This document shows positions 1-64,000 of a stretch of DNA of 64,000 nt, in pieces. The notes below the pieces were generated by a model. The model was not told the DNA's origin. It did not search any database and saw only the letters and a list, made by a program, of their open reading frames with translations. The translations under genes were made by a program, and so were the position numbers. Numbering within the stretch: position 1 is the first letter of the stretch; every line of letters begins with the position of its first letter. The stretch comes from Bryopsis sp. KO-2023 (lineage: Eukaryota > Chlorophyta > Ulvophyceae > Bryopsidales > Bryopsidaceae). The DNA is taken from assembly GCA_030272585.1 (NCBI GenBank), contig BSYQ01000003.1, forward strand, positions 744,001 through 808,000, given 5' to 3'.

Positions 1-358
1 AAAAAAAAGACTTTTCTTATAATCTTCTCTTCAAAAACTCCTCCACACTCCTGGCTTCAGTACTCTTCAAGCTCCTGTTTAAGATGATACGATGTCACAG
101 ACCTTAACACTTCAAGAAACGCATATCACAATCAACAACTGAAAACATTGCAACCTAAACACAAGGATGTGTTTCGATATATCCAATACAATGTCAAACA
201 TTGACATTCACTTCCCATGTATTCTAGAAAAATAAAGAAGGAAGGAACTATTCCCCTGAGCGTACAAAGGCAAAATTTCCAGCAATGCTGATATGGTCTG
301 TAAATTCTGCTCCTTGCTTCGACCTAGAGATAAAAAACATCATACTACATTCAACCAT

Positions 359-1265
359 TTAGTTTATTGCAGCACCAATTGAGCGGCTCTGGTGGTGCTC
401 CACGAATGAAACTTCTTGGAGGTATTTTAGGCAACCCTGTTCCAGTTCAGCCACCTCCTCCTGCAATGCAGGCTGCTCCAGGTTTGTGTTGCAGCTGAGA
501 CGATACTACCAAATAAAAGTCCCACATGTGCATCAGTGGATGCCTGTTTTTAGCTTTCCACTGAAATCCGATGCAACATTGTTCCTTGTGGTTTATCAAT
601 GCATACATAAGTTAGAGAGTCACAATTTAAGAAGTCTCAAAGTCTGGGAATACCAAAGCAAACAATATCCAAAACCCCCCAGGAAAAAAAAAAGAACAGA
701 AGCACAATCGCCAAGCGAATCCATTTGCAATCTTGTTTCTCGCTGAAATAACTGTTGCGTGCTTGCAGACATCTGACAAGTTGTATTCAATCCACAAAGA
801 CAATAAAAATGATCCATACCACTGTTGGAAGGCCTTGTGAAGGGATTGTTGGAAGGCCACCAGGGCGGGGCCACCTTGTTTTTGAATGGGAAGCAGGACT
901 TCCCTTCCCATGTTTGCCAAAGAATACTAAACAGTTTTCTTGCTCCGATAAATGACAGATCTCCACTCAACACTCCCTACCAAATGGAAATTCTCATATT
1001 GTCATTCCAACTTACAAGCTATTGGAATAGGGTTTTTTTAATGCTTGGTTGCAAAAACATACTCACCGTTCGAAGCTTCCTCGCCTGCGTGCCCTCTGAG
1101 AAAGGCCTCTAGAACTTCTAAGCCTGTTGCTTGAAGGCCTTCTTGATGGAGGCGAGCTTCAACCTCTACGAGCCTGGAGACGAAATTTCGTCCTTCCAAC
1201 GAACTTCTCAGCGCAGGGTTGCAACCTGCGTGGAAAGACGTCCCCAGGTTGTAGTGCATCCACAT
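359..1265 (-). CDS. Unrecognised minus-strand gene, exon-like fragments
   Basis: I do not recognise this protein. One open stretch (1265 down to 1067) encodes MWMHYNLGTSFHAGCNPALR and continues with an amphipathic, Leu/Glu-rich helix; it ends at a strong donor, G|GTGAGTATG. A terminal exon (about 460 down to 359) encodes a Glu-rich helix ending EHHQSRSIGAAIN and a TAA stop, preceded by the acceptor CTGCATTGCAG. At least one exon should lie between them (about 690-930), but I could not find a set of junctions that keeps the frame open. The upstream frame stays open to about 1370 without another Met, so the start is uncertain. It could be a coiled-coil subunit of some complex. The alternative is a chance assembly of open frames. 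Confidence 0.3.
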
Positions 1266-1711
1266 AAATGCTCCACAACCTGTCGAAGCTTCGACTAGAG
1301 CCTTGTTCGCCTTTTTTAATCGTCGTCGAGTTCGCCTTTTTGCACCGCTGTCGAGGGGAAACGCACGCGGTCAGGAGCGAAGAAAGATCCTGAATATTGA
1401 CTATCCAAAAGAGCGCACACATATCTCACCTTTTCGAAGTCTCCGCCATTGGTGCAAGCGAAAACGCTGGTTTGGAAGACAAAATAATACGCCCGTTTCT
1501 GGTGTCACGAGTTTCGAGCTCGGCGAGCATGCGTCCCGAGCTCGGGGTCTCGTCGTCGGTCGTGGGGAGGACGGTGCGACATGGGGACGATGCGTGCAGG
1601 TCTCACGCGAAGGGTTCATGTGAAGTGTACAATGACCAGGAAGTGGTATTTTTCGGGGTGTTCATTTGGACCAGGTTTTGGCGCAATCCATAACTCTTTT
1701 TGTGAGGGGCC

Positions 1712-2381
1712 GGTTAGGCTTTACGAATTTGATAAGTTGTTTCGCGTTACATAACGATCCTATTTTTTTGAAGGGGGGGGGGGGGAGGGTGTAAAACGGA
1801 TGTTTTTGTAAAATGAGTCAAAACGGATTAATTTCCTTAAAAATATCCAAGGAACTGCTGACTATTTCCAAAAAGACCACAATATCGAAAGTTTCAACAA
1901 GAGAGTCCTTCAATCCCTTATAAAATAACAAAATCTCAACGTTAAAGGACGCTGGAGAGACTTATGCTCGCAGTCCTGAACGTGGAAAAGAACCACTTTC
2001 ATATGTCGTTCGAATTTGCAGGGCTGCAAGGAAAGTGGGTAGGTTTGACGCAGAAATGTCGCGGTACAATGCTCGTACGTTCGGAATGATCGTTTTTGGA
2101 GTGACTCATTTCGTAGTAAGGCTTTCCATGCCAACCAAAGCGTGCGGGTCTGACAGAAATTTAGGATGGTCCCCCCACAGAAGCACCCCGAGGGTAATTG
2201 GCCGAAAAGAAGGCATATTTAGCATCCTCACAATATAAGAAAACTCGGGCCGCTTTCAAAACTTAAGAAATCGATTACTTCGGCCTATTTTACAAAATTT
2301 CCTGATTCCCCCCTCCAATTCCTAAAAAAAGGAGGGGGGGGGGTAACGCGAAACAACTTTTCAAGTTCGTAAAGCCTTACC
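1712..2381. mobile_element. Short non-autonomous TIR element (MITE-like)
   Basis: A 670-bp segment is bounded by 39-bp terminal inverted repeats at 1712-1750 and 2343-2381. The arms match at 36 of 39 positions; both start GGT[T/A]AGGCTTTACGAA and end GTTTCGCGTTAC. Just inside each arm is a long G/C homopolymer run. No coding region of useful length lies inside, so it would have to be moved by a transposase encoded elsewhere. I see no convincing target-site duplication, and the superfamily cannot be assigned. It sits in the gap between the unrecognised gene and the 3' end of the ABCG7-like gene. Confidence 0.6.
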
Positions 2382-2684
2382 TGGGTGTTTTCGGAGCTAG
2401 GCTTATGTACTGTTTTGCTCTTGGGCCAATTGGTTTTGGTCCAAAGCTTGAGTTGGAAGAAACATTGAGTGGGCGAAAACTCAATCCAAGAGAGAGGAAA
2501 AAAACAAATTGCTCCACATTCAGTTCTTTCACCAAAAGATTAAAAAACCCAGCAACCCAAGCTCCAAAAATGAGTCATAATCATAAACAGTGAACATAAT
2601 ACATAAAAAAAATTCCAAGCCTGCAGTCCAATAATATAGAAACAAAAAAGAAAGTACAAAAATCCTCGACCCTTGGAACATGCC

Positions 2685-4643
2685 CTAGTCTTGAGCTACG
2701 GGTTCGAGCTCCTGAAACTTTGGTTTCTTAGCTCTCAAAATGTTGTATGTCAGCCAGTAGTTGAAAAGCACCACCCTCCCGTTGGCCAGAATGGACTTCT
2801 TGACGGTCAGCCCATCATACCCCAACCAATTCAGCACAGCATCTCCATTTTTCATGGTGCCCCTGGTGCTCTTGGGATCTTCCTCGAACTCCACCCCCTT
2901 GAATTCATTGACCACGAGGCCTTGGAATCCCCACTGAATCAACGAGGCCTTAGGCAGCCATCTCAAAGGCTTCGGGGTGCTCTCCGGGTTGATATAATAC
3001 CCTCCGAAAACAATGAACAGAAGCATGACTGCTGGACCCAAGGTAACAGCCACATTAGTGTTCGGAGCAAGACCCCCCACCGACAACCCCACCCCAGCCG
3101 AGGCAAAAGACTCCACCACCAAAATCGCCATGAATTTTGCAAACCGCCGGGGATCTTTGTTCAATCCACACATGGGGTAGACGATTGCACCAAAAGCCGC
3201 CGGAAACAGGGCTCCGATGGGGACTTCAGCAATCAGCTTGGCCAGAAAATATGGAAACACCCCATACGAGTTTTTGGCTCTTTCCCGCGTTACGATGGTC
3301 CGTTCTGGAGGGAAAACGTTCAGCATTTTTGTCACTGAGGCCATTGCTGTGTTGATGGCTGAGACCTGGAGCAGTCCCAATCGGTCCTGGACCGTTGCTG
3401 ATGTCAGTTTCAGCCGGAAATACATCAATCCGAATATTATGGCTGAGTTTAAATTCACCCCCAGTCTAGCTTTGATGGCTGCTTTGTCCCTGGTGGCTTG
3501 CCTCCAGGACCTCTTCAAAAGGAGCTTGAATTGCCGATGGAAGGGAGGGTGCCCGTTTCTGCCCAGGCCTTTCCCCACCATGTCACCGTTCCCTCCCATA
3601 CTAGGAACGACTTCGAACCGAGATTTATCAGCGTCTTTCCATGCTGAGACCAAAGTCGCCACCCGTTCAACGCTGGTGGCCTCTGCCTCCGACGAAGACG
3701 TGTCGATGGATATCAAGTCCGCGAGGAAATCGGCTGGGTTGTAGTGCTCCGGGCAGTGGTGTCCATGTCCTTCGAAGTAACTCAAGACTTTGTTCGTGGG
3801 GCCCGAATAGACGACTTTTCCTGACGCCAGAAGCACCAAGTCGTCAAACAAACTGAAAACGCTGCTTCGGGGCTGATGGATGGAGCATATCACAGTCCGA
3901 CCCTCGTTCGCCAAGTTTTTCATCGTTTCCACCACTCGCAGCGCCTGAAAGGAGTCCAATCCGCTCGTGGGCTCGTCAACAAACATCAACGCGGGAGACC
4001 CAACCAGCTCGCAGCCAATGCTCAATCGCTTCTTTTCCCCGCCGCTTAGACCCCTGTTCTTAGAGTCGCCCACGGGGGTGTCCGCGCTCTGGGTCATCCC
4101 CAGTTTCTTGATGAGCTCTTCGACGAAGGCGTCCTTTTGGTCGTCGGAAACTTCCTTCGGCAGTCGCAGATGCGCAGCCATCGTCAGCGTCTCTCGAACC
4201 GTCAGCATCGAATAGAACAAGTCGTCTTGCTGCACGTACGCTTGCGGAACGTCTTTGATTTGGTGATGCGGTTTCCCGTTTACGTCCAGCGATCCCTTGA
4301 AAGTCAACTTTTTCGAGTAGGGGACCTGGCGGGCGAGCGCGCTCAACAGGGACGTTTTCCCCGCGCCTGATGGCCCCATAATCGCGACCAGGCGACCAGG
4401 AACCGCTCGTCCGCTGACGCCATCCAGAATCTTTTGGATCGAGCCGTCTTTCCTTTTCAGCTCCAAGCACAGGTCCGTCCAAGATAAGTGGATGGCGCCC
4501 TCCGCCTCATCGGATCCTCCCGACTGGTTTCTGCCATGCTTGAGGGCGTTGAAAGCCTTTACGGTCAGATACCCCGCGAAGAGAGGGACCTGATGCTGGG
4601 GAAGGGCGATCGCAGCGCTTCCGAGAAGAAACCCCAACACCAT
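2685..4643 (-). CDS. ABCG7: ABCG7-like half-size ABC transporter
   Basis: This is a 652-residue ABC half-transporter of subfamily G (WBC type), encoded by a single exon. The ATP-binding domain comes first: Walker A GPSGAGKT (residues about 90-97), signature LSGGE (199-203), Walker B LMFVDEP (219-225) and an H-loop His near 256. A hydrophobic six-helix membrane domain follows (about 390 onward) with the typical RQFKLLLKRSW entry and a VFGGYYIN segment. Family members act as dimers moving lipids or other hydrophobic substrates; the substrate here is unknown. Similarity is closest to the plant ABCG7 group. I chose the ATG at 4643 because an in-frame TGA lies 15 bases upstream. The N-terminus is hydrophobic (MVLGFLLGSAAIA) and could be a membrane or organelle-targeting segment. 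The gene diverges from the SMU2 gene. Confidence 0.92.
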   Translation of the reverse strand: MVLGFLLGSAAIALPQHQVPLFAGYLTVKAFNALKHGRNQSGGSDEAEGAIHLSWTDLCLELKRKDGSIQKILDGVSGRAVPGRLVAIMGPSGAGKTSLLSALARQVPYSKKLTFKGSLDVNGKPHHQIKDVPQAYVQQDDLFYSMLTVRETLTMAAHLRLPKEVSDDQKDAFVEELIKKLGMTQSADTPVGDSKNRGLSGGEKKRLSIGCELVGSPALMFVDEPTSGLDSFQALRVVETMKNLANEGRTVICSIHQPRSSVFSLFDDLVLLASGKVVYSGPTNKVLSYFEGHGHHCPEHYNPADFLADLISIDTSSSEAEATSVERVATLVSAWKDADKSRFEVVPSMGGNGDMVGKGLGRNGHPPFHRQFKLLLKRSWRQATRDKAAIKARLGVNLNSAIIFGLMYFRLKLTSATVQDRLGLLQVSAINTAMASVTKMLNVFPPERTIVTRERAKNSYGVFPYFLAKLIAEVPIGALFPAAFGAIVYPMCGLNKDPRRFAKFMAILVVESFASAGVGLSVGGLAPNTNVAVTLGPAVMLLFIVFGGYYINPESTPKPLRWLPKASLIQWGFQGLVVNEFKGVEFEEDPKSTRGTMKNGDAVLNWLGYDGLTVKKSILANGRVVLFNYWLTYNILRAKKPKFQELEPVAQD

Positions 4644-4795
4644 CCCCACAGAGCTGCTTCAAAACTGGACCTCGCACAGAATGCTAACGCCAAGTAAATG
4701 ACCATGGATTAAGGCAAAATTAGACAGACCAAATCCATAATGTGGAGTATGAGAAAGGGGAAAAATGCGTCCTCAACACTGTATCGTTGCGCGCG
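4644..4795. promoter_or_regulatory. Compact bidirectional promoter, ABCG7 / SMU2
   Basis: Only 152 bases separate the ATG of the minus-strand ABCG7-like gene from the ATG of the plus-strand SMU2 gene. Both 5' untranslated regions and both core promoters must lie here or within the neighbouring gene bodies. I see no clear TATA box. Shared regulation is an inference from spacing alone. Confidence 0.5.
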
Positions 4796-7700
4796 ATGTC
4801 CAACCCATGGGCTTCCAAAGAGCCGCTTTCCAATGCAGAATTTCGGAAGCTGCTGGAAACGCCAGTGCCGAGGTCTCACAGGAAAGGCGAAGGGAAAAAA
4901 CCCAAGCAAAAAACCGAAAGAAAACCTGACGGGGAAAGAGTGAGGCGAAGGCCTCCCAGGCCGGGTGCCCCTGGGGACGACGAAAAGAAGAAAAAAGATG
5001 AGAAGGCGTACAGGTGAATGCGATGTGCTGCATTGAGATTGCTTCAGTTTTGCTTAAACCAGCATTGCCCTGTGTGAGCTAAATGTCAAAAACTTTTGGA
5101 GGAGGATTTGACTGTTCATGAAATATTGGATAGAGAGGGAAAACCTGTGGTTTGCTACAGTTCTTCTCACAATAGATTTTATTTTTCCATTGATTCTTTC
5201 TTTGTTTCTCTGTTCCTTTGTTCTTTACTGGCAACATTAAAAAAAGCATTTTGAAGAAAATAACTGATAGATTTCCGGTTAACAAAGCTGGGCCTTGTCG
5301 CTCAGTTGCTTTCAGCTTCAAAATGCAATTTGGGAAAAACCAAAAAAAAATGATGCCAAGCATTTTGGGATGTGTTGTCCCTCCCACTCAACATATCATT
5401 CAAAGACTTCCTTTTATCGATTTTGCACCATAGTTCTTGAAAATTCAGTTTTAACTGTGAAAACATTCAGATTCTTGACAACGCAATCTTGTTGGGCTCT
5501 TTTTGCCATCCACGTGAAACGACTTCGTGAAAAGGGAAAAAAAATTATTATTTTTTCTTTAACAGCAATTCCTTTGGGTTTTCAGAGATCGTGCTCGGGA
5601 GCGCCGAGAGGGAAAGAACCCAGATTATGAACCTCTTTTGCCCGAGATGCAAGCAATTTTGCAAGGCAAAGGCTTGGGAAATGACATTGCCCAGCTCACA
5701 ATGGAGGATTCAAAATTTTTGGGAGGCGATCTCGAACACACCCATCTTGTCAAAGGTCTCGATTATGCTCTCCTGCAAAAGGTAAGGTGCTGCTTTTCTT
5801 TGTTTTTGTTTCGATGGATGGTGTGCGGTGGGTGGGGGAAACGGGGGGTTGCGGGGAGGGTTCATTGGAGTTGATAAACTAACACAAAAAAAATGTTTTC
5901 CAGGAAAGGGCAAAAATGGAGGAGATACAAGCCAATGAGAAGGTCAAGGTTCGCCAGCTGAAAATGGAGGTAAACAAAATTTGGGCCATGTGTTGAGCGC
6001 ATCGACTAGAGCAATCAAATCGATTCATCGAGGAATATGTGTCTACAATCAATTTTTAAACCTTTATCTTTGGTGTCCTGGAAGAAAACATCAATAAAAA
6101 AATTTCTCATAATTGGCAGGATCTGACCTTCGTCACGCCTACTGGAAGCGCTGTGTACAAAGCCATATTTGACCGGAGGGAATCTTATTGTAAGGATTTC
6201 TTTGCCCCTCGAAGAACCGCCTTTGTGTATGGATTGGACCAGCATGCCCGATCCTTACCCACGATTTTACGACGACCGAAATCAGAATGTCCACAGGTGC
6301 GATTAATGCATATCCTCTCACCCCCCCCAAAAAAATTTTCATTCAAAAAATCTGAATTTACGTACATTTCTGTCTGAAAAGGGAATCTGATCGTTGTGGA
6401 TTCTGGATGCTTTCCATTCATAGACCAGAAATAGTGTCGACCCGATTGATGCTGAAAGAAATAGATGTCCAAAATATTGTGAAAGCATCATGGATGGACT
6501 GGGTTTTCTTAAGTTGTGGGAAATCTGGTTTGGTAATGGTGCGACAATCCTTGGTGGCTCACCTTTCCGTGGCTGTCTTTTTTGTAAGGTGGAGGAATCA
6601 CTAATGGCCAGTATGGATGCTAACTGTCTCCAAGACATTGCCAAAATCATGTCGTATCTTCGACCAGCAGTTGCAGGTAAGCCTCAGTAAATTTTCCTCC
6701 AATGCTCCAGAGTGCCGTTTTGTTCTTTTCTGCAATACGAGTGGGGGGTTTTACTATGTTCTTTTTTCTTCCCCAGGCAAACCCCACAGGAAGCTGAAAA
6801 AGAAAGAGAAGCTGAAAATGCTGGAGGGCATCAAAACCAAATGGTCGGACAAGGCTGCTGCCCCTGGACCTCAAGTTAACAAATCCCAAAGATCGCTCAA
6901 AGTGGCACCTCCTTCTGCAATCGAACAGGATGCTATGGAGGAAGATGACATTTTTGGGGATGCTGGTACAGAATATATTTGCAAATCCAAGAAGAAGGGC
7001 AAGGAAGGCAAAGAGATCGCTGGAATGAAGAGATCGTATTTTGGACAGGAAAAAGATGACATGTCGGATTTGCCCCCTATTTCGATGGATGGTGAATCAG
7101 GAGCCGGTCCCGCTGGGGAGCAAAAAATAGCTCAGGTGAGTGATATTGGGTTCGAGCGGGAGCTGGTTTTTGTGTTTCTGGTCGGTGTTTTTCTCTATTG
7201 GGGGGCAAGATTTGACTGAGAAAGGTTGGCGATTTGTTTACATGTGTTTTTTCGTGTTGGTTATTGTACAGTTGGTAGCTGCACAGCGGAAGAGGGAGGC
7301 CGAGGTGAGTGGGTGAACGAGTCTTTCATCATTCTATTGAAACAAATAACAACAGTCCACCCCTGCTGGATTAGCCAGCTTCTTTTCCACTGTGAAAAGC
7401 ATCAACGATTCCTTACCGAAACAAACACTTTCATCCTGAACTGCACTTGCCAATTGAATGGAACGCCTGTCCACCATGTTCATGCTCATTTGAAAAAGGA
7501 ATTTCTGAACAATCATGTGACAAGGAATATCTTACGATTGTGAAGGGCCGGGATGCCGAGGGCCAAGCGAATGATAATGGAGAAGAACGAGATCCAGGTT
7601 TTCTTCCTGATCATTATGCGGAATGCTATCCGGGGTACCATCAAACTTACGCAACTTACATTAGCGATGACGATGAAGACTACTCCAAAATGGACACACG

Positions 7701-8175
7701 AGGGAAAAGACTTTCGAGGTGAAAAGACTTTTGGAATTTCAAATTTGCCCCCCCCCAAAAAAAAGAAAAAAAGAAATGCCACCTTGTTTGTGTTGTTCCA
7801 GCCCCATGTTCAAGACAAAAGCTTTTGAAAGTCAGACGTGGAGGTGTCAATTGTATGTATATTGCTGTGAAACTGAAATCTTGGATTGTACCTAGGTATC
7901 AATTTGACACGGAGGAGGAATGGCAGAGAGCCCAAGAACACCAAGAAGCCATGCCAAAGGCTGCGTTTCAGTTTGGGGTGAAAATGTCGGACGGTCGGAA
8001 AACTCACAAAGACTTGGAGTCCAAGAGGAAGGACCAAAAGCTGGAAACCCAGTTGAACAAAATTCAAAAGCTCATGAAGGAAAAAGGCCATGACCATGAC
8101 AACGCATTCAAGGCCAACGAAAGTATGGAGGATGCAACCCCGGCTGTGAGGAGCAGGAAGAGATTGAAAGTCTGA
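4796..8175 (+). CDS. SMU2: RED/IK spliceosomal protein (SMU2 type)
   Basis: Homolog of human RED (IK) and plant SMU2, a nuclear protein that works with SMU1 in the spliceosomal B complex. Exons: 4796-5013, 5586-5781, 5904-5969, 6120-6296, 6589-6676, 6777-7135, 7272-7304, 7546-7718 and 7896-8175. All junctions are GT-AG and phases match, giving 529 residues. Family landmarks in order are an N-terminal FRKLLETP, the hallmark YRDRARERREGKNPDYE, the near-invariant SKFLGGDLEHTHLVKGLD, then ILRRPKSECPQ, HYAECYPG, DDEDYSKMD and a C-terminal YQFDTEEEW...AMPKAAFQFGVKMSDGRKT block. The Arg/Glu dipeptide repeat of animal RED is missing, as in plants. The start is the ATG of MSNPWASK; an in-frame upstream ATG at about 4742 would add 18 residues and is less likely. 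The acceptor of exon 8 is the least certain; exon 7 is only 33 bases. Confidence 0.9.
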
Positions 8176-9580
8176 CTTTTTTTTGGAGTTATGTGTGTGT
8201 GTGTGGGGGGGGGGGGGGGGGGGGGTGCTTTTTGATTCGACGGTGGATATTGGGGGTGTCAGGGAAACAAGGCCTTGTAAAATATAGAGGAATCTCTAGG
8301 AAAAAATATGAAAAAAGAAACATGTGTTTTACACGTGGTGTTCGGACCATGTTCGTAGCGTGTGGATTTGCCAGAAAAAGGGGGGTTCTGGTTTTGTCCC
8401 TGAATGATTTTTAAGCAGCGGATTTCAACACGTGAAAATCACGCAAATACAACACCTTATTTGAAAAAATTAACTCTTTCGGTCTCATGTTTTGGACAGC
8501 ATGGTTTGCTCTGTCCACTGGAAACTGATGAAAGCCGTTGAAATATATATTGCACCACTTAGTTACCTGGCTGCAACTGAAAGCAAACCCAAAACCGAAA
8601 ACACTTCGGAAGTTGTTTTCCTAAACATCACCACCATGAAGAAAACAAATCACGAACAGAGCAAACAAACAGTATCTAATCCAGAATTGGTGCAAAGGTG
8701 ACATAGCACAAACCATCATCGATTCAGGAACAGACACAGTTTCAAGCAATCGGCACACAAGAATAACGAAAACAAAAAAAAACACAAGAACCCCCTCGGT
8801 CATCAAAAAACAAACACAAACCCCTCGGAAAACACTGTGGGAAATGAAAATTACGGAACCCAAGAGCTGCACACCCACAGATCCTTCATCAGTTCGGTAC
8901 TGTATGTCCCGGTGATGCAAAACACCCAAACATCAAGCACCACATTAACCCTCAAATTGCCGGCTCATGCAATTGCATTGCTACTAGTATGACCACCGGA
9001 ATACATTCCCGATCAGATCAAAGTTCTTCTAGACAGCCCACTCGAAGAAAAAAAAAAAAAAGGAAAAAGGGTTCAATCGAAACAAAAGCACTACACTATA
9101 TAGAGTCGGATATATCTCTGTATTTTGGAAACTGAAAATTTTCCTCAAATAACCTACCACCCTGGAAAAGAACACCCCCCAGAACATCAAAATCTTTCTT
9201 TATCATGGACCACATTTCCAGAATTTCCATCGAACGATACTAGGATATGCTGCAAATCGCAGCCATGCCTTCACTTTTTCTCTGGCCAGTATTTTTTGCA
9301 CCAGTTTTTTTTTTTCTTCTGAACTCAAGGCAGTTCTTTTTTTCTCCGATCGTGTTTTTTCTGGACCTATATACTACTCGAGGTACTGCATGCTTTCATT
9401 CCTCTCTCTGAACTTTAAATTTTCGATCTTGAGCTATGAAGAAGTCGCCATGCGGTACAACGAATATCAGGTTTCCCATGGAATTTCTCACACTTTTTTT
9501 TCCCGTATTTTTCCCTTTTCACCATCCCTTTCATCCCAAACAAAATGCCACACTCCCAGACATAAATCTTTTTTTTTTTT
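8176..9580. other. Intergenic region without a recognisable gene
   Basis: This stretch follows the SMU2 stop codon. It opens with a GT microsatellite running into more than 20 consecutive G (about 8190-8226), followed by AT-rich unique sequence with A runs near 9050 and T runs near 9310 and 9570. Open frames are short and low in complexity. I see no protein similarity on either strand. Confidence 0.6.
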
Positions 9581-9584
9581 TTGA

Positions 9585-10220
9585 ATATTCCCTCAGTCTT
9601 TCATTCAACACCTGGAGTAGAACACCGAGAGAATGGCGAACTACCCTCCTCCTCCAGACACGATTTTTTTTTTAAAGAATCTTCCCTCAAGTCTTTCAGA
9701 CATCACCTGGAGCAGAGCACCGAGAGAATGGTGAACTACTCTCCTCCTCCAGACAGTTTTTTTGGTTTTTTTCTTAAACCTTCCCTCAAGTCTCCCAAAC
9801 AACACCTGGAGTAGAACACCAAGAGAATGGCGAACTACCCTCCTCCTCCAGACACGACTTTTTTTTTAAAGAATCTTCCCTCAAGTCTTTCAGACATCAC
9901 CTGGAGCAGAACACCGAGACAACGGTGAACTACTCTCCTCCTCCAGACATTTTTTTGGTTTTTTTTATAAAACCTTCCCTCAAGTCTCCCAAACAACACC
10001 TGGAGTAGAGCACCGAGAGAATGGTAAACTACTCTCCTCCTCCAGACTGATTTTTTTTTTTCTGAATATTCCCTCGAGTCTTTCAAACAACACCTGGAGC
10101 AGAACACCGAGAGAATGGCGAACTACTCTCCTCCTCCAGACACGATTTTTTTTTTTTTGAATCTTCCCCCAACTCTTTGACACAGCACCTGGAGTATAAC
10201 ACTGACAAAACCGTGAACTA
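9585..10220. repeat. Minisatellite, 94-99 bp unit with 194-bp dimer order
   Basis: Seven copies of a unit containing CACCTGGAG[T/C]A start at 9609, 9704, 9803, 9898, 9997, 10091 and 10186. Each unit also holds a TCCTCCTCCAGAC block, a T run of 8-15 bases and CTTCCCTCAAGTC. Two sub-types alternate for the first five copies: ...CAAACAACACCTGGAGTAG and ...CAGACATCACCTGGAGCAG. Equal sub-types are exactly 194 bp apart (9609/9803/9997 and 9704/9898), so this is a higher-order dimer array; the last copies are more diverged. It lies 3' of the BRCT gene. Confidence 0.85.
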
Positions 10221-10262
10221 CTCCCCCTCCACACTTGTTTTCCACCCTTTCATCCACCACCA

Positions 10263-10403
10263 AAATACCTTTCAAACCGCCACCTACCCTTGACCAAATT
10301 CTCTCCTTGCCGACAAAAATCATCCCAACAGAAATACGTTTCAAACCGCCACCACCTCCCCTTGACCAAATTCCTTCCACACCCACAAAATTCATCCCAA
10401 CAG
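10263..10403. repeat. Short direct repeat, two units of about 70 bp
   Basis: Two adjacent units (about 10263-10331 and 10332-10403) share TTTCAAACCGCCACC, CTTGACCAAATTC and ATCCCAACAG. They lie between the minisatellite and the stop codon of the BRCT gene, so they are probably in its 3' untranslated or flanking region. Confidence 0.7.
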
Positions 10404-10447
10404 AAAAATAATAAATACCATTCCTCATCCGCTCGACCAGACACCCT

Positions 10448-13400
10448 TCAAAAGGATGCTGAGGTGTCGGAATCGGAAGTGGTGCTGTCACTACCAGTGA
10501 CACTGCCTCGTGCTTTTTCCATAGCCTTCAATTCTTGAGTTCCTTTGCAGTCGAACAGACGGTACTGTCCCAGATCTTCCTGTGGGTGCGCAACCCAGTT
10601 GATAACGTACTCCGTCGTCACACAGGTGACTCCAGAATTGAGGAAAGATTTGGTAGTCCTACACAACCCACAAAAGTAAACTCATATCAACTCAGGAATC
10701 CTTTCGGAAAACTTGGTTACATTGCAGAACAGCCCCTGAAAGGCATTTTGATAAGCGGCACTCCATCACATCCCTCGCTACAGCCAAGCAGCGATCGGCA
10801 AATGCAGAACAAAGAAAGACACTGTAATAATGACTTTAGGGATCTCATTCTTTGGCCAATACTCAGCAACACTTCAAAACAGTGAGCGTTTTTCTCGACT
10901 TTTACCTGTCTGTGTTCCTTGATTTGTCGCTGCCGATGACAGCAATATTCGCTGTTCCTTTCTTCAATTGTTCTGTGTAGGGTGGGGCCTTCTTCAAGAC
11001 TTTTCCACCTCCAGCCGTGATAATTCTTTGGACGGTGTCGTTTCCAGGGGCATCGAGCTCTCCGTAGAAGAAAGCCTCGATTCCCTCGAACGCACCGACA
11101 CCGAGTTTCCTTGAGCGAGTTCTCCAGTGCGCTGGGGCACCTGGGAAAAACAACACACAGAAACCACGATCACCACAAGGACAACCCCCCCCAAAACACA
11201 CACACACACACACACAGAAAAAGAGAGAACTGCATGTGCGCAAAGGTTGTAACATGAATCGACACCAATTTCCACTCAACATTCGACCAGCATTAAATCT
11301 TTAAAAACACCGGAACAAAGGATTAGTCACAAGCTCCAGAATTCTTGATTCGGGAGGGAGAACTGAAGGTAATAAACAGAAATATACACACCTTCTGAGA
11401 TAACATCGTTATCGGTCTTTGACAGCTCAAATGGTGTCTCTTCCACGAGGTCGTCTTCTTCCTGACACCTCTGGACATATTCTGAGGTCAGGATCCACTT
11501 TCCAGCAGCCATGCCACACATTGTCTTGTCATTCCTTCGCAGCAGGGGCACCACCACATGGGTGGTTTTTGGATCGTAGGAACCTGTGGGGGAAAAGCCA
11601 GCAAAAATTCTCACCGTCAGTCAAAAATGGTGATGGATCAAATCAGCAAGGGGAAAATGACAAGGGGCTGCTTCTTCCAGGCAGAAAAGGCTAATATCAG
11701 AATGCAATCGTACAATGACTGGTACACACCTGATGCGGTCTTCACCTCCAACTCAGCGAGAGATTCTGTGATTTTGGTTTTTTCATACTTCTCCATGCCA
11801 CTGATTGCAAAGAGAGGCTCTGCCTGAGAATGTCGCCTCCTCCTCCTCTGTCTTCGTTCGTTGGATTGAGAGCCCCTTTGAAATGCTGGCCTTGCTGGCT
11901 CCTGTGCTTCAGAGTTTCTTGCACGTTTTGCAGGAGTTGGCCGGGGTTCGTTCAAGGATGATTTTCTCTTGCTTGTAGCTACTTTCCTTCGGCTTCCTCC
12001 TGCTCACCATGAAAAAAAATTCAACCAACATGTATTGACAATTGGCTACTGTCGGATTTGGTGTTAAGGCGTCTGAAACTTGTGTGGATTGGGCAGCGAG
12101 GTCACGATTGTTTCGATTTGTGTAGGACCTTTTTCCATATAAATAGCTCCGAAAAGAAAACAATTTGTAAAAAGCAAGCCGAGGAAGCAATAGAAACTTG
12201 GAAAGGGCTTGTTACCTTCAGGAGGTGGAGCCACTTTGGCAGGGGTTTTGATTCTGAGCGACCTCCTTGGCATCTTCTTTTGTGGTTCATCTGAATCACT
12301 GGACTCCTCCCTTTCCGCCTGTGATCTCCTTCCCTTTCTTTTGACGGGACCTCTGGTGGGGGTACCTCTTGCAGCCGTCTGACCTGACCGTGAAGCTCTC
12401 TTCGCTCGGGTCCTGACACCCTCTGCTGCTGGGGTTTCTGGCTCACTCTTTGCAACGGTCGACCTCCTTGCTGGAGCCCGACCTCGCCTGGTTCTTTGCA
12501 CTGTCCTGGTCACAGCTTCCTCATTTGAACCTTCCGTGGACTTCCCCTCCTCAGACTCCATATCTTTTTTCGGCAATCGCCTGGCTCTCAATGACCTTCT
12601 CGGCTTTGGATCTTCACTGGACTCATCCTCCGTTTTAGCTTGAACCTTGCTGGCTCGTCTCCTTGCACTCCGACGAGCAGAACCCCGTGGTGGTGTTTTC
12701 TGGTCTGCCTTCCTGTTTGACTTCCTTGCACTCCTCCTTACGACTGGTCGAGAAGGCTCCGACTGACTCATGGGCTCACTGTCCTTGCCATCTTCAGAGT
12801 TCATTTGTTGACCGGCTGGCTGGTTTCCTTGATCTGATTGATCGACATCGTCTGCATCCTCGCCACCATTGTCACACTCCATATCATTTCCGTCTTGGGC
12901 ATCCTTTTCGACACTCATGTCTTGGACATTATCCACATCATTTCTTTCTTGGACATCCTTTTCGACATTCATATCTTGGACATCGTCCTCATCAGTGTTT
13001 GCGACTTGGACATCATTGTTGATTTCACCATCCTTGACATTGTTGCCAGCATTGGTTTCAGGATCAACTGGATCATTGCCTTCCTGAGGCTTCTGATTGT
13101 CCCCATCACCTTCCTCACTTCCTTTTTCAGCAGGGAATTCTGCAACACCCAGAACCAGAAAAAAAAACCGATCAACACACTGTAACAAGTCCTGCATCGA
13201 TGTTGAAAGCTGCAATCCGAATTGAAATTCTTTAACCAGACTTGAGCATCAAGAAACCCTCGCTAGGGTGGCCAGAAAGTTCTCTTACCTTTGGTTGCAT
13301 CAGTCTTTGGCTGCTTCTTCTCAACAGGAGTTGCCTCCTGTCTCTCCAAGACAGCATCATTACCCTCATCTTTCTCCTGTGGGGGCGACAGCGACATGGA

Positions 13401-16075
13401 CAGACCCATGGGTGGATTGGCACCATGCAAGGAAGCAGCTTCTTGATCATCTCCATCTGATTTGATGTGCTCCTTCTCAGCAACATCCTGGTCCGCTGCA
13501 ACTGCCTCGTCAGTTTTGTCCCCTTCATCCATAACAAGCGTGGGAGGAATTGCACCCCCATCACCGTCATCAGCCGCATCCATCTGGTCTTCACGTTCTT
13601 TTTCTTTGGCAGGCTCAGCCTCTGCCATCTTGGCGTCTTCCTGGACCTGTGTGGTGATGTCCAATTGGGACGCCAGCGCTCCGATGACAGACCCAGCATG
13701 TGCCACCTGGATCAATCAGACAAACAACCAGTCATACAACAATTCCACAATTCTGACAAACGATCAAGAGCTGCCACCACGAGTGAGAAGCAAACAAACA
13801 TACCTGCTGAGACATATCCATGTCTTGCATGCTCGACTCCATCATGAAGGTGGGAACAGGAGCATCCTTGAGGCCTTTTGGTCCAGATTTTGGTTCTGGA
13901 TTCCCAGCAGTTGGGACCTCAGTGCTTGGAGGAGCCAAAGATTTTCCAGGCTCAGTTGCTGGCACATTTTCTTGCTTGCCCTTCTGGTCCTTTTCGGGTT
14001 CCTGGACATTTTGCTCCTTGTCAGGATTGCCATCCGAATCATCTCCGCCAAGCATCTCATCATCAATCGCCAGGGTGGGGTCCAAATCCGGTTTTTCTGG
14101 CTCCTCGTCTTGCTCTGCTTCGGCTTCGACATTTGGTTGAGCTGGGGCACCACCCAAAGAGGGAAAGCCACCATCCTCTTCGGAACTGTCGGCAACCTGA
14201 GCACCCTCCAGCGTGTAAGGCTCTGGACCACACACAAACCACCACGTCATATTAGTAATCGTCTCAGCTCGCCAGGGTCCATTCCAGCAAAATTGAAGAA
14301 ACAGGCAAATAGCAACAGTCAAATAAGCAACCAGGACTTCACCCACCCTCTGCAAGGAACTTCCATTCCTTCAAGCATTCGTCCAGCCATTCGATGCTCA
14401 CGATATGAACACTTGGATGCCTGCAATGCAAACCACAGTCTCGAACTCTCAATAACCGAATCGTGACAAAACACAGCCTCTCAAGTCAGACAGCAATGGC
14501 ATTGGCAGCACACTTACTTTCTTGCCTTCACCACTTTCTCACTAGCAGTGGCGAGATCTTTCACGACCAGGTGGGTCGTGTTTGCTGGCACTGTCATCAC
14601 ACCGGAATACCTGGCTCCTGTACACTCGCACTTGTAGCGTACCAGTTGCCGCTCTAGTCCCTGAAATCCATCGAAAATAGCAAATTCCATTGACCTCATT
14701 GAATAAATAAACCGGGTAGAGCTGCCAGCTTCATGTATTTGTACGCACGAGTCAAAACATGGGTGAACCAGCAGTGTACGTTATAGGAACAAGGAAAATC
14801 TCAATCAAATCACAGGAGATAGCTCTGCATTCAGACGGAAACCTCAATGAACAGGAAAAGAAGAAGAAAAAAAAATAGCGACGAAGGAAATAAGATGACC
14901 CACTCCTATCGAACTTACCCGGAAGTCTGTCTGGGTGACCTCCTGCACGTTTTCCTTGAAGCCTGGAATTTCGCACGCGGGGTACACTCCCTGAAGCACC
15001 AAAAATATTTTTTCATTGATGGGGAATTGTGGTGATTGGATCTCTGTGCACACAGCACTTGAATGCTGCTTAGGATGGTAAAAACAAGTGCCCACAGAAC
15101 TGGAGCCAACAATCCCGATCAGGATTCAGGATATCAGGATCAAACCTGATCCTCAGGATCCCATCAGGATCAACCCTAATCAGATGGATCGGAAGCTCTT
15201 TTTTTCTCACAGAAGGTTAAATTTACAGCAGTGGCACCACACAAGGCACAATATCGTTTCAACAGCTCACAATCAAAACAAAATGACTCAAACAAGCACA
15301 CAACAAGCAAAGAACAATAAGATTCCATCTCACCTCCTCGGTTTCCTCGACCAGCTTCTGCTCCGAGAGGCAACTCATGACGAACCCAGGCGCCACGACA
15401 TTTTGGTCGAGCAGCTGGGCTGCCCGGTAGAGGTCCTGCCCACGATGACGCAGCACCAAATGGGTGCATGCGTCATCGTAGACCGATGCCACGGTGCCCC
15501 CCAAGGTACCTTTATCAAATACATATGCCAGTCAGGCACAATCCAATTCCATAAACCCAAGATCCAGAACCCATCAATCCACAAACTCAACCAGAAGTGG
15601 CCATGTTGTCTGATCTACCCCAGGCTGGGCTGCTCTGCCTATCACTCTTGCTTTGTTTAAGGCATCCAAGCAGTGCTGGTTGACAATCCATTTTTTCTCA
15701 ACCATTGCACCAGACTATGTTATTCTGGCCTAGCAATTCAAAATGAAAACGCTTTCTTTTGCAAGGTTATATTTTACTGTTCCAATTGTGTGGTACAAAA
15801 CGAGGTGGCGGCTATCCACAGCCCATAATCGCTTTATTTTTCAGTTTCGGAGGGGGAAATTTAGGGGTTCGCGCACCTATCGCCGTTTTCAGCCAAGTGG
15901 TGAGGCTGATGGCTTCATCGTGGCGGGCTTCCTGTATGTCGACGTAGAAGATAAGGTCCTGGAGCATCACGTCGAGAGAGGAGAAAGGTTAAGAATCCAA
16001 ACTGAACTTAATTTTCACGCAAAAGGAGCAGGCAAATCAGACAAGAAAATAACTTACGGCGAAGATTTCCTCCAT
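10448..16075 (-). CDS. BRCT-repeat DNA damage response protein (N- and C-terminal BRCT pairs)
   Basis: Thirteen exons (high to low): 16075-16058, 15958-15877, 15509-15334, 14990-14919, 14660-14518, 14420-14347, 14222-13804, 13706-13289, 13139-12216, 11999-11730, 11583-11392, 11140-10906 and 10658-10448. Phases match at every junction and the total is 1077 residues. BRCT 1 (about 6-90) has GGTVASVYDDACTHLV. BRCT 2 (about 105-190) has NTTHLVV and the hallmark VSIEWLDECLKEW. The middle (190-840) is disordered: acidic, then basic with repeated RRS[AL]R. BRCT 3 (about 845-925) has AISGMEKYEK, THVVVP and GKWILTSEYV; BRCT 4 (945-1050) ends VTTEYVINWV. C-terminal tandem BRCTs of this kind bind phosphopeptides in PTIP, BRCA1 and MDC1. 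The overall layout resembles PTIP and the Arabidopsis BRCT protein At4g02110. Nuclear repair signalling is inferred from the family. The first exon is only 18 bases. Confidence 0.85.
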
Positions 16076-18042
16076 TTTGCCCTGCCGTCCGTCTCCTTTC
16101 TTCCCGTATATCCAAACGCACGCTCGTTCTTGCACTGACTCCAAAAACCGGCGAAACTGAAAGTGGAAAGAGAATCGATAAAGCTCTTTTGCTCTTTTAA
16201 CTTCACGCTAGCCCTGCTGCGCCAGTCATGGGGCCAAGTGATCAAACCGCTGATTGAGCAAATCCAAGTCAATGCAAAACCAACCCGAAACGCAGTCGTC
16301 ATTCCTCCGATTCCGTCGTACAGCGTCTGGACTGAAGACCCAGAGGGAGTTTGTCGGGGGTACAAGTGGGTCTGTGACGGCGTCTGGCCATGGCCGTCGT
16401 GGTTTGGTTTTCGGCCCAGTCTTCGACTTTTGTAACTGGATTTGGTTAGCAAACTTGTCCGGAACGGTTGATGACTTTTGACCAAAGGCGTGTTGGCGGT
16501 TTCCAGGGCTGTTGAGTTCAGGTGATTCCACTGTTCATCACTGACCAGCCCCAGTGATTCCAATGTCAGTCATGAGCAGTGGATGAAGAGGGTGTGCTGA
16601 GGTTGCTATCAAGGTTTACAGAATGAATGAGATGTGGTGAAGTAATCATGGATGGACAGGAATGAATAAGTTCTGTAATGAATTTTTGGCAAGCGAGCAT
16701 CAAAAACAGAAAAACAACGATCGGGTTAATACTCATAGAAAACATACTGCACATTTGAACAGCAACAACTCCTAAGTTTTTACAAAAACAAGGAATGACA
16801 AACCCAACCGATTTTCCTTCCTAGAATCTCATGACGAACCCAAAAAAATCACTCTCCTCCCATCACCACCCCATGCTACCCCTTCACATCACATTGGAAA
16901 CATAAGGTACTGGGTTTACCCAACCAGTCCTAAAATACCCACAACTCAAGTTGGAAACTTCTCAATGTCAATCTCAGAGAGCAACTCATACCTCGTACTT
17001 TTCTAGGGAGTTTGATACTTCGACTCATGCTGTTTCCTAGGCAGACCTGACCCTGGAATATCCAACAACATGCAATGATCTGCAGGCAGGGTGTCATGCC
17101 CTATGACTGACTGGGTTTGCATGCGCTTCCAAGAGAGTGATTACTAATGCCCCAGACTTGTGATGCAATAACGCCAGCAAAGATGTTCCATCTAGGGTGC
17201 ATTTGGTCATTGGGGTGTGTTGACATTCAAGGAACCACAAAGGAGGTGTCAAACGAAAAACAAACTTACAAACAGCATCAGTCCACCCACACCCACACTT
17301 CGGGTTTAACACAATATCCTCCCTCCAGATCTGACTCACCACATGAGTCAACTACAGGTCCCATCTCTTTTCCCCATAGTAACTCCACAATCTACCATCA
17401 TGAGTCTCCAAGCTCCCCATTGAAACAATCACCACACTTCAGTTCTGTATAACCACAACAGGTGGACCCCATGTACGAGGATTGAGATCAAATCTCAAGC
17501 ATGATGTCAATATCAGGTCGACTGTTTCCAGCTGTCGAGAAAAGTGTAAAAAAAACAAACATGATTACACGTGAAGATACCGCCCAAGTGCCAAAGATTC
17601 AAAATGCCACATAGATAAATTTGTGGAGTGAGTGGTTTGATTTAACTCATTCCGGTTGCTGTGATATCGACTCAACAAAGCAAGGTGAGTCACCAAACTC
17701 ATAAACCATGGATTGCAAGACTAGATCACAACTTCTCCCCCCATTTTGGTCTAACAAAAAGGGTGCATACTCGATCAACGAACTACCTGAAACCTGCAAA
17801 CTCAGCCTCCACAATGCTGGACCAGAGTCTCCAAAACAATATCACCAAAACTTCGATAAAAAAAAGTTTTTTGTTCGAGAGGAAACAATCCTGAGTTGTT
17901 TCCTACACAAAAGAACACTCCATGTTTTTGCTTGAAGAAAATTTGGGGAGAGGTTGAAAAAAGGCGATGCCGACACCATCCTTTCTCATGATCCCCTTCC
18001 TTTGAATTCATCATGTGTTAATGTACATCATCGAAAAACTTT
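16076..18042. other. Intergenic region without a recognisable gene
   Basis: This is the 5' flank of the BRCT gene and the 3' flank of the small secreted-protein gene. The sequence is unique, with short open frames on both strands and no conserved motif that I recognise. No RNA gene or mobile element was evident. Confidence 0.5.
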
Positions 18043-18760
18043 TTAGGATGTTACAGAACAAAAGTTTTTCGCTGGTGTAAACGTATGCTCAATCTTTGTC
18101 AAATTCGAGAATGCTGGGTTATCATCGAAGCTGTGCGAATCAATCAGCAGCAAAACATTCTCGAGGCCATATTTCAACACCAAATATTCATCCTGGCATT
18201 CTGCAATCTCCAAAGCCTGGTTATAATCATTCGAGGAATTCAAATCTTCATTTTCTTGCCGATATGCCAGATCAGAGCGCATTGCTGGGGTCATTTTGTC
18301 GTCAAGGTCTGCACACACACTACAAGAATCATCACATTCATGGAATATCCGCCTGGGAAAATTGAAAGCTCCATTTCCGAACAAATAATCAACAACTGCG
18401 TGCGTATCAAAATTATTAAAGGGCGTTTCAAGTACGAAATCACGTCACCCTTTTTCAGGAACGATTGTTAATTCAACGAGCAGGTGCTGAGTTGAAGACA
18501 ATGCGGTGGTCGACACGCCTTTGGCTTTGGCAGGTGCTGATCATCGCTTGACTAGAGATGTGGGCACTTGAGCGCAATCTATTGCAAAAGTTCCAGCGCA
18601 AGAAAACACACGTTCGAAAAATTATCACTGGAATCGATCGATGTCGTGTCCCACCCTGATGAGATTCGCATGGCGCAAAGGCGGCGGAATCATCGACCAG
18701 CGCCCCAACAAGAGCGACTGCTGCTCCCAGCACCAACACAGCCACCAAAGCACCAGCCAT
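18043..18760 (-). CDS. Small predicted secreted protein, unknown family
   Basis: I do not recognise the family. A three-exon model (18760-18655, 18536-18449, 18352-18043) has GT-AG junctions and matching phases and gives 167 residues. The first exon encodes a classic signal peptide: MAGALVAVLVLGAAVALVGA followed by a likely cleavage region. The second gives a Ser/Thr-rich stretch then HLLVELTIVPEKG. The third holds four clustered acidic/Cys positions (ECDDSCSVCADLDD) and ends FTPAKNFCSVTS. Five Cys fall after the predicted signal peptide, suggesting an extracellular or ER-lumen protein. No membrane segment follows the signal. The donor and acceptor strengths are moderate, so the intron positions could shift. 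No related gene is visible nearby. Confidence 0.5.
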
Positions 18761-20248
18761 CTGGGAGGTGGCACCCAAAAAGATCGCCTCGAAAGGCGGG
18801 GGTGTAGGGGGAGAAATATGAGGGCTGGGTGCTGTTGATCGAGGATTCACGAGGATGACACGATGGGGCTGGTGTCATCACCAGCCCCATGTGTCTGCAC
18901 CCTCCAAGCCAGGTGGGGCATCGACCTGGGGAGGCTACTTGTTGCTTGAAAACTTAGCTTGATGATGACGGAGAGCCGATCAGGGAAAACTAAGAACAAA
19001 TATCTATAAGATTTAAAACAAACACAAACATGAAGCAAAAATCATAAAGTATCGGAAAAAAAAGGGGATAAAAAGGACAAGCGAAGACATTGATGTTTTT
19101 TTGGCGGTTCAAATTTTTATTCCCAAGGATATGCTGGGATGGCCCAAGGGATTTGATTTCGTAAGTTTTTCTACCAGTCAGGCAACAGCAACCGCCGTTT
19201 TCAACGGAGATGCATGAAAAAGAAGTGGATGGCTCCAAGCTCTTTGTTGGGGAAGCCCAAACGAAAGACCAACGGCAAAAAGCTCGCGCTGAAAGGTGCT
19301 CCTCCCTCCTTTTCGTTTTTTTTAGATTTAAAAGGTCTTGGTCAATAGAATCCACAGAATATGGCAGAATAAGGCTCCATAATGCTCCATCGTATTTGCT
19401 TGATGAGTGTATGGTGTGACACACTTTTGATAATCATCTGTGTGTAAAAAAAACACGGTGCAAATGGGGCGATCGATGGAATAGGTGGTTACAGAAAATT
19501 TATTGCAGCGTCAAAATCTGTGACTCATTGGTGTGCTGGCATTCGTTGTTGATTAACGAACCTCATGTGTAGATTTTCAGAGCTGAGGAAAGACCGACTC
19601 AATCTCGGATGGGGTGGGAGGAATCGAGTGCAAAGGAGGGAGGAGAGGCAGCCACGCTGGGTGATGATGGACTGCTATGGGAAAATTCCTCCCAAAGTTG
19701 GAAGCATCCACAACTCCGCTGGCAGCAAACGAATGCAAGCGAGCTCCAGGGCTGCCACTCCCGTGCTTCCAGGGCGTGCGCACCGCTGTATGTACATACC
19801 AAAAAAAAAGGATGAGTTTCTAAGTCACATCATGAGGGAAAAAAACGCGCTCGACGAAAACTGAAATGTGAAGGAGAGAGAAATTAAAAATCAACTAACC
19901 GAGCACTAATCGGGTCAAAACATATTTTCGATCATGACGTTGATCCGCCAGAGTGGGTGGCCCCGATATAAAACGGACGTTAACTCTTTTTGTAATCATT
20001 CTTTCAAGTCACCTCAAAAGTGTCGACCGAGGTTTTTCCTAAGGACTTGCGGGTTCGTTTCATTGGTTTCGGAGGAAAACGTCATGCGGTGCAGGGCCTC
20101 TCTCAAAGTCTTGCAAAAACATTATATTCCGCTGGCAATTGGACGTCTGTCGCGTGGTACGCGACCCAATTCAGCCGCCACCTGCGAATTCCCAGTGCTG
20201 CTCCATTTTTCGGTGTTCTGTCTTTTTTTTCCTTTTTGGAAACGGAAT
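18761..20248. other. Intergenic region; one perfect hairpin, no gene recognised
   Basis: The only structure I see is a perfect hairpin at 18863-18890: 12-bp arms (ATGGGGCTGGTG and its complement) around a TCAT loop, about 100 bases upstream of the secreted-protein start. The remainder holds short open frames on both strands without family motifs. Confidence 0.5.
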
Positions 20249-20690
20249 TCAAGTCCGTCCACTTCTTTTCGCCAAGCGGCTGCGATTCGCGGCAACCTTC
20301 CCTTCTGTCGCCTCGTGATCTTCTTGTCTTTGAGCATCAACATCGGCAGCACGCTGCTTGGTTCTTGTAGTGTACGCAGTCTTCTCCATAGTCAGTCGGT
20401 CTGCTCGCCTATCCACCTCCTACAATTTCCTCAAGTGCATCCTCCTTCGAATATACTTCGATATTTTCAAGGTCATGAACAGCCATCCTAATTTTTTTCT
20501 TAGTCCCATCTGCTTCTTCCCGCGAAGCGTCTGTACGCTTTTTCGCTTCAACTTCGGCCTCCAACATTTCCATTCTCTTCGCCTCATCATATTGCTTTTG
20601 TACCCAGAGAAAGCTGTTGCTCATGCGCCAGACTCGCCTTTTTATTTTCGCAGCAATTGCGCGCACTCTTCTTTCGAGACGCCAACATCC
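20249..20690 (-). pseudogene. Coiled-coil coding remnant next to retrotransposon A
   Basis: On the minus strand two adjacent frames look coding. The first (about 20690-20410) is Lys/Glu-rich and helical, with MEMLEAEVEAKKRTDASREE and NIEVYSKEDALEEIV. The second (about 20410-20249) begins EVDRRADRLTMEKTAY and ends RSGRT before a stop. They are joined only by a frame shift or by an unproven intron. Retrotransposon A is inserted exactly at the upstream edge, at a CTCCAG that could have been a splice acceptor. The piece may be a gene broken by the insertion or an older decayed gene. I cannot assign a family. Confidence 0.3.
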
Positions 20691-20695
20691 CTGGA

Positions 20696-20935
20696 TGTTT
20701 AGAACCTCTCCTGCGCGACCTTGTCGCCAAAAGAAGCCCCCTGGACAGCCCCTTGAAGTCCTTTAACCCTCCAACCCCATGGGTCCCATCAACCACGTGG
20801 AGGAACCTAGCAAGCTAGGCGGACACCCTGTCCAGTCACATCACCCATCAGGGGGATGTGACCTCGACCACCCACTACACCACGCCACCCACGTGGCTAG
20901 TGGAGGCGGCACACTCAGGCAAGGAGGGCATAACA
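20696..20935 (-). repeat. Element A 3' LTR
   Basis: A 240-bp copy on the gag-pol 3' side. It is identical by eye to 27409-27648. Its outer edge abuts the CTGGA duplication, and its inner edge abuts the polypurine tract. Confidence 0.93.
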
Positions 20936-20955
20936 GTCCTCCCCCTCCGATGAGT
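20936..20955 (-). other. Element A polypurine tract
   Basis: Read on the minus strand, CGGAGGGGGAGGAC runs directly into the TGTTATGCC start of the 3' LTR. This is the expected position for second-strand priming. Confidence 0.8.
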
Positions 20956-21505
20956 CTCCACCTGGTGACTCGTGCCTCTGGAGCATATGTTGCTATTGCA
21001 ACATACCATGATAACCTGGAGTAGTTATCCTCGTGTGGTCAATAGAGCAGATGGGTTCACAAGATACTCGTGTACCTTAGCTATCGGTTACCCCTTTAGC
21101 TATGCGGACCACCCACATCTCTCTACAATGGATAATCAGTTGACTATTGTCCCACTGATTCTACCAACATCCAACACACCCATTCTTGGTGGCGAACCAA
21201 GACACCATATCAATTCCTCCCGAATTGATATCCATACTCTCACACCTGCACATCCGCTTATGCAGTAAGAAGATGCGATACCCAACACTTCTTCTTATTC
21301 AACTTCACCTTCCTGTTTCAGAAGCAAGTCGACTCCCATTATGCGAGAAACCCAAAGTCAAGGTAGCTAACCGTCAACTAAGGCAGGTTCATTAGTTGAA
21401 AGTATTTCTGCTCATACAAACAACTTGATTTTTTTGATCACGAACCCCTCTTCATATCAGTACTCCCCTTCCTGATCACGAAGAAAACACTCAACCCTAC
21501 ACAAG

Positions 21506-24500
21506 TCACGAACGAAGCCGCCTACTTCGACGCACTTGTTTCAGGGGAACCAACGTTGGTTTCTTATATTCCTCAATCATATCCCGAGCATTCTCCAGAT
21601 TTGCTTCGGGCTCCCATGAGTTATGCTCATGCGAGTATCCCAACCACTTCACCAAGTATTGCGGGATTACTCGTCGACCTGTCTTTACCTCTCGGTAGTC
21701 GAGGAGTTTCTCAACCTCATATTCAAGCTCACCCTCAATCTCAACTGGAGGTGGCGGAGGTTGTGTCCTACCATGCTTCCAATACCTCTTCAGAAGTGAA
21801 GCATGAAAGACCGGGTGGATCGGAAGTGACTCAGGCAGTTCCAGCCGGAATGCAACCTGTTCGGCCATCGACCTTCGCTTTTGGACACCTTCCAAAACGC
21901 GGAAAGGACCCAACCATCGTGGCAACAACTTCCTCCTGCCGGGATGTTTCAGTTTAATATGTCTAGCATCCAGCAAGACCATATCTCCCACTTGAACATC
22001 TACCGGACGTCTGCGCGCATCAGCATAAGATTTCATCCTTTGCTGAGCCGCTTCCAAACACCGCTTTGCCCTGACAATCGCCTCGCGAATGTCCTCAGTC
22101 ATCTTCTTCACCGCCGGTACCCCCACTTGGGTCTTACCCGTCCCACCTTGATCACCTGATCCTCTGGTAGGGAGTTGCACCGTCAACGGCGTCCACGGAT
22201 CTCTACCGTAGTTCAAGAAGAACGGCGTCTCATCAGTGGCCATTGACTTGGAATTATTCATTGCAAATTCCACCACTGGTAACAAATCACTCCAATCATT
22301 CTGGCGCGGGCCAACGAAATGTCTCAGGGTATCCTCGAGGACCCTATTCATCGCCTCGGTCTGACCATCAGTCTGTGGATGGAAAGCCGTCGATAACGCC
22401 TGTGTGACTCCCAAGGTACGACATAGTTCTTTGAAGAACTTCGACGTCCACCTTGTATCCCTGTCACTGATGAGAGTCTTAGGAAGACCGTGTGAACGGA
22501 AAACCTCACCAACGAACAGCCTCGCCGATTCAACCGCATCACAAGTCGTATGTGTAGCAACACATCGAACCATCTTTGTGAGTCTGTCTACGAAGACAAT
22601 GATGGCATCGAATCCACTCGAACCCGACTTAGGCAAATCAGTAATCAAATCCATGGATACTGATTCCCATCTACCATCCGGTATACGTAAGGGTTGTAGA
22701 GGACCTGGCACCTTGCCGCGTCGGTGCTTATTCCTCTGACACGAATCACATCCTTTCACAAAGTTTGCGATATCACCCTCAACGCCAGGCCACCAAAAGT
22801 GTTTCAAAACTGCCCTTTGAGTCTTGCGGATCCCAAAGTGTCCGGCATACACACTTTCATGACTTCCAATCAGGATCTCTTGCCTTAAGCCATCCCAATC
22901 AGGTACCACTATACGTGCCCCATTCCAACACAAGCCTGAGTCATAGTGACAACCATGAGCGGCGACCTCACTGGTTTCAAACCACTCATCTTGTGCCAAC
23001 CCCTCAAGAATTCTATCACTGAGCACCGACGTACCGGTCCGGGGCGAGGACGGATCCCCTTTCCAAGTTGGTCGTTTCTGGCCACCTCCCAGCTCCGAGA
23101 GTATTCCGATCTGCTGAGAATACGACGGATATCGTGACAAGGGATCTGCCACGTTCGTCCGACCCGGCCTGTATTCCCACTCGAACCGAAACCCCTGGAG
23201 GACTTCGAGCCAACGTGCCGATCTCCGTGAAAGAGTTTCTTGGGAATGGAAATATGTATTAGGCTGATGATCACACACCACCTTGAACATACGCACATCC
23301 AAGTAGCAACGCCACAACTTCAAAGCATGTACCACGGCGAACATTTCTTTGTCCCCGGTGCTCCAATTAAGTTGTGCTCCAGATAACTTCCGACTTTCGA
23401 AAGCTATTGGATGTCCCTCTTGCAACAAGATTGCCCCGATTGCATAATCCGAAGCATCAGCAATCACTTCGAAATCCTTATCGAAGTTAGGCATTGCCAA
23501 ACAAGGCGCATTCGTTAAGCTTTCCTTAACTCCTTGAAATGCCCTTTGACAATCCTCTGTCCAACTCCACTCCTTGCCCTTCCTAAGCAAGTTAGTGAGT
23601 GGGGCAACAAGCTTGCTGTACCCTTGCACAAACCTCCGAAAGTAATTCGACAACCCAAGGAAAGAACGTAACTCATTTACATCCTTCGGGACAGGCCATT
23701 CGAACACCTTTGCAGTCTTACGAGTATCAACCGTAATACCGTCTCGGTTTACCACAAAACCAAGATAATGGAGCTCATTCTTGAAGAAATCACACTTAGA
23801 CTTCTTAAGAAAGACCTTGTGCTCACGCAACCGTTCCATCACGGCTCGTAAATGTTGCACATGCTCCTCAGGGGTTTTGCTGAATACGAGTATATCATCC
23901 AAGTATATCAGGACCGACTTCCCGATCATACCGGTGAAAACCCGATTCATCCACGTCTGGAATATCGCTGGTGCGTTGCACAAACCCATTGGCAACACCC
24001 GATATTCATACAGACCGAACGGGGTCTTAAAAGCAGTCTTCGGTTGGTGTGGTTCCTTCACTCGAAGTTGCCAGTACCCTGCTTTTAAGTCCAAGGCCGA
24101 AAAGAACTTCGCACCTTGCAACTGATCTAGGAGATCATCTATCCTTGGTAGAGGATATTGATTCCTGATCGTGAGTTTGTTCAACCCTCTATAGTCAACG
24201 CACATGCGTCGGGAACCATCAGGTTTGGGCACAAACAAGATAGGTGCTCCCCATGGACTACAACTTGGTTTCACCAAACCCTTTCTCAACATATCAGCGA
24301 TTTGCTCCTCGATCTCTTTTCTTTCCTCTGGCGTATACCGAAACATAGGTCTATGAACCGGTTTCGCTCCAGGGATTAGATCGATCGCTGCATCCTCTTC
24401 ACGAGCGGGTGGACATTCAGCCAACTCATCCGCAAATCTGTCCTCATATTCATTCAACAAGTTTTCCAACTCACTTGAATGAGACACAGATGGAAGGGAT

Positions 24501-26740
24501 TTAGTTTCGGGTACCCCAGGTTCCTCCCCCTCAACAGGGTGCGGGACCTCCCGAACCAACACAAGAAAAGGTGAAAGCGAAGATTTCTTCAACCGCCTTT
24601 TCACTTGTGAGACACTCAACAAGGGATTGATCCGTGCATGCGACGGAGTAGGGGCACGTAACGCCAAATCAGGCCGTAACGTGAGTCGGTTTCCCCGTGT
24701 GGATAGAACCGATGCACTGCCCACAGTGAAATCCATCAGAACTCGGTGATTGCGTAACCACACATCCCCAAGGTACAAATCAAAATGCTTGGCAGTGATC
24801 ACTGGACACTCGATTTTCATCCGCAAGCCTTGCATCCGCAAGTTAATCGAGGTGACCCCAACAACATGTAAGGGACTGCCATCAGCCATCTCAACTTGTT
24901 GACCTTGTGTACACCTGTAACTCAGCCCTATGCTTTCGCAGTAGTGCTTTGAGATATAGGCCAAACCAGCGGCGCCAGAGTCTAACAAGACTTGACCAGG
25001 AGAACCAGAGATTAATGCTTTAAAGGACATTGACATCTGATGATTATGATCCTCTTCAGATACCCCTCCAGGTAACGAAGCTACTGGTGGATCATAATAG
25101 ATATCAACGGGCCAAAGCAAACCTGGTGCTTTTCCGCTACCATGAGCAAACAGTTTTGCTCCTTTACGGTACTGTGCGATCAATCGCATTTTCCCGATTT
25201 CTTTAATCTTTACCGCCATGTTGTGAGGAATCAACACGCAGCAACTGGTGGTAGAAGGTGATTCTTTCTTGCCATTCAAGTAATGTTGCATATACTCATG
25301 CACATTCTTTCGTCCAGGATCCATCCAAACATGATGTCCTGTTACTGACGATGCAAGAAATTTTTCTCCTGTACGAAACTCTTTACACAACGCAAAGTTC
25401 ACATCGTTTGTAGACGAGTCTAAAGTAAACTCTCTACTTGCTTCTTGCAAACGATGAAATTCCGTATCCAAGAGTCGCATCCCAGAGACGCAATCTTTCT
25501 CTGGCACCTTCTCTTTCTCACTCAGAAGTACATGATTTTGGACGTCCCCAATGGGATCGACGACCATCTCATCCTCTTCTTGAGTTCCACTCTCATTTCT
25601 ATCAACAGACACAACCTGGTCAGGATTCGTCTTTGATGAAATGTTTTGTTCAGGTTCCAACATATCTGCATCCATTGGATCAGATTTTTCTGTGGCATGT
25701 TCCACAACTGTTGGAAAAACTTCTTTCCCGAAACAAGCAAACACACCCTTGCTTACCATTCCAGAATCACACACGTGACCCGGTTGGTATGGTGCAACGC
25801 ACTTGAAACACAAACTGGCAGCTCTACGCCTCTCGAGTTCCTTCGGACTCAAGCCAAAAGAGCGTTTCTCATTTCCCCGACGCATCCGCGTTGGTTGAGA
25901 ATCACCACCACGACCTGGTGTGAAAGCCGGAGTCGATCGAAACTTCTTTCGACTATTCGACCCTCTGCTCTTTTCGTTTGTTTCATTGCGTTTATTGCTC
26001 TTCTTGTCCTCTTCGTCACTCTTCTGTGACAACACTGGTGTTCGCTCATCGTGCGAAACCCCTTTTGCCAACACATGAGATCGGAAACCCTCATACGAGG
26101 TCCATTCCTTTCCCGAAGTATCCGTTGCAACCGCTTCTTTCAACACACTGTGCAAGTTGCGGTGTAAGAACCAAATCTTGGTGATATCATCCACCTTGGT
26201 CTTACGCAGGGTAAAGTATGTGTCCATCTGACGAACATACTCTCCAGTGTCACATTTCCGATTGATATGGTCCCTGAATGTGGCTAGTTTTTGAGTTATG
26301 GCATACTCTGTTGCCAACTCACCAAAACTACCATCATCCATGGCGGTACACATATCCTCCCACGATAGGGCACCTTGGGACACACTGTCCTCACCCACAC
26401 GTGCAATGAGGTGTTTGATCCCCTTGGGACCCAAATAGGTTGGACCTATTTTACCCCACTCGGAACGAGGCACACCCTCAGCATTCCAGAAAATTTCTAA
26501 GGTCACCTTGTGCTCAGCCCATGGACATTGTCCATCGAACTTGTCCGGTTTTCCAACCGCGGACCTTTTAGCACCTCTGCGGCTTTCGACCTCTTTCTGA
26601 AAATTTTCTTGCTGGGTTCTCAACAAAACCAACTCCCTTTGCAACTCTGCAACTGTGGGAGCTACCATTTCTGGCTCCTCGGTCTGACCTCCGACCAAGT
26701 CTTGAACCTCAAGGCCAGTAGACCCCTCTGGTTGAGCCAT
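21506..26740 (-). CDS. Element A gag-pol polyprotein with chromodomain
   Basis: A 1744-residue single-frame polyprotein. In order: a gag region ending in a zinc knuckle (CFKC...GHVC, about 310-323); aspartic protease with DSGA (about 585); reverse transcriptase with YPLPRIDDLLDQL and the catalytic YLDD (about 945); RNase H (about 1085-1190); integrase with an HHCC zinc site (GHFGIRKTQ...CDSCQ, about 1290-1335) and a D,D,E core (SMDLI, SDRDTRW, DGQTEAMNR); then a C-terminal chromodomain (about 1676-1735, YLVKWLGYSHEHNSWEP). The order RT-RNase H-integrase with a chromodomain defines Ty3/gypsy chromoviruses, whose chromodomains can direct integration to marked chromatin. I took the ATG at 26740 (MAQPEGS); the frame is open 14 codons further up without another ATG. 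No stop or frameshift is visible, and gag and pol are fused without a recoding site. Confidence 0.95.
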   Translation of the reverse strand: MAQPEGSTGLEVQDLVGGQTEEPEMVAPTVAELQRELVLLRTQQENFQKEVESRRGAKRSAVGKPDKFDGQCPWAEHKVTLEIFWNAEGVPRSEWGKIGPTYLGPKGIKHLIARVGEDSVSQGALSWEDMCTAMDDGSFGELATEYAITQKLATFRDHINRKCDTGEYVRQMDTYFTLRKTKVDDITKIWFLHRNLHSVLKEAVATDTSGKEWTSYEGFRSHVLAKGVSHDERTPVLSQKSDEEDKKSNKRNETNEKSRGSNSRKKFRSTPAFTPGRGGDSQPTRMRRGNEKRSFGLSPKELERRRAASLCFKCVAPYQPGHVCDSGMVSKGVFACFGKEVFPTVVEHATEKSDPMDADMLEPEQNISSKTNPDQVVSVDRNESGTQEEDEMVVDPIGDVQNHVLLSEKEKVPEKDCVSGMRLLDTEFHRLQEASREFTLDSSTNDVNFALCKEFRTGEKFLASSVTGHHVWMDPGRKNVHEYMQHYLNGKKESPSTTSCCVLIPHNMAVKIKEIGKMRLIAQYRKGAKLFAHGSGKAPGLLWPVDIYYDPPVASLPGGVSEEDHNHQMSMSFKALISGSPGQVLLDSGAAGLAYISKHYCESIGLSYRCTQGQQVEMADGSPLHVVGVTSINLRMQGLRMKIECPVITAKHFDLYLGDVWLRNHRVLMDFTVGSASVLSTRGNRLTLRPDLALRAPTPSHARINPLLSVSQVKRRLKKSSLSPFLVLVREVPHPVEGEEPGVPETKSLPSVSHSSELENLLNEYEDRFADELAECPPAREEDAAIDLIPGAKPVHRPMFRYTPEERKEIEEQIADMLRKGLVKPSCSPWGAPILFVPKPDGSRRMCVDYRGLNKLTIRNQYPLPRIDDLLDQLQGAKFFSALDLKAGYWQLRVKEPHQPKTAFKTPFGLYEYRVLPMGLCNAPAIFQTWMNRVFTGMIGKSVLIYLDDILVFSKTPEEHVQHLRAVMERLREHKVFLKKSKCDFFKNELHYLGFVVNRDGITVDTRKTAKVFEWPVPKDVNELRSFLGLSNYFRRFVQGYSKLVAPLTNLLRKGKEWSWTEDCQRAFQGVKESLTNAPCLAMPNFDKDFEVIADASDYAIGAILLQEGHPIAFESRKLSGAQLNWSTGDKEMFAVVHALKLWRCYLDVRMFKVVCDHQPNTYFHSQETLSRRSARWLEVLQGFRFEWEYRPGRTNVADPLSRYPSYSQQIGILSELGGGQKRPTWKGDPSSPRTGTSVLSDRILEGLAQDEWFETSEVAAHGCHYDSGLCWNGARIVVPDWDGLRQEILIGSHESVYAGHFGIRKTQRAVLKHFWWPGVEGDIANFVKGCDSCQRNKHRRGKVPGPLQPLRIPDGRWESVSMDLITDLPKSGSSGFDAIIVFVDRLTKMVRCVATHTTCDAVESARLFVGEVFRSHGLPKTLISDRDTRWTSKFFKELCRTLGVTQALSTAFHPQTDGQTEAMNRVLEDTLRHFVGPRQNDWSDLLPVVEFAMNNSKSMATDETPFFLNYGRDPWTPLTVQLPTRGSGDQGGTGKTQVGVPAVKKMTEDIREAIVRAKRCLEAAQQRMKSYADARRRPVDVQVGDMVLLDARHIKLKHPGRRKLLPRWLGPFRVLEGVQKRRSMAEQVAFRLELPESLPIHPVFHASLLKRYWKHGRTQPPPPPVEIEGELEYEVEKLLDYREVKTGRRVIPQYLVKWLGYSHEHNSWEPEANLENARDMIEEYKKPTLVPLKQVRRSRRLRS

Positions 26741-27394
26741 TTTCCTCACACCTTCTATTGACCAAATAAAAGGGAAACTCACTCACTGAAGCTCTCCAAG
26801 CACTTCAGTACAACTGTACTCTTTCCACCATCCAAGACACAACTGCCCTTGGTATGCTATGTAGCACTAAGGCTTCTCGAGAGCACACACACACACACAC
26901 TAGAGCTCTCTAGGGTCTTGATCTTAGCTCAAGGAGAAAAAATCTCAGCAACCCCAGTCACAGCCCTCACTGATGTTTGTGGGTTTCCAGAAAAACCTCA
27001 GCCCACTTTCACTTGCTTATCCACCCAAAAGAAAACACCCCTTTGAGTAGCAACAAGCCCTATGGACCCAAACAAGCACACAGCACCACCAAAACTCTCC
27101 AACACTTGTCTTAGGGTAACTGAGCTGACCCTTACCCTAACCTAGGGTAAACCACTCAGTGAACAAGAAAACACCCCAAGTTTTCCTTCGCAAACCCAAA
27201 CGAAACCGTATAGGCCACCCTGAAAAACGTCAGGATCTTCAAACGGCCATACCTCGCTCGTCTGAACTCCGATAACCTAGCGACAAAATGTTCTGGAAAG
27301 CTCTTTTTCTGTAGATACTTTTTGCAACCTTGGAATCCCAATTCCAATACGTGTGCGAGCTGTAGCAGCCAAAAACGTGCGCTTATCGTCACTT

Positions 27395-27408
27395 GCTCCG
27401 AAACCAAC
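27395..27408 (-). other. Element A primer-binding site candidate
   Basis: Read on the minus strand, TTGGTTTCGGAGC follows the 5' LTR. It differs at two of twelve positions from the usual plant initiator-Met site TGGTATCAGAGC. The same core occurs at the same place in element B, so it is likely functional; the primer tRNA is not identified. Confidence 0.6.
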
Positions 27409-27648
27409 TGTTTAGAACCTCTCCTGCGCGACCTTGTCGCCAAAAGAAGCCCCCTGGACAGCCCCTTGAAGTCCTTTAACCCTCCAACCCCATGGGTCCC
27501 ATCAACCACGTGGAGGAACCTAGCAAGCTAGGCGGACACCCTGTCCAGTCACATCACCCATCAGGGGGATGTGACCTCGACCACCCACTACACCACGCCA
27601 CCCACGTGGCTAGTGGAGGCGGCACACTCAGGCAAGGAGGGCATAACA
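27409..27648 (-). repeat. Element A 5' LTR
   Basis: A 240-bp copy at the gag side, identical by eye to the 3' LTR. It is followed by the second CTGGA duplication at 27649-27653. Confidence 0.93.
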
Positions 27649-27653
27649 CTGGA

Positions 27654-28330
27654 GTATCTCTAATTGCATTTTCTCTCCTCAGTTCGACAGTTGCTCCCTG
27701 CTACCAGTTCCTCGAACTTGACGTTGACAGCAATAAACCTTTTTCCTTTTTTTTTTTTCGCCTGCAGTGCGGTCCACCTAGTTGCCTCTTTTGTTTTGAC
27801 TTCGAACTCATGCCTGCATCAAAGTTTCCGTCCCTTGACAACCTCCAACGCCTTTCGCCACCGTATCGTCGATGTGACATCGATTCGTCGCAGCTCGCAT
27901 CGTTCGACCCGTTTATAACGTTCGAGTTTAGCCTGCGCTCGTTACTCCTCCTGTATCACCATATCGTCATCGGAATGTGCGACCTTTCCTGTTACGAGCG
28001 TTTTCTTTGATTGGATTAGGTAAGCTGTGATAAGGGTTTGACGTGGTAGGTGTTGTGTAGTTGTAAAATGGGTAGTCTGGGTTAGAAGAGATTAGGTACG
28101 GTTATGTAAGGGGTAGTCAGGTTCCTGGGAGCTTCATCTCACTGTGAAGTTCCCAGGGAAAGAAGGTTCCAGAGAAGTCCAGGAAGGGGTTCGCCCAAGT
28201 ATATAAGGGCATTGTTTTTTGTATTCGTTGTAACATTTTTTGACTCCTATTCTTCCCGTCTCGACTCTATTTACGCCCCAAGGCGTAACATTTCCTCCTA
28301 GGCTCTCGCTGTGGTTTCCTCGAAACGAAC
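27654..28330. other. Spacer between elements A and B; possible old LTR material
   Basis: No gene is recognised. A TATATAAG box at about 28199 reads on the plus strand. Near 28290, read on the minus strand, a purine stretch (AGGAGGAAA) runs into TGTTACGCC, which looks like a polypurine tract and LTR edge. The two hints point in opposite directions, so I cannot define an element. Confidence 0.3.
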
Positions 28331-28335
28331 GTCAG

Positions 28336-28602
28336 TGTTAGACTTGGGGGTGCAAGTCTAAGAAGAGCTAAAAACTAAAACTTCTGAGTCCATGACCTTG
28401 AAGCCCATTAATACCATGACCCCCAAGGATCCTAGCGTCCCCGCATGGTACCTAGGACAACCATCCTAGGTGGGCACCCGACATAGGTCTAGTCATCATG
28501 ACTAGACCTGACTCACATGTCCACGTCAGCATGACTACGCATGACTGTACATGACTGTACATGACTGGACCTGACTGGATGTAGCTCTTAACATCCCTAA
28601 CA
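28336..28602 (-). repeat. Element B 3' LTR
   Basis: A 267-bp copy identical by eye to 35772-36038. It contains short internal repeats of CATGACTGTA/CATGACTGGA. Its outer edge abuts GTCAG. Confidence 0.93.
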
Positions 28603-28622
28603 TTCCTCCCCCCCTAATCAGT
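28603..28622 (-). other. Element B polypurine tract
   Basis: Read on the minus strand, TTAGGGGGGGAGGAA runs directly into the TGTTAGGG start of the 3' LTR. Confidence 0.8.
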
Positions 28623-29106
28623 CTCCTCCTGGAGACTCCTTTCCTCACTTCTATATAGCCCATAGAATGATACAGAGCCCCACAACGAACCCCAACTCTT
28701 ATCATTCAACTATATAAAGTGTTTCGATAACTTGGAGATGTTATCATAAGTGTATTCGTCAGAATAAGCCCCTACTCTGATATAGGTCATCCGAGTCCTT
28801 CTCATACACGGAGTGCTTCTCGGATCTACCAAGACCATACACTTCTCTACACTGGTGGCGAACCAATGTACATCAACTGAAGTCTCGCAACTTCATCTAC
28901 TTCCATTTATATTCTCATTTTGAATGGATCCCAACTCGAGTTCAAAATAGAATATAGCGAGAAATTCAACTTAGTTCACTAGTTCATTGAAAATGAGATA
29001 TGTTCATAAACATGTCCTCACTTAGCAAGAACTTGATCTCGTTCACAAGATCTGGAACTCTTTTCATATCGACACTCGATTATGAAGAAACATTACCCCA
29101 CACAAG

Positions 29107-32100
29107 TCACGAACGAAGTCGCCTACTTCGACGTACCGGAATAGGGGGAATCAACGTTGATTTCTTTCTCTTCTGGTACTGCTCTACCAGCTCCCGAGCG
29201 TTCTCCAAATTCGCTTCAGGCTCCCAAGAGTTGTGCTCATGTGAGTATCCCGTCCACTTTACCAAGTATTGCGGAACTACTCGTCGACCGACCTTTACTT
29301 CACGGTAGTCGAGGAGGTCTTCTACCTCATACTCTAATTCTTCCTGTATATCCACAGGTGGCGGAGGAGGTTGTGTCTTTCCATGCGACCAATACCTCTT
29401 AAGTAAAGAAGCATGAAAGACTGGATGAATAGGAAGCGAATCAGGCAATTCCAACCGGAATGCTACCTGTTCTGCCATCGGTTTTCGTTTTTGGACACCT
29501 TCCAAAACACGAAAAGGACCCAACCAACGTGGCAATAACTTCCTTGATCCAGGGTGTTTCAATTTGATATGTCGTGCATCCAGCAAGACCATATCGCCTA
29601 CTTGAACATCAACTGGACACCTACGCACATCGGCATGAGTCTTCATCCTTTGCTGAGCACTTTCCAAACACCGCTTTGCTTTGACAATCGCCTCACGAAT
29701 GTCTTCAGTCATCTTCTTCACCGCCGGTACTCCAATTTGTGTCCTTTGTCTACTTAGACCTCCAGGACCCATGACATTAGATGTCTTGGATGGAAGTTGT
29801 ACCGTTAATGGTGTCCACGGATCTCTACCGTAGTTCAAGAAGAACGGTGTTTCACCAATAGCCATCGACTTAGAGTTGTTCAAGGCAAACTCTACCACTG
29901 GCAATAAGTCACTCCAATCTCTTTGACGAGGTCCTACGAAATGCCGTAAGGTATCTTCGAGGATCCTATTCATTGCTTCAGTCTGTCCATCACTCTGTGG
30001 ATGAAAAGCTGTCGACAATGCTTGAGTGACCCCTAAGGTCTTACAAAGCTCTCTAAAGAACTTTGAAGTCCACCTAGGATCTCTATCGCTTACGAGGTGC
30101 TTAGGAAGGCCGTGCAAACGGAAGACCTCAGTAACGAAGAGTTTCGCCGTTTGTACCGCATCACACGTAGTGTGCGTTGGTACGCATCGCACCATCTTTG
30201 TGAGTCGATCCACAAAAACTAAGATGGCATCAAATGCTTCTGCTCCTGATTTAGGCAAATCAGTAATCAAATCCATTGAAACTGATTCCCATCGACCATC
30301 AGGTATACGTAAAGGTTGCAAAGGACCAGGCACCTTGCCGCGTCGGTGTTTGTTCCTTTGACATGCATCGCATCCTTTTACGAAGTTTGCGATATCTCCT
30401 TCTACGCCAGGCCACCAAAAGTATTTCAAGACTGTTCTTTGGGTCTTGCGGATCCCAAAATGTCCTGCATATACACTTGCATGGCTATCATGTAGGATAT
30501 CTTCTCTAAGATTATCCCAATTTGGTACTACTACTCGTGCACCATTCCACCACAGGCCTGAGTGCTTTTGACAACCTGAAGCGGCGACATCTTCGGTTTC
30601 AAACCACTCATCCCTAGTGATCCCCTCAGTCAATCTTTCCCCAAGCATCGACGTACCGGTCCGGGGCGAGGACGGATCCCCTTTCCAAGTTGGTCGTTTC
30701 TGGCCACCTCCCAGCTCCGAGAGTATTCCGATCTGCTGAGAATACGACGGATATCGTGACAAGGGGTCTGCCACGTTCGTCCGACCCGGCCTGTATTCCC
30801 ACTCGAACCGGAACCCCTGGAGGACTTCGAGCCAACGTGCCGACCTTCGAGAGAGAGTTTCCTGGGAATGGAAGTATGTGTTAGGCTGGTGATCACACAC
30901 CACCTTAAACACACGCACGTCCAAGTAGCATCGCCACAACTTAAGAGCATGTACTACAGCGAACATTTCCTTGTCCCCTATGCTCCAATTAAATTGGGCT
31001 CCTGATAACTTTCGACTTTCAAAAGCTATCGGATGTCCCTCTTGCAACAAGATTGCACCGATCGCGTAATCCGAAGCATCCGCGACAACTTCAAAATCTT
31101 TTTCGAAGTTAGGCATTGCCAAACAAGGTGCATGTGTTAAATTCTCTTTAACACCATCAAATCCTCTTTGACAATCCTCGGTCCAACTCCACTCTTTACC
31201 CTTCCTAAGTAAATTTGTGAGTGGGGCTACAAGCTTGCTGTAACCTTGCACAAATCTCCGGAAATAGTTAGAGAGCCCTAAAAATGAACGCAATTCCGCA
31301 ACGTTCTTTGGGACTGGCCACTCTACTACTTTCTCTGTTTTCCTCTTATCAGCGGAAATACCATCTTGATTTATAACAAATCCAAGATAGTGAAGCTCTT
31401 TCTTAAAGAAATCACATTTTGATCTCTTCAAGAGCATTTTGTGCTCACGCAAGCGTTTCATCACCGCTCGCAAATGTTGCACATGTTCCTCCGGAGTTTT
31501 GCTGAATACAAGTATGTCATCGAGGTATATTAGGACCGACTTCCCAATCATACCCGAGAATACCCGATTCATCCAAGTCTGGAATATTGCAGGTGCATTC
31601 GTCAAGCCCATTGGAAGCACTTTATATTCAAACAGACCGAATGGGGTTTTGAAAGCAGTCTTCGGTTGGTCCGGCTCCTTCACTCGAAGTTGCCAATACC
31701 CTGCTTTCAAATCTAAGGCCGAAAAGTATTTCGAACCTTGAAGTTGATCAAGGAGATCATCTATCCTTGGTAGTGGATATTGATTCCTGATCGTCAACTT
31801 ATTTAAGCCTCTATAGTCGATACACATCCGTCGAGTACCATCCGGTTTGGGAACAAACAAGATTGGTGCACCCCACGGACTACAACTAGGCTTAATCAAA
31901 CCCTTCTGCAGCATATCAGAGACTTGCTCCTCAATCTCTTTTCTTTCACCTGGTGTGTAACGAAACATTGGTCTATGTACCGGTTTCGCTCCAGGGACAA
32001 GATCGATTGCTGCATCCTCTTCTCGAGATGGAGGGCATTCCGCCAACTCATCGGAGAATCTGTCTTTATACTCATCTAACAGACTTTCCAGCTCTGTTTG

Positions 32101-34434
32101 ATATGAAGACACTGGAGGATTTTTGGGCAATTCGGGTACCCCAGATTCCTCCCCCTCAAAAGGGTTCGGGACCTCCCGAACTATAACCAGAAAAGGACAA
32201 ATCTCCTTATTACGGAGTTGTCTTCGAGCTTGGGCTATGCTCAACAAGGGATTGATCCGTGCATTAGGCGGACTAGGGGCACGCACAACCAAATTAGGTC
32301 GTATCGTGAGTCGGTTTCCCCGTGTAGTTAGAACCGAAGCACTACCCGTAGAAAAATTCATCAGTACTCGGTGATTGCATAACCACACATCCCCGAGGTA
32401 CAAATCAAAATGCTTTGCAGTGATAACTTGACACTCGATTTTCATCCGCAAGCCTTGCAAACGCAAGTTAATCGAGGTTATCCCTACGATATCCAATGGA
32501 GTTCCATCGGCCATTTCGATTTTGGTACCTTGCTTACATCTATAACTAAGCCCTGTGCTTTCGCAGAAATGCTTAGAGATATAAGCGTAGCCAGCGGCGC
32601 CAGAATCTAACAAAATCTGACCAGGGGAACCAGAAATCAAACCTTTGAACGACATTGACATTCTGAGATTACAATCCTCTCCTGGAATCGAGTTACCGGG
32701 TAACTCCGCTGTAGGTGGATCGTAATATATATCAACGGGCCAAAGAAGACCTGGTGCTTTACCGCTGCTAAGAGCAAACAATTTTGCTCCTTTTCGATAT
32801 TGTGCAATCAATCGCATTTGATTGATTTCTTTTTGTCTAACTGCCATATTATGAGGGATTAATAGGCAGCAACTCGTAGAAGAAGGTGACTCTTTCTTGC
32901 AAGCAAAATAATGCTTTAAGAATTCATTCAAATTCTTTCGTCCAGGATCCATCCAAACATGGTGTCCCGCTACTGACGATGCAAGAAACTCTTGTCCAGT
33001 GCAAAACTTTTTACAAATCGCAAATCTTTCATCATTAGTAGATGAGTCAAAAGTGAACTCTCTACTTGCATTCTGCAAACGATGAAGTTCCGATTTTAAA
33101 AGTTGCATTCCAGAGATGCAATCGTTCTCCGGCACCTTCTCTTCTTTACTAGGCATAGGATCTTGGGCGTCCCCAATGGGATCGACGTCCAAATCAACCT
33201 CACCACATCGGATAGAGTCATCATTTCTGTCAACAGACATAACCTGGTCAGGGTCATTCTCCACAGAAATATCCGATTTGTTCTCGGGCTCCGTAATATC
33301 CGTATCCATCGGATCAAATATTACATCTTTCGGATCTGAGTTTTTCGATACCTCCTTTCGAGATAACCCAGATGCAAGAACTTCTATACTAGGAAGTTCT
33401 TTCCCGAAACAAGCGAGACTCTTCCGTACCTTTCCAGTATCACACACATGACCTGGAGAATAAGATGCTCCACATCTGAAACAAAGGTTCGCGGCCTTGC
33501 GCCGTTCCCACTCCTTCTGGGTAAGACCCGCAGGAAAAGATGTTTTACCAACTTTACTCTTACGAGTCTGTTGAGAACCACCACCAAATCTCGGTGTAAA
33601 GCTCGGCATCATTCGGTTTTTCTTCCGATTAACCGGATACACCTTTCCTTTTTCTTCTTTCCGAGATCGCTTTGATCCAACGGTACTTTCCTCCTTTTCT
33701 TTGGCACCTTTTTTCAATACTGGGTATCGCTCATCATGCGATACTCCTTTTGCCAATACATGGGTACGGAATTCCTCATATGAAGTCCATTCATGACCCG
33801 AAGTATCAGTGGCAACCGCTTCCTTCAACACTCCATGGAGGTTGCGGTGTAAGAACCAAATTTTTGAAATACTATCAATTTTGGTCTTACGAAGAGTGAA
33901 ATATGTGTCCATTTGGCGCACATATTCTCCAGTATTGCATCGCCGGTTAATGTGGTCTTTGAATGTGGACAGTTTTTGTGTCACCGCATATTCGGTGGCC
34001 AACTCACCAAAACTTCCATCATCCATAGCAACACACATTTCCTCCCAAGTCAGGTTTCCTCCAGAAATTTTCTCTTCCCCGACTCGAGCGATGAGGTGCT
34101 TGATTCCCTTGGGTCCCAAGAATGTTGGTCCAATCCGACCCCATTCTTCTCGAGGAACCCCCTCGGCAATCCAAAAGATCTCCAAAATGACCTTATGTTC
34201 TTTCCAAGGACATTGGCCATCAAATTTATCAGGCTTGGCCGTGGAAGACTTTTTGCTTCCCGACCCTACAGAAGTACTACCCTTTCTGGTAGCCACTTCT
34301 CGTTCCCGCTCACGGTCATCCACCTCTTGGCGGAACGCCTGATGTTCAGATTGCATCAAAGCAATCCGATTTTGGAGTTCTTCTACCGTTAAGGTGGTGA
34401 TGTCCTCTTCACCAGAAGGGTCTGGTCTCGACAT
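29107..34434 (-). CDS. Element B gag-pol polyprotein with chromodomain
   Basis: A 1775-residue single-frame polyprotein with the same order as element A: gag zinc knuckle (CFRCGASYSPGHVC, about 317-331), aspartic protease DSGA (about 609), reverse transcriptase with YLDD (about 970), RNase H, integrase with HHCC and D,D,E motifs (SDRDPRWTS, DGQTEAMNR) and a C-terminal chromodomain (YLVKWTGYSHEHNSWEP). The start ATG encodes MSRPDPSGEED. Most of the sequence differs from A at many silent and some replacement sites, yet one block around the end of RNase H is almost identical at the DNA level. No stop or frameshift is visible, so it is probably competent for protein production. Confidence 0.95.
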   Translation of the reverse strand: MSRPDPSGEEDITTLTVEELQNRIALMQSEHQAFRQEVDDREREREVATRKGSTSVGSGSKKSSTAKPDKFDGQCPWKEHKVILEIFWIAEGVPREEWGRIGPTFLGPKGIKHLIARVGEEKISGGNLTWEEMCVAMDDGSFGELATEYAVTQKLSTFKDHINRRCNTGEYVRQMDTYFTLRKTKIDSISKIWFLHRNLHGVLKEAVATDTSGHEWTSYEEFRTHVLAKGVSHDERYPVLKKGAKEKEESTVGSKRSRKEEKGKVYPVNRKKNRMMPSFTPRFGGGSQQTRKSKVGKTSFPAGLTQKEWERRKAANLCFRCGASYSPGHVCDTGKVRKSLACFGKELPSIEVLASGLSRKEVSKNSDPKDVIFDPMDTDITEPENKSDISVENDPDQVMSVDRNDDSIRCGEVDLDVDPIGDAQDPMPSKEEKVPENDCISGMQLLKSELHRLQNASREFTFDSSTNDERFAICKKFCTGQEFLASSVAGHHVWMDPGRKNLNEFLKHYFACKKESPSSTSCCLLIPHNMAVRQKEINQMRLIAQYRKGAKLFALSSGKAPGLLWPVDIYYDPPTAELPGNSIPGEDCNLRMSMSFKGLISGSPGQILLDSGAAGYAYISKHFCESTGLSYRCKQGTKIEMADGTPLDIVGITSINLRLQGLRMKIECQVITAKHFDLYLGDVWLCNHRVLMNFSTGSASVLTTRGNRLTIRPNLVVRAPSPPNARINPLLSIAQARRQLRNKEICPFLVIVREVPNPFEGEESGVPELPKNPPVSSYQTELESLLDEYKDRFSDELAECPPSREEDAAIDLVPGAKPVHRPMFRYTPGERKEIEEQVSDMLQKGLIKPSCSPWGAPILFVPKPDGTRRMCIDYRGLNKLTIRNQYPLPRIDDLLDQLQGSKYFSALDLKAGYWQLRVKEPDQPKTAFKTPFGLFEYKVLPMGLTNAPAIFQTWMNRVFSGMIGKSVLIYLDDILVFSKTPEEHVQHLRAVMKRLREHKMLLKRSKCDFFKKELHYLGFVINQDGISADKRKTEKVVEWPVPKNVAELRSFLGLSNYFRRFVQGYSKLVAPLTNLLRKGKEWSWTEDCQRGFDGVKENLTHAPCLAMPNFEKDFEVVADASDYAIGAILLQEGHPIAFESRKLSGAQFNWSIGDKEMFAVVHALKLWRCYLDVRVFKVVCDHQPNTYFHSQETLSRRSARWLEVLQGFRFEWEYRPGRTNVADPLSRYPSYSQQIGILSELGGGQKRPTWKGDPSSPRTGTSMLGERLTEGITRDEWFETEDVAASGCQKHSGLWWNGARVVVPNWDNLREDILHDSHASVYAGHFGIRKTQRTVLKYFWWPGVEGDIANFVKGCDACQRNKHRRGKVPGPLQPLRIPDGRWESVSMDLITDLPKSGAEAFDAILVFVDRLTKMVRCVPTHTTCDAVQTAKLFVTEVFRLHGLPKHLVSDRDPRWTSKFFRELCKTLGVTQALSTAFHPQSDGQTEAMNRILEDTLRHFVGPRQRDWSDLLPVVEFALNNSKSMAIGETPFFLNYGRDPWTPLTVQLPSKTSNVMGPGGLSRQRTQIGVPAVKKMTEDIREAIVKAKRCLESAQQRMKTHADVRRCPVDVQVGDMVLLDARHIKLKHPGSRKLLPRWLGPFRVLEGVQKRKPMAEQVAFRLELPDSLPIHPVFHASLLKRYWSHGKTQPPPPPVDIQEELEYEVEDLLDYREVKVGRRVVPQYLVKWTGYSHEHNSWEPEANLENARELVEQYQKRKKSTLIPPIPVRRSRRLRS

Positions 34435-35756
34435 CTTAAAGAAGGCTAGTGATTAACCTGCATCGCAGGAAAATCAATCCATCAGCATATTTTCCTCATG
34501 TATATTGGTTCTTATCAAAGTACCAACTATACATTGACATTCGTGGATCAAATTTGTATCTCAATACAAATCATCCCTATGAAAATTGACCTTGTATTCA
34601 GTGAAAATCATTCACTTTCGCAAATACAATCAATTTTCATTGAAGGCAACTCATTTTGCCTCATGCCAAATCAGGAAAATAATCGCTATTCATTCTCTTA
34701 TTTTAGCGGATTATCTCTTCAATTCGATTTTATCGATCAACAATCATCTGTCTCCATTAGCGAATTACGACAAGTCCTATTCCTCAAGGCTCAAGAGAGC
34801 GTACCATACCATACGAACCACTAACAAAAGCCCTCAATTTTACACAGACCACTGCGCTAGCAAACCGATCCCGAAAGACCAGGGGTCTAGTGATTTCAAA
34901 GGGCAATAGTGGCTCTCCGTACAGCTAGGATAGGAGTGCCGAGTAACGCTCTTTAGACGTGAAAATTGCCGAATCGATTTAATCAAATATCCAAGATCAA
35001 CCCTAATAAAACTCAAGAGAAATGAACTTCCTTCCTCTTACTTCCCTCATCTCCTTTTATTGACCAAATAAAAGGTCTCCTTTTGTTATACCGACTCAAG
35101 CTCCCCTAGCACTTGAGTCCTTATACTCGTTCCACCATCTAAGAGAGTACTCTTAGTGGCTTCTCGCGAGCATATGGTACAACAACCTCTTTACTCTTAG
35201 TATCTTCAGGTGTTAACCCTGCCCATACAAAGTTAACCCCACCCTTTGGATAAAAGAGAAACTTTTATAGTTCAAAAACTATACTATCTTAAAGTCGCAA
35301 CGTGTCGACGTTCAAAATGATTCTAAAACATCATTTCGATCGTTCAACACCTAGAACCGACACGGACGACCTCAAAACACTCAAATTCCGACGCGAACTT
35401 TAAAACGTCATAACTTTGCGCACACGCATCGGATTCACTCGCAACAAATTGCAACGGATGCATCTTGTTCCGTAGATGCTTTTAGACACCTTATATGTTC
35501 GATTCCGTGACGTATACGGTCCGGAACGGGCCAAAACGTGTCGCTAATCGAACAGCTCCGAAGTGGAGTCGCACTGCTTATTGCGGCGCGCGGATTTTCT
35601 GCAGGGAAATCGGAGCTGTTCGATTCCGTGACGTATACGGTCCGGAACGGGCCAAAACGTGTCGCTAATCGAACAGCTCCGATTTCCCTGCAGAAAATCC
35701 GCGCGCCGCAATAAGCAGTGCGACTCCACTTTCCACACGATAGGATGCTTGCCAAA
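34435..35756 (-). other. Element B 5' leader with long foldback
   Basis: This region lies between the primer-binding site and gag. It shares TTATTGACCAAATAAAAGG (about 35055) with the element A leader, where the same block lies only about 20 bases from the gag ATG; B therefore has about 600 extra bases (about 34450-35050). A perfect inverted repeat has 65-bp arms at 35561-35625 and 35667-35731 around a 41-base spacer. A 65-bp direct repeat (35497-35561, 35618-35682) overlaps it. Confidence 0.85.
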
Positions 35757-35771
35757 GCTCCGAAACCAAGT
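35757..35771 (-). other. Element B primer-binding site candidate
   Basis: Read on the minus strand, TTGGTTTCGGAGC lies two bases inside the 5' LTR. The core is identical to that of element A. Confidence 0.6.
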
Positions 35772-36038
35772 TGTTAGACTTGGGGGTGCAAGTCTAAGAA
35801 GAGCTAAAAACTAAAACTTCTGAGTCCATGACCTTGAAGCCCATTAATACCATGACCCCCAAGGATCCTAGCGTCCCCGCATGGTACCTAGGACAACCAT
35901 CCTAGGTGGGCACCCGACATAGGTCTAGTCATCATGACTAGACCTGACTCACATGTCCACGTCAGCATGACTACGCATGACTGTACATGACTGTACATGA
36001 CTGGACCTGACTGGATGTAGCTCTTAACATCCCTAACA
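35772..36038 (-). repeat. Element B 5' LTR
   Basis: A 267-bp copy identical by eye to 28336-28602. It is followed by the second GTCAG duplication at 36039-36043. Confidence 0.93.
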
Positions 36039-36043
36039 GTCAG

Positions 36044-36300
36044 TCTTCCTTCTAACGTTCACGACTTCCTTTGCACTTTGCCAACATCCTGTGTGCCTGC
36101 GTTACAGGTCACTCTTTTCGCCTCCTAAGTGTGCCTTGTTTAATGTCGCGCCAACCCACGGCCATCCATCCCAGGAGCCCTAGTTTCCTAGGTTCCCAGG
36201 CTCCGAAACCAATGTAACGAACGTGCCACCGTTCGTGTTCCAAAGCGTGAGAGAGTGGGGGAATCAAGAATGTTTACAAGAAGTGTTTGTATCCTAAATA
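36044..36300 (-). mobile_element. Possible remnant of a third LTR element (C)
   Basis: At about 36198-36211 the sequence GGCTCCGAAACCAA, complementary to the primer-site core of A and B, is followed at once by TGTAACGAACG, an LTR-like edge. This is the expected 5' LTR/primer-site junction of another minus-strand element, into whose leader element B would have inserted. I could not find a matching second LTR, so the remnant is unproven. Confidence 0.35.
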
Positions 36301-36304
36301 CCTA

Positions 36305-36353
36305 GACACCTCACTCATGGTGAGTCACCGGGGGTTCGATTCCCCGAGGTGTC
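36305..36353 (+). other. tRNA-like fragment lacking D and anticodon arms
   Basis: GACACCT (36305-36311) pairs perfectly with AGGTGTC (36347-36353), like an acceptor stem. Next to the 3' strand is a canonical T arm with loop TTCGATT (B-box GGTTCGATTCC). Only a CTCA-TGG-TGAG hairpin, resembling the long variable arm of a type II tRNA, fills the rest. About 40 bases expected for the D and anticodon arms are missing, so it cannot be a working tRNA gene. Confidence 0.45.
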
Positions 36354-36895
36354 GGTCCGTGACTACCCTCAAGAGGGTTTGTTACAAGTTTGATTTTCAC
36401 CTTTAATTGATTATTGTATGATGTTTTTCCAACTGGTTTTTGGCCGTGAATCAATTACAAGACTGAATTTGATTGATTTAGATTTGAATAAGTTGCCGAA
36501 TCCATTTTGTTTTGCTTTAAAAATAGAAAATCTGTTGAGATTGTCCAATGTTAATACAAAGGTTTTGTTTGTCGACTAGGTCGGTGGCGGTGCTTGCACC
36601 TGTGTATTACGCGTAATCCCCTGGGGATCAGCCGCTGACGAAAGGAAAGGGAAAGCAAAAAAAAAGAAAAAAGAAAAGAGATTAATGCTAAACAAATAAG
36701 ATGGGATCGTTTCACTTCATTTTCCTTTTTCCCTCCTGTTTGTTTGCATTCAATGTTCAAAAAAGGGGGGATCCAAAAAAAAGGGGATAAAGAGGACTAT
36801 GTTGTGGTGTTGATAATAATCTTGGGGAGATCTAAAGGTGCTGGGGATTTTGTAACATGAAAAGACATGGTTGAAACAAACAAGAAGAAAGGCTT
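36354..36895. other. AT-rich intergenic stretch, nothing recognised
   Basis: Unique AT-rich sequence with purine runs near 36650-36680 and 36765-36800. No open frame with family motifs and no repeats were evident. Confidence 0.5.
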
Positions 36896-37410
36896 GTGCG
36901 GGGTATTTTGAAAACCAGGCACACAAAACAGCCACCCACGCACAGATTCAAAAAAATCCCGCACACTGTGCAGGTGTTGTCATTTCCACCCCGCACAGGT
37001 TGTGCGGCTGAAATCAGCCTCCCTGCGGCTGTTTTTAAAACAAGGTGTACAAGCCGTTTTACCTCGCACAGAGCCAAAATAACCCCGCACGGCTCTGTGC
37101 AGGGTTTGACCCAAATTATTGCGGGGTGTTTTGCAAACCCCGCACAGAAGCCTGAAACCCGGGTTTGGGCACGCACAGAGCCAAAAAAACCCCGCACGGC
37201 TCTGTGCCCCGGTTTGGCCCAATATGGTGCGGGGTCCCAATTTAACCCCGCACAGACTGGAACCCCGCACACAGAACCTGACGTCTTTCATATCCACCCC
37301 GCACGGCACCCCCGCACAGAGAAAGGGATACCCCGCACACTGTACGGGGCTATGTTTCATCTGTGCGGGGTCCCACAACGGGAAAGACGTCAGGTTCTGT
37401 GTGCGGGGTT
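36896..37410. repeat. Patch of interspersed CCCCGCAC motifs with a 29-bp inverted repeat
   Basis: About 14 copies of CCCCGCAC or its complement (one lacking the first C) occur in 515 bases, in both orientations and at irregular spacing. Many extend to CCCCGCACAGAG or CCCCGCACGGCTCTGTGC, the latter self-complementary. Perfect inverted arms of 29 bp lie at 37261-37289 and 37382-37410. The patch ends about 530 bases before the BTS start codon. Confidence 0.75.
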
Positions 37411-37783
37411 TGTGTAGCTCTTGTATGCTTGCAACTGACGTCCCTTATATGGAGGTGACGTCTCCGAGTTTATTTCGGTTTTTCCATGCTTACTTTTTGG
37501 TCTTCAAACGACTGTCCCTTGAAAGTCTCCCCCGATCGTGTGCCTCTCTTAAGAAAAACTGTACCGCTTCACTGTCACCCTTCCACAACCGCTACACTCG
37601 CCCATGCCTTTCCCCCAGGTTCTCCTGAGCCCTCCCCCAGGCAGATTTCCACCCAAAACATCCATCCAATCTCTCCGGTGTCACTCGTTCTGTTGCCTTG
37701 CGAGTCCTTCCTTGCGATGTGGAATATTTGGGGGGGTATTTCCAGCCATGACACAAACATTCGCTTGCGTCAAGTGACGTCAC
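37279..37783. promoter_or_regulatory. Cluster of TGACGTC sites upstream of BTS
   Basis: TGACGTC or its complement occurs at 37279-37285, 37386-37392, 37436-37442 and 37456-37462. A full palindrome GTGACGTCAC is at 37774-37783, about 155 bases before the BTS start. TGACGT is the core bound by plant bZIP factors of the TGA class. The first two copies are part of the 29-bp inverted repeat, so they are not independent. A role in BTS control is inferred from position only. Confidence 0.4.
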
Positions 37784-37936
37784 CAAACGCGCTCTCTCCC
37801 TTCTTGCGCCTGCCACGCGACAGGTGTCTTGCGCCACCAATGGACGTTCACGGAGAACGCTCCCGGTTCGCTCGCGCGAGTCGCACGGCTTCCGACCGTT
37901 GCGTTTAAACGAAGAGATTCGACGCCTTCTGTAGCC

Positions 37937-40900
37937 ATGACAGCCGCGGTGTTCGTCGCCAATTTGCCGACGGACCGGTCACTCGAGCCAGGCACCCCGC
38001 CAATCGGATTTTTCTATTCGCACCTGCACGAGTCGATTCGCATGGAACTGAACTCTATCTGGCAAACTGTCCTCGCCTTGGAAGCAGCAGTCCACGAAAA
38101 CTTCCCGGAAAAATTGTCGTCGGTGGAAGAGCGCTGCGTTTTCCTGCAGCAGATTTACAAGTACCACAGCGTCGCAGAGGATGAGGTGCAGTACGCTGTT
38201 TACGCAGTCATTTGAAATCGCGGTCGGCCGGCTGGTGTTTGATTCAGCGAAAACAAGACGGTGGATGGAAAGGGTCTGACACGGAAAACCTACGCTGTGA
38301 CGATTCAGGTGGTTTACCCGGCCTTGGATACGAAAGTGAAGAACGTGACGCTACAATATAGCGTGGAGCATGCGGACGAGGTAGGGCACATCCCTTGTTC
38401 TTTCCCTCTCAGGTTATTTTCCCCTCCTTGGCAATTCAAGCTATTTTAATTTCACGACACAGCACGTCACTCTGTTTGAAGAAAAACTTTTTCTTTCTTT
38501 CTTTTGTTTTGTTCTGGTTGTGAACTGAAACTGAAACTGTCACTCAGTTTCCTGAATATCTATTTTCTGCCCTGCTCCATGCTTGTCTGGGGTTTTTGGT
38601 TAGTGCTATAAATATTTCGAATCTTTTTTTTTTTGCAACAGGAGCACCTCTTCGTTCAACTGTTACAAATGCTGAGGGAAACAATGTCAGCCAGAGGGGC
38701 TGCAGTGACGGCAGCCATCAGGTGAAATTTTGGAAATAGGATTTTGGATGTAAAGGATTGGGTATGATTCTCTTCTGTCTGACATGCTTCAGTATTTCAT
38801 TCTGTGAAATATTGAAACTGAAACCCCATTTAGTGGTGGTTGCTCCTGGATGGCCTTCTTTTGACACGCTGGAGTTTTCACAAAAATTGCACAGAAGATA
38901 TTGGCATTGCAATTTCGTTTCAATGAACAGAAAAAACGATGTTGAGTGCGTTGAAAAAACCCAGTGGATGTTGCTTGATGCAGGGAATTTGTTTGCAAAA
39001 TGGGGGAGGTTCGAATCACACTGATGAAACATTTGGCCAAGGAGGAGGAGCAACTGTTTCCTTTGCTGCTGGAGCACTTTTCCTACACGGAGCAAGCAGA
39101 GTTGATCGCCCAGTTTCTATGTTGCATTCCTTTGGCCGCTGTCGAAGGGGTCTTGCTTTGGTTGAAACCTAACATTCCACAGGTAATAGACAGAAAAAAC
39201 TTCTATCTTGTTTTTTTTCCCACTTTGAATTGGTGTTACATTGTCAAGTTCTTTTTCAGAAAACAAAGCCCCACTTTAATAAAGGTTAATTTCCTGTTAT
39301 CGTTTTGTAGGAGGAGCAGGACCAGCTGTTGAAATACATCCGAGAAGCAATCCCAGACGACTTGCTCTTGAATTTATTAGTCACTTGGCTGGACCCAAGT
39401 CAGTCATCCAAACACGAGCTCAGTCCCCAACCCTCCGTCAAACCAGAAAACCTTGACCACCCACCCCTCAACCAAATTATCCACGTTCATCGCAGCATTG
39501 CAATGGCACTCGCTCAGTTCGTGGGGGAGGCTCGATCGATGCTTTCGCACGATGCCAGCGGGGCAAAGTTGGCTTCGTTGGTGGAGAAGCACAGGTTCTT
39601 GACAGCGGTGTGCAGATTTCATATGTTGTCCGAGGAGGAGGTTATGTTTCCTGAGGTGGACCGACAGCAGGCGTATGGTGAAAGCCAGTATTCTGGGTGC
39701 CAAGCCCAGCACGAAGAAGAGGTGGTGTGGTTTGAAGATTTAGGCAGGCTGCTTGCTGATGTTCGATCCAGCGCACGGCGAGGAGCAAAGGTGCAACAGC
39801 AAGAAATCGTCACATTTTGCAATATTTTTTGCCAGTTCTGAAACAAATCAAATTGCATGTCAGAAGAATATGGTCAGACATGCCCCTCATGTTTCTGACC
39901 TTGTTCATGATTGGAAGCAACATATTTGAGAGAATCTGGCATTGTAAATAATGGTATTCTTGTTTTTATGTGGAATCAAGGAAGTCGCAGAGCTGCTGGA
40001 TCAAGTGATACTTTGTGCAGAGCTGGTCAAAGCAAATTTGGGCCAGCACATGGAGAAGGAAGAGGCTGAGGTGTTGCCAGTCCTGCAAGAGAACCTTTGC
40101 GCAGCCGAGCAATGCATTGTGGTCTGGCGAATGCTCAGAATGATGCCGTTGAGGTTGCTGGAGCGAGTGATGCCATGGCTCTCTGGTAAGCGAATGAATA
40201 CATGGTTTGCAAGAAATATCTCGCACTCTTGTTTTGCTATCTTTGAGAAGGAAGCCGTTGTTTTCTGGAATCAGATATCTTTGAGAAGGAAGCCGTTGTT
40301 TTCTGGAATCAGACCTCTCCACCAATTTCTGTCTGGTGCAATTTTTGATTCGTAAAGACAATTTTGGGCTCGAAATCAAGATTCCTGCCCATCCAATGAT
40401 GGATCCCATCACATATCACAGTTATGGTGAATTTTCAACAGGCAGTCAGAGCGAAGCTGGAGCAGCTGAGTTGCTGGCAGCCCTTCGAATCGGTGCCTCT
40501 AATGTCGACGGAGCAGCAGTCGAGCTTTTGGCCAGATGGGTGCACAGGGGCTGCTCTCCGGAATTCAACGATGTGATGCAGGCTGATGACCCTGGGCTGT
40601 ATCACAATGACACATGCGAAACCCGAGTTGTGAAAGAAGCTTCGTCAGGAGAGGCGGCGAGCACTCGGAAGAAAAGGAAACTCCGTGAAGTGGGTTGTTC
40701 TGCCGAGCTCAGTGATGATGCCGGAAGCCATAGTCCATCAGGTTGGTTCAGATTCCCAACAACAGATCATGTTCACTGGGCACTTGCCCTCCAAGACAAG
40801 CCAGTGGCATATTTTTGGTGAATTCGGATTTGCATACTTGCCTTTCTTCATTAATTTTAACACCTTGGGGCTCTCTGAGGAGCTGTGTCAGACATCCATG

Positions 40901-43821
40901 CCTGAATGAACTGTGGGTTTTTTTTTGTTCAGTTTCGGGGGGCATGTGGGGTCCATCGCCTTCTTTGCCCATACCCTGCGTTGGGCCCAGTCCCATCGAT
41001 CACATTTTCCAGTTTCACCGTGCTCTGAAACGGGATTTCAGACAGTTTGAAGCCGAGGCAGGCAAGCTGTCGGAGCTGTTGGAAAGTGGCGTTGCCGATT
41101 GGGACGATGCCATACAGAAATTGAAGGGGCGATTTCAGTTTCTGCGTGGAATTTACATGGCGCACTCTTCCACGGAGGACGATGTCGTTTTCCCTGCCTT
41201 GGAGTCCAAAGAGGCTCTGAGGAATATTTGCCATTCTTATGTGTTGGACCACAAGCAGGAGGAGGAGTTGTTTAATGATATGGGCGTGGTAAGGAAATTT
41301 TCACCACCATTTGTTGGAGTGAAAAGGAAAGTAGTTCGGGTGGATATTGAAGAGATCCCTGATTTGTTCAACCAGGAACCCACTGCTGATTGTGCAACAC
41401 CGCTTTTATCTTTTAAATCCAGACGTATTCTGGAGTGTTTCATAAAATGATTGTCAATCTGATGGGGTTGATCTGTGGCATTCACAAAAGCATGATGCAT
41501 GATGGTGGTTTTGTATCTGTCGACATTGTATGCAGGCTATTTCCCGCTTGAAGGAGAAATGCACTGCCGAGGAGATGCGAGGCTTGGTCCTTGAATTCAA
41601 TCGTAAATGTGCTGCTGTTCGGGCTGCACTCGAAATCCACGTGAGGGCCGAAGAGACTGAACTTTGGCCTTTATTCGCTGAGCACTTCACGCTGGAGGAG
41701 CAGCACAGGCTGGTCGGTGCGATTATCGGCCGGACTGGTGCCGAGGTGCTGCAAACCATGCTGCCCTGGGTATCAGGTAGGGAGATGCTGTGAAGATGAG
41801 AGGGCAATATGGGGATGTGGTGCTTATTCTTTCATCAAGCGACATTCTACGGCAATTTGGCATGCATTTCAGGGATCCAATTCTCGGAGTACGCCGTCAG
41901 AAATTGAGCAGTACATCCCCCCCCCTTCTTGTGTCCTTGTTTTTGCCTGTTCCAATTCGGGTTCCTTATTGAGACTTTTCATTTTTTTCCGGCAGGGTGC
42001 TGTACATTAGAGGAGGAAGATCAAATGATGGAGTCCCTGAGAGTGGCTTCAAAGAACACGATGTTTGACAGGTGGTTGGATGCTATTGGTGGGCCGGCTG
42101 GTCAAAGAGCCCAAGCATCCCAAGTTGAGCCTTGCTCATCTGATGCAGACGTCCATGCCCCTCTGGTTGAAGTAGCTCAGTACCTGAGATCCCGTGGTGC
42201 GTGGAGTTTCTGTGGTTTTCCTTCTAGTTTGAAAAAATGCTTGACGCTGAGCACTTCTTTACAGAAACTGAAAGGAGCAGAAAGGAATATGTTGCATCTG
42301 GAGCTGATGCATATGGTGGTGTTTTTTTTTTCAATTTGCTCAGGTTTGGAGATGGCCACATCGTTAGAGCAATCAGGCACGGTTGCAGAAACCAGCAATT
42401 TTCGTCCGGGCTGGGAAGATATTTTCAGAATGAACCAAAAACAATTGGAGGCAGCGGTTCGGAGGGTGTCGAGCGATGACAGCCTGGAGCCCAGCCGGAA
42501 GTCTTACATAATCCAATGGATAATGGTGTCCAAATACATCGTTGCCCAGCAAGGTCTGGCTCACAATGAAAAGAAAGACGAGACGGCGAGCGCCGAGGGG
42601 CAGCCGGATTCAAAAGCGGAAGGGAGGGGGGATGTTTCGAAAAAATTTCGGTCGTATCATAGCGAATCGGAGGGGGTTTTTGGTTGCCAGCATTACATGA
42701 GGAATGGAGCGCTGGTGGCCCCATGTTGTTCGCAGGTTTTTGCTTGCCGGCTGTGCCATGATGAACAGGCAGACCACAAAATGGACAGGTAGTTCGTTGT
42801 AGGGGTTCATGCCACGTGTGTATTTTGGCCAACAAGCTTCAGGATATTATTCCACGGCCGCACACACACTTGGAAAATATATATATTGCTGGTACCACCT
42901 AGGGGCATTCATTCCATCCAAAATTTGATATTTTAAATCTGGTTTTAATCCAGCCGAGCAGTAGGAGTAGGAGGAGGTATGTTTTGGTTCCTTTTTTTGC
43001 TCGAAAAACTCGAGAACATCTTTTTTCTATACAACAGGTACAAAGTTACGGAGATGGTCTGCATGCCTTGCGGGAAACGCCAGCCCGTCGCAGCCGCCTG
43101 TGTGGAATGTGAAGCCCCCATGGCGGAGTATTATTGCAGCATTTGTCGCTTGTTCGACAATGATCCCAGCCATGACATCTACCATTGCCAATTCTGCAAC
43201 GTGTGTCGGAGGGGCAAAGGCTTGGGCATAGATTTCTTTCACTGCATGGAATGCAATGCATGCATGCACATGAGCTTGTTCAACCGTCACAAATGTCGGG
43301 AGAAATGCATCGAATGCAACTGCCCGGTGTGCAACGAAAATCTGTTCGACAGCAGCCAGCCCATCAAGGTTAGTCATCTTTGGACTGACTATGTGTCTTC
43401 TTGATTGATTTTTCTTTGTATATTTTGAATCGCTGCTGTGTTTTCTCCATTGATTTTTGATTTTGGGTGACTGGTGTGTTTTCTCCATTAATTTTTCATT
43501 TTCTATTTGGGGTTTTGACTAATGTGTTATGGTGAATGCCTTCAGGAATTGCCATGCGGGCATTTTCTCCATTCAAATTGCTTCGCCACCTATTCTCAAT
43601 GGAATTACACTTGCCCAGTGTGTTCCAAAAGCATCGGAGACATGTCAGCATATTTCCAAATGCTGGATTCGCTGCTCATTTCAGACCCAATGCCACCGGA
43701 GCTGAGGCACCTCAAACAGCAAATCATTTGCAATGATTGCTGCAAGAAGAGCCACGTTCCCTACCATTATGTGTATCATTCTTGTGGCCATTGCCACTCC
43801 TACAACACCAAAGTGTTGTGA
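37937..43821 (+). CDS. BTS: BRUTUS-type hemerythrin / CHY zinc finger / RING E3 ligase
   Basis: Thirteen exons: 37937-38185, 38309-38380, 38642-38721, 38984-39182, 39311-39790, 39981-40185, 40442-40741, 40933-41288, 41536-41776, 41996-42196, 42344-42788, 43038-43368 and 43546-43821. Phases match throughout, giving 1144 residues (Arabidopsis BTS is about 1250). There are three hemerythrin domains at about 20-215, 255-430 and 550-730, each keeping its His/Glu ligand signatures (for example [35 protein letters not shown]). A CHY finger ([10 protein letters not shown]...[11 protein letters not shown], from about 905), a CTCHY region, a RING-H2 (CPVC...CGHFLHSNC...CPVC, about 1040-1085) and a C-terminal zinc ribbon follow. 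In plants BTS binds iron through the hemerythrin domains and ubiquitinates transcription factors of the iron-deficiency response in the nucleus. The same role is inferred here. Confidence 0.94.
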
Positions 43822-44435
43822 GCAAAAGGAAAAAAACAAAACACCAATGAAAGAAAAAAGTGGATTTGTATTTTTTGGCCTGAACGGGCTGGAGTACTCG
43901 CGCAAGTTTTTCGCTACTTTTTTTTGGTTTCTTTTTTTTTATTTTATTTCAGTCACTGAATTCAAAAAGGGGGTTTGGGGGGGGGGTAAGGGGAGGGTGA
44001 TTGTTTTCTGTATGTACTTTCCTGTGAAGAGAATTTATCTAACAAGCTGATGTTCTATGTGTACGAATGATTGCCACTGTAATTGCAGTCTTTGTTTGTA
44101 TATGGTTTGTGCTCTCTTTTTCGATTGGTGTCCAGCCCATTGGATTCGCATTGTTCTACCCTGCAACGGACTCAATCAAACAAACATTTGTTTCCCATTC
44201 CCTTCTTGGCCGGGACTGACGGGCACAAAAACATCAACGAGAACAAATCGAAGGAAAATGAACCCGAAGATCAGCCGAGTGAGGTGACTTCCTAGGGTCG
44301 TCATCGTCCTACGTGCGCCGGCGCATGGGGATATAATCGCACGCAAATCAGTGCTCTTCCTCGCCTTTATTGTTCCTGTGGTGGTCTTGTTCTTTTTGTC
44401 TTTTTGCGCACCTGCAGCCAGCAAGCCCAGCAGCC
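43822..44435. other. Gap between BTS and the small membrane-protein gene
   Basis: This stretch holds the BTS 3' flank, with a T-rich run near 43920 and a G run near 43978. The promoter side of the next gene includes GGGGATATAATCG at about 44329, a possible TATA element about 100 bases before the next ATG. No other gene was seen. Confidence 0.45.
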
Positions 44436-45899
44436 ATGAAGCAGCGAGGGTAAGTGGATGCATGGATGGAACAATCCATTGATGTTTCGATTTCGATGGC
44501 GACCAAGGCTGTTTGGCCTACTTTTCTTTTTGCTTTTGGACTTTGTCGGACCACGTTCCGAATGTTTTTGAAGCCTCGCTCGAGGTGTTGGATTTTGGTG
44601 TTGGGTCAGGCATGGCCCATGCCGCATGGGCCCGGGATTCCATGCAGCGCCGAATCCTCAGTTTAGGAGGATTCCGCCCGAGCGATGCAAGAAGCCCGTC
44701 TCGGCTGGCGCCGAAATCAGTTGCGCCGCCGGTTTCCATCTCGAGAGTTTGTTTATCGATGTATTTGCCGCTTGTTCCCCTCTCCTTTCTTCCGTCCGTC
44801 CCAAGAATGGCGGCTCGCCTCTTTGGACGAATTCGAATGAGCGGAAGCGCAGTGGCGGCGCTGCGAGCTAATCTTGCGCAAGTAGTTAATTTCGTTTGTT
44901 GAAAATGTTAAATGAACGCAATCGTTATTTAGCGGACAGGAAAGTTGTCGAACGAGGCAGTATGTGTTTTATCGATTTTCTGGCCATCCCAGCCAGGATT
45001 AAGATAAAAAGGGCGATTCCTGAAGAAAGAAAAATACCTGAAATATAGATTTTATGCTAATAGTTGGGAACCGAGGAGATCAATGGACGAATATTGAGAT
45101 GTAATAGTTTGAATGGATTTTGTGCTTTGTTTTCCTCAGGATTTTTGCCTTGGTCTTCATTATGTTGCTTTCGTTCTCTGGTTATTTCGTTGTAACCAGA
45201 GATCGTAAAACCAGCAAAAACATCAAAAACATCAAAAAAGATGTTGAGGAGAATCTGTATTATGGTCGTTACTACGGTGAAATCGCCCATTCGTTCCAAA
45301 CACCAAAAAATCTTGTAAGTCTTGTGTTTTTTCAAATTTTTTGCTTGTGACTAATTTTCAGTGTTTCATTTTAATAGAATTGTGGTGATGGAAAAAGATT
45401 TTTCAATTCAAAGGGTTTTTTTTTTCGTTTTCTTTTTCTTTTTGGAAATGTTTAATTATCGATTGATTTGATTTGGCAGCAAATTCCAAAAAGGGGCTAG
45501 TCCACTTGCTTCAAATACTAAGGACTTGATATGCGTTTTTCAGACTTGCGAAGAAGTATATCCAGTCACCTTCTCTACCTGCGTCTTCTGCTACCTCATC
45601 CTCGCCACCGCCTACTCCGCTGCCATGATTTTTGTGAAACCACCCAAATGGGTCCTCTTGGTTCTTGACGCTTTTGTGATGGGAGTTATAGTCGTGTGCG
45701 CTTTCATAATCACCGTGTGCCAGAGCCTTCGACATATTATCGTCAAAGCCCAAGAAAAGTAAGTGTGGGGGCAGGGGGGGGAAGGCCCCAAAAAAAGTTT
45801 TAAAGAAATATTGGAACATCTTCGTGCGAGGTTTTTTAATGAACAAATGAGAAATTGTGTTGTCATAAAATTTTCAGGGAGCAGCTGAACCGTACCTGA
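44436..45899 (+). CDS. Small predicted membrane protein with three helices, unknown family
   Basis: I do not recognise the family. Four exons (44436-44449, 45140-45314, 45544-45758, 45878-45899) with GT-AG junctions and matching phases give 141 residues. The first exon is only 14 bases and encodes MKQRG with help from the second. Three hydrophobic segments are visible: FALVFIMLLSFSGYFVV (about 7-23), VTFSTCVFCYLILATAYSAA (about 70-95) and WVLLVLDAFVMGVIVVCAFI (about 101-125). Between the first two is a basic then Tyr-rich loop (RKTSKNIKNIKKDVEEN, YYGRYYGE); the tail is short and charged (VKAQEKEQLNRT). The size and helix layout recall MARVEL or CASP-like proteins, but those have four helices and I see no diagnostic residues. 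A decayed BTS exon copy begins 32 bases after the stop. Confidence 0.6.
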
Positions 45900-45930
45900 C
45901 CTCCCTCAAATCGGGTCGGAGTTTTGAATT

Positions 45931-46130
45931 CTGCTGGTGGAGAAGCTCAGTTCTGGAGAGCCGTTTCATATGTTGCCCGAGGAGATGGTTATATTTCCCT
46001 TGATGATGGGAGAGTCAGCCTGGAGTAAATGGAAGTATGCTGAATGCCAAACCCACCACGACAAAAACGTGGTTGCTTGATGATGTTTGATCCAGTGCTC
46101 GGCGAACACCTGAGGTGCAATGGAAAGAAA
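45931..46130 (+). pseudogene. Decayed duplicate of BTS exon 5 (hemerythrin 2)
   Basis: The sequence GGTGGAGAAGC...TTTCATATGTTG[C/T]CCGAGGAG parallels the BTS gene at about 39576-39805. Matches continue through GAATGCCAA[A/G]CCCA[C/G]CACGA and TGTT[T/C]GATCCAG[T/C]GC[T/A]CGGCGA. The copy has substitutions, a deletion of some 30 bases and in-frame stops. The similarity runs a few bases past the donor site of the source exon into intron sequence, so this is a DNA-level duplication and not a retrocopy. Confidence 0.75.
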
Positions 46131-46473
46131 CCTTCCTGAGCTGTGGGGGAGGTGGGCTCTCTCTGGAATTTAGCAATGTGGTGCAAGTGTTGGAAATAGG
46201 GGAAAAAAGAGGAAAGGGGAGATTTTTTTCACCGTTTCTTTATCGTATTTACCAAGGGTATTTGTCAATAGGGTTATGCATCGCTGTGGGCTGTGTCCAC
46301 AGCTGATTCTGTTTTTCTTGAGGAAAGAACAGAAAGAAACCCCCCCACCAGAATTGACAGTCGATATGGGAATGAGTTCAGAATCTGCTGCTCCAGCAGT
46401 GCTGGCCTCATTTGTGCATCAATGTTGGGAGAAGGAATGTGAGACAGGAAATGTTGGTTCGAGTGGAAAAGAG

Positions 46474-46568
46474 GGAGGATTTTGGGGATGCACTTCAATT
46501 AGAACAACAAAGGATGCTTACGTTGGGAGAAGTGATGTGAAAAAAGAAGTGTTGGACCAAGTGGAATA
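46474..46568 (+). repeat. Local repeat, copy 1
   Basis: This copy contains GGGGATGCACTT[C/T]AATT, ACGTTGGGAGAAGTGATGTG and an AGTGGAA end. It is repeated with some divergence at 47184-47280, and its first part again at 47287-47326. Confidence 0.7.
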
Positions 46569-48062
46569 GTGGTTGATGGGAAAAAGTAGTAGAAAAAGGG
46601 ATGGGGCTAGCATGTCTGAGCTTTTTTTTCAGGGGAAGGGGTGTGTGTGAGTTTGGGTTTGTTTTGATGACGAAAGAATACATCCAAGCCGAAAGGGGGA
46701 AAAGGAAAAACAACTAAGGGATTATATGGGAAAGCGAAAAGGAACTATGGATCTATCCAAGTCTGGAAGGAAAAAAAAGCACGAAAACAGGTTTAGAATT
46801 AGGGAAAAATCCTGGAAAGAAAGGTTTTAAAACTAAAAAAAAAATTGTGCCAAAGAAAGGGTTTTTAAAGGAGGAAAACAAGTGTTTGGGCAAAGTCAAG
46901 AAAACGAGAGGGGTGGAGGCAGAATATAATGTTCTGTGATGGAAGATTGATATATTTCTCTGTTGTTATACCAACCCATGCTAATTTTTGTGCTATAGAG
47001 ATAATAGAGGCAGGTGAGGTGATGTTTGTGGGGAAACAAGTGGGATTTATAAAAAAGCAAACACAGGGATAGGGAAGAAATCACAAAAAAAAATAGAAAC
47101 AGAAAAAAAAGAAAAGAAAAAAAAAAGAAATGGTGGGTGGCCTTTTCGCTAGTTCAGCTTTTTTGGTCCAGGGGGAGGGGAGGGGAGGATTTAGGGGATG
47201 CACTTTAATTGGAACAACGAAAGTATGCTAATGTTGGGAGAAGTGATGTGAGAAAAAGATATGTTGGATCCAGTGGAACAAGAGTATGGATTTGGGGGAT
47301 GCACTTTAATTAGAAAAACGAAATTGAAAAAGGGCAGTTAGGAAAAGGAAAGATGAAAAAAGGGGGGATGGAAACTTGTAATGATCATTAGCCGAGTGGT
47401 TCCAGTAAGAAATTCACAAAGCATCTGCTACAGAAACACTGTGGTACAAATTCCTCTCACCCCTCGTCTCCTTAAGACTGACTGAAGTCACTGTGTTTGC
47501 AACGAAAAAGTCCTGCATGATCCTCCAGCATCCCTTTTCTCTGTCCACCACTCTGTGCCCATTATGAATAATATGACTGATTTCTCATACTTTGTAAGAA
47601 TCCAGTCATCCCCACATTTATGACACACACTCAAGTCTCACTGCAATGTGACTGACTGTGGGTTGTCTCCATGTCTGTCTCCCCAGACTTGAGTTTTCTG
47701 GGGCCAACAGCCTGCGAGACTAAGAGAGGGGCAAAAAATACACCAAAACACCTCTTGTTTGTTGTGGAGATTGAAAGCTCATTCGCAATCTAGATTGAAT
47801 CATTGTTGTCTTCTTTCGCTGACGAATATCATTTCGTCCAGGGATGTGGACTCCACATTGTGGAGCAACAGCAAATGGTGCTTTCCAGCTAGGATGGATG
47901 TCATGGAGCACAGGTTCCGACAAATAGTATCCAACAAAAATTAAAAAGAGGTGGGTGAGAAAACCGGGTGGCCCAGGCTCCAAATATCCCAGTCTACATA
48001 CAGTCCAATGCACACACAAGAATCCATTGCAAATGTCAATGCTTTGCCTGAACCTGGGCATC
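46569..48062. other. Intergenic region without a recognisable gene
   Basis: Purine-rich, low-complexity sequence on the plus strand from 46,600 to 47,390 includes the second and third copies of the local repeat. Unique sequence with many short CAGTCA/TGACTG words follows from 47,450 to 47,700. No coding motif was found on either strand. Confidence 0.5.
47184..47326 (+). repeat. Local repeat, copies 2 and 3 (partial)
   Basis: 47184-47280 matches 46474-46568 over nearly its whole length. 47287-47326 repeats only the first 40 bases. All three copies have the same orientation and lie within 0.9 kb. Confidence 0.7.
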
Positions 48063-49317
48063 TCATTTGCTGGCACCACTGTATCCCCTCACAGCCAGCA
48101 CCCTTTCCACAGTGTCTACGATGGCCTGTGTTTGAGTTTCGATTTCGATATTGACCGAATCCCCAACTTTCCTGCCCCCAAACACTGTCGCTCGCAACGT
48201 CTCAGGAATCAGATAGACTGAAAATGAATTTCCCTCAACCTCGCCAATCGTCAAACTGCACCCATCCACTCCGATGTAGCCCTTGGGCAGAATGTACTTC
48301 ATCCATTGGGATGGGACCTCGAAGGACAGCCTCTTATTGTTTTCTGTTTGTTGGACTTCTGTGATTTTCGCGGTGCAATGGATGTGGCCAGAAACATTGT
48401 GGCCTCCGATTTCGTCACCAAGGCGGGCAGCTCTGATGGGAGGAAGAGGGAGGGGGGGGGGGTATTGGAAAGAAAAACCATGAATGAATGAATCAAAAGA
48501 TTAATGCACAAATGGCTGTCGAATCTGTGTCTCAAAAATTAAAAACTAAAACTCTATTTTTTTTATTCGAAGAAAATTTTTGAATTTTTTAAATTGATTA
48601 TTTTTAATAATAAAAAATACCCATGCAGTGTCCCAGGAATGACGGAATCTTGGCTGCCATCCAACATTCTTTGATCTATGGGTTTTCTACTGATGCTATG
48701 CTCCAGCCTGGCTGGAGAACTAATCAACCAATAGTCCAGTTTTCCTCATCAGATCCCCACCTTGTCGGTATTTTTATCTTTCTGACCACTATGTACATTA
48801 ATCTAAAGCAACCTTACCTTTCAAAATTCACTTGTTCGCCTTCAGTGAGGTCCCCCAGATTCGTTGCTCGAAGCGTCTCCACAATCACATCAAAGCCCAG
48901 TACATTGCCTTGCTGTTTAGTGACAGTCAAGCACGTGCCATTGAGGGCTACACTGGACCCAATTGACACAGCATCCACAACCCCCCCAGGAAATTCCACC
49001 TCCAATGATTTAAAGTCCTGAGATTCTTCAATCGCCTTCACTGTGGCTGTTCCTTGGACGATACCCGTGAAAAGGGATTTTATGGTCGTGGTAATGGCGG
49101 CGGCGGGGTGATTTCTTTTGGCACACCCGATCCCGTTCAAGTGGCGGATTTGTTGGGCATGCGCCAGGAAGGACGATTTGAACCCTCCATTTCGCGAATG
49201 TGCATTTCGTCTACCACGTCTGATTGTGCCAGATCTAAAACCAGCGATTCCGGTGGTTGCTTTCGCTGCAGCCCACGGAACTGATAATCGCCCCGACGTT
49301 AGGGCAAAAATCTGCAT
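48063..49317 (-). CDS. Riboflavin synthase, organelle-targeted
   Basis: Riboflavin synthase (lumazine-binding, EC 2.5.1.9) makes riboflavin by transferring a four-carbon unit between two molecules of 6,7-dimethyl-8-ribityllumazine. Two exons (49317-48818, 48432-48063) join in phase to give 289 residues. The first 80 residues are rich in Arg, Ser and Ala and poor in acids, as in a chloroplast transit peptide. The enzyme then begins [12 protein letters not shown], the conserved N-terminus (usually MFTGIV). Two tandem lumazine-binding barrels follow: the first with ALNGTCLTV and [11 protein letters not shown], the second with [24 protein letters not shown] and [10 protein letters not shown]. Plant riboflavin synthesis is plastidial, which fits. 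The gene diverges from the dehydratase gene with 178 bases between start codons. Confidence 0.95.
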
Positions 49318-49495
49318 GTTTCTATCTAGAGGGTGGGCGGGATCATGGTTTCGTGGATGAATCGTTCGGGGTCAAAATCAAACTCAAAATTTGTCGCAAT
49401 TATTATCATTATTTGTTGTTTTTTAGCCCTTCTTTTTCGACGGACATTCATCCCGCGCGGGAGTTTCACTTGCGCCTGTTTGCTCCCCCCACACC
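49318..49495. promoter_or_regulatory. Compact bidirectional promoter, riboflavin synthase / dehydratase
   Basis: 178 bases separate the two divergent start codons. No TATA box is evident. Co-regulation is only suggested by the spacing. Confidence 0.45.
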
Positions 49496-50762
49496 ATGCT
49501 GTCACTCTTTTTGCGGAACACCTGGAGGCCTCAAGCCGCCATGGGGTGTTCGATGGTGGATAGGGTGGCCTGCTCAAGCAGCACTTCCAAATCTAAATCT
49601 GAAACATTCGCCCCTGAAGAGTTACCAGAGTTGGGTCCTGGGTAAGGTAAGACTCAATGTACCCGTCTCAGCATGTGGAATACAAGGAACTCATCTGGAA
49701 TTTGCCAGTTGGAAAACTGGGGTGCAGCATCGGTCATTGGATATTCCATTCAGTCCATAAAAGCCCCACAACAACGTTCCAAATTTTGTCTTTGTCAGGT
49801 TGAAATGGATGGTGAAAAAGAAATTCACTCAGGAGGAAGTCCAGGCATTTTGCGATCTCACGGGGGACACCAACACTTTACACAGGCATGGTCGAATGCA
49901 GGACGGAAAACCAAGTAAGCTTCGAACAATTTCACTTAGCCATTCTCTCCCCCCCCTTGAAAAAACTTGGAAACTGGAAAGCAAAACTTAATTGCTACTT
50001 AATTTCAACTGAAGATATTCGATTTCTCGGTTTGTAGGGGCACCAATCCTGCCTGGGATAATGTGCACATCTCTATTTCCTGCAGTGATCGGCAGAAATT
50101 TCCCTGGAGCTGTCTATGCACGACAGCAAGTCAGTTTCCGGACCCCTTTGCAGGTGTGTGTGTGTCTGTATGTCTTTTTGCTTTATTAGAATTACAAGGA
50201 TCGAAGGGTGGAAAAGGCAGTGAAAAATGAGGAACACAGAAATAAGCATTGAGCAAGAATTATTGGAATACATGTTCTTGTTGAAGATTAAGGTACTGGA
50301 GAAAACCTCACCAAATCCCAAACAACTTTTCTTTTTGATGGGGATTTTTGGATGGTGGTGGATATTTGTCCAGCTCTGGTGTTGTCTAAGGTCATGTACA
50401 CAATTCAAACAAGGTCACCCTGTTGCCACTCTTCCCCCCCCCCCCCCAAAAAAAAAAAAATACTTCTTTTTAATACTCTGTGGCAATGAACTCACCCCAG
50501 AAAGGACGCTGAACCATTCTGGTGGTTTACTTGATAGGTTGGCCGGACAGTGATCGCTGAAGTAGAGTGCATTCGGTTCAGACGGGGTGGATATGTAGAA
50601 TTCGCAACCAGGTGCATCACTGAGCGGGGAAATGTTATTTGTCGAGGAATTGCTTGGGCAAAGTTCGACTTATCCACCATTCGTCGAGTGGAGCCGATCA
50701 TTCACGGCTCCAAGAACAAAGACATCCCTTCGATAACCGACGAAGTGAGATGGAAGTGGTAA
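49496..50762 (+). CDS. MaoC-like hydroxyacyl-thioester dehydratase, probably mitochondrial
   Basis: Four exons (49496-49641, 49799-49914, 50038-50153, 50538-50762) join in phase to give 200 residues. The N-terminus (MLSLFLRNTWRPQAAMG) is Arg-containing, amphipathic and free of acids, as in a mitochondrial presequence. The hot-dog fold starts with FTQEEVQAFCDLTGDTNTLH, where the Asp and His of the D-x-N-x-x-H motif match the catalytic pair of (R)-specific enoyl hydratases. ILPGIMCTSLFPAVIGRNFPGAVY follows, close to the plant mitochondrial dehydratase mtHD and yeast Htd2, which remove water from 3-hydroxyacyl-ACP in mitochondrial type II fatty-acid synthesis. The usual HG after the first motif is PG here. 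The region after the active site is rich in basic residues (GRMQDGKPR). A peroxisomal MaoC-type hydratase is the main alternative, but no PTS1 tail is present. Confidence 0.82.
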
Positions 50763-53189
50763 AGGGTCCTTTGACAAAAAAATGCCTGTCATTCATGTTG
50801 ACCTGGTTTTGTTCTCTGGGATGCTGGGTGGTTCCTTCAATTCCGGCTCACTTGTAGATGCAGTGTGTTAGTTAAGGGATGGTAGGCTGTTTCCCCCAGC
50901 AGTTAGGGTTCTGGCACACAAAAAAAAACCCTTCTATCAAGAAACTTAGGACAGTAACCTATAATGCACCTAGGTATTTTTAGGAAGAGAAAGATGGAAA
51001 GAGGGTAAAAAAAGGGAGGAAAACATATAAGGGGGAAAGAAAAAGTGTGAAAAAAGAAAGGAGGGGAAGAAAAGGGACTGACGTCGGTGAAATAGATTGT
51101 CCCATTCTGAGAACATTAACATGGCACCCCCTGTACATCGCCAGTAAAAACAAAAGTAGGCCACTCTCTCTCTCTCTCTACAACCATCCCCACCCCTTCC
51201 CTTTATAGCATGTGTACAAAATCAAACCCCCAATCCAAGAGGAAAAAAAAACATCCGTGGCAAGTCTCGGCTCGTCTTCCTTCTGGTGCTTCAATTTAGT
51301 TTCTGTTTTTCGTTGTTTTTTTTGCTCCTGTGATTCTCCTTCTTTTTTTCATCGCACCACCAACCCCACAGACGCTTGCCCTCCATTCTAAGAAACCCAA
51401 CTGTTCCAACCCCGCAACCCCAAACCCCTCCCTATTGTTTTTTTTTTGCAAAAACAGAAATATTGACGAGCTCCTGAAGAAATACATCAAAAAACAAGCC
51501 AAGTCCCTTTTCCTTTATGGAGATGGGTGTCTTTCTTATACCCCCCCTCCCCCTCCCCAAATATCCTTGCTTCAAAATATATTCAAACTTCCACAACTTT
51601 CTTGTTTTCCTTTTTTTTCCCGATGCAGGTTCGACTCCCGCTATGTTTTTTCTTTTTTCTTTTTCTTCTTTCCTTCAAGTTTCCCCCTCTTTGTGAACTC
51701 ATATGGAGACACATATAAACATACACATATATACATTTCTCAAATTTGATATTCATGTGTATATTTATATAGATATATATATATATTTCTTCCCAGGTGC
51801 AGTTTTCAATTTCCACATAATGCACAATACATCACCTGTTTTTTTTTTTCTTCTTTTCATCTTCTTTTCCCCCCTTTTTTTCACCACTTTCAAACCCTTT
51901 TCTTAAAAAACCTTTATCTCCAACTGGCCTCCTGTTTTTTTGTTTTTTTCCCCTTCAATCACCCACACCCCTTTACAGATAGATTTCCAAACTGAGTTAT
52001 TGGCAAATAGTACAAGCCCCCCCTTTCCCTTGTTTTCTTTTTTCAAAGAAAAAGGGAGAGAGGAAAAAAAAAAAAACAATCATCACCCCCATGTTTTTTC
52101 TCCTGCCCTCTCAAAAACTGGGAACGAAAGGAAAGGAAAAAAAAAAACACTGAAAGGAAGCTTCCCTCCAACTCACACCAAGTAGATATGAAAAGAAGGA
52201 AAAATCTAGCATTTTTCACCCTTCAAACAGTATAAAAAAGAAAACAAGTATCCTTGGAAATTATATGAGAAGCTGATACAAGGATTTCAAAAAGAGTTTG
52301 ATTTTTTTTTTCCTTCTTCTTGCATATATTATGAAAATATGGCGGAGTTGTTGTGCCCTTTTCCTTTCAACCTCCCTCCAAATCAAACCAGGAAAAAGTG
52401 AAAGAGATCTTTTCCTCCCACTGCTCTTACTTTCCTGTATTTCTTTTTTTTTGCAATCAACACCCCCGCAAAAGTTCCAACACACTTTCTTTTCCCTTTC
52501 TTTCTTTTCTTTTCTTTTTTGTCTGCCCTGGTGCTACTGCCTGATTTTTTTTCTTTTTCCTTCTTTTCTTGATGTTTCTTTGCCTCGCTCCAAACTTCTT
52601 AAAACCTTTTTTTTTTTGAAATTCCCAAAAATATATATATATTTTTCCCTTTTTGGAAAGAAAAAAAAAGAAGAGAAGAAACAAAACAACATTTTTTCTT
52701 TTCTTTCTTTTTCCCCCTTTTTCAAGCGAAACTGCCTCACACACAAACACACGCAAACAACCTAATACAAAGAGACCCGCACCACCTTTTTTTAAAAAGC
52801 ATGTCCAAGAATTTTTTTGTTCCCCTTTCAAAAACAAACAACAAATCCAAAATTGAGTTCAAGATGTCGAACAAAAACAATGGAGGGAAATGTTCCTTCT
52901 CTTCTTCTTCTTTTTTATCTTTCTTTCTTCTTTTTTGGGTGTCCCCTCTCACCTCCAATCAGCTGCTTTTGTCTTTTTTTTTTTTTTTCAACTTTCTTTC
53001 TTCTTTAATTTTCCCCTCACTCTTTCCCCTTCGTAGCATTTTTCTAAATGGGGGAAAAATAAACAATGCCGCAGAGAGCGATTTCAAGACAAATTCCATC
53101 CAAAAACCCCACACTTTTTTTTTTGTTTACTTTTCTTGTCTCTTTCTTTCTTTCCTCCTTTCCATTTTTTTCCCCTTTTTTTTTGAGAA
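50763..53189. other. Low-complexity A/T-homopolymer region, no gene
   Basis: This region holds long T-rich or A-rich tracts, C and G runs, a CT microsatellite (about 51165-51180) and AT microsatellites (about 51765-51790, 52630-52645). All open frames are compositionally biased (Phe/Ser/Lys) and show no domain. The left edge is the 3' flank of the dehydratase gene and the right edge the 3' flank of the exonuclease gene. Both genes end here, so it is a tail-to-tail spacer. Confidence 0.65.
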
Positions 53190-54191
53190 TTACTCAACGG
53201 GGCGGGTATATTCTTGAATTCTGTGATCCTCCCCGATGCATGGATAATTCATGGGCGGCTGCTGCCAAGCAAGAGCTTCATACAGTCGAAGGCAAGCAAA
53301 AGCATCTGTGGCTGCATACTTGTGTTGACTGGGCGACAATTGAATGGCTTCCCAATTGCTCATGGAGAGGCTCTTTGCCTTTTTCATGTCCATGCCCAAC
53401 ACCATGTCGACCAGCTTGATCATCCCAAACGATGGCCCCTGGCAATTGTATATCCTGAAAACAATTAAACTTAGGACATATAATTGGGAAAAGAGTTGAA
53501 GGCTTTTGACTTTTGCTTCCATGACTTGACCAGAAAAAGGAGCATAACGACCACTAGCTGAATAATCTCCAAAACTATTTTCCAAAAGCATGAAACGAAA
53601 AACACGTTTTTGGAGTATTAAAAATGGGTGTTCTTCTGTTTTTTCAATGAAGAGCAAAACATTCCAACTTGCCCATCCTTGCCTCCCCCCCCAAAACAAA
53701 AAAAGAAAAAGAAATGGAATTACGGCTAACCTGAATTGCACATGGGTGTCTACATCAGAGTAGCCTTTGAGGTCAACTCCATAGTGCCTCGACAGCTTGT
53801 GAATATCTTGATCCAAAACCACCCCAGCTTTCGTAACGCTCGGATCCTCCAGAAAGCTCTTCAACTTTGCAGTCATGCCCGACAGCGAAACGTGCATCAA
53901 GAGGCAAACGTAGTTGGAATCGTGGTAACTCCAGAAAAACCTCCTGAAACAGATCTGGATGAGCGCGATCCGATTGTTTTCCCCCATGCGAAACTCGGGT
54001 TTCCACTCCGTGTCGAATCCTATGGTGGCGATGCGCCAGTATCGCATGTAATCGCACCACCAATCAATTGTCATAGGATCGTTGATGTAAAAAACGTCGC
54101 CATTGTACTCGAAGCTAGGCTGGGGGGCCCTGCCACTGGATCCCAAGCCAAAGCCTCCACCTGCGAACAGGGGGGAAAGGAGAGTGCCCAT
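53190..54191 (-). CDS. WEX: Werner-like 3'-5' exonuclease (WEX type)
   Basis: DnaQ-fold 3'-5' exonuclease of the Werner/WEX group, which degrades recessed DNA ends in the nucleus. Two exons (54191-53731 and 53454-53190) join in phase for 241 residues if translation starts at MGTLLSPLFAG. The exonuclease motifs are complete: Exo I with FDTEW, Exo II with VVLDQDIHKLSRHYGVDLKG and Exo III with YAATDAFACLRLYEAL (Tyr and Asp). The start is uncertain: the frame is open to 54344, and an acceptor-like CCCTGTTCGCAG lies just inside this exon, so an upstream exon with a different N-terminus is possible. The open frame upstream also offers a hydrophobic start (MMGGFSLFLLQ), which would be odd for a nuclear enzyme. 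There is no helicase domain, as is usual for plant WEX. Confidence 0.85.
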   Translation of the reverse strand: MGTLLSPLFAGGGFGLGSSGRAPQPSFEYNGDVFYINDPMTIDWWCDYMRYWRIATIGFDTEWKPEFRMGENNRIALIQICFRRFFWSYHDSNYVCLLMHVSLSGMTAKLKSFLEDPSVTKAGVVLDQDIHKLSRHYGVDLKGYSDVDTHVQFRLAVIPFLFLFLFWGGRQGWASWNVLLFIEKTEEHPFLILQKRVFRFMLLENSFGDYSASGRYAPFSGQVMEAKVKSLQLFSQLYVLSLIVFRIYNCQGPSFGMIKLVDMVLGMDMKKAKSLSMSNWEAIQLSPSQHKYAATDAFACLRLYEALAWQQPPMNYPCIGEDHRIQEYTRPVE

Positions 54192-55786
54192 ATACGAGGG
54201 ACAAGAAACCAGGGGCAACAGAGCCTGCAATAAAAACAAGGAAAACCCCCCCATCATTCCCAGTGAGTCATCCAGAAACACAGGATCAACACAATAACAA
54301 ATACTGACTTTGGAAAAGGGGGCAGATTTGGTGTCAATACCCAAGTTTCACATGTAGTGTCGAAATGATGTTAAAACGCCATAATGGTGTTTAATATTGT
54401 GAGTGGACTTTCGATGAAAGCTCCGAGCGGATTGCAAACTAAGCAATATGATTGAAAAATAAAAATAAGTGTTTATATATATGGAGAGGGGAGTCATCCT
54501 GGTCTTCCATTTCCCTGATGACATCGTTTCTAGAATAGCACAGGGATGGGTGCTATTTTTGGAAGGATCACTCTCTCTTAGTAAACATCAATGGGGGGCA
54601 ACTTCCAGAATGCATCAAAACACACAGATCAATGCAATCTTGGGACGCAGCGCCAGATTCTTTTCCTTCACGTGTTTTTACGCTTTTCAAGAAGAGATGG
54701 AAACCCTAGACGATTATGGACGTTTCTCGAACGAGGTCGCGATAAACCGTATTCGAAGGGGGGCTTCTTGCCTTTTCCACTTCCTTACTCAAGACGCGGC
54801 GTCAAACAGAGCCACGAGGTTTATGGTTTAGTAAGGGGCGAAACGAAAGACACGCGATCGGGGTGGATCCACGCCGGAAACCAGACAGGAGGATCCCACC
54901 TCGCAAATTAGTATCAAGAACGTTGAACTTCAAACCGAAGACGGTCAACTCTCGAAAAGCGAAAAAAACAAAAAAATAAAAAATAGTTGAGTTGAAGAAT
55001 TAACACCAGAAACGAGGGGGAAACCCCGCAACGGCCCGTTTCCTCCCGTCTTAAACACAACTCGTTCCCCGTTTCTTCTGTGATTACTCCCTCCCTCTCC
55101 CCCCCCCCTTTCATTGTGATCGTTCTTGCTTCGGTTTGTTTTTTTTTTCTTGCATTACCGGTTCGCGGCCAAGAAGCTAGCGGTCGAACCAACGAGGTGG
55201 GCAAAAGGAAAGAAAGTATATGAAGGAAACGACAGCGCTCGGTATTGAATTTCTCTGTGTGGGTCCGCCTGTGCTACGGAGCACCTTCAACGATCCATAG
55301 ACAACACGAAAAAACACGAGCGGAAAGCGATCCCCAGCTTCCACAGAGGGGCACGACAAATCGTAGTTGACACGATGCAAGAGGTCGACGAAAGATCCTT
55401 TTTTTGCCTTGGGTCGAAATGGACCAGAATTTCGATTACGCATCCACTCAACCGCCAGTCAGCCGCATGACATGCCCCAACTTTCTTTCCATCCAAAAAA
55501 CAAGGCACACCATGCCAACTGCATTTCCCTTTCCTCTTGCTTTAAAAACAGGGAAAAAGAAACATGTCTGAAACACATAACAGAATCAGCTCCTTGCTAA
55601 AATTCTATTTTTGGAGCCAAACGAAGTCCCTCGAAAACAAAAAGAGCAAATGTTGCAATTCTCTTCCACCCCCTATAGATTTCCCATCTCGACAGCCCCC
55701 TCAAAAGAAAATGCAAATATTTTCAAACTATTACAAGAATTATTTCTACCTGTGAGAAAAAAAAGCCTGCCCCCAAATCCTACCAA
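54192..55786. other. Intergenic region without a recognisable gene
   Basis: Upstream flank of the exonuclease gene and 3' flank of the MIP2-type gene. Short open frames on both strands carry no motif. No repeat or RNA gene was seen. Any missing 5' exon of the exonuclease gene would lie at its left end. Confidence 0.45.
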
Positions 55787-58700
55787 TCAACTCGACACTA
55801 AAGTTCTCAATTGGGCCAAAGCTTCCTTGCAGTCTTGGGACATTCTTTCCAGCAGTCTCCTGGTTGTATACGGCATTCCACTCACACGCAAGATCTGCTC
55901 ATACAAACCCACATCCACTGGTGCCCCCATGACAGACACTAAGTACCGCTCTAGGATTGCTAACCCCCCATCGATCGTATTCAAACTTCCATGCAACCCC
56001 ATTTTCTGACTCACCATCGAAGCTGCCAAGGTGAACCTCTTAGATCGGCACAAACATGCGACCAAGCAAGGCAACAAACAGGAACAAAGCAACACCACAC
56101 CTTCCCAATCCTCTTGCCCACCAGAGCTTGATGGGACCTCCCCATGATCGCTTTGGGGCAACCGAGCTTCTTGGGGCTGTTCCGGCAACCGAGCTTCTTG
56201 GGGCTGTTCCTCAACTTCAGTACCTTCATTGAGAGGTTGGGATTGAGGCCGTTGAACAGGATCTTCGACCTCATTACCTCCGCTGGGGGATGGAGGATCA
56301 TCACTACCATTCAAATCCATATCAACTTCTGCATCCCCTGAGGGGATCCGGTCAATCCCTCCACTACCACCATCGCCACCACCCCCATTGCTTTCACGAG
56401 CACTTGTCGATGGACCTTCAAGGTTTCCTTCGACCTCTCCACCAGCAGCACCCAGTAGCTCCCCAAGGTCATCATCATCGTCCCAGCCATCCACACTCAC
56501 TCCATCCACACCTGGGGGGTTCCCTCCATCAGGTTGTACCTCCTGAGCTTCATTCTGTGGGGGGTCGCTGGCCAGCTGGCCAGCCGCCCTGAGCGTCTCA
56601 TCCCAGCCATCATCCTCGTCCCACCCAGACCCTTCCTCAACACCTGAACCAGGATCCCCCATCCCAGGCTCGAGTCCCTCCTCAGCAATCCGTGAAATTG
56701 CAGCTTCGTAACTAGGACCTGCTTGGTTGGAGGTGATCTCTTCCTGACGCTGTGCCATCTCAGCAGCTTCCCGCAGGGTCTGGGTCCATTCGTCCTCCTC
56801 ACTACCATCACCCCAAGCCACCTCATCTTCACTGGCTGGCATTGGAGGCCCAGCATGATTAGAATCAACCTGATCACCAGCAAGCTCTTGCGCAGCACGC
56901 AAGGTTTCGGCCCAGGCTTCATCGTCACTGCCATCGCCCCAGTCACCTCCCCCACCTTCACTTGGTTCATCACTAGCAGGTACAGGAGGAGAAGTGGCGA
57001 CTGGGTGATTGGTTTGGTCCGTTGCAAGTTGTTCGGCGGCTCGTAGTGTTTCTGCCCAATCCGTTTCATCCTCATCGTCGCCCCACCCTTCTTCCAGCAA
57101 GTCTTCCATGTGGTCAGCATCTGGGGCATTCTCTGGGTTCCGATCATGATTGTCTTCAGCAGCATCCACTGCTGAGCTGTCAGGCTCCCTGGCATTAGCA
57201 TGATTTTCGTCCAGGCTTTCCTCCTCCTCCCAGTCCCGATTCCATTCATCATCCAGGCCTTGATGGTTGTCCTGCCGGGCATTTGCAGCCACCGGCCCTG
57301 CTGAAGTTTCAGCCGCACGACCATGCTGATCGGGGCGAGGCTCCGATGCATCTTCCAAACGCCGGGCTTGCAACTCTCTGGTTCTAACCTCTTGACAGTG
57401 TTCCCAGAAATCTATCAGTGATGGATGTGGTGCAGAATCCACCAGGGGCTCAAGCAAAGCTTCCTCAAATTCTGATGAATCCATCACACCCGACAGCAAG
57501 TCACCTTCCAGTAGCAAACCGAGGGTTGGCCCATCGCATCCCGCCACACTTATTCTCTCCAGAGCCTCCTTTTTCAGCTCTTCAAAGGGGGCCATGAGGC
57601 CAGCACACACGGAATGACGGGCGTTACTCAGCGATCGAACAACATCCCCACTTTCTCCAGGTAACAACAAACTGAGAGTTGCACATGGCTCAGCATTGGT
57701 GTCCACTGGAGGAACCCAAGCTTCTTCTCTGATCGAATCCAGCGCCGACAACACCCCTGAAACATCACCTTTTTCAATCATGGCTAGGAATAACTCAGCC
57801 CATGCAGAATGGAGAGGGACGACCCCCACCCCTCCACCAACATCCTCTGGCCCCGTCCAAACCAATCCATGGTTCCAAACACCCTTCAGAAGCTCAGCTA
57901 GGGTGGTCAGAGAACCGCCAAACTCCCTCAGCATGTATGAAAACAGGGCTTGACAATCAGAAAGCGTGCCAAAACTCTCCCAAGAGAATTCAAGACTGCT
58001 GTCATCACCCAGCACCGCCACGGTCTGCGAAAATAGCAGTTTCGATCGAACGGCATTCCCAACTGCAGCTCCACCTCTTGACCAGTCCTGCCAGACCTCC
58101 CCATTTGCCAGCGACCCATGAAGGTCGAACAATTTCACCACATTATCGTGAACCAAGGCATCTCCCTCCACCCCCGAGCAGAAAATCGATATCCTGTCCC
58201 AAATAACTTCTCGAGCCGAATCAATAACCTCTCTGACCTCCTCTGGCACTCCTGATATCTGCAAGTCCAAACAGTTGACTACCGAAAGCACCGAACCAAA
58301 AACTGGCTCATCCGACTGTGTGAGAGATTCCAGAGCAGCACCCAAATTTTCGGTCAAAATGTCGGTAACCTGCATTGGCACCGAGGTGGATGACTCAGCA
58401 TCCCCAGTCCTTGCTACGCTTCCTGCGACTTCGAGAATTACATCCAGTTTGCTCCCAGAAGTCAGCAATTGCTTAACCACTTTCTCCAGTGCAGGCCCAG
58501 AGGGGCCCTCTCCATCATCCTGAAGCAGCTCCAGAAACTCAGTCCCACTCAAACCAGCCAATCGTTGAGCACTGTCCAATGCATCCAACCTCCTGAGCTC
58601 CTTATCCAAAGCCTTGACCCCATCGCCATCAGCAATCGAACTCATTCTCAAACGCGCCACCCCCGCAGTCAATCCCCATATTCTCAGGTTCACTGGCAAG

Positions 58701-61700
58701 TCGATCGCAATATCGCTCAAATTGACCACATCTCTGTAAGGCTGTGAACCCTCCAAACAACACCATTGCAGAAATTCCAAAATTTCTTCCGCCGACATTT
58801 TCTGGAAGGTAGCCCTCCAGAACTCTTCGGATTCAACCAGCGATCCTGGTAACGAGGTGCTGTCATTTTGCATGAAAAGTTCAATCTGCTGGAGCATCAA
58901 ACACCCATAAACTGTGGAGGGGGTAACAGCTGAGGGGGTGTTTGTGATATTTGCCAATTCATCCACCATATCCGCTAGAGCAACCACACTCTTCCTGCTG
59001 ACAAATCGGTAGACCTCTTGCAGGCAAGCGTTCCTCACCTCCAGGCCTCTTTCGAAACCCAGCTGGACATTCAACGAATCCAGAACTATACATTTCATAT
59101 CAAATCCATCCAGAGATGCACCAAATTTTGTCACCGTCGACCCAATTGATCGCAGCTTCCCTGAGGGCTTGCCGGCTGCTTCCACTCCTTCGTCAATCAG
59201 GTTGAGAAAACATGCCAGCTTTGGCCAATCATCCCCAGATATATCTTCCCAAACCTCGGACCAAAGCTGTTCGACAAATTCATCAGGCCGAGATAGAACC
59301 TCGATTCGGTGTTCCTCCATGATTTCCATGCATGACGTAATCTCCTCCATCGATCGAATCACGGATACCAGGAAAGCCATCGTCAATCCCCATCTTTCCA
59401 CTGCATACTTTGCAGCCAGGTCCAATGCTCTGTCGAACATCACCTGAGCCCTGTTTTTGGACTCTCCACCAAGTGCCAGCATTTCTCCAGCAAACGCTGC
59501 TTGTTCTGTCAATAATTCTTTCCTGTACTTTTCATCCCCCCCTGCGAATCGCATTACATCAACCCCTGGCATCACACCCTTCATCCCCCTGGCATCCTCG
59601 GCTGCTTGGATTTCGCCCAATACCGTTTCAATTTCTTTCATTTCCTCCAATCTCTCCCCACAATTGGACCTAGCAAATGAAAGCAATTCTTGCACTGGCA
59701 TTGCAATGAGCTCTTCCAGAGGTCTTTTACCAGACTGCATCCGAAACACTCTGGCAATCAGCGTCAAAGTGGTGGCACGCTGGAAGGATTTGAAACTGTG
59801 GGGTGTGTTGTGGTTAAAAGTTGAGGATCGGGTGTCGAGGAGAGCGTGCAATGCTAGGGAGACATCGCCCATCGACAGAAGATCCATTTGCAACGGAACT
59901 GAGGAAGGATTTGTTGCCAGAGCTCTGTTGAAAACCTGCTCCGTGGACTCAGCTTCAGCATGGGCTCCTGCATGCAGAATCAATCATGGTGCTTAGGCTG
60001 ACTTGGAAAGGTTCTCTTGATAGAAATCCTCAATGCAGTGCAATTTCTCTGTAGGATTTTTTTTCATGAATCCCCCCCCCTAGAAGACGTGTAGATAGTC
60101 TTGCAAGATGCCGTCTCTCCTGGAGCAAAACATGCAATCCTCACCTCCATTCTCTTCCGCATCGCAACTCTTGAGCGCCTCCACCAGGTCCATAAGCCTG
60201 TCTTCAGGACAATGAGCAACCGCGAATCCCAAAAGAGTTTTCCTCCGATCCCTGCCTACTCTTTCGCCCCCTTCAACAGCCACCGATGCACACAACTCCC
60301 AAGCTGCACCCGGCCCCTCCTTCGCTAAACCAGTGGACACCTCCTGGGCAACCTCGAAGTCTCCGGCTTCCAAGGCCGCTTGCCCAATCATCAGATCCAC
60401 TTTGACATGTTCCTCATGTGAATCCAATCCAAGGAGCTTCGCAACCCCCCTCAGAGTGTCCAGATCCTTGTAGTTGTCCGGTTGAGCTTGCAGGATGTGA
60501 GGGATTACATCAATCCGGCTGGGGAGCTGCTTCAGTTGCATCGGCAAGAGTGTGACACCAAACTGCGGCAGCTCCAATAAGGCATCGAGCGTTGCTAGCT
60601 CCGTGTTCGCTGCTTCGGACTCCGGCAGGAGCTGGAAAGACTTCCTGGCATCCGAAATGGCCTCGTCTTGGAGCGAGGAGCTGGAGTAGAGGAATTCACG
60701 TCCGACAGACAGCACCAGGGTTTCTGATGATCACCACACGTTACAAACGACGTCAACCTTGCTTTTTGTTGTACTCAGGCCCTCAATAAAGCAAAAACCT
60801 GACACTTGACTGAATCGGCAGTGCATATAGGTGAAATGGAGCAGTAGTGGTGGTGAAATATCAAAGAAGAATTATTAGAAGAGGTACAGCCAGCCACATA
60901 GGGAAAGTTTAATGTCAATAGCAAAGCCCTACCAGCAGTATTGCCCTCAATACTCGGTGTTCTGTCTGCTGACAGATACTCCTGTGCAACACCAAATGCC
61001 CCTGCTCGGAGAACCGCCCTGCAAACCTCTCCCAACACCACCGACTCATCCAATAGACCACAAAGAGCACCAGAAAGCGATTGCAGATCTCCCCACAAAG
61101 CATCCCATTTGGTCCGAGGCCAGCCCCTCCCTGCCCTTGATGCCCTCGACAACAAGGACCTCACTGTCCTGAGGGCAGATTCGCTGTTCAAATCTCGCAC
61201 CTTCCAAACCGTCAAGGCCACCCCATAGCGTGAAAGGATGCACCCAGCTACAACCACCCCATTCAATCGCTCAATTTTGGAAACCATCTCTGCAATGACA
61301 GGATCATGACCCCCATTGCTATCGACGTGGTTTTCTTGCTGATTTTCCGAGTTCATCGGCAGACCACCTGTCACCAAATTTTGAGTAGCAAGATGGCTTA
61401 TGGATGCCTTCACAAAGTCCATCAGGGCTGAGAGCTTTTCCCATTCTTTGTCTTGAGGTGCTTCATTCACCACTGACACCACCACCTGACAGAAATCCAC
61501 CACCCCCTGCTGATCAACCCCGAAAAGCATCCCCTCCTGAGTTTCCAACTCCACAAGCTTCACCACCCACCCTGGCCTAGTCTTGAATTCCTTGGTCAGC
61601 AAAGACGATATGTGCTCTTTTCTTGAAGCCCTATCCAGGTCCCCAACCAATATGACAATCTTCTCATTGAGATCCTGTTCAAGTGTTTGCTCTGTGGAGG

Positions 61701-64000
61701 CCCCCAACACGAGGACCAGTTTATCCAAAACGCCCAGCTCTGAAAACTCAGAGAGGCCAATGTTCCACACCCCAGTCGTGCCTCGGACAGTCGATGACAA
61801 AACTTCCACGTTTTGCACAGTCTCCCCCACTCTACCCCGAATCCCCTTGCCGTAACACATTTCAAGAAACACCTTTATGCCACCGAGTTGGCCTGTTACT
61901 ATATCCATTGCAGCAGCCCTCTCAACACACCATTCAGAAATCATTTCATCGGAAATCTTCGGCTCGGCAGCTCCGGTGGATAGCATCCTGAGTTTCACAA
62001 TATCTTCTGTGGCCCCAATCATGCCTGTCTCCATGTCAGACTGGGATTCGATCAAAAAAAGTATGGTGGATTCTGTCTCTATCCAATCAGGGTCCCTGTG
62101 ACCGGAATAGTAAGCGGAGGGGGTGGAATCCACAGTGGGAGTGATATGGACCACAGTATGAGGGTCCATAGTTTCAGGAAGCTCAGACAGGATTTGGAAT
62201 ATATGGTTGAATAAAGTGAACGTGTGCCTCTCCAGCAGAACCTGCATCAGGAGCCCACCACAACAAGAGCAATGCTAAGGAAAATTTTAACAAGCCACCA
62301 CTGTTACTGATCCATAACATGCAGAAGAGCCCTCATGTGTGAAACCATTAATGTACTGGAGAGGATTTTACGCTCCATCCCCTCAACACACCTCCAGGGC
62401 TTTAGCATTGCCTGTTGCAGCGAAGCCCATAGCAACCGAAACAAGATTGGAGTCTCTGAAAGCAGCGAATGCGGCATCGCTGTAGCCGCCCTTGGTGATC
62501 AGCACGAAGGTTTCCAGACGGTCCAAGGCCCCCAGCAGTTTCAATCGATACTTCACAAACACTGCCGATTCGCTCCCATCCATCGGAATCTCATCGAGAC
62601 CATCTCTGCCAACACAATAAAACCTATTTTAAGTACCAGGAAATCTATAACGAAATGCAATCTGGTGTTCCGACAAAACCATTCTTCAAAACCCAATCAC
62701 CACCTCTAATCTTTTCCCTACCCAAGCCACCATCTTCTGACTTTGGTGATGCGTACCCACAACATAGCTCGGTTTGTTTCAGCCCATATTCCAGCAAAGC
62801 CCGCTCCTCAGGGTAGTCCTCAGCTGCCCGTTCCAAACACTGGCTCACCACCCACTGCCTGTCCTTTATCTGATCCAAATTCGAGGCCATGTTTTCATGA
62901 CTGACTGGGTGCAGACTCCACAAGCCTCGGTAGACCTGATCAGTCCCCAGCCCATGTTCTTTCGCCAATTCCAGAGCTTCTTCTTCACAACCCTTCCTCA
63001 ACAAAATATCCAGCATTTGTTGAGGGGTCTGTTCAATCAACATGTGCAGCTCACCCTCCCAAGAGTCATTGCTTTAAAACGAAAGAAAAAAGATGGTCAA
63101 ATCCAGACAAATCGAGGGAAAATTGCTAAGACAAATCTAAAACGAATGCTTGACAGCGAACAAACCTGGATGCGCTCATGACAGGCTCCATGGAGATCAG
63201 TCGATGAACGGAGTGGCTGCAAACACTAGCTAAGTTTGGTGGATACACAAAAACCTCCCTGGCAACGATGTCAAATCCAGGGAGAGCAACAAATATCATT
63301 TCGCCAGTGGTGGAAGCCACCGATAAAACGTTTTCACTCCACCACGCCACATGCTGAACCCCAGAAAGGCTCTGCTGCAAGTCGCTTGAATCAGCCATCT
63401 CAGGACCGATCAATTTCCCAGCATTCATCGACAGCACCTTCACAGTCCCAAAAGTGGGTGCGATCGCCACCAGCTCCCCATCTGGGGAAAAAGCCAAAGC
63501 GCATGCAGTCGATGATTTGGTTGCTCTTCCCCACAAGCTTCCCAAAAGCCCTTTTGATGGTTTTTTCCCGAAGGATTGAATAAAGGTTGCTCCCTTCCTG
63601 GAGAATTTCCAGATCGATACTGTCAAGCCTTGGAGGTTGTCAATGCTGGATTCCCCACCATTCCCCTCCCTGGCATCTTTTGGGCCATCCCCCACCACTA
63701 CGAAAATATCATTGTGGGCAGCCACCCCTCGAACGACTCCATGGTACGAAGCCACGTTAGCGACCTGTGCAGCGTCTCCCCCGTAGTCTACTGGGATCTC
63801 ATACACCTTGCCATTGATTCCGAACGCAAAAAGCTCGGTGAAAGTCACAAACGCCAGCCCCACGAGGCCACCTTGTCCTAAAGGAGTGCTACGCGCAACC
63901 TGCAGAGTCAAATCTTTGGAGAAGAGCCAGGTCGTCCCGCACTCCCCTCCAACAGCCAATAGGCGTCCACACGGCGACCAGCAGCAGCAAGAAATCCCAC
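55787..64000 (-). CDS. MIP2: MIP2/NBAS-type Sec39-domain ER tethering protein (5' end outside window)
   Basis: Partial; the gene continues past the right edge. Exons (high to low): 64000-63166, 63071-62757, 62605-62392, 62241-60933, 60723-60145 and 59967-55787, all in phase, for about 2477 residues so far. The N-terminal part has beta-propeller features (CWSPCGRLLAVGGECG, ALAFSPDGELVAIAPTFGTV). The Sec39 region starts TPQQMLDILLRKGCEEEALE and runs through DRLETFVLITKGGYSDAAFA and SEWCVERAAAMDIVTGQLGG, all typical of plant MIP2 and animal NBAS. These proteins scaffold the Dsl1/NRZ tether with MAG2 (RINT1/Tip20) and ZW10, receiving COPI vesicles at the ER. Between 56,200 and 57,350 is an unusual acidic linker with five repeated Trp motifs. 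A conserved C-terminal helix block then ends LAQLRTLVSS. Confidence 0.9.

Follow-up and report, generated by a model that had tools for sequence, protein, structure and literature searches.

Members of the NBAS family tether COPI vesicles at the endoplasmic reticulum (ER), as described in passages of PMC4206994 and PMC4871884, and the proteins that bind the NBAS propeller or its C-terminal part are still to be identified according to the part of PMC4206994 that treats them. A gene of this type in the green alga Bryopsis sp. KO-2023 raises the question of how a tether might hold its vesicles, as the C-terminal part of its product carries a repeated acidic tryptophan motif. The first-pass annotation of this locus had proposed an array of five such motifs in a MIP2-type tether and had read it as a possible device for multivalent capture of COPI through delta-COP. 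Here, the host gene, the number and age of the motif copies, and the candidate partners are considered in turn. The window is the whole 64-kb stretch that was analysed (positions 744001-808000 of the contig), and all coordinates below refer to it. A Trp array in NBAS or MIP2 was not described among the matches listed in a search of titles and abstract starts of the openly licensed literature.

The Host Gene

Judged by its domain matches, the gene that bears the array is an NBAS/NAG/MIP2-type (Sec39-family) tether. It lies on the minus strand and extends past the high end of the window, such that the gene start is outside. The most upstream exon frame (63126..63998, minus strand, open at the window end) has WD40 and beta-propeller matches, including ANAPC4_WD40 over its cut-off (E 4.2e-7), and these WD40-type matches correspond to the N-terminal beta-propeller of the NBAS/MIP2 family. 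Downstream on the same strand, the exon frame at 60080..60730 matches the Sec39 domain PF08314 above the cut-off (E 1.6e-6, 27.3 bits, cut-off 22), while the frame at 60775..62274 matches it under the cut-off (E 0.0012, 17.8 bits). The NBAS/Sec39 assignment is based on an above-threshold Sec39 match together with WD-repeat matches further upstream, and it agrees with the MIP2-type host named in the first-pass annotation. An open piece at 63073-62645, between the WD and Sec39 frames, reads as more protein. At E <= 0.001, PF08314 has a single match in the whole genome (91 Mb, 28 contigs), which is that of the tether gene.

The 3' part of the gene is a long open frame (55787..59983, minus strand) of 1398 amino acids from stop to stop, which includes part of the C-terminal extension, then an acidic linker, and ends with the final 99 residues of the protein. 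The true exon start probably lies a few codons inside the upstream end of this frame. WD-repeat matches, a Sec39 domain and a long C-terminal extension are features shared with the NBAS/NAG/MIP2 family. The 1398-residue frame has no Pfam match at E 0.01 and no match to solved structures up to E 1, and the best structural matches of the Sec39 frames (E 0.96 and 0.49) are to unrelated proteins. Pfam also includes a family for the related kinetochore protein ROD; no such family was listed when five frames were scanned at E 0.01. Beyond the tether gene, on its 3' side, a minus-strand frame at 53193-54347 encodes a 3'-5' exonuclease domain (PF01612, E 1e-19).

Several other features were observed in the window. 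Between 19000 and 37000, two neighbouring minus-strand frames of Ty3-type chromodomain retroelements (26782-21509 and 34452-29110) contain stretches that are 79-83% alike. Both lie between direct repeats of 100% identity (20696-20935/27409-27648, 240 nt, for the first; 28336-28605/35772-36041, 270 nt, for the second), a sign that the insertions may be recent. At 40734-42789 (plus strand), frames for hemerythrin and for a CHY zinc finger adjoin. They resemble the plant BRUTUS-type iron regulators, in keeping with a genome of the plant lineage. At 2688-4658 (minus strand), an ABC ATPase precedes an ABC2 membrane domain, a domain order that is characteristic of ABCG half transporters.

The Acidic Linker and the Motif Copies

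The acidic linker (56087..57250, minus strand) is 388 residues long and is separated from the stop by 99 residues. It consists of 27.6% D/E and 3.6% K/R, has a net charge of -93, and holds 12 of the 28 Trp residues of the 1398-residue frame. Its composition suggests that it is probably disordered and flexible. Four copies of a motif are found in this single open frame, each with the form W-x-[E/Q]-T-L-R-x-A-x-x-[L/M]-A preceded by an acidic run. These are copy 1 (WGDDEDETDWAETLRAAEQLA, 57023..57085), copy 2 (WGDGSDDEAWAETLRAAQELA, 56879..56941), copy 3 (WGDGSEEDEWTQTLREAAEMA, 56753..56815) and copy 4 (WDEDDGWDETLRAAGQLA, 56570..56623), all on the minus strand. The codons of the first and second Trp start at 57085/57058, 56941/56914, 56815/56788 and 56623/56605, respectively. 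In copies 1-3 the first Trp (in W-G-D) is located nine residues before the second, with 8 residues between them, while in copy 4 the first Trp (in W-D-E) is located six residues before the second, with 5 between. Eight core positions are common to all four copies, six of them identical and two conservative. The acidic, Trp-based character of the motifs and the W-x-[E/Q]-TLR-x-A core proposed earlier are thus borne out for four copies, which lie where the annotation had placed them.

The core is patterned like an amphipathic helix, as W0, L4, A7, L/M10 and A11 would share one helix face. The hydrophobic moments of the 13-residue cores are 0.46-0.51; for each of the four copies, 0.5-4.5% of 2000 shuffles of its own residues attain a moment as high. 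Taken together, the composition, the copy statistics and the hydrophobic moments make it very probable that this acidic, probably disordered chain with its four putative helices has the layout of a multivalent linear-motif bait.

Proximity of Trp residues is by itself not significant in a linker this rich in Trp, as at least four W.{1,8}W pairs occur in 4002 of 20000 shuffles (observed, 5). The core, in contrast, stands out. Only 46 of 20000 composition-keeping shuffles of the 388-residue linker contain at least one W...LR.A, of which four are observed, and the best gapless self-alignment of the linker scores 109 compared with a maximum of 71 across 60 shuffles. When W-x-[EQ]-T-L-R-x-A is searched as a DNA pattern on both strands of the 64-kb window, it matches exactly four times, at the four copies, and not at all in 100 dinucleotide shuffles of the window; since the pattern was derived from these same copies, this count is after the fact.

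The fifth copy of the proposed array fared differently. The segment concerned (WDDDDDLGELLGAAGGEV, 56432..56485, minus strand) lacks the core residues: WDDDDDLGELLGAAG lies near the expected register, and when it is aligned to the four copies the second Trp, the Thr and the Arg are missing. Its core score is 5.0 (6.25 in the other register) compared with 44-49.5 for the four copies, and falls below other stretches of the linker, which score up to 7.5, or 9.5 at WNRDW. Its hydrophobic moment is ordinary. A 14-nt DNA match (93%) between its first Trp region and the second Trp region of copy 4 is weak support for kinship and can be due to chance at such a length. Consequently, the segment was not accepted as a genuine core copy, although a decayed remnant of the motif is possible, and the five-copy array is reduced to four. 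At the upstream end of the linker, a weak WNRDW followed by acidic residues (57230..57244, minus strand) fits Wx(1-6)[WF] and has no TLR core.

Age and Origin of the Copies

The codons of the copies indicate that the array is old. Across the 12-codon cores of the six copy pairs, pS is 0.75-1.18 and saturated, while pN is 0.07-0.28 and unsaturated. Degenerate codon pairs that encode the same residue are identical in 6 of 42 cases compared with 12.7 expected from the codon usage of the frame, these pairs being drawn from four copies and not independent. Since synonymous sites are saturated and the other sites are not, the copies are old and the protein motif has been kept since they separated. 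The four-copy motif array is real and selected.

The spacers of units 1-2 and 2-3 remain alike, as fractions of only 0.005 and 0.003 of 400 shuffles score as well; the remaining 8 of 10 spacer pairs show no likeness (0.052 to 0.81 of 400 shuffles are as good). The likeness of these spacers points to tandem duplication for at least the units concerned, and an origin of units 1-3 by this route fits the sequence. A recent DNA repeat as the source of the array was rejected due to the saturated synonymous sites, the lack of a tandem repeat that spans the copies, and the presence of one direct-repeat family of only 14 nt. Tandem Repeats Finder gives two rows between 55800 and 57600, neither spanning the copies: one at 56157-56210 (27 bp, x2) and one at 56567-56584 (8 bp). 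The former is a perfect tandem repeat in the same linker that encodes EQPQEARLP twice, and it is recent, unlike the Trp motifs.

Comparison with delta-COP Ligands

The tether family serves COPI vesicles at the ER, acidic Trp motifs bind delta-COP elsewhere, and homologs of Dsl1 in several groups other than yeast are described without a lasso. On these grounds, COPI capture by the array is plausible and COPI is the leading candidate partner, an assignment to which we would give somewhat less than an even chance. Suckling 2015 is reportedly a structural paper on delta-COP and Trp motifs. The published delta-COP motif consists of two aromatic residues separated by 1-6 residues, typically 2-3, in an acidic stretch (passages of PMC11441981). 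Acidic Trp motifs in Dsl1, Gcs1/ArfGAP1 and insect FAM114A bind delta-COP, and in FAM114A the replacement of both Trp residues by Ala markedly lowers the recovery of COPI (passages of PMC7145657, PMC6737914 and PMC11441981). According to section 8 of PMC4868844, plants, animals and aquatic fungi have homologs of Dsl1 that are without the COPI-binding lasso of yeast, and tethering by a ZW10 that has no acidic region needs clarifying according to the relevant part of PMC4206994. The same section of PMC4868844 notes that UVRAG has been reported as the link between COPI and the tether in mammals, so NBAS need not provide it.

The reading of the copies as delta-COP-type motifs holds in part. The linker provides the acidic surroundings of delta-COP di-Trp ligands (27.6% D/E vs 3.6% K/R), the motifs are based on Trp, and the host is of Sec39 type. 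The spacing, however, fits only copy 4 and the weak WNRDW: a W followed by W or F with 1-6 residues between occurs twice in the 388-residue linker, at copy 4 (5 between), the sole full copy inside the published range, and at WNRDW (3 between), whereas copies 1-3, with 8 between, lie outside. A plain delta-COP di-Trp motif is not supported for the array as a whole. The same division appears in comparison to the ELM class LIG_deltaCOP1_diTrp_1, or Wxn(1-6)[W/F], which covers Gcs1/ArfGAP1 and insect FAM114A, and Cex1 by likeness: the Trp pair and acidic surroundings are shared, copy 4 and WNRDW are within its spacing, and copies 1-3 are not. One motif each is named for Gcs1, Cex1 and insect FAM114A in the passages that treat them, compared with four copies here. 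Furthermore, the part that is most alike among the copies is the helix-like core, which lies outside the delta-COP definition printed in those passages of PMC11441981. Because copies 1-3 are off the spacing and the core has no counterpart in the published descriptions, as far as these passages go, the array is not classed as a set of delta-COP di-Trp motifs, although it may work like them.

The array resembles the yeast Dsl1 lasso, which binds delta-COP and alpha-COP, in having several acidic Trp motifs on a stretch that is flexible (here, probably so) in an ER tether of the Dsl1 family. It differs in that the array is encoded in the gene of the Sec39/NBAS subunit, while the lasso belongs to the Dsl1/ZW10 subunit, in the wider Trp spacing of three copies, and in the additional W-x-[E/Q]-T-L-R-x-A core, which is absent from the lasso descriptions in the passages available. 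In a more specific and more tentative proposal, the multivalent array would be a new helical class of coat-binding motif, and the catching of COPI that is done by the Dsl1 lasso in yeast would reside in the NBAS/Sec39 subunit in this organism of the plant lineage.

Other Candidate Partners

The helices could instead dock within the tether complex, on its other subunits, or on SNAREs of the ER (ZW10, RINT1, SCFD2/MIP3, Use1), in which case the array would organise the complex and not catch a coat. Conserved amphipathic helices are common subunit-docking elements. The array is located in the C-terminal part of the protein, and in human NAG residues 1036-2371 bind ZW10-RINT1 (passages of PMC4206994). 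Four spaced copies would better suit a repeated or multivalent partner than one stoichiometric subunit, and docking of this kind is considered unlikely, if the best placed of the remaining proposals.

Still less likely is the recruitment of a different protein from the cytosol. This could be UPF1, for nonsense-mediated decay at the ER, or else a kinase, a Rab or an adaptor. Human NBAS has been proposed to recruit UPF1 to the ER (PMC7397857). The failure of the AIM, FFAT, clathrin-box and adaptor-ear expressions to match any of the four copies counts for such a client, while against it no motif for a partner of this kind was recognised in the array. AIM/LIR, shuffled AIM, FFAT, clathrin-box and alpha-, beta2- and gamma-ear motifs were each rejected for the copies, as the expressions tried for them gave no match there; the AIM/LIR expression [WFY]xx[LIV] matches the linker once (WEGV at residue 1293), outside the four copies. 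When a 203-residue piece with the array was compared with solved structures, only four MCM2 sequences were returned (best E 0.14). In Pfam, this piece matched DUF6894 (E 0.0053), WYL_3 (E 0.022) and three more families (E >0.4), all below their cut-offs. DUF6894 and WYL_3 weaken to E 0.17 and 0.23 with the 388-residue linker, and these names were set aside.

Helices of the ubiquitin-interacting motif (UIM) type were also considered, in which the L-x-x-A-x-x-[L/M]-A face would bind ubiquitin or the UIM-docking site of Atg8 and connect the tether to ER-phagy or ubiquitin signals. UIM-Atg8 binding exists, and a relaxed expression, [LIVM]xxAxxx[SA], matches the linker exactly four times, at the four copies. 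A UIM, however, consists of an acidic run, a hydrophobic residue, Ala and an invariant Ser, and this Ser is replaced by Ala in all four copies, while the Trp, Thr and Arg that the copies conserve are not known as UIM features. The strict pattern has no match, and no UIM match was listed by Pfam up to E 10, at which the HMMER filters drop many weak matches. UIM identity of the copies was rejected on these grounds, and a UIM-like function is regarded as improbable. Equally improbable is a lineage-specific acidic repeat of little specific function that is kept by composition, given the codon evidence: acidic, Gly/Pro/Ser-rich linkers do readily expand and shrink, the separate 27-bp repeat lies in the same linker and the fifth copy may have decayed, but drift does not yield eight core positions common to four copies with saturated synonymous sites.

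Proposed Mechanism and Implications

With COPI as the preferred partner, the following mechanism can be proposed. Close to its C-terminus, this NBAS/MIP2-type ER tether bears four short linear motifs on the acidic and probably disordered linker. Within each motif, an acidic run would lead into a Trp and a short amphipathic helix, formed on binding, whose W, L, A, L/M face would dock in a groove of the partner. Each copy would bind weakly, but several of them on a single flexible chain would provide avidity, such that the tether could retain a partner that likewise occurs in many copies. This partner would most likely be the COPI coat of incoming Golgi-derived vesicles, contacted at the mu-homology domain of delta-COP or at an alpha/epsilon-COP region. 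The Sec39 subunit would thereby take over the work that is done in yeast by the Dsl1 lasso.

With a repeated motif under selection towards the C-terminus of an NBAS-type protein, the question of tethering becomes testable with short peptides. Placing a COPI bait in the Sec39 subunit would close a gap that is stated in print, namely that the Dsl1 homologs of plants and animals are without a lasso (PMC4868844, section 8), and, if true, would explain how COPI vesicles are captured by a complex whose ZW10 has none.
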